This document shows, one piece after another, positions 1-24,915 of a stretch of 24,915 nt of DNA. The position numbers and the translations under genes were made by a program. The DNA comes from a virus. Under the pieces are notes generated by a model. It was not told the DNA's origin. It did not search any database and saw nothing but the letters and a program-made list of their open reading frames with translations. The stretch's first letter is position 1. Each line of letters starts with the position of its first letter. The stretch spans positions 1-24,915 of IMG/VR virus record IMGVR_UViG_3300032224_001359. The stretch is one strand, 5' to 3'.

Positions 1-2
1 CA

Positions 3-50
3 GCTTCAACAGCTCTATCAGCAACAATTACAATGACATCTTGGGCATAA
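3..50 (+). CDS. 3' end of a rightward gene, possibly a tail/fibre protein
   Basis: An open frame enters from the left edge and ends in TAA after fifteen codons reading ASTALSATITMTSWA. The phrasing resembles the end of the 2027-residue fibre gene in this window (LSSAKLTWTEAQA then stop), so this may be the tail of another structural gene. Only the stop codon and a strong terminator just downstream support it. The other two forward frames give either an early stop or a frame that runs into the terminator hairpin. The product cannot be named from this fragment. Confidence 0.35.
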   Translation, partial: ASTALSATITMTSWA

Positions 51-66
51 TCTTCCCAACACAAAC

Positions 67-99
67 AAAAAGCCCCCGGTTAATAGCCGGGGGCTTTTT
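67..99. terminator. Bidirectional intrinsic terminator
   Basis: A perfect 13-bp inverted repeat (67-79 with 87-99) has a 7-nt loop. Its arms begin with A5 and end with T5, so the hairpin carries a U-tract when read from either strand. It sits between a rightward gene ending at 50 and a leftward gene ending at 101, and so would end both convergent transcripts. Confidence 0.93.
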
Positions 100-100
100 G

Positions 101-415
101 CTATACCTTGACGCGATTTCTGCGTCGTAGTATCAATCGTCGTTCTTCTTCCGTAGTTCCTGCCCAGATACCGCTTTCGCGGTTTTCTATGGCCCACTCT
201 AAACAAGCAGTGTGGAACTGGCACGTTTTACATATCGGTTTAAGTTCTGTTTTTGCTCTTGCTTCTTCTACCCGATCTTCGGGGAAGAAAATAGCTAATT
301 CCAATTTTTGACAAGGTTGCGTTCCATCAAAAGACGGAGCGTTATTAATACCAGCCCTTCTTTTGCCAGAAACTCCACGCGTTGCATGCACCATTGGGGT
401 CATTCTCGGATCCAT
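101..415 (-). CDS. WhiB-like Fe-S transcriptional regulator
   Basis: A 104-residue protein with the WhiB layout: C35, then the C62-x2-C65-x5-C71 cluster that would hold a 4Fe-4S centre, then the GIWAG turn (82-86) and a basic tail (RRLILRRRNR) expected to touch DNA. WhiB proteins bind the primary sigma factor and tune promoter choice in Actinobacteria; phage copies can alter host or phage transcription. The chosen ATG is preceded by AAGAG a few bases upstream. Internal Met5 and Met8 are possible alternatives. The first 24 codons overlap the 3' end of the upstream lysin gene in another frame, implying coupled expression. The gene ends right at the terminator. Family assignment is secure; its target promoters are unknown. 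Confidence 0.93.
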   Translation of the reverse strand: MDPRMTPMVHATRGVSGKRRAGINNAPSFDGTQPCQKLELAIFFPEDRVEEARAKTELKPICKTCQFHTACLEWAIENRESGIWAGTTEEERRLILRRRNRVKV

Positions 416-890
416 ATCTCTTGTAAATATATCGTAGTCCGTATTTAATTTGGAGTTCGGCTACAGCGGTCTTTTCAACCTCGTAGTTGCCCCATGTTGA
501 GGGCATGAACTGGGCGATCCCGTAAGCACCAGAAGACTTGTTTAAAGACTTAGGGTTAAAGTGGCTTTCTTTCATCCACACGTTACGAAGACACTCCCAC
601 TCACTCATCTTCCAGTCTTTGGTAAAGACTGTCAAGAAAGCGAGCGCTTCAGCATCAAAGTATTTGACGCTGTCACTTGCCAAGGCCGCCTTGGCTGCTG
701 ACTTTGTTGTTTGCACTTTCATATGCGTTAGGTTAGCTGTAATCACCTTTTCAGGTTTTAAACTAGCCGGCGGTGCAATCGTCAAAGCATAGGCTGGTGT
801 CACCAAGTGAGCCATAAGGATAAACCCCGCTGCTACACCTGCTCCAACCTTTCGGAGATTAATCGTTAGATTAATTCTGATATTGAGCAT
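345..890 (-). CDS. Secreted lytic transglycosylase-like cell-wall hydrolase
   Basis: A 181-residue protein. Residues 1-36 form a signal sequence: a basic start, a hydrophobic stretch around 15-31 and an AYA-type cleavage site near 34-36. A spacer follows, then a lysozyme-fold transglycosylase domain (about 75-181) with the probable catalytic Glu108 in WMKESHFNP and the family motif SGAYGIAQFMPSTW (120-133). The C-terminus NAWSFWQKKGWY is typical of small actinobacterial transglycosylases. It should cut peptidoglycan glycan strands outside the membrane, so it is a candidate Sec-exported endolysin. AGGAG (898-902, minus strand) lies 7 nt from the ATG. It is co-transcribed with the downstream WhiB gene and divergent from the holin candidates. 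A virion-associated or host-derived role is possible. Confidence 0.82.
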   Translation of the reverse strand: MLNIRINLTINLRKVGAGVAAGFILMAHLVTPAYALTIAPPASLKPEKVITANLTHMKVQTTKSAAKAALASDSVKYFDAEALAFLTVFTKDWKMSEWECLRNVWMKESHFNPKSLNKSSGAYGIAQFMPSTWGNYEVEKTAVAELQIKYGLRYIYKRYGSENDPNGACNAWSFWQKKGWY

Positions 891-914
891 TTAATTGCTC
901 CTCTCAGTTGGCAA

Positions 915-935
915 AAGCCACCTTGTGAGTGGCTT
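915..935 (-). promoter_or_regulatory. Hairpin in the lysin mRNA leader
   Basis: A 7-bp inverted repeat (AAGCCAC at 915-921, GTGGCTT at 929-935) with a 7-nt loop lies 25 nt upstream of the lysin start. On the minus strand the stem runs into TTTT, so it resembles a weak attenuator. It is short and could simply be a structured leader. Confidence 0.4.
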
Positions 936-1085
936 CCTTAACTCTAGGTTGCCACAGAGTTACAAGATGAGTCAAGTTCAAACAGATATATTTTTTATAT
1001 TGAGACAAATTCACGCTTAGATGGTCTAATTTATTTATATAAATCTCGTGATTTGAGACGGACAACACACTCTTCTATTTTTAAC

Positions 1086-1113
1086 TTGACATCTTCTACA
1101 GAATGAGTATGTG
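1086..1113 (+). promoter_or_regulatory. Candidate promoter for the holin-like genes
   Basis: A perfect TTGACA -35 and a poor TATGTG -10 are separated by 16 nt. The -10 ends only 3 nt before the start codon and no Shine-Dalgarno sequence is visible, so any transcript from here would be leaderless or nearly so. Leaderless mRNAs are common in Actinobacteria. The weak -10 keeps confidence low. Confidence 0.3.
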
Positions 1114-1116
1114 TAA

Positions 1117-1353
1117 ATGACTATATCAGATTGGGCCGCATTAACCTCTGTTATTTTTGGAGTAGGCGGGGTAACTATCCTTGGAATTAAGTGGACCATC
1201 AAGCATTATCTAGCTGAACTTAAGCCTAATGGTGGATCTAGTATGCGTGACTCAATTAATAAAATTGCTTTTGACGTAACTGAAATGCGTGTATCAATGG
1301 CTCGCCTTGAAGGCCGCTTTGATCAGCATATTGACGAATCCCCTGAGTGGTAG
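1117..1353 (+). CDS. Small membrane protein, holin-like candidate
   Basis: A 78-residue protein with one hydrophobic segment at about 6-26, a short polar linker (KPNGGSSMRDSI), then an amphipathic, possibly coiled stretch (about 46-70) with an acidic end. Small actinophage membrane proteins with an NGGSS(M/L)RD motif often lie near lysis genes, but their role is not established. Here it is first in a two-gene unit with a second small membrane protein, and the lysin gene is divergent. A holin, antiholin or spanin-like role is plausible from location only. The start codon has no obvious ribosome binding site. Confidence 0.55.
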   Translation: MTISDWAALTSVIFGVGGVTILGIKWTIKHYLAELKPNGGSSMRDSINKIAFDVTEMRVSMARLEGRFDQHIDESPEW

Positions 1354-1415
1354 TACTTTTGTGGAGCTGAGGCGCTTTACACGTGGAGCCCTCACCTAAA
1401 ACGAAAGAGAGCAAA

Positions 1416-1610
1416 ATGAATACAGCACAACTTCAAGCAGCGTTTGGTTCTTATATCCGCGCATCAGCGGCAGCAGTAGCGGCTCTTTACATGAGCGGGA
1501 TTACGGATCCAAAGACCCTCCTTAACGCGTTCATTGCTGGACTCGTAGGACCGCTTGCAAAGGCACTCAATCCAAAAGACAAGTCAATTGGTATTGGTGC
1601 ATCTAAGTAA
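1416..1610 (+). CDS. Putative holin (small two-segment membrane protein)
   Basis: A 64-residue protein, MNTAQLQAAF onwards, with two hydrophobic segments (about 12-28 and 35-51) and an ending LNPKDKSIGIGASK. The layout of RASAAAVAALY, a turn with DPK, a second helix and ALNPKD matches small phage membrane proteins usually annotated as holins. The ATG at 1416 is preferred over an upstream in-frame GTG at 1383 because an AGAG-rich site (1404-1411) lies just upstream. A holin would form membrane lesions that trigger lysis. Since the candidate lysin appears to be secreted, this one may mainly dissipate membrane potential. The gene is followed by a strong terminator. Confidence 0.55.
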   Translation: MNTAQLQAAFGSYIRASAAAVAALYMSGITDPKTLLNAFIAGLVGPLAKALNPKDKSIGIGASK

Positions 1611-1621
1611 CTAGGTTTACC

Positions 1622-1657
1622 AAAAGAGGGGCTGATAGAGATATCAGCTCCTTTTTT
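1622..1657 (+). terminator. Intrinsic terminator after the holin-like genes
   Basis: The stem GGGGCTGATA (1628-1637) pairs with TATCAGCTCC (1642-1651), with one G-U pair and the tetraloop GAGA, followed by T6. The weaker A-T flank extends the stem. A TATACT element (1662-1667) follows directly and could be a -10 for the next operon, but no -35 is visible. Confidence 0.87.
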
Positions 1658-1683
1658 GTTGTATACTGATTGCGGAGGTAATA

Positions 1684-1917
1684 ATGATTAAATGTGCTAA
1701 TTGCGAGGCAGCAGCTGTTTACACAGTAGCTAACCCTGCGGCTAATTCTGTTGACTATTGTTCTACTTGTTTACCACGCTGGCTACTTACCGAGGCCGCT
1801 GAGGGTAACTTTGCTCTTCGTTCCGAGGAGCCAAAGAAAGAAGAAGAAAAGCCAAAAGCTGTAAAAAAGAAAGCAGAAGAGACCGTAGAGGAAACTCCTG
1901 CCGATGAGAGTAACTAA
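1684..1917 (+). CDS. Small CxxC/CxxC zinc-ribbon-like protein
   Basis: A 77-residue protein whose first half carries C4-x2-C7 and C26-x2-C29 around VYTVANPAANSVDYC, a likely zinc knuckle. The second half (about 47-77) is a highly charged Lys/Glu tail that is probably disordered. A strong GGAGG (1674-1678) precedes the ATG. It is the first of five coupled genes leading to the terminase and overlaps the next gene by 14 nt. Similar short proteins with the phrase VANPAAN occur in actinophage structural regions, as I recall, without known function. DNA, RNA or protein binding is possible. Confidence 0.75.
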   Translation: MIKCANCEAAAVYTVANPAANSVDYCSTCLPRWLLTEAAEGNFALRSEEPKKEEEKPKAVKKKAEETVEETPADESN

Positions 1918-2167
1918 GAGAAACGCAGTTCAGGTACACCCTGTACCAAAAACTATGATGGACCCTAAAGGTCCTTTTCCTAGAGAACTCTTTGATGAAC
2001 CAGATATTGTTGTGGACTATGAGCCACAAGATAATGAAGACGGTAGCAACTTCCCTTTAGGAGCTACCGTTCAAAATGACTTCAAACCTATACGATATTT
2101 ACGTTGTTCTGTATGCTTAGTCCGGGTATTAGAAACCGAGACTCAAAATCACGTTTGTGAGGAATAA
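1904..2167 (+). CDS. Small putative zinc-binding protein
   Basis: An 87-residue protein. Residues 1-60 are polar and acidic with many prolines. The C-terminus holds C68-x2-C71, then H83 and C85 (CSVC ... NHVC), a compact zinc-finger-like ligand set. It begins inside the preceding gene (14-nt overlap), and its stop overlaps the next start as TAATG, so translation is probably coupled through all three genes. No known family is recognised. Confidence 0.7.
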   Translation: MRVTKRNAVQVHPVPKTMMDPKGPFPRELFDEPDIVVDYEPQDNEDGSNFPLGATVQNDFKPIRYLRCSVCLVRVLETETQNHVCEE

Positions 2168-2712
2168 TGGTTAGACGTAGTAAGGCTTATCAAGAAGGCA
2201 TGGCCCGTGCAAGCGAAGAGTTAGCTAGGGTTAAGTCAAATTCTTTAAAGTCGGTTGAAAAACGCGAACTTGCTGAGGGTAAAACAGAAGTAGCCAAAGA
2301 TACCGACTGGCTTGTTAACGTTCCAAAAGAATTAAAGAACGCTGGGGCTGAAGTTAAGAACGCCCCTACTACAAACCAAGAGCGGCCGCGAGCTTGGACT
2401 ATTGCGTATCACCCAACTGACAAAAAGCTTATTGTTGTTTTTAGAGATAACACCTGGTGGCAATATAACAACGTCCCTACCCATTTGTGGGAAGGCTTAA
2501 AGGCTAGTGGCTCTACCGGTAAGTTCCTTAGATCCTCTGGGCTTGATCAATGGCCTGATATGGGGCCAGCTAATATGGATGATTTTTCTTCTGGGGCTAA
2601 AGAACGCATTAGCCAAACAGCTATGATTAGCAGCAAGCTAGGTAAGCAACTACCGGATGACTTTAATATTAAAAACTTTACAGCAAAGGAACTATTTAAC
2701 GAGATTCTATGA
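2167..2712 (+). CDS. KTSC-domain protein
   Basis: A 181-residue protein. Residues 1-70 are charged and helical. Residues about 77-126 match the KTSC fold: WTIAYHPTDKKLIVVF, then a WWQYNNVP strand-turn, then LKASGSTGKFL. The C-terminal 50 residues are unassigned. KTSC domains occur alone or fused in many phage and bacterial proteins, often near nucleic-acid functions; the biochemical role is poorly defined. The gene overlaps its 3' neighbour by ATGA and its 5' neighbour by one base, so it is embedded in the coupled pre-terminase operon. Confidence 0.75.
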   Translation: MVRRSKAYQEGMARASEELARVKSNSLKSVEKRELAEGKTEVAKDTDWLVNVPKELKNAGAEVKNAPTTNQERPRAWTIAYHPTDKKLIVVFRDNTWWQYNNVPTHLWEGLKASGSTGKFLRSSGLDQWPDMGPANMDDFSSGAKERISQTAMISSKLGKQLPDDFNIKNFTAKELFNEIL

Positions 2713-3008
2713 AAACATACGGACAACTATACGTCGGAACACTTGAGTACTACCACCGCAAATTTCTACCAATCGCTGAGATCGGTTGGACTCAAGAAAC
2801 AGACCACCCTTACCGTAAAGGCTCTTGCCTAGTTTTTAGGCTCCCATTTACCAAACCTGGGTTTTACATTGGAAAGTGGATTCCTGGATCTGAGTTGCCA
2901 TTTGAAGACGATAATGCAATAGACTCCCGCCTATCGGATGCTATGAAGGTCCGCAAAATTTGGGAACCGGAGGACGGCAGCTATGAAGAAGCTTTTTTCA
3001 AAGAATAG
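2709..3008 (+). CDS. Hypothetical protein in the pre-terminase operon
   Basis: A 99-residue soluble protein rich in aromatic residues (YGQLYVGTLEYYHRKF, GFYIGKWIPGSELPF), with a short acidic C-terminus. No family is recognised. The start overlaps the stop of the KTSC gene (ATGA) and its last 26 nt overlap the next gene, which supports it as a real coupled gene. Its position just before the packaging genes is the only functional hint. Confidence 0.7.
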   Translation: MKTYGQLYVGTLEYYHRKFLPIAEIGWTQETDHPYRKGSCLVFRLPFTKPGFYIGKWIPGSELPFEDDNAIDSRLSDAMKVRKIWEPEDGSYEEAFFKE

Positions 3009-3234
3009 TGAATCTTGGGATAAACCGTTTTCTGAAAAAGTAGCAAAGCGTGTATCTAGAATCCCTACAGCAGAGTTAGAGATGTGGCTAGAACAGTCCA
3101 TTTATGAAGTTGGTCGTTGCCTTTCTGGTTACACCAAGAGCCGTGAAATGGTTTATTTACAAGAAGCAAGGACTGGGGCTGAGGCTCTTCATGCTGTCGT
3201 TGAAGAACTTTACAAAAGAAACGTTAAGCCTTAA
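2983..3234 (+). CDS. Small helical protein upstream of the terminase
   Basis: An 83-residue protein, basic at the N-terminus, then mainly helical (ELEMWLEQSIYEVGRCLSGY, ARTGAEALHAVVEELYKRN). A good GGAGG (2969-2973) lies 9 nt before the ATG, inside the previous gene. Conserved small actinophage proteins with a W-L-x-Q and GRCLS pattern look similar, but their function is unknown. Because no small terminase is visible, this helical protein next to the large subunit is one candidate, on position only. Confidence 0.7.
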   Translation: MKKLFSKNSESWDKPFSEKVAKRVSRIPTAELEMWLEQSIYEVGRCLSGYTKSREMVYLQEARTGAEALHAVVEELYKRNVKP

Positions 3235-3239
3235 ATAGA

Positions 3240-3261
3240 TTTGTCGACTTTATGCTAAAAT
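3240..3261 (+). promoter_or_regulatory. Candidate extended -10 promoter with TTTGTCGAC box
   Basis: TTTGTCGAC (3240-3248) is followed after 7 nt by TAAAAT (3256-3261), which is preceded by TG at the -15/-14 position, giving an extended -10. The same 9-mer precedes the portal gene at 5819. There is no convincing -35 at the usual spacing, so the box may itself be an activator or operator site. Confidence 0.45.
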
Positions 3262-3301
3262 AGGTCTTGCCTCTCTCTTCCTCTCCCCGTGTGGTGGCAG
3301 C

Positions 3302-3334
3302 AAAGGGCCCTGGGTTTAACCGCCCAGGCTTTTT
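3302..3334 (+). terminator. Terminator-like hairpin in the terminase leader
   Basis: CCTGGG (3309-3314) pairs with CCCAGG (3323-3328) across an 8-nt loop. With one bulged C the stem extends into the flanking AAAGGG and CTTTTT, and T5 follows at 3330-3334. It lies between a promoter-like element and the terminase start at 3360, so it could attenuate the operon or end a short leader RNA. A pyrimidine-rich tract (3266-3289) precedes it. Confidence 0.65.
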
Positions 3335-3359
3335 GTTTTTAACTAGACTTAAGGTTAAT

Positions 3360-4949
3360 ATGGAAAACAACATTGTTCTAGAAGATGACGACGAAGAGTT
3401 CTTCCCCGTAAACGAGGATGAAGAAGACCTTGCGCCGGAAGAAGAAATTGAAGAGCTTGACGAACTATCAAAAGAGTTTGTCCGAAAGATAACTGATCGC
3501 ACAATTCAATTTATGACCGCACTTGTGGGTCATGAGTTACACCCATATCAAATGCCTCTTGCACGTCGCATTATTGAATCTGTAATTATTAATGACGGTG
3601 AAGAAATAACAGCACTTGCTGCACGTCAGTCGGGTAAGTCGGAAACTATTGCTAACACTGTAGCTACACTCATGGTGTTGTTACCTAGACTTGCAAAAAT
3701 GTACCCAGATCTTCTTGGTAAATTTAAAGAAGGTATTTGGATTGGTATGTTTGCTCCTGTTGAAGGTCAGGTAGAAACACTTTTTGGTCGTACAGTAAAT
3801 AGACTTACATCAGAAAGAGCGCTTGAGATCCTTGGCGATCCGGAGATCGACGACAGCCTAGGTAAAGTACCTGGGGTTACTCGTCAAATTAAACTTAAGA
3901 ATTCAGGCTCATCTCTTATGATGATGACAGCTAACCCTAGAGCTAAAATTGAATCTAAGTCTTTCCATTTAATTGTTATTGATGAGTGCCAGGAGGCAGA
4001 CGACTTTGTTGTATCAAAATCTATTAGCCCTATGCTTGCTTACTACTCAGGAACTATGGTTAAGACAGGCACTCCAACTACAAGTAAGAACAACTTTTAC
4101 CGCTCGATCCAATTAAACAAGCGTAGGCAGACCGGTCGCAGCTCACGCCAAAATCATTTTGAATGGGATTGGCGAGATGTAGCTAAAGTAAATGTTAATT
4201 ACGGTAAGTTTATTAAAAAAGAAATGCTTCGCATTGGGGAGGACTCTGATGAGTTCCAGATGTCGTACTCATGCAAATGGTTGCTGGAGCGAGGAATGTT
4301 CGTTACATCAGCTATTATGGACGAGCTCGGAGACACCTCACAAGAAACCGTTAAAGCTTGGCATAGAACACCAGTCGTTGTCGGAATTGACCCAGCAAGA
4401 AAACTTGACTCAACAGTAGTTACAGTTGTCTGGGTTGACTGGGATAGACCGGATGAGTTTGGTTATTACGACCACAGAGTTTTGAATTGGTTAGAGATCC
4501 AAGGCGATGACTGGGAGGATCAGTACTTCCAAATTGTTAGCTTCCTTAATAACTATGACGTACTAGCTGTTGGTATTGATGCTAACGGTGTTGGTGATGC
4601 AGTAGCCCAACGTATGAAGATTCTTCTACCAAGATCAGAGGTTCACTCAATAGGTAGTAGCCAGCCGGAGCAATCAAAGCGTTGGAAGCACCTTAAAGCT
4701 TTAATTGACCGACGTATGGTTGGTTGGCCGGCGCATGCAAAAACTCGCCGCCTTCGCACCTGGAAGCGTTTCTATCAACAAATGACAGACTTGGAGACTA
4801 AGTTTCAGGGCCCTAACTTTTTGGCACATGCCCCAGACGAAGCTCACGCCCACGACGACTACGCAGATTCTTTGGCTATTGCTTGCGCCCTAACCATGGA
4901 CTTAACCATGCCGCAGGTAGAAGTATCTTCCTCACCCTTTTTCAGATAA
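3360..4949 (+). CDS. terL: Terminase large subunit
   Basis: A 529-residue DNA-packaging motor. The ATPase half has a Q-like motif HPYQ (61-64), Walker A ARQSGKSE (88-95), Walker B IVIDE (205-209) and the coupling motif TGTPT (236-240). The RNase-H-like nuclease half has Asp344 in GIDPARKLD, Asp407 in GIDANGVGD and the Asp499-Asp500/Asp503 region (HDDYADS). It cleaves concatemers and pumps DNA through the portal. The start at 3360 is chosen because the upstream in-frame extension (a non-ATG start at 3267) would run through the leader hairpin; only a weak AAGG lies before the ATG. Residues 8-36 are unusually acidic. Length and motif order are normal. Confidence 0.96.
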   Translation: MENNIVLEDDDEEFFPVNEDEEDLAPEEEIEELDELSKEFVRKITDRTIQFMTALVGHELHPYQMPLARRIIESVIINDGEEITALAARQSGKSETIANTVATLMVLLPRLAKMYPDLLGKFKEGIWIGMFAPVEGQVETLFGRTVNRLTSERALEILGDPEIDDSLGKVPGVTRQIKLKNSGSSLMMMTANPRAKIESKSFHLIVIDECQEADDFVVSKSISPMLAYYSGTMVKTGTPTTSKNNFYRSIQLNKRRQTGRSSRQNHFEWDWRDVAKVNVNYGKFIKKEMLRIGEDSDEFQMSYSCKWLLERGMFVTSAIMDELGDTSQETVKAWHRTPVVVGIDPARKLDSTVVTVVWVDWDRPDEFGYYDHRVLNWLEIQGDDWEDQYFQIVSFLNNYDVLAVGIDANGVGDAVAQRMKILLPRSEVHSIGSSQPEQSKRWKHLKALIDRRMVGWPAHAKTRRLRTWKRFYQQMTDLETKFQGPNFLAHAPDEAHAHDDYADSLAIACALTMDLTMPQVEVSSSPFFR

Positions 4950-4976
4950 TTTTTACTTTAGCCTGTTTATACCCTT

Positions 4977-5005
4977 TAAAAGTAGGACACTTTTACCGAG
5001 GTCCT
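4977..5005 (+). promoter_or_regulatory. Inverted repeat with possible pseudoknot before gene 5029
   Basis: TAAAAGT (4977-4983) and ACTTTTA (4989-4995) form a 7-bp stem whose whole loop, AGGAC (4984-4988), is complementary to GTCCT at 5001-5005. This could be an H-type pseudoknot or two competing hairpins. It ends 12 nt before the AGGAG ribosome site (5018-5022). It could equally be a protein-binding operator. Confidence 0.4.
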
Positions 5006-5028
5006 CAACCGATATTTAGGAGTCATTA

Positions 5029-5427
5029 ATGACAATTGCACCAGATCCAAAGTTCCCTGAAAAAGTAGGAGCTATTTACGACCGCAAGATGGCAGGCGCT
5101 GTTCCAGGACAACGCGGACCACTTCGTTTTGAAGAAGGCATTGCAACTGACACAGACGTACCAGCTCAGTTTACAAACGGAGCTATGCAGGGATACATGC
5201 CTGCGGCAGGTCGTGCTAATCGTAATGCACCTGTTTGGCAGAAGACAGCTGAAGAGACAATGCGTGAACGCGCACACGTTGGTTCAGCTGCATGGGTAGA
5301 AGCACCACAAAACTTGACAGACTTTGCTGCTGGCGGTTTTGCTGATCACGGCGACAATCGTTTCGAAGAAGTTGTTCGCAGCGGCGCTCGTCAGAGTGCT
5401 ATGAACCCTGCTGTAGTCCAGGACTAA
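5029..5427 (+). CDS. Hypothetical protein between terminase and portal
   Basis: A 132-residue, soluble, Ala/Gly-rich protein with no membrane segment or recognisable motif. It reads like an extended, low-complexity virion protein (MPAAGRANRNAPVW, FAAGGFADHG). A strong AGGAG (5018-5022) lies 6 nt before the ATG, and the gene has its own structured leader and a long hairpin behind it, suggesting high, separately tuned expression. A minor head or internal protein is a guess from position. Confidence 0.75.
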   Translation: MTIAPDPKFPEKVGAIYDRKMAGAVPGQRGPLRFEEGIATDTDVPAQFTNGAMQGYMPAAGRANRNAPVWQKTAEETMRERAHVGSAAWVEAPQNLTDFAAGGFADHGDNRFEEVVRSGARQSAMNPAVVQD

Positions 5428-5434
5428 TTTAATA

Positions 5435-5486
5435 AAGTTTCTCGTCCCCCGTTTCTACGGCGAATACGTGGCGGGGGCGAGAACTT
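5435..5486 (+). terminator. Long imperfect hairpin after gene 5029
   Basis: CCCCCG (5446-5451) pairs with CGGGGG (5472-5477), TTCTCG (5439-5444) with CGAGAA (5478-5483) and AAG (5435-5437) with CTT (5484-5486), with single bulged T bases at 5438 and 5445. An inner CTACG/CGTGG stem (5455-5459/5467-5471) folds the loop. The 3' flank CTTCTTTATAA is only partly T-rich, so partial termination or 3'-end protection is likelier than full termination. Confidence 0.65.
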
Positions 5487-5503
5487 CTTTATAAGGATTT
5501 AAA

Positions 5504-5815
5504 ATGCTGATCAGAGGTCAAGAAGTAAAAGAGGGTCCAAAGCAGTTACCTGCCAACCCTAAGCTTTACAACATGGTTAGAACCCAAGCTAAGACTCGTT
5601 TTTCAAAACAATCACCAGCATCTGCTCACTGGATACACGCAAAGTATATTCAAATGGGTGGAAAGTTTGTTGATTCAAAGAAAGATATTGATCCTCGATT
5701 CAGAGACTACGTAGAAGAAGAAAAAGAGAAAAAAGAAAAGGCAATGAAGAAAAAAGTTACCAAGCCAGTTGGCAAGGGAACCATTGCCGGTGAATCTTTC
5801 CGACGCCACTTTTAG
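5504..5815 (+). CDS. Small basic hypothetical protein before the portal
   Basis: A 103-residue protein with a conserved-looking core (PASAHWIHAKYIQMGGKFVDSKKDIDPRFRDY split around residues 38-69), followed by a Lys/Glu helix (about 70-87) and a basic end. AAGGA (5493-5497) lies 6 nt upstream of the ATG. I recall actinophage proteins with the HWxHxxYxxxGGxFVDS phrase next to portal genes, but no function is established. A packaging or head-assembly role is inferred only from position and charge. Confidence 0.75.
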   Translation: MLIRGQEVKEGPKQLPANPKLYNMVRTQAKTRFSKQSPASAHWIHAKYIQMGGKFVDSKKDIDPRFRDYVEEEKEKKEKAMKKKVTKPVGKGTIAGESFRRHF

Positions 5816-5818
5816 CGG

Positions 5819-5841
5819 TTTGTCGACATTTGTGTTAGTCT
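5819..5841 (+). promoter_or_regulatory. TTTGTCGAC box upstream of the portal
   Basis: TTTGTCGAC (5819-5827) is followed by a TG at 5833-5834 and TAGTCT (5836-5841), nearly the same arrangement as at 3240. It occupies the 55-bp gap before the portal gene. It may be a promoter variant or a shared regulator site; the -10 is weak. Confidence 0.35.
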
Positions 5842-5870
5842 ATGCGTATTAGAAGTAGAAGGGTGTTTTG

Positions 5871-7595
5871 GTGAGCGGTAGCGGTATTGATTTCTCCCCT
5901 CCCAGTTATAGGGCAGCCTCCTCTGATTTAACAATCTCCATCTCCCCGCTTGGTTTAGTAGAGCTTGCAGATGAAGAATTTGAAGTACATGGCCCACGCC
6001 TAAATCGTTATTCTCTTAACTGGGCAATGTATCTAGGCCATCATTATTCTTATCGCCGTCAAACAGGCGAAACTCAGATGGTAATGAATTACTATCGTGC
6101 TTTTACAGATTTTGTTCTTAACTTTACTTTTGGTAAAGGCGTTAACTTTAGATCACCAAAAGAAACAGAAGCTATTGTCCCAGACCTACTAGAGCGTGTG
6201 TGGGAAGTAGATAACAACAAAGCCACAGTATTGTGGGAAATTGGACAACAAGGCGGTGTATCAGGTGATTGCTTTATCAAAGTCGCTTATGAAGAAGCTT
6301 GGGTTGATGCTGGTGGTCGTCAGCACCCTGGCCGTGTGCGTATTCTTCCTCTTAACTCATCTTTTGCTTTTCCAGAGTTTCATCCTCATGACCGCGAGCG
6401 CCTTATTCGTTTCAAGCTCAAGTATCGCTTCTGGGGTACATCGCTTGAGGGTACGCGCCAAGTATTCACATATACAGAAATCTTAACTGACGATGTTATC
6501 GAAGAGTACATCAACGACGAACTCATTGACTCTCGCCCTAACCCGCTTGGCACTATTCCCGTTATTCATATTCCAAATGTTCGTATTAGCGGTAGCCCTT
6601 GGGGTCTTTCTGATTGCAATGACATTATCAATATTAACCGCACTTACAATGAAACTGCTACGGACGTTGCTGATATCGTTAATTACCACGCAGCGCCAGT
6701 CACAGTCATCATCGGTGCTAAAGCTTCTCAGCTTGAGAAAGGCGCTAACAAAGTCTGGGGTGGGCTACCAAAAGACGCAAAGGTAGAAAACTTAGAAGGC
6801 GGATCTCAAGGCCTTAAAGGTGCTATGGAGTTCTTAGCTTTAATTAAGAAGTCAATGCACGAAATGATCGGTGTTCCAGAAACAGCTTTAGGGCAAGCAC
6901 AACCAATTTCTAATACATCAGGTGTGGCCCTATCTATTCAGTTCCAGCCTTTGATGAACCGCTACCACCAAAAGATTATTCAATACGCTCACGGACTTGA
7001 AAGAGTTAATGAGCTAATCCTTCTTAGCTTAGCTATCAAAGAGCCAGAGACATTTGTTTGGCGTCCAGAATTTAACACCCCTATTAAAAACGGTCAGTTA
7101 GACAAGTTAGATCCAAACGACCCTATTACCTACCAGTCTTACGTTCATTTCCCACAACCACTTCCGTTAGATAAATTGATCGCTTTAAACGAAGTTCAAT
7201 CACTTTTGTCATTGGGTCTGGAATCTAAGGAAGGCGCTCTACGCACATTAGGTGAAGAGTTCCCAGCTGAAAAACTACAAGAAATTCGTACAGAGCTTCT
7301 AGAAGATGCAAAGTCAGACGGAGCTCTTAAGTTACTTCAAACACAGATTGAACAAGAGATTATGCAACTAACCGGCGGAATGGCTGGTCAACCAGGAGCA
7401 GATATGACTGCTGGGGGTGGCGCTATGACCGCTGGTGGCGGTGGCGCTCTACAAGCTGCTGGTGTGCCTCCTTTGATGGATGGTGCAGATATGCAAGCGC
7501 AACAAGGTGAAGCGGCACTTCGCACATCCCTTGTAACTGAAGCTTACGGAACCGCTCTACCTCGTAGACGGCCTCCGGAAGGGTACGAAAAATAA
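5871..7595 (+). CDS. Portal protein
   Basis: A 574-residue protein starting at GTG 5871, chosen because AGAAGGG (5857-5863) lies 7 nt upstream; a TTG one codon earlier is less likely. The portal dodecamer is the head vertex through which DNA passes and where the terminase docks. Diagnostic stretches are NTSGVALSIQFQPL (348-361), the stem/crown helices around 315-390, a crown-proximal CNDIININRTYNETA (249-263), and wing strands at about 155-240. The C-terminus (about 500-574) is Gly/Ala-rich with repeated TAGGG, a flexible tail. The neighbours (terminase upstream, scaffold and capsid downstream) fit. No fused protease or MuF domain is seen. Confidence 0.93.
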   Translation: MSGSGIDFSPPSYRAASSDLTISISPLGLVELADEEFEVHGPRLNRYSLNWAMYLGHHYSYRRQTGETQMVMNYYRAFTDFVLNFTFGKGVNFRSPKETEAIVPDLLERVWEVDNNKATVLWEIGQQGGVSGDCFIKVAYEEAWVDAGGRQHPGRVRILPLNSSFAFPEFHPHDRERLIRFKLKYRFWGTSLEGTRQVFTYTEILTDDVIEEYINDELIDSRPNPLGTIPVIHIPNVRISGSPWGLSDCNDIININRTYNETATDVADIVNYHAAPVTVIIGAKASQLEKGANKVWGGLPKDAKVENLEGGSQGLKGAMEFLALIKKSMHEMIGVPETALGQAQPISNTSGVALSIQFQPLMNRYHQKIIQYAHGLERVNELILLSLAIKEPETFVWRPEFNTPIKNGQLDKLDPNDPITYQSYVHFPQPLPLDKLIALNEVQSLLSLGLESKEGALRTLGEEFPAEKLQEIRTELLEDAKSDGALKLLQTQIEQEIMQLTGGMAGQPGADMTAGGGAMTAGGGGALQAAGVPPLMDGADMQAQQGEAALRTSLVTEAYGTALPRRRPPEGYEK

Positions 7596-7615
7596 ACCTA
7601 CTTAGGCAGACAATT

Positions 7616-7644
7616 TTGTACTAAATCGAGAAAATACATAGTAA
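7616..7644 (+). promoter_or_regulatory. Candidate promoter upstream of the scaffold-capsid genes
   Basis: TTGTAC (7616-7621) and TAGTAA (7639-7644) are separated by 17 nt in the 124-bp gap before the scaffold gene. A palindrome CACATGTG (7657-7664) lies just downstream. The hexamers are only moderate matches, but capsid genes often have their own promoter. Confidence 0.35.
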
Positions 7645-7719
7645 TAAACGTTAGGTCACATGTGCTACGCCAGTAATGGCATTTGGAAAACGACCCCTAG
7701 GATACAGAAGGATGTAAGC

Positions 7720-8499
7720 ATGGAAAATGCAGAAACAATGGCAGTTGCTTTTGAAGCAGAAGCCGGAACAGCTCCAGTCGTAAATGTGTCGGGCGTTGAC
7801 GCGCCGACTGTTACTACTACAGAAAAGGCAAGTAATCAAAAGTTTTACACTGATGATGATCTAGCCAAAGTACGTTCTCAAGAAAAAGAAAAGCTTTACC
7901 CTCAGATTGAAAGTTTGAAGGAAGAGCTTCTCTCAATCAAGAAGGAAAAAGAAGAAGAAGCAGCTCGTAGAGCAGCAGATGCGGAAGCAGAAGCTGTACG
8001 AATTCGAGAAGAAGCATTGTCGGAACTTGATTCCAAGTCATATGCAGACGCTCGTTTAGCAGAGTTGCAGGAGCAGTTGGAGCGTGAGCGTGTCGAACGC
8101 GAACGAGCCTTCGCTCTACTGGAGCGGGAAAAGACTTTTGCAGATTTAAATGCTTATCGACAAGAAGTACTCGAACAAGAACGCGACAACATTATTCCGG
8201 AACTAGTAGATCTCATTCAGGGTAATTCCCGTGAAGAGCTTCAGGCTAGTGTGGAAAATCTTAAAGCGCGTTCAGCAAGAATTCTTGAATCGGCTCAGTC
8301 TGCTATGCAGAACGCCAGAAAAGAAATGAAGGGAACGAGTATCACTACTCCTCCCAATGGGCCAATGGAAACTAACTCGGAACAACGTAACTTTACGCCG
8401 GAAGAAATTGCGGCAATGCCGATGAACGAATACTCAAAATACCGTAGTCGACTACTGAGTCCAAAAGCTCAAGGTCGCACTCAAGGGCTTTTAGGCTAA
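7720..8499 (+). CDS. Capsid scaffolding protein
   Basis: A 259-residue, highly charged helical protein directly before the major capsid gene. Residues 45-155 form a near-continuous coiled coil rich in Glu, Lys, Arg and Ala (QEKEKLYPQIESLKEELLSI and on). A disordered linker follows (205-225), then a C-terminal helix (226-245) that could bind capsid protein. No protease motif is present. Scaffolds organise capsid subunits in the prohead and are later released. The ATG at 7720 is chosen over an in-frame one at 7660 because AAGGA (7708-7712) lies 7 nt upstream. Confidence 0.87.
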   Translation: MENAETMAVAFEAEAGTAPVVNVSGVDAPTVTTTEKASNQKFYTDDDLAKVRSQEKEKLYPQIESLKEELLSIKKEKEEEAARRAADAEAEAVRIREEALSELDSKSYADARLAELQEQLERERVERERAFALLEREKTFADLNAYRQEVLEQERDNIIPELVDLIQGNSREELQASVENLKARSARILESAQSAMQNARKEMKGTSITTPPNGPMETNSEQRNFTPEEIAAMPMNEYSKYRSRLLSPKAQGRTQGLLG

Positions 8500-8544
8500 A
8501 CAAAAACTTAACCCTCAAATTCCAAATAAGGAGTCAAAGCTAAA

Positions 8545-9615
8545 ATGGCATCATCCATTACAGGTACCGGCAATCTAGCCGCTGCGCCTACCGCGTATTC
8601 AGGTACCAACACACAGCTGACTCAAGCGATCCAGACTATCTGGTCCAAGGAAATTCTTTTCCAGGCCATGCCAATCCTTCGCTTTGAGCAGTTTGCAGTA
8701 AAGAAGACAGAACTAGGTGTTGCACCTGGTCTTCAAATCAACTTCATGCGTTACAACAACCTCGGCTTTGCATCTTCACTAGTTGAAGGTGTTCGCATGC
8801 AGACTAACGCACTTACAGCACAGCAATTCTCAATCACAGTATCAGAGCATGGATATGCTCTTGCTGTATCAGAGCTTTTGCTTAACGCTTCATTCGATGA
8901 CGTAATGGCTTCAGCCTCACGTCTTCTAGGTCGTAACATGGCTGTCTATCTAGATCAGCTTTCACGCGACACACTTTATGCAGCAACATCAACAATCTAC
9001 GGTGAAGACCGCTCAAACTTATCAGCTGTTAACAACTGGTACGCAGACGGTACAAAGGGCACAACACGTGCTTCTATGACAGGTAACTTCAACCTAACAC
9101 CTAAGACTGTTAAGGATGCAGTGGAGACACTAGCAACCAAGAACATCCCTCGCCTTGGTGAGACATATGTTGCTTTCATTCACCCACACCAAAGCCGTAA
9201 GCTTCGTGACAATCCAGAATTCATTGAAGTCACAAAGTACGCAGCTCCAGGTAACTTCATGCTTGGTGAGATCGGCCGTTTGTACGATACAGTATTCATT
9301 GAGACCACACAGGTTCTTAAAGTTGCTGGTGGTGCTGGTACATCTTACACAGCTGATACAGCTGTTGCTAACCCTGTAGTTGCTGCTGGTGGAGGTTACA
9401 CAACTCCAGCAACATACACAGGTAATGGTGGATCAGACCGTTACTCAGCTATCTTCATTGGAGATAACGCATTCGGTCACGCAATCTCTCTTCCAGTCGA
9501 ACTCCGCGATGGCGGTATTCTTGATTTCGGTCGTGAGCATGCACTTGCTTGGTACTCAATCTTCGGTCTTGGTCTTATTACAGATCAGTCTGTTGTTATT
9601 GCAGAAACCAACTAA
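8545..9615 (+). CDS. Major capsid protein, N4-gp56-like family
   Basis: A 356-residue HK97-fold shell subunit. The N-terminal QTIWSKEILFQAMPILRFEQF, the stretch VAPGLQINFMRYNNLG (59-74) followed by LVEGV, and the strand ITVSEHGYALAVSELLL (97-113) match N4-gp56-type capsid proteins. AFIHPHQSRKLRDNPEF (210-226) is the spine/P-domain segment typical of this group, and FGREHALAWYSIFGLGL closes the fold. A Gly/Thr/Ala-rich insertion (about 260-300) looks like a surface loop. AAGGAG (8528-8533) is 11 nt upstream. It follows the scaffold and precedes a strong GC hairpin. The codon choice, with repeated preferred codons, suits very high expression. Confidence 0.92.
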   Translation: MASSITGTGNLAAAPTAYSGTNTQLTQAIQTIWSKEILFQAMPILRFEQFAVKKTELGVAPGLQINFMRYNNLGFASSLVEGVRMQTNALTAQQFSITVSEHGYALAVSELLLNASFDDVMASASRLLGRNMAVYLDQLSRDTLYAATSTIYGEDRSNLSAVNNWYADGTKGTTRASMTGNFNLTPKTVKDAVETLATKNIPRLGETYVAFIHPHQSRKLRDNPEFIEVTKYAAPGNFMLGEIGRLYDTVFIETTQVLKVAGGAGTSYTADTAVANPVVAAGGGYTTPATYTGNGGSDRYSAIFIGDNAFGHAISLPVELRDGGILDFGREHALAWYSIFGLGLITDQSVVIAETN

Positions 9616-9634
9616 TACAACTAAATAGCTTAAA

Positions 9635-9668
9635 TGTTAGGCGGGGGTGTAAAAGCCCCCGCCCAACA
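9635..9668 (+). terminator. GC-rich hairpin after the major capsid gene
   Basis: GGCGGGGG (9640-9647) pairs exactly with CCCCCGCC (9656-9663) over an 8-nt loop. One A-C mismatch and four more pairs (TGTT/AACA) follow. There is no T-tract, so partial termination or protection of the capsid mRNA 3' end is more likely than full stop. Confidence 0.7.
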
Positions 9669-9700
9669 CAAACACTCAGATATTAAACCGGAGGATACAA

Positions 9701-10066
9701 ATGGCAAGTAAGATCAAACCGACCGATGTTACAGGTCGCGCCCGCGAAGTTCAGATTCAAGAGAATGCTCAAGTACTTCAAGAAAAAGCTGCAACTATGT
9801 CTATGGCAACAGCCACAGCACAGATTAAGCTTGAGACCGAAGTAATTGACGCAACAGTTCCAGATCGCCAGACAGTAATTGTCGACAACCCAATTGAGGT
9901 TGGTGGATCAGATGCAACTGTTGTGATTCGAGTTGTTGAAGACATTGAAAACATGACCCTTGGTGCAGGAAACAACTACAGCTTTAGAGCTGGACAGAAG
10001 TACTCAGTTACTCAACAAGTTGCTACGCACTTGCGAGAAAAGGGTTATCTAGCAGGCGTTATCTAA
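9701..10066 (+). CDS. Small head-associated protein (conserved in position)
   Basis: A 121-residue protein. The N-terminal half is helical and polar. The C-terminal half contains VIRVVEDIENMTLGAGNNYSFRAGQKYSV and ends in a helix-rich THLREKGYLAGVI (motif around residues 74-121). That C-terminal layout is one I recognise from small proteins encoded right after major capsid genes in actinophages, so a head decoration or completion role is plausible but not proven. GGAGG (9690-9694) is 6 nt from the ATG. GC hairpins lie on both sides, giving it its own expression unit. Confidence 0.78.
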   Translation: MASKIKPTDVTGRAREVQIQENAQVLQEKAATMSMATATAQIKLETEVIDATVPDRQTVIVDNPIEVGGSDATVVIRVVEDIENMTLGAGNNYSFRAGQKYSVTQQVATHLREKGYLAGVI

Positions 10067-10085
10067 AATTTAACTAGGCGGGGCG

Positions 10086-10103
10086 GCGGGCAACTATGCC
10101 CGC
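10086..10103 (+). terminator. Short GC-rich hairpin after gene 9701
   Basis: GCGGGCA (10086-10092) pairs exactly with TGCCCGC (10097-10103) around the tetraloop ACTA. TTCTTCGTTTG follows, a broken T-tract. It is likely a partial terminator within the 107-bp gap. Confidence 0.65.
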
Positions 10104-10124
10104 TTCTTCGTTTGTAAAGATTTT

Positions 10125-10153
10125 TTGTAGATACTCGCTACCATTAGATTAAT
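10125..10153 (+). promoter_or_regulatory. Candidate promoter before the neck/fibre genes
   Basis: TTGTAG (10125-10130) and ATTAAT (10148-10153) are 17 nt apart, downstream of a terminator-like hairpin and 20 nt before the GTG start at 10174. Both hexamers are imperfect. The arrangement resembles the element before the scaffold gene. Confidence 0.35.
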
Positions 10154-10173
10154 ACCGTGAATAGGGGTTGTGA

Positions 10174-11247
10174 GTGGCCAGAGTCAGCCAGATTGTCGAT
10201 AGAGTTCGCTTAGAGCTCGGTGACATGCCTAAAAAATTCACATACAGTGCGCCTGGCACTGGAACCCAAAAAGATTTTGATACAAAAATTAAGCCGGTTG
10301 AACCTGCCTCTCTTGTTGTTCAAGTAAGCAGCCCTCAAGGAACCGTGCCAATCCCAGCCCCAGCCGGATATACGGTTGAACAAGATTTGGGTATATTTCA
10401 TTTTTATACAGCTCCAGCATCTAACGCTACTGTCTCAATTACTGGGACGTCTTACCGCTACTTTACAGACGCAGACTTAGAGCGATTTGTTAACACAGCT
10501 GTTGAACAGCATACTCATGAGCGCACAGATGCTTATGGACGCAAGATGACAGTCGGTAACATCCCAGCTGTTGAAGAGTATCCAATTGCTATTTTGGCAG
10601 CTATTGAAGGCCTTTGGGCTCTAGCTACAGATGCAGCTTTTGACATTGACATTCAAGCTCCAGACGGAGTTATGATCCCACGCTCTGAGCGATACCGTCA
10701 GCTTTCACAGATTATTCAACAGCGCATGGAACAATACAAGCAGCTTTCATCTGCGCTTAATATTGGTCTTTGGCGCCTTGAGATGGGCACACTTCGCCGC
10801 ATTTCTCGTGGAACTAATCGTTTGGTGCCTATTTACATGGCTCAAGAAATTGAAGACTCTAAGTATCCACAACGCGTATACATTGAGAATAACCTTAAAG
10901 GGTTTGATCCAACCCCTACAACCGCAGCTATTTACGATCTGCTTATTTACCAGGGTGACCTATTTAAGCTTGAACTTGATTTTCCAAGTGATACTACCAA
11001 CCTTGTATTTAAAGCTCAGATTCGCGTTTACGCGGGAGCCCCAATCATTATTGCTGATATGACAGTTACTGTAGTAAATAACGCAACTGGTCGTATTCGT
11101 CTTTCACTACCTAAATCAGTAACCGCAAATTTACCAAAGCGTGGTGTGTGGGATCTTCAAGCAACATCAACAGTAGACAACACTTTTCAAAAGACTTACA
11201 TGCGAGGTCAAGTGTTTGTAACCGAACAAGTAACGGTGGATATCTAA
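10174..11247 (+). CDS. Probable neck protein with C-terminal Ig-like (BppU-type) domain
   Basis: A 357-residue protein starting at GTG, with AGGGG (10163-10167) 6 nt upstream. The N-terminal part ([17 protein letters not shown], then a strand-rich segment and a long helical stretch at about 97-205) resembles actinophage head-tail connector proteins. Residues about 253-357 ([41 protein letters not shown]) look like the Ig-like N-terminal domain of baseplate upper/BppU-type proteins that anchor fibres. The fusion would link the neck to the adhesin genes that start two bases downstream. Both domain calls rest on pattern recognition. Confidence 0.65.
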
Positions 11248-11248
11248 A

Positions 11249-13036
<1,788 letters not shown>

Positions 13037-13116
13037 TTTCATTTAGTTATAGCAGTTAATACTTCGAGTTTATAGGTATCTTAGTATCTAGCTCGGGTCT
13101 AAGAAAGGAAGAATAA

Positions 13117-15687
13117 ATGGCTGGTTTTCTTGGTGGTGGCTCCTCTGGCTCAGGCGGAGAGATCACTTTCCCAGCAGAATTTATTGATCCGGTTACCAAG
13201 CTCCGTGTATCGGAGCCTCAAACCCTTATCGATACCGACTTTGAGTATGGTCTTCAGCCTACCAAATGGGAAACAGTTGAGCTTATTAATAACACCCCTT
13301 CTTTCTTTTCAAAGAGCGGTGATACAACTATCCCAAGCATTACAGCCATGGTTACCACAAGTACTTCTCGTGAAATTAAAGTAACTACTCAAACAGCTCA
13401 CGGCCTTGCTGTTGGTATTCCAATTAACGTAAGTGGCACTAAATCAGTGACCGCAGACGGCGCTTACATTATTAATTCTATTCCAGATAACTTTACTTTT
13501 ACTTACCTTGCTAAAGAAGCTCAAGCTACAACAGCTTCTATTTTTGACCTTTATACTTCTATTATTACTGGTGAGTTCTTCCAAGGCTCTCAAATTAAGA
13601 TATCTGACTCACAAGGTATTGTTACAGATGCAGCTTCAACTTCTGTTCTTACTGTTCAAACAGACTCACCTCACGGTTTTCAGGTAGGAACACCGTTCTA
13701 TTTCTTGAACCTTAACTCAACTGTTTCACAGCAATTTGATGCTTCTAATACTGGCGCTAAAACATTTGACTCATCAAATAGCTCTACAGCTCAAACATTT
13801 GATGGATCTAACTCTTTAACCTCTTATAACGTTGATTTTGATAATAGAGCATATGTTGGTGGAACCCAAAGCGCTACTGCTACATTTAATGCTACTAATA
13901 AAACAATTACAGTTACACATACATCTGAAAACTTTAGTGGAAAACCTATTGGAACACCTCTTTACTACAATGCACCTGCAACTTCTGGTTATTTTTTAAC
14001 TAACCCTAGAGGAATTGTTTTTCTTGCTGATAGCATAAATAATGCTCTTGGAACTACAACATCAACATTTGCTGTTTCTGCAACACCTGGAGGAACACCG
14101 CTTGATATACCTACTGCCCCTATTGGATTTTTTCAATTAGCAAACCAAGCTGTTACTTTTGCTGGAAATAATACAGATACTGTTAATCAATCAATACTAA
14201 CAGTAGTAAGCCCTGCTGGTCGTGAAATTGATGGAACAAATACTTTAGGTAGCTTATCAACAGTAAATACCTATAGCTCTACAATTATTCAACTTAACAA
14301 CGATGCCGGAACTACAATTTCATCAGGTAATTATGTTGGTGCAATGGTATTTTATACAACTACTGGAACAGCGGCTACAGGTCTTACAAACAACACTACT
14401 TATTGGGTTACTTATTATAATGAACCTGCTGGTGCCTCAGTTCCAGGGTTCTATCAAATTAAAATAGCTGCAACTCCTGGAGGAACTGATATTACAGTTT
14501 CTGGCGGAAGCGGAACCCAAAAGTTCCGTAAAATTGGCGTTTCATTAGATAAAGATGTTTGGAATTTACAGTCACATGGTTTTGTAACCGGTGATCTTGT
14601 CCGTTATACATACCCTGCTGGTGGTGCTGTAACACGTCAATCATTTACAAAAGATCATATGTTTGTGCAAAAAATTGATAATAACAATTTTTATTTACTG
14701 GACGACGTTGGTCTTAATGCTACTGGCGGAACTATTTCAACTGTAAATATTTCTGGTACAAACTATAAGGTCCACGTATTTAACGTAGACACCAACTTAA
14801 CAACTAAAACAGCTTCATTTGTTGTTTCTTCTGGGTCTGGAGTTGCGGACGTTCTTGTTGTTGCAGGTGGCGGTGGAGGTGGAACTTACGTAGGCGGCGG
14901 CGGTGGCGGCGGCGGTATGTGGGAAGGCCAGATTAACCTAACTTCTGGAACTACATATACAATCACTACTGGTGGTGGTGGTTACGGCGGCGGAAATGCT
15001 CGTGCAGACGACATGACAAATGGAGGAGATTCTTCCGTAAGTGGTGGTGGCGTTTCAATTATTGCTAAGGGTGGCGGTTACGGCGGACGTTATCCAGAAA
15101 TTGCTGGAAATGCTGGTGGTTCTGGTGGCGGTCAAGGTGGCGGTGCAAGTGGCGGTACAAACTCTGCTGCTGGTGGTGCTGCTGTTGTAGGAACTGCTAC
15201 TGGAGTAGTTAGCGGTTCGTTCTACGGATTTAGTGGTGGATACAACAACCCTAACAGCCGACCTAACAATGATACTGAAGGTCGTGGCGGTGGAGGTGCC
15301 GGTTCTTCTGCAATTAGTAATGCAACTACAGAACCTGGTGACGGCGGTGCTGGGCGTATTTCTACTATCACAGGTACTTCTTATTATTACGCAGGTGGCG
15401 GTGGTGGTGGAGCATTCTACGGTGCAGATTATGGAACTGGTCGTGGCGCTAATGGTGGTGTTGGTGGCGGAGGTATGGGTGGTGTTTTTGTAACAGGAAG
15501 CATGGGCTCACCTGGAACTGGTGGAGTAAATGTTGGTTCTACAGTAGCTATTAACTCAGGTGCTAATAGTCAAGGAATTGGTGGAACCGGTGGTTTTGCT
15601 ACCGGTGGTGGCGGAGGCGGTTGTGGTCACTCTGATCGTGGCGGTGACGGTGGATCCGGAACTGTAATTATTAGGTACAAGGCGTAA
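13117..15687 (+). CDS. Glycine-rich tail-fibre/adhesin protein
   Basis: An 856-residue protein. Residues 15-70 (ITFPAEFIDPVTKLRVSEPQ, DTDFEYGLQPTKWETVELIN) are an N-terminal anchor I associate with aquatic phage structural proteins. Residues 75-560 hold beta modules of the AHGL/PHGF/SHGFVTGDLVRY kind shared with the next gene, plus a threefold short repeat (FDASN, FDSSN, FDGSN at 205-232). Residues 573-856 are a Gly-rich domain (VLVVAGGGGGG ... GSGTVIIRYKA) of the type found on receptor-binding tips, where polyglycine-II-like packing is known in some phage adhesins. AAAGGA lies before the ATG. It is likely to bind the host surface. Confidence 0.83.
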   Translation: MAGFLGGGSSGSGGEITFPAEFIDPVTKLRVSEPQTLIDTDFEYGLQPTKWETVELINNTPSFFSKSGDTTIPSITAMVTTSTSREIKVTTQTAHGLAVGIPINVSGTKSVTADGAYIINSIPDNFTFTYLAKEAQATTASIFDLYTSIITGEFFQGSQIKISDSQGIVTDAASTSVLTVQTDSPHGFQVGTPFYFLNLNSTVSQQFDASNTGAKTFDSSNSSTAQTFDGSNSLTSYNVDFDNRAYVGGTQSATATFNATNKTITVTHTSENFSGKPIGTPLYYNAPATSGYFLTNPRGIVFLADSINNALGTTTSTFAVSATPGGTPLDIPTAPIGFFQLANQAVTFAGNNTDTVNQSILTVVSPAGREIDGTNTLGSLSTVNTYSSTIIQLNNDAGTTISSGNYVGAMVFYTTTGTAATGLTNNTTYWVTYYNEPAGASVPGFYQIKIAATPGGTDITVSGGSGTQKFRKIGVSLDKDVWNLQSHGFVTGDLVRYTYPAGGAVTRQSFTKDHMFVQKIDNNNFYLLDDVGLNATGGTISTVNISGTNYKVHVFNVDTNLTTKTASFVVSSGSGVADVLVVAGGGGGGTYVGGGGGGGGMWEGQINLTSGTTYTITTGGGGYGGGNARADDMTNGGDSSVSGGGVSIIAKGGGYGGRYPEIAGNAGGSGGGQGGGASGGTNSAAGGAAVVGTATGVVSGSFYGFSGGYNNPNSRPNNDTEGRGGGGAGSSAISNATTEPGDGGAGRISTITGTSYYYAGGGGGGAFYGADYGTGRGANGGVGGGGMGGVFVTGSMGSPGTGGVNVGSTVAINSGANSQGIGGTGGFATGGGGGGCGHSDRGGDGGSGTVIIRYKA
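13729..13812 (+). repeat. Three short FDxSN tandem units
   Basis: Codons 205-232 of the fibre gene encode QQFDASN, KTFDSSN and QTFDGSN at 10-11-residue spacing. The DNA copies (ATTTGA plus a serine/asparagine run) are related but not identical, suggesting an old internal duplication or a repeated beta turn. Confidence 0.6.
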
Positions 15688-15693
15688 GGGGTA
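15680..15693 (+). repeat. 14-bp junction repeat, copy 1
   Basis: AGGCGTAAGGGGTA spans the stop codon of the Gly-rich fibre gene and the ribosome site of the next gene. An exact copy sits at 21774-21787 in the same stop-to-start context. Confidence 0.85.
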
Positions 15694-15697
15694 GATA

Positions 15698-18600
15698 ATG
15701 GCAACTCTTGATATCACGGCTGTTGGTGCTAGCGGTACCCATGCTCTTGCAAAAGTAAATGTTAATTTAGATGATGATTACATTTATTACAATACTACAG
15801 GTGCTGGAGAAGTTGTACCTGCTGCGTTTTCTGATGGAAGTCCTTTTATTTATAGAACAATCATCGGTGCAATTGGGGGTTTAACCTCTGGTAATTTGTA
15901 TTACATTAAAACTGTAGCTACTAAAGGTTTTGCTTTTTCTACATCTGTTGGTGGATCAGCTGTAAATATTACAAGTTCAACTTCGGGAACAACAAGTTTT
16001 AATTACCCATTTGTTTATAATAATTTCCTTAATTTAGATGCAACTTATACAAGCAATCAAGCTGTTAAATACTTTACAACCGGAACACCTATTACAGGTT
16101 TAACTTCAGGTGAAACTTATTTCTTAAAATCTTCAGGTAGTGGTTTTAGTCAAGTAAACCTTTACTCATTTACTTCACACAGCTTTACTAATGCTGGAAC
16201 CACTGGTGCAACAGCTCCAACACTTACAGCCCTTCGTACAGCATATTCTGCTGCTACTTGGACAGCATCTAGCCTTTACTTTAATCAAGGTTCTTACCAG
16301 GGTTACCAAGATTGGACAGTTCCAGCAACTGGAATTTACGAAATGACTGTTAAAGGTGCTCCTGGAAACACAGCTACAACAAACGCTCAAGGTATTGCTG
16401 GCCGTGGCGCAATCGTAAAGGGACGCATAAAGCTATATAAAAACGAAATTATTACTGTTGCTGTTGGTCAAATTGGCCTTGCTGGAGGAAACACTTCTTG
16501 GCCAGGTTCTGGCGGAGGAACTTTTGTTGTTCGTAAAAATGGAAATATTCCTTTATTTGTTGCAGCTGGTGGTGTTGCAAACAGCGATCGTACCCCTGGT
16601 GTTGATGGTTCTTTAAGCCCAAATGGCGCACAAAGCTCATTATCACAAGCTGTTGGTGTCCTTGGGCAGGGTGGTACCGGTGGTGCAGTGTCCGGTGCTG
16701 CTGGTGGTGGTTTTTACAGCGCAGGTGGTGCAACAACAGGTACTTATGTAGCTGTAACCGCAGGTGGTGGCTTTAACAATGGCCTTGTCGGTGGTACTTC
16801 AAACTCTGGTAACAACGGTGGTTTTGGTGGAGCCGGTGGATCTGAGGGTGTTTCACAAGGCGCTAACGGTGGTTCTGGAGGTTACACAGGAGGTTCGGGT
16901 ACTCTACAAGGTGGCCACTCTGGAGCTGGCGGATCTTATATCAACCCTCTTGCTACAAATGTAGCTACATCAAATGGAACTTATGATTCATTAACAGGCT
17001 TTAATGGTGTTGATATTGTAAATCTTGCTTCATTTAATACCTCAAACTCCACAGCTGGAGTAGATGTAACTTTGGTTTCAAGCACTCTCTCAGCTTACTC
17101 TGTTCACCCAACAATTGCAGACGCACAAGCTGGAACTAACGGAATTACGCTTACAGCAGCTGGTTCTCAATACCACGCTGTAACACCTATTAATTTAGAC
17201 CTAACATCTAATATTATTTATAATGCAACCGGTCACTCTTTTAACTCAGGTGATGCGGTAACTTATACATTTACAGGAACTGCCCCTACACCTTTGGCAG
17301 CTGGAACAGTTTATTATGTAAATACTATTAATAGCTACTCATACAAGCTAAGTACCACACCATCACCTAGCTTTACTGAGGTAGACTTCACATTACCTGG
17401 GTTTGCAACTGATGAAAAATTACAAAAAGTTGTTGTAAACGTAGCAACAGACACAATTAATATTCCAAGCCATGGTTTCTTGGTAAACCAGCCTGTTAAC
17501 TATCAAGTATCAGGATCTACTTTAAAATCAATTACTTCTATTAGCCGCTCTCTAACTACGGCTACAGCTACCGTTGCATCACATGGATTCACAACTGGTC
17601 AATCTGTAAATATTTCAGGATCTGCAAACTCTGATCTTGATGGTACTTATATAATTACAAATACTGGTACTAATACATTTACATATACAACTACAACAAG
17701 CGGAACATTAACTTCAATCCTTGGCGGAACAGCTAATGTTAACCACAATGTGCCTATTTCATCTATATCTAGAAGCGGAACAACAGTCACAGTAACTACC
17801 TCATACCATACATTTACTGTTGGTCGCCGAGTTTATATTACAGGTGTTACCTCCGGATCAACACCAATTCCTGGATTAAACGGTACTTTTACAATTACAG
17901 CCGTACCTAATACAACAAGCTTTACATTTACTTCTACTATATCTGGAAGCGTATCTTCTTCAGGCGGAACAGCTGCTGTTAATTTAGCAATCAATCCACT
18001 ACAAGATAATGCTACTTATTATGTAAAAACTGTTGTTGATGCTAACAATATTAAACTTAGCCAATCTTTAAATGGACCAGCTATTGACTTCCTTGACGCA
18101 GATGCCGTTACAGGAAGACCAGCTGCTGGCCTTGGGACTGCTCACTCATTCCTTTATGTAGTAGTTAACTTAACAGAAGACAGCTTATATATCCCAGGTC
18201 ATGGTTATGTTACAGGAACAAAAGTTGTTTATTCAAATGGTGGTGGAACTTCTATTGGTGGTTTAACCACAGGAACTACTTACTTTGTTTTAAAACTAGA
18301 TGATAATATTATTAAGTTAACAACCTCAATTGGCGGAGCGGCAATTAACTTAACCACTCTTGGGTCAGGAAACCACTCATTAACAACAAATGCTGTTGAT
18401 TTTGTTGCTGATCAGATTGCTATTCCAAACCATGGATTTAGCCAAGGTGAGCTTGTTCAGTATGACTCATCAGGTCAGACAGCTATTGGTGGTCTCGTCT
18501 CTGGTAATCCATATTATGTAATTTTAATTGATGGAAACAACATTGCGCTTGCTACAACATTAATTAACGCTACCGCTGGAACTAGAGTAAACCTTACAAC

Positions 18601-21600
18601 GTCTGGTGTTGGAACACATCGTATTTTGTCTCTAACTAAATCACCGGACGGTACTTATACAGTAGCAACTGTTCCTACAACAACTACATTTACTGTAACA
18701 GCAAATGGGTTTGTTCCAACAATTGTTAAAGCATTTAACCCACGCCGTGTAGTTAACCTACAACAAAATACTATTCAAATTCTATCTCATGGATTTATTA
18801 CTGGTACTAAGGTTCGCTATAGCAATGGTGGAGACTCTGACATGGGAGCTCTTACTAACAATACTGATTATTACGTAATTAACGTAAGTAAAGATTACAT
18901 TCGTCTAGCTTCCTCTGCTGAAAATGCGTCTTCCGGTGTACCAATTGTTATTTCATCTTGGGGTGGCGGTATTGCTCACTCTTTGACTACTTCTCAAATT
19001 AACGGTTTTGTTACTGGTAATGGGACCGTTACTACTGCAAGTGGGTCTACTCTTGTAAACGGTACAGGAACCGCTTTCTCAAAGATTTTGAAGGTTGGAG
19101 ATACATTCCGTATTTTCCCTACTGATACTACCTATGCTCCCACATTTGCACCCGGCGCTTTAGTTGTAAACCCAACAAACACAATTACAATTACTGCTCA
19201 CAGCTTCTTTACTGGTGATGCGGCTATTCTTGGCACAACAGGAACAGCCCCTACAGGTCTTACAAGCGGTTACTACTACTTTATTCGCAAAATTGATAAT
19301 AATACTATCAAGCTATTTAACACAGCTGCGGATGCTACAGCCAACACAAACCCAGTAACTTGGTCAAACCAGGGTACAGGAACACACTCTTTAACAAAGA
19401 ACACACCAAATGCTCCAATTATTCGTAAGCTAACAGCTATCGGATCTGATTCACAGGTAACTGTTGATCGACCATACAGCACAACTTACTCAAGTGTTTC
19501 TTATTCTTACTCAACATTTATCTATGTACGTCCGCAAGGATACTCACTACACCGACCATTTGACGGTGGAGTTGAAATGTCCGTTGGTACTAATACATCA
19601 TTTGGCCAAATCATTCGCCAAACACGTAAGTACTTCCGTTACCAATCCGGTAAAGGTCTTCAAACATCATTTGGTATTAACTTTAAGCCAACAATTGATA
19701 TTGAAAACCTACGCCGTATTAGCTCTACTACATTCCAAGCTACTACACGACGCCCTCATAGCTTAATTAGTGGTTTGAATGTAAAGATATCTGAAGCTAC
19801 AACTTCAACTGGAGCAGTAAGCACCATCTATAATGGTACTTTCCAAGTAACAGTTCAGGACTCATTTAACTTTACTTGTATTGCTACTTCTACTATTCCT
19901 ACAGGAGCAGAAGCAGTAGCTTACGGTTTCCCACAATTTAACGTACTTGCTTGGCAAAACGGCGCAATTCGTGCCGGTATGTTTGATTTCCAAAATGGTA
20001 TGTTCTGGGAGTTTGACGGTCAAAAACTTTATGCTGTTCGTAGATCATCTACCCAACAATTAGCTGGAACTGCGTCTGCTCTTCAAGGTTCTGAGTTTGT
20101 ATTCGGTACTAACACTCAATTTACAAAACAACTTGCTGCTGGTGATTTTATTGTTCTACGTGGTCAGTCATACAAAGTATCTAGTGTACTTAGCGATACT
20201 CGTATTACTATCAAACCTGAATATAAAGGTTCTTCTGGAACTGAACAAGAGTTTAATCCAGGTAATGGAACAACTGGTGTAGTTCGTACAGCTACAAGCA
20301 CCTTTGTAATTAACAGCCATGGCTTTACAAACAACCTACCTGTTGTTTACAACTCTATTGATGGAACACCAATTGGTGGTCTTATTAATGGCCGTACTTA
20401 CTATATTGATCTTACTTCATCTGGTACAGATAACAATACATTTAAGTTACGCGCTACTCCAGATTCTGGAACATCTGTAACTATTTCAGATGCTGGTGTA
20501 GGATCACCTCACTCATTTACCCCTGCAAAGAGCGGTATTATCATTACTAAAACCGTCGACACTCGTACACCACAAGAGCAATTCTCAATTGATAAGCTTG
20601 ATGGAACAGGTCCTACAGGATATAACATTGACCTTACAAAGATCCAGATGGCTTACATTGACTACTCTTGGTACGGCGCTGGAAAAATTCGCTATGGGTT
20701 CAAGACCCGTAGCGGTGAAGTTCAATATGTTCACGAGTACATCCACAACAACTACAAGCTTGAGTCATACTTCCGTTCAGGTAATTTGCCTACACGTTAC
20801 GAAGTAGCAACATTTGATACACCTACTTATATCCCATTCTTATTCCACTGGGGTACTTCGGTTATCATGGATGGTAAGTTTGACGACGATAAAGCTTACC
20901 TATTCTCACAGCAGAGCCAAACTTTATCGGTTGCCGGTACTACAGCTAAATCATTTGGATCTAAAGCTATTAATACCACACCAAACACAATTACTGTTTC
21001 TACCCACGGTTTTACAAACGGTGATGCGGTTACATTTGTTGGATTAACCGCTAATGGGCAAACTGGTTCAGATGTTCAAAACCCTACAATTACTGCTCAA
21101 GCTGCATATAGTGGTAGCGCAACTACATTGATTAATAACAGTACATTATATGTACGCGCAGTAGATGCAAATACAATTTCTTTACATCCTACTTTCTCAG
21201 ATGCAACAGCTACTGGTGGAACTAATATTATTGACTTTACCTCACAAGGTAACAGCCAATATACATATTACCTTTATCCACTAGGGTCTTCAAATAACTC
21301 ATCCGGTACTAACTATCAGCCGCTTATTTCAATTCGACTATCCCCATCAGTATCTTCTGGTTTGGTTGGAAAACTTGGTGATCGTGACGTAATTAACCGC
21401 ATGCAGTTGCGATTGCAAGAACTTGCAATTTCAAGTACATCGCTTGTAGATGTTAAGGTTCTTATTAACCCACGCCTTAATAACTTAAACTTTAACAACT
21501 CATCTGTTCCTTCGTTGACTCAGTACATTCAGCACACGCTTAATGATACCGTTTCTGGCGGAACTCAAATTTATAACTTCCGTGCAGCGGGTGGCGCTAG

Positions 21601-21781
21601 TGGTGCTGAAGGGTCAACAACTGTTGATATTAGTGAGTTGTACGAAATTGGTAACTCTATCCTTGGCGGAGACAGCGTGTTCCCTGATGGTCCAGATATT
21701 TTGACTATTGCGGTAGCTCGTTTGACTGGTAACACTACACTTTCATCAGCAAAGCTAACGTGGACTGAAGCTCAGGCGTAA
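15698..21781 (+). CDS. Giant modular virion fibre protein (2027 residues)
   Basis: Order seen: N-terminal beta modules (1-195) with GLTSGxxYxxK phrases; a Gly-rich adhesin-like domain (200-420) beginning QDWTVPATGIYEMTVKGAPG; a tandem array of about eight beta modules (498-1234), each with HGF/HSF, a YSNGG or similar loop, (I/L)xGLxxGxxYYV and a GxxHSL end; a core (1270-1520 plus 1610-1740) with HRPFDGGVEMSVG, TRKYFRYQSGKG, GMFWEFDGQKLYAVRRSS and DLTKIQMAYIDYSWYGAGKI; further modules at 1530-1607 and 1757-1856; and a C-terminal domain to 2027. The core is one I recognise from aquatic phage structural proteins of unknown exact role. It is probably a long fibre or side appendage binding host or particles. 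No catalytic motif was identified. Confidence 0.85.
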   Translation: MATLDITAVGASGTHALAKVNVNLDDDYIYYNTTGAGEVVPAAFSDGSPFIYRTIIGAIGGLTSGNLYYIKTVATKGFAFSTSVGGSAVNITSSTSGTTSFNYPFVYNNFLNLDATYTSNQAVKYFTTGTPITGLTSGETYFLKSSGSGFSQVNLYSFTSHSFTNAGTTGATAPTLTALRTAYSAATWTASSLYFNQGSYQGYQDWTVPATGIYEMTVKGAPGNTATTNAQGIAGRGAIVKGRIKLYKNEIITVAVGQIGLAGGNTSWPGSGGGTFVVRKNGNIPLFVAAGGVANSDRTPGVDGSLSPNGAQSSLSQAVGVLGQGGTGGAVSGAAGGGFYSAGGATTGTYVAVTAGGGFNNGLVGGTSNSGNNGGFGGAGGSEGVSQGANGGSGGYTGGSGTLQGGHSGAGGSYINPLATNVATSNGTYDSLTGFNGVDIVNLASFNTSNSTAGVDVTLVSSTLSAYSVHPTIADAQAGTNGITLTAAGSQYHAVTPINLDLTSNIIYNATGHSFNSGDAVTYTFTGTAPTPLAAGTVYYVNTINSYSYKLSTTPSPSFTEVDFTLPGFATDEKLQKVVVNVATDTINIPSHGFLVNQPVNYQVSGSTLKSITSISRSLTTATATVASHGFTTGQSVNISGSANSDLDGTYIITNTGTNTFTYTTTTSGTLTSILGGTANVNHNVPISSISRSGTTVTVTTSYHTFTVGRRVYITGVTSGSTPIPGLNGTFTITAVPNTTSFTFTSTISGSVSSSGGTAAVNLAINPLQDNATYYVKTVVDANNIKLSQSLNGPAIDFLDADAVTGRPAAGLGTAHSFLYVVVNLTEDSLYIPGHGYVTGTKVVYSNGGGTSIGGLTTGTTYFVLKLDDNIIKLTTSIGGAAINLTTLGSGNHSLTTNAVDFVADQIAIPNHGFSQGELVQYDSSGQTAIGGLVSGNPYYVILIDGNNIALATTLINATAGTRVNLTTSGVGTHRILSLTKSPDGTYTVATVPTTTTFTVTANGFVPTIVKAFNPRRVVNLQQNTIQILSHGFITGTKVRYSNGGDSDMGALTNNTDYYVINVSKDYIRLASSAENASSGVPIVISSWGGGIAHSLTTSQINGFVTGNGTVTTASGSTLVNGTGTAFSKILKVGDTFRIFPTDTTYAPTFAPGALVVNPTNTITITAHSFFTGDAAILGTTGTAPTGLTSGYYYFIRKIDNNTIKLFNTAADATANTNPVTWSNQGTGTHSLTKNTPNAPIIRKLTAIGSDSQVTVDRPYSTTYSSVSYSYSTFIYVRPQGYSLHRPFDGGVEMSVGTNTSFGQIIRQTRKYFRYQSGKGLQTSFGINFKPTIDIENLRRISSTTFQATTRRPHSLISGLNVKISEATTSTGAVSTIYNGTFQVTVQDSFNFTCIATSTIPTGAEAVAYGFPQFNVLAWQNGAIRAGMFDFQNGMFWEFDGQKLYAVRRSSTQQLAGTASALQGSEFVFGTNTQFTKQLAAGDFIVLRGQSYKVSSVLSDTRITIKPEYKGSSGTEQEFNPGNGTTGVVRTATSTFVINSHGFTNNLPVVYNSIDGTPIGGLINGRTYYIDLTSSGTDNNTFKLRATPDSGTSVTISDAGVGSPHSFTPAKSGIIITKTVDTRTPQEQFSIDKLDGTGPTGYNIDLTKIQMAYIDYSWYGAGKIRYGFKTRSGEVQYVHEYIHNNYKLESYFRSGNLPTRYEVATFDTPTYIPFLFHWGTSVIMDGKFDDDKAYLFSQQSQTLSVAGTTAKSFGSKAINTTPNTITVSTHGFTNGDAVTFVGLTANGQTGSDVQNPTITAQAAYSGSATTLINNSTLYVRAVDANTISLHPTFSDATATGGTNIIDFTSQGNSQYTYYLYPLGSSNNSSGTNYQPLISIRLSPSVSSGLVGKLGDRDVINRMQLRLQELAISSTSLVDVKVLINPRLNNLNFNNSSVPSLTQYIQHTLNDTVSGGTQIYNFRAAGGASGAEGSTTVDISELYEIGNSILGGDSVFPDGPDILTIAVARLTGNTTLSSAKLTWTEAQA
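17189..19399 (+). repeat. Tandem HGF-type beta-module array
   Basis: Roughly eight diverged copies of a module of about 70-80 residues (codons 498-1234), with further copies at 20285-20518 and 20966-21265. Anchors are His-Gly-Phe after an IxIPxHGF strand, a GL(T/V)SG turn, YYV and a terminal GxHSL. At least three relatives occur in the preceding gene. Confidence 0.8.
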
Positions 21782-21787
21782 GGGGTA
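21774..21787 (+). repeat. 14-bp junction repeat, copy 2
   Basis: An exact second copy of AGGCGTAAGGGGTA, again covering the stop codon of a fibre gene and the GGGG upstream of the next ATG, 6.1 kb from the first. Confidence 0.85.
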
Positions 21788-21790
21788 AGA

Positions 21791-22309
21791 ATGCCAATCA
21801 ATCGTCTTGGAATTCAAAACCCAGCAGCAAATACGGTTACTGGGCTTTATGCAGCTACCTACTCCACATTAGCTTCTGTTATTGTTTCTAACAAATCAAC
21901 AAGTACAGCAGCTATACCAACTGTTGATATATATGTAGCTCCTTTAGGATCTACATCTAATGGTTATGGTTATATTGTTGCCAATTTATCAATAGGTGCT
22001 GGACAATCATTTGAAACATTTAAATTTGCAATTAATGCTACAGATACGGTGTACGTTAAAGCATCTACAGCAAATGTATCTTTTTCAATTTATGGTTTAA
22101 TTCAAGCTGATGATTATAGTGCTGGAGACTACCCAACTGTATTTACAAATAAAACTATTAATGGTAATTTTAATACTATTACACTTGAGGCTAACTCAAC
22201 AGCTGCGCGTCCAGCCTCTGCTGCAAATGGCTATTTAAGATATAATACAGAATTAAATGCTTTAGAGGTTAAAACTCCAACGGGTTGGAAGATTGTGAGC
22301 GCCAGCTAA
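21791..22309 (+). CDS. Small fibre/appendage protein, paralogue of the next gene
   Basis: A 172-residue beta-rich protein. Residues 1-104 (MPINRLGIQNPAAN ... GAGQSFETFKFAIN) are clearly related to residues 1-101 of the next gene product. Residues 115-172 (TNKTINGNFNTI, ARPASAANGYLRYNTELNAL, GWKIV) form a C-terminal segment found at the ends of many phage fibre proteins. A short GGGGTAAG precedes the ATG. The stop overlaps the next start as TAATG. It is likely a small virion adhesin or fibre cap; the exact site on the particle is unknown. Confidence 0.75.
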   Translation: MPINRLGIQNPAANTVTGLYAATYSTLASVIVSNKSTSTAAIPTVDIYVAPLGSTSNGYGYIVANLSIGAGQSFETFKFAINATDTVYVKASTANVSFSIYGLIQADDYSAGDYPTVFTNKTINGNFNTITLEANSTAARPASAANGYLRYNTELNALEVKTPTGWKIVSAS

Positions 22310-23187
22310 TGCCAGTAAAACGCCTTGCTATTGCTAACCCATCAGCTAACTTACAATCTACTTTATATACAGCTGATCAAGCATATATTGCTTCTGTAGT
22401 TGCTGCAAATAAAAGCGCTAACCCAATTACTGTAGATATTGCGGTAATTCCTTCTGGTGAAACTTTAGCTACAGCTGGTTATATTGTTGACAATATATCA
22501 ATTTCTGGTGGTCAGTCTTTTGAAACATTTAAATTTGCGTTAAACACCGGTGATGTTATAAGTGTGTTTTCAAATTCCGCGTATGCTTCTTTTTTGGCAA
22601 CTGGTTTATACGAGACTACAGGACGGCAAGTTGTTAGTTACCAAAGTACTACACCTGTTTACCCTCAAGTAGGAGATATTTGGATTAACTCCTCTACTCA
22701 AACTACATCATTTTGGTCAGGATCAGCCTGGAATACTTCTGTAAGTGTTGGTCCAACTGGGCCTACGGGCGCTGCTGGAACAAACGGATCTACGGGACCT
22801 ACTGGTGCTACTGGACCTACCGGACCTTCTGGAGGGCCTACAGGGCCTACCGGAGCTACTGGAACTAATGGCCTTACAATTGTTGATACGTTTAACGTAG
22901 TAAACAGCGGAACTGTTGCTTATGTTATTAATGGATCAAGCAACCCTACATTAACCGTAGTTCGTGGTTACTCTTATTTCTTTACTATTAATACCTCTGG
23001 AAGTAATTTCTTCCTTAAAACCGCCGCTGGAATAGGTTTATCTAATCAATATGGCCTTGGAGTAACTAATAATGGAGCCGCAACAGGCGGTATCCTTTGG
23101 ACTGTAGATGCTGGAGCACCTAGCACCTTGTATTATCAATCACAGCAAAACTCTGGACAGACAGGTACTATTAACGTAATCGGATAA
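22309..23187 (+). CDS. Fibre protein with collagen stretch and cupredoxin-like tip
   Basis: A 292-residue protein from the ATG at 22309, which overlaps the previous stop. An upstream in-frame TTG is less likely. Residues 1-105 are the paralogous N-domain. Residues 108-147 are a beta module (VGDIWINSSTQTTSFWSGSAW) like those in the collagen fibre. Residues 148-187 are GPT/GAT triplets. Residues 190-292 resemble a cupredoxin-like domain of aquatic phage fibres (PTLTVVRGYSYFFTIN, GVTNNG, LYYQSQQNSGQTGTINV). Positions where related domains carry Cys, His and Met are Ser, Asn and Gln here, so copper binding is unlikely. The tip may bind a receptor. Confidence 0.75.
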   Translation: MPVKRLAIANPSANLQSTLYTADQAYIASVVAANKSANPITVDIAVIPSGETLATAGYIVDNISISGGQSFETFKFALNTGDVISVFSNSAYASFLATGLYETTGRQVVSYQSTTPVYPQVGDIWINSSTQTTSFWSGSAWNTSVSVGPTGPTGAAGTNGSTGPTGATGPTGPSGGPTGPTGATGTNGLTIVDTFNVVNSGTVAYVINGSSNPTLTVVRGYSYFFTINTSGSNFFLKTAAGIGLSNQYGLGVTNNGAATGGILWTVDAGAPSTLYYQSQQNSGQTGTINVIG

Positions 23188-23199
23188 GAAAGTCGGAGC

Positions 23200-24276
23200 A
23201 TGAAAGTAGCTGTTTACTCAATAGCGCTTAACGAAGAGAAGTTTGTAGAACGGTGGTATGAATGTGCCAAAGAAGCTGATTATTTACTTATTGCTGACAC
23301 TGGTTCTAGCGACCGCACTATCGAGCTTGCTAAGTCTCTTGGTATTAATGTAGTTGAAATTTCAATTAAACCGTGGAGGTTTGATGATGCTCGTAATGCT
23401 AGCCTCGCTGTTATCCCTGGGGATATTGATTACTGTATTGCTCTGGATCTCGACGAAGTATTAGTCCCAGGTTGGCGCCAACATTTAGAGTTTGCCTACA
23501 AAAACAAATGGACTCGTCCTCGGTATTTATTTACCACCAGTTGGAACCCAGACGGATCTCCTGGACTTCAATTTAGCGGTATCCGTATCCACGCTCGTCA
23601 AGGCTATCGTTGGATCTATCCAATCCACGAAGTGCCAGACCCTTATGGAGAGCCTCCTACTGAAGGGTGGATTGAGTTACAAGCTGAGCACCACCCAGAT
23701 GAAACAAAGTCTCGTGGGCAATACCTACCGCTCCTTGAAACCGCTGCTCGTGAAAACCCGCTTGATGATCGATGCGCTTTTTATTATGGACGCGAGCTTT
23801 ACTTTCATAACAAGTACCCGGAAGCGGCCACAGAGTTTAAACGTTATCTATCTTTAGAAAGCGCCAAGTGGCTACCCCAAAAAGCAGCAGCCCACAGATA
23901 CCTTGCTCTTGTTGACCCAGATAACGCGGAAAGCTGGAACCTAAGTGCGATCACTCAAGACCCAACCCGCCGTGAAAACTATATACAAACCGCGGAGTAT
24001 TACTACAACAACCAACGATGGGAAGAGTGTCTTAAGTACGCCGAGCTTGCGTTAACTATTACAGAAAAGCCTTTAGATTATTTCTGTGAGCCTTGGGCTT
24101 GGGATTTCCGCGGTTATGACTACGCCGCTATTGCCGCTTTCTGGCTAGGTAAAACCGAGCTTGCCCTTGAGTATGGGGAAAAAGCCTTAGAGGTAACCCC
24201 GACAGATGAGCGTTTACAGCGTAACCTTGAGTTCTATAAAGAAAAGGATGGGACAAATGGATCAGACTCTATTTGA
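23200..24276 (+). CDS. GT2-family glycosyltransferase with C-terminal TPR-like helices
   Basis: A 358-residue protein. Residues 1-100 form a GT-A fold: VYSIALNEEKFVERWYE, ADTGSSDRT (32-40) for nucleotide binding, and the metal-binding DxD at 83-85 within ALDLDEV. HEVPDP (143-148) is near the acceptor site. Residues 185-345 are helical repeats of TPR type (YYGRELYFHNKYPEAATEF, AEYYYNNQRWEECLKYAELAL, AAFWLGKTELALEYGEKAL), likely the acceptor-recruiting part. It should transfer a sugar from a nucleotide donor; acceptor unknown, possibly a virion protein or host glycan. A GGAG only one base from the ATG is badly spaced, so the start is slightly uncertain. Confidence 0.87.
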   Translation: MKVAVYSIALNEEKFVERWYECAKEADYLLIADTGSSDRTIELAKSLGINVVEISIKPWRFDDARNASLAVIPGDIDYCIALDLDEVLVPGWRQHLEFAYKNKWTRPRYLFTTSWNPDGSPGLQFSGIRIHARQGYRWIYPIHEVPDPYGEPPTEGWIELQAEHHPDETKSRGQYLPLLETAARENPLDDRCAFYYGRELYFHNKYPEAATEFKRYLSLESAKWLPQKAAAHRYLALVDPDNAESWNLSAITQDPTRRENYIQTAEYYYNNQRWEECLKYAELALTITEKPLDYFCEPWAWDFRGYDYAAIAAFWLGKTELALEYGEKALEVTPTDERLQRNLEFYKEKDGTNGSDSI

Positions 24277-24400
24277 TGCAGCTCTTGCAACTCTTACAAC
24301 TGAGCTAGCTAATGCAACTGATGAGCGCATGAAAGAACGCCTTGTCAACGGTATTGCTCAGCTTAAAGAAAACTACCCTGAGTTTGTAGCAGCAGAATAA
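24257..24400 (+). CDS. 47-residue helical protein coupled to the glycosyltransferase
   Basis: MDQTLFDAALATLTTELANA onward is a short, mostly helical, acidic protein ending in FVAAE. It starts inside the glycosyltransferase gene (20-nt overlap), with AAGGATGGGA just upstream, which decides for the ATG at 24257 over an earlier one at 24248. No family is recognised. The overlap suggests translational coupling. Confidence 0.6.
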   Translation: MDQTLFDAALATLTTELANATDERMKERLVNGIAQLKENYPEFVAAE

Positions 24401-24406
24401 TTTTAA

Positions 24407-24915
24407 ATGCGGTCTTACTCTCCCGGTGGCCGGTTTGACGCAGATTTTGAGACAGACGACCTTCTTGTAGGAGTCGACACTGATCTTAAAAACCCTGTAG
24501 GAACTTCCGCGCTTTGGTACATCTATGACCCAGTTAATACTGTCATAGACCCTATTTATGATGTTGGTCAAGATATTAGCGGAGCCGTTGGCGGGAAACG
24601 CTGGACAGGCCCATACACAATTCCAATTATCAGAGCTTTGTGGACTCAAGGAGATGTTAAAACATCTGTTGCCGGTTACTACAACGACGATACTCTTCAC
24701 TTAACCCTTAACGCCGAAGACGTTGAGCGCATATCTCCAGGATTTTTTAAAGTACCCGAGATCCAACTTCGCGGACGTATTGTGTGGAAGAACCAGGTCT
24801 ACCGCCCATACGGTGTTCAACAAAGGGGCATTATTGCTGAGAGATATACCCTTGTTACAGTAGAATGTATTCAGATAATGCCAGAAGAGATGGTCAATGA
24901 TCCTCAATTCCAGGC
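24407..24915 (+). CDS. Probable head-tail connector/neck protein, 3' truncated by the window
   Basis: An open frame from ATG 24407 to the window edge, at least 169 residues: MRSYSPGGRFDADFETDDL, then SALWYIYDPVNTVIDPIYDVG, GKRWTGPYTIPIIRALWTQG, DTLHLTLNAEDVERISPGFF, VWKNQVYRPYGVQQRGIIAE and MPEEMVNDPQFQ. This resembles proteins I associate with the neck region of actinophages (head closure or stopper type), but the exact connector class cannot be fixed from sequence alone. There is no Shine-Dalgarno site; the ATG lies 6 nt after the previous stop, so reinitiation is likely. No stop codon lies within the window. Confidence 0.65.
   Translation, partial: MRSYSPGGRFDADFETDDLLVGVDTDLKNPVGTSALWYIYDPVNTVIDPIYDVGQDISGAVGGKRWTGPYTIPIIRALWTQGDVKTSVAGYYNDDTLHLTLNAEDVERISPGFFKVPEIQLRGRIVWKNQVYRPYGVQQRGIIAERYTLVTVECIQIMPEEMVNDPQFQ

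Follow-up and report, generated by a model that had tools for sequence, protein, structure and literature searches.

The reading frame of gene 2, in a window that is a complete IMG/VR record of 24,915 bases, probably encodes the larger chain of a host-recognition adhesin that is made from two genes, namely a tail-fibre or baseplate-associated virion protein. We hold with good confidence that it is built on an old core scaffold that was split between two genes in one clade, that it carries a glycine-rich head, as the partner chain does, and that it has grown by the insertion of domains into loops; the parts of this reading that we infer are its presence in the virion, host binding, the distal position of the head and the phylum of the host. 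More tentatively, and as a possibility that we would not yet favour, the host-binding head of this clade may be a complete homologue of the ALK/LTK domain, sharing common descent with animal ALK and gained together with a gene split that left both chains capped, with later growth by recursive loop insertion into a preferred loop.

The frame opens with ATG and is uninterrupted, confirming the 2027-residue protein of the initial annotation. Whole-ORF scans against Pfam and NCBIfam returned nothing useful, and no kinase family match was found anywhere in the 2027 residues by Pfam, NCBIfam and PHROG profile scans. The core of the protein had been recognised as cyanophage-like, and this was borne out by its match to phrog_5838, a family of virion structural proteins (profile E value 5.7e-126), and by about 40-46% identity to cyanophage virion proteins across the core. 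The whole protein retrieved 118 phage records by tblastn, mostly Synechococcus phages, and the core alone retrieved at least 564 viral-contig stretches. Homologues in other aquatic phages, which the annotation had named as a test of its proposal, are therefore found in cyanophages and in many other aquatic viruses. The most conserved core stretches have a pLDDT of only about 25-45 in the predicted model; a PDB search with this core model, which is of low quality in the conserved parts, found no convincing match to the full fold.

The layout of gene 2 was determined using profiles that we built for two module types, A (the HGF module) and B (FCCH-like), and is given in Table 1. Matches to the A profile in gene 2 score about 30-91 bits. 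The glycine-rich domain lies ahead of the array as originally described, and the count of eight array modules holds, with six A and two B modules between this domain and the core; the HGF module noted within the core was also recovered as an A module. The earlier reading had missed a further A module that interrupts the core, the presence of two module types with a B pair inside one A module, the probable position of the glycine-rich domain within an A module, its ALK/LTK type, and the location of the N-terminal part of the core protein in the upstream gene. Segment C2 of the core itself contains an ancestral FCCH-like B module at residues 1342-1401. A short piece at residues 980-1004 resembles the C-terminal half of a B module, and no N-terminal partner was found for it.

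Table 1. Features of the adhesin cassette and of gene 2
Feature	Residues (aa)	Positions	Strand	Basis
Gene 1 of cassette	856	13117..15687	+	N-terminal 'TLIDTDFEYGLQPTKWE' part; C-terminal Gly_rich_2-like domain, 564-803
Gene 2, putative modular adhesin-type virion protein	2027	15698..21781	+	reading frame, family match
Degenerate type-A module	42-98	15821..15991	+	A profile
N-terminal half of A module hosting glycine-rich domain	~108-155	16019..16162	+	A profile, half-joining, model
ALK/LTK-type glycine-rich domain (TNF-like and glycine-rich parts)	156-462	16163..17083	+	predicted structure, profiles
C-terminal half of that host A module	~464-497	17087..17188	+	A profile, shuffle test, model
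Type-A module	500-570	17195..17407	+	A profile
N-terminal half of A module split by B pair	579-608	17432..17521	+	A profile, alignment
Nested FCCH-like type-B module 1	613-686	17534..17755	+	B profile, alignment, structure match
Nested FCCH-like type-B module 2	691-764	17768..17989	+	B profile, alignment, structure match
C-terminal half of B-split A module	766-812	17993..18133	+	A profile, half-joining
Type-A module	822-893	18161..18376	+	A profile
Type-A module	898-974	18389..18619	+	A profile
Type-A module	1018-1091	18749..18970	+	A profile
First half of 'GTGTxF..L..GD' barrel, resuming at ~1240	1097-1150	18986..19147	+	profile, structure match
Type-A module nested in 'GTGTxF..L..GD' barrel	1159-1230	19172..19387	+	A profile, structure match
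Core segment C2 (barrel end, HRPFDGG..)	1240-1522	19415..20263	+	phrog_5838 profile, structure match
Type-A module inserted in core (initially placed at 1530-1607)	1528-1603	20279..20506	+	A profile, locus comparison, structure match
Core segment C3 (DYSWYGAGKI..)	1612-1755	20531..20962	+	profiles
Second type-A module inserted in core	1757-1853	20966..21256	+	A profile
Core segment C4 to conserved C-terminus (W.EAQA)	1850-2027	21245..21778	+	profile
Small conserved cassette gene	172	21791..22309	+	gene-order comparison
Collagen-repeat fibre-type gene		22285..23187	+	N-terminal domain common to 172-aa protein
Glycosyltransferase with TPR, phrog_13126, conserved cassette member		23200..24276	+	profile match, gene order

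The N-terminal TDFEYG.Q.TKWE block of phrog_5838 is absent from the 2027-residue chain and present in gene 1, and the 'TLIDTDFEYGLQPTKWE' part of gene 1 belongs to the same chain as the core in intact relatives. Among loci with a complete core, 61 carry the N-terminal block in a separate upstream ORF together with an A insertion between C2 and C3, and 67 have block and core in one ORF and lack that insertion; in 10 further loci the insertion is present and the block falls outside the view, mostly with a contig end just upstream. These counts are of loci: the window is entered twice (as itself and as L004), L006 and L084 come from a single contig, and there are near-identical contigs, which makes the number of independent sequences smaller. 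On the core tree, which was built quickly and has some long branches beyond this clade, the split type forms a single clade and requires one change. The order gene 1, gene 2, 172-residue gene and glycosyltransferase is kept across relatives. All complete split-type core proteins contain an ALK-type domain, apart from L049, in which a break divides the gene between two ORFs; the domain is absent from all 70 intact ORFs. The C-terminal end of gene 1 is a Gly_rich_2-like domain in the window, and in several relatives an ALK-type domain is found there.

The core insertion occupies the same place in 71 of 71 measured loci of the clade and is absent from 67 of 67 intact relatives. It is thus old and fixed in the clade, which contradicts the earlier suggestion that an insertion into the conserved core implies active growth by duplication. 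A module layout fixed in all relatives had been named as an outcome that would tell against that suggestion; the core site is indeed fixed in the clade, but the B insertions in loops of A modules vary. Relatives have 0, 1, 2 or about 10 nested B copies. At the site used in the window a B pair is shared with its two nearest relatives, a single B is found in L008 and L009, and other close relatives have none; the pattern takes two changes on the tree, and two gains or a gain and a loss fit it alike. Total length in the clade runs from 1862 to 2897 residues.

We propose that the C2-C3-C4 core, with the N-terminal part now in gene 1, represents an old virion scaffold of many aquatic phages. In one clade, apparently of actinobacterial phages, the ancestral protein was split in two within its variable middle, and each of the two chains bears a glycine-rich head where the new end arose. 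The head of gene 2 would bind the host surface, as has been proposed for the glycine-rich receptor-binding tips of the Pam3 and S16 fibres (PMC9608196), while length and shape would change mainly through small barrels inserted in loops rather than through a longer simple tandem array. In intact relatives the variable modules stand between conserved blocks at the two ends. A chain leaving the virion at one end and returning at the other would place the middle at the tip, where a split capped by glycine-rich domains on both new ends would display two heads; this picture is a hypothesis that we consider conceivable and would not lean towards.

An improbable alternative is that gene 2 encodes a structural scaffold of the tail or baseplate, or a head decoration, with no role as a receptor-binding protein, in which the modules and the glycine-rich domain set only size and stiffness. 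The strict conservation of the core would agree with this, as would the matches of the repeats to the baseplate wedge and the PHROGs category of phrog_5838, which is 'head and packaging' and not tail. However, the neighbouring genes encode a collagen-type fibre and a glycosyltransferase, the modular variability is typical of adhesins, and glycine-rich heads are the very elements proposed as receptor-binding tips in Pam3 and S16. In addition, the S-PM2 homologue p173, annotated as a virion structural protein, lies two genes from p175, which belongs to a block described as potential adhesin components and of which an allele was swept under host selection (PMC9910659). We therefore retain the adhesin reading, under which the ALK-like domain is, by analogy with these fibres, probably used in host-cell recognition.

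The glycine-rich domain gave an AlphaFold2 model with a mean pLDDT of 83. In Foldseek the extracellular domains of ALK and LTK were the top matches, far ahead of others (E 4e-11), and alignment of the predicted model to human ALK with VIA-align gave a Z score of 31.8, with 2.6 Å over 252 residues and 29% identity; nematode ALK scored 21.8. A profile of 46 relatives matched LTK (E 5e-13) and ALK (E about 1e-11). The domain surfaced only through structure, PDB-profile and domain-level scans. Against PF12810 (ALK_LTK_GRD) the window scores 24.3 bits, just under the 24.5-bit Pfam cut-off, and 17 of the 46 relatives reach E<=0.01, the best of them 3.9e-9; the predicted model contains both the TNF-like and the glycine-rich part of the PF12810 fold. 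By predicted fold and sequence similarity, the domain is a complete ALK/LTK-type domain.

It could be argued that this resemblance is compositional, glycine-rich sequences being forced into a similar predicted lattice with no homology. The high glycine content, the use of a predicted rather than a solved model and the Pfam score below the cut-off all speak for this reading, but we consider it very unlikely, given that the glycine-poor TNF-like part matches alone (query residues 9-69; domain i-E value 4.4e-7, bias 0.3) and that the Z score to human ALK is far above those to the Pam3 fibre (8.2) and a Bxb1 tail-tip chain (7.6). The window sequence by itself matches nematode ALK at E 0.0018, within the TNF-like part. 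For the Pam3 fibre, too, a TNF-like domain has been described, along with a comparison to C. elegans ALK (PMC9608196). A relation between phage glycine-rich tips and ALK is thus already known, and the novelty lies in how complete the match is and in the setting of the domain; searches of the open-access literature found no ALK-type domain described for this group of phages, and a pattern-limited scan of bacterial genomes found no close relatives of the domain. Viral structure matches include other phage proteins named 'receptor protein-tyrosine kinase', a recurrent misnaming which the resemblance explains. The finding ties the ALK ligand-binding domain to a putative host-recognition domain of phages, and the history of this family can be tested with many phage sequences.

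The architecture of gene 2 is nested, with A modules inside core barrels and two B modules inside one A module. Taken separately, the A halves that flank the B pair score 36.9 and 34.3 bits; when they are joined at the best joint the score is 82.5 bits, and close relatives have an uninterrupted A module at this point. In the alignment the B pair occupies precisely the loop that connects the 'V.Y' strand of A to its 'IAPL' stretch. Elsewhere among relatives, B-type inserts were observed at position 685 of L015 (about 10) and at 1019, 1038 and 1674 (one each). The sites at 603, 685 and 1019 belong to three separate A modules and all map to positions 25-31 of the A model, the same loop, with one of the remaining sites at model position 47 and one near 60. 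One loop of A thus takes up B inserts in at least three different modules. For the A modules nested in the core, matches to phage barrels span the insert (about 70 residues aligned across model residues 438-606, and 74 across 90-258), at modest Z scores of 6-7.5. The glycine-rich domain was probably also inserted in an A module, the least certain of the nestings: the C-terminal half of the host module scores about 7 bits, an A C-terminal half follows the domain in 39 of 65 proteins but in only 4 of 650 shuffles, and the predicted model has a compatible strand order. Together these observations suggest a concrete growth rule for giant phage adhesins, that of loop insertion rather than tandem duplication alone.

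The B modules share the barrel fold of E1 FCCH and endosialidase domains, with a Z score of 10.0 (2.0 Å over 77 residues) for the core copy and 10.5 (1.7 Å over 77 residues) for the nested copies. The model of the nested pair may be strand-swapped between copies, since the match spans residues 607-764 for only about 77 residues. The first B module scores 17.2 bits against the 35-bit cut-off of PF12195, and for PF16190 only phage DSL-LC01 passes (29.8 against 29.5 bits). We found no report of FCCH domains in phage tails in the open-access literature.

Orthologous A modules are 41-61% identical and paralogues within the protein 22-39%, at each of the eight positions compared. The two B modules of the window are 46% alike, as against 58-68% for their orthologues in L005 and L006. 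A DNA repeat search found no long near-identical repeat, the best being about 74% over about 50 nt, and recent tandem duplication is not supported by these two lines of comparison. With 37%, the A module at 579 comes closest to the A insert in the core, a likeness insufficient to name the source of that insert. The initial model, in which neighbouring HGF modules are now being duplicated into the array and the core, is very unlikely: the modules are homologous copies, lengths in the clade differ widely and a B pair in DSL-LC01 that is 65% alike forms a partial exception, but the window holds no recently duplicated pair, paralogues are less alike than orthologues and the core insertion is fixed.

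The major capsid protein and TerL of the window are 73% and 54% identical, respectively, to those of Streptomyces phages such as LuckySocke and BRock, which agrees with the actinophage backbone first proposed, and the host of the window phage is apparently actinobacterial. LuckySocke has an annotated tail sheath, and the adhesin profiles had no match in the 41-kb stretch of it that was searched. Head genes of the window type accompany the cassette in some groups only: the cassette is present, and a window-type MCP or TerL absent, in DSL-LC01 (complete, 129 kb) and in four more records (118-135 kb). The predicted hosts of DSL-LC01 are Actinomycetia (PMC10611076). The cassette thus rides on at least two head types and one adhesin cassette occurs on unrelated phage heads, which makes the suggested exchange among distant aquatic phages well supported.

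Among known systems, the closest is the DSL-LC01 protein WJZ48558.1 (2853 aa, annotated 'ALK tyrosine kinase receptor'), which is 54% identical to the window protein and shares its gene order, split, glycine-rich domain, A array, core and both core insertions; it differs in having about 10 further B modules in another A module, more B in other A modules, and different head genes. Cyanophage proteins of T4-GC 863/phrog_5838 (S-BM3 WDS61269, S-PM2 p173) have the same N-terminal block, C2, C3, C4 and A and/or B modules, but are encoded by one intact gene, unlike the two of the window, and lack the ALK-type domain and the A module between C2 and C3. The E1 FCCH (PF16190) and endosialidase beta-barrel (PF12195) domains have the fold and motif of the B modules, which in the window are serial loop inserts with sequence scores below the Pfam cut-offs. 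Pam3 gp24 and phage S16 gp38 have in common with the window protein a glycine-rich receptor-tip architecture, but are short fibre or tip proteins unlike this giant chain, and Pam3 is structurally much farther from the window domain than is human ALK. With the ALK/LTK receptor tyrosine kinases (PF12810) the domain shares a full-length predicted fold match and sequence similarity, whereas the phage protein is without a kinase domain and its glycine-rich domain is embedded in an array of phage modules.

The major capsid protein and terminase of the window share 73% and 54% identity, respectively, with those of the Streptomyces phages LuckySocke and BRock, and a tail sheath is annotated in LuckySocke. 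In a close relative (L008), one TAG was observed inside the matched stretch of the terminase frame, which may reflect a sequencing error or recoding.

Core proteins range in size from 419 aa (HMO-2011 gp65) to as many as 3400 aa (locus L103), and the former contains a minimal core comprising an N-terminal trace, part of block C2, and C3. Three loci carry a second copy of the core protein, of the intact type with the N-terminal block and core in one ORF, on the same contig. These copies, like the cyanophage homologue S-PM2 p173, have the interruption of block C3 at another position. Locus L049 was observed to contain two ORFs in place of the single big gene, for which a frameshift, an insertion or an assembly error may be responsible.

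Positions of the features described
Sequence	Positions	Feature
Window	3267-4949	Terminase
Window	8545-9615	Major capsid protein
Window	about 18620-18742 (aa 975-1015)	C-half of B module
Window	21791-22309	172-aa protein
Window	22285-23187	Collagen-repeat protein
L008	G001:C1:94645-96246	Terminase frame with TAG
L048	8126-11005 (aa 661-943)	Gene 1 (ALK-type domain)
L049	11594-13936; 14457-17198	Two ORFs
L057	15689-19009	Second core-protein copy
L098, L100	11777-17530	Second core-protein copy
L166	4572-5831	HMO-2011 gp65
DSL-LC01 (OQ999401, L001)	24985-26556	Tryptophan halogenase

Within the big protein, we identified the C-half of a B (FCCH-like) module, DGTYTVATVPTTTTFTV, to which no identifiable N-half belongs; this lone half is seemingly also present in cyanophage homologues.

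The 172-aa gene directly follows the big gene, a conserved position, and its product shares an N-terminal domain with the collagen-repeat protein (motif MP.(N/K)RL.I.NP.AN ... GQSFETFKFA). In the Actinomycetia phage DSL-LC01, an annotated tryptophan halogenase adjoins the cassette glycosyltransferase.

The glycine-rich heads at the end of gene 1, the ORF upstream of the big gene, seem to be swapped: the window has a Gly_rich_2-like domain, whereas about 18 relatives, L048 for example, have a glycine-rich domain of the ALK type at this end.
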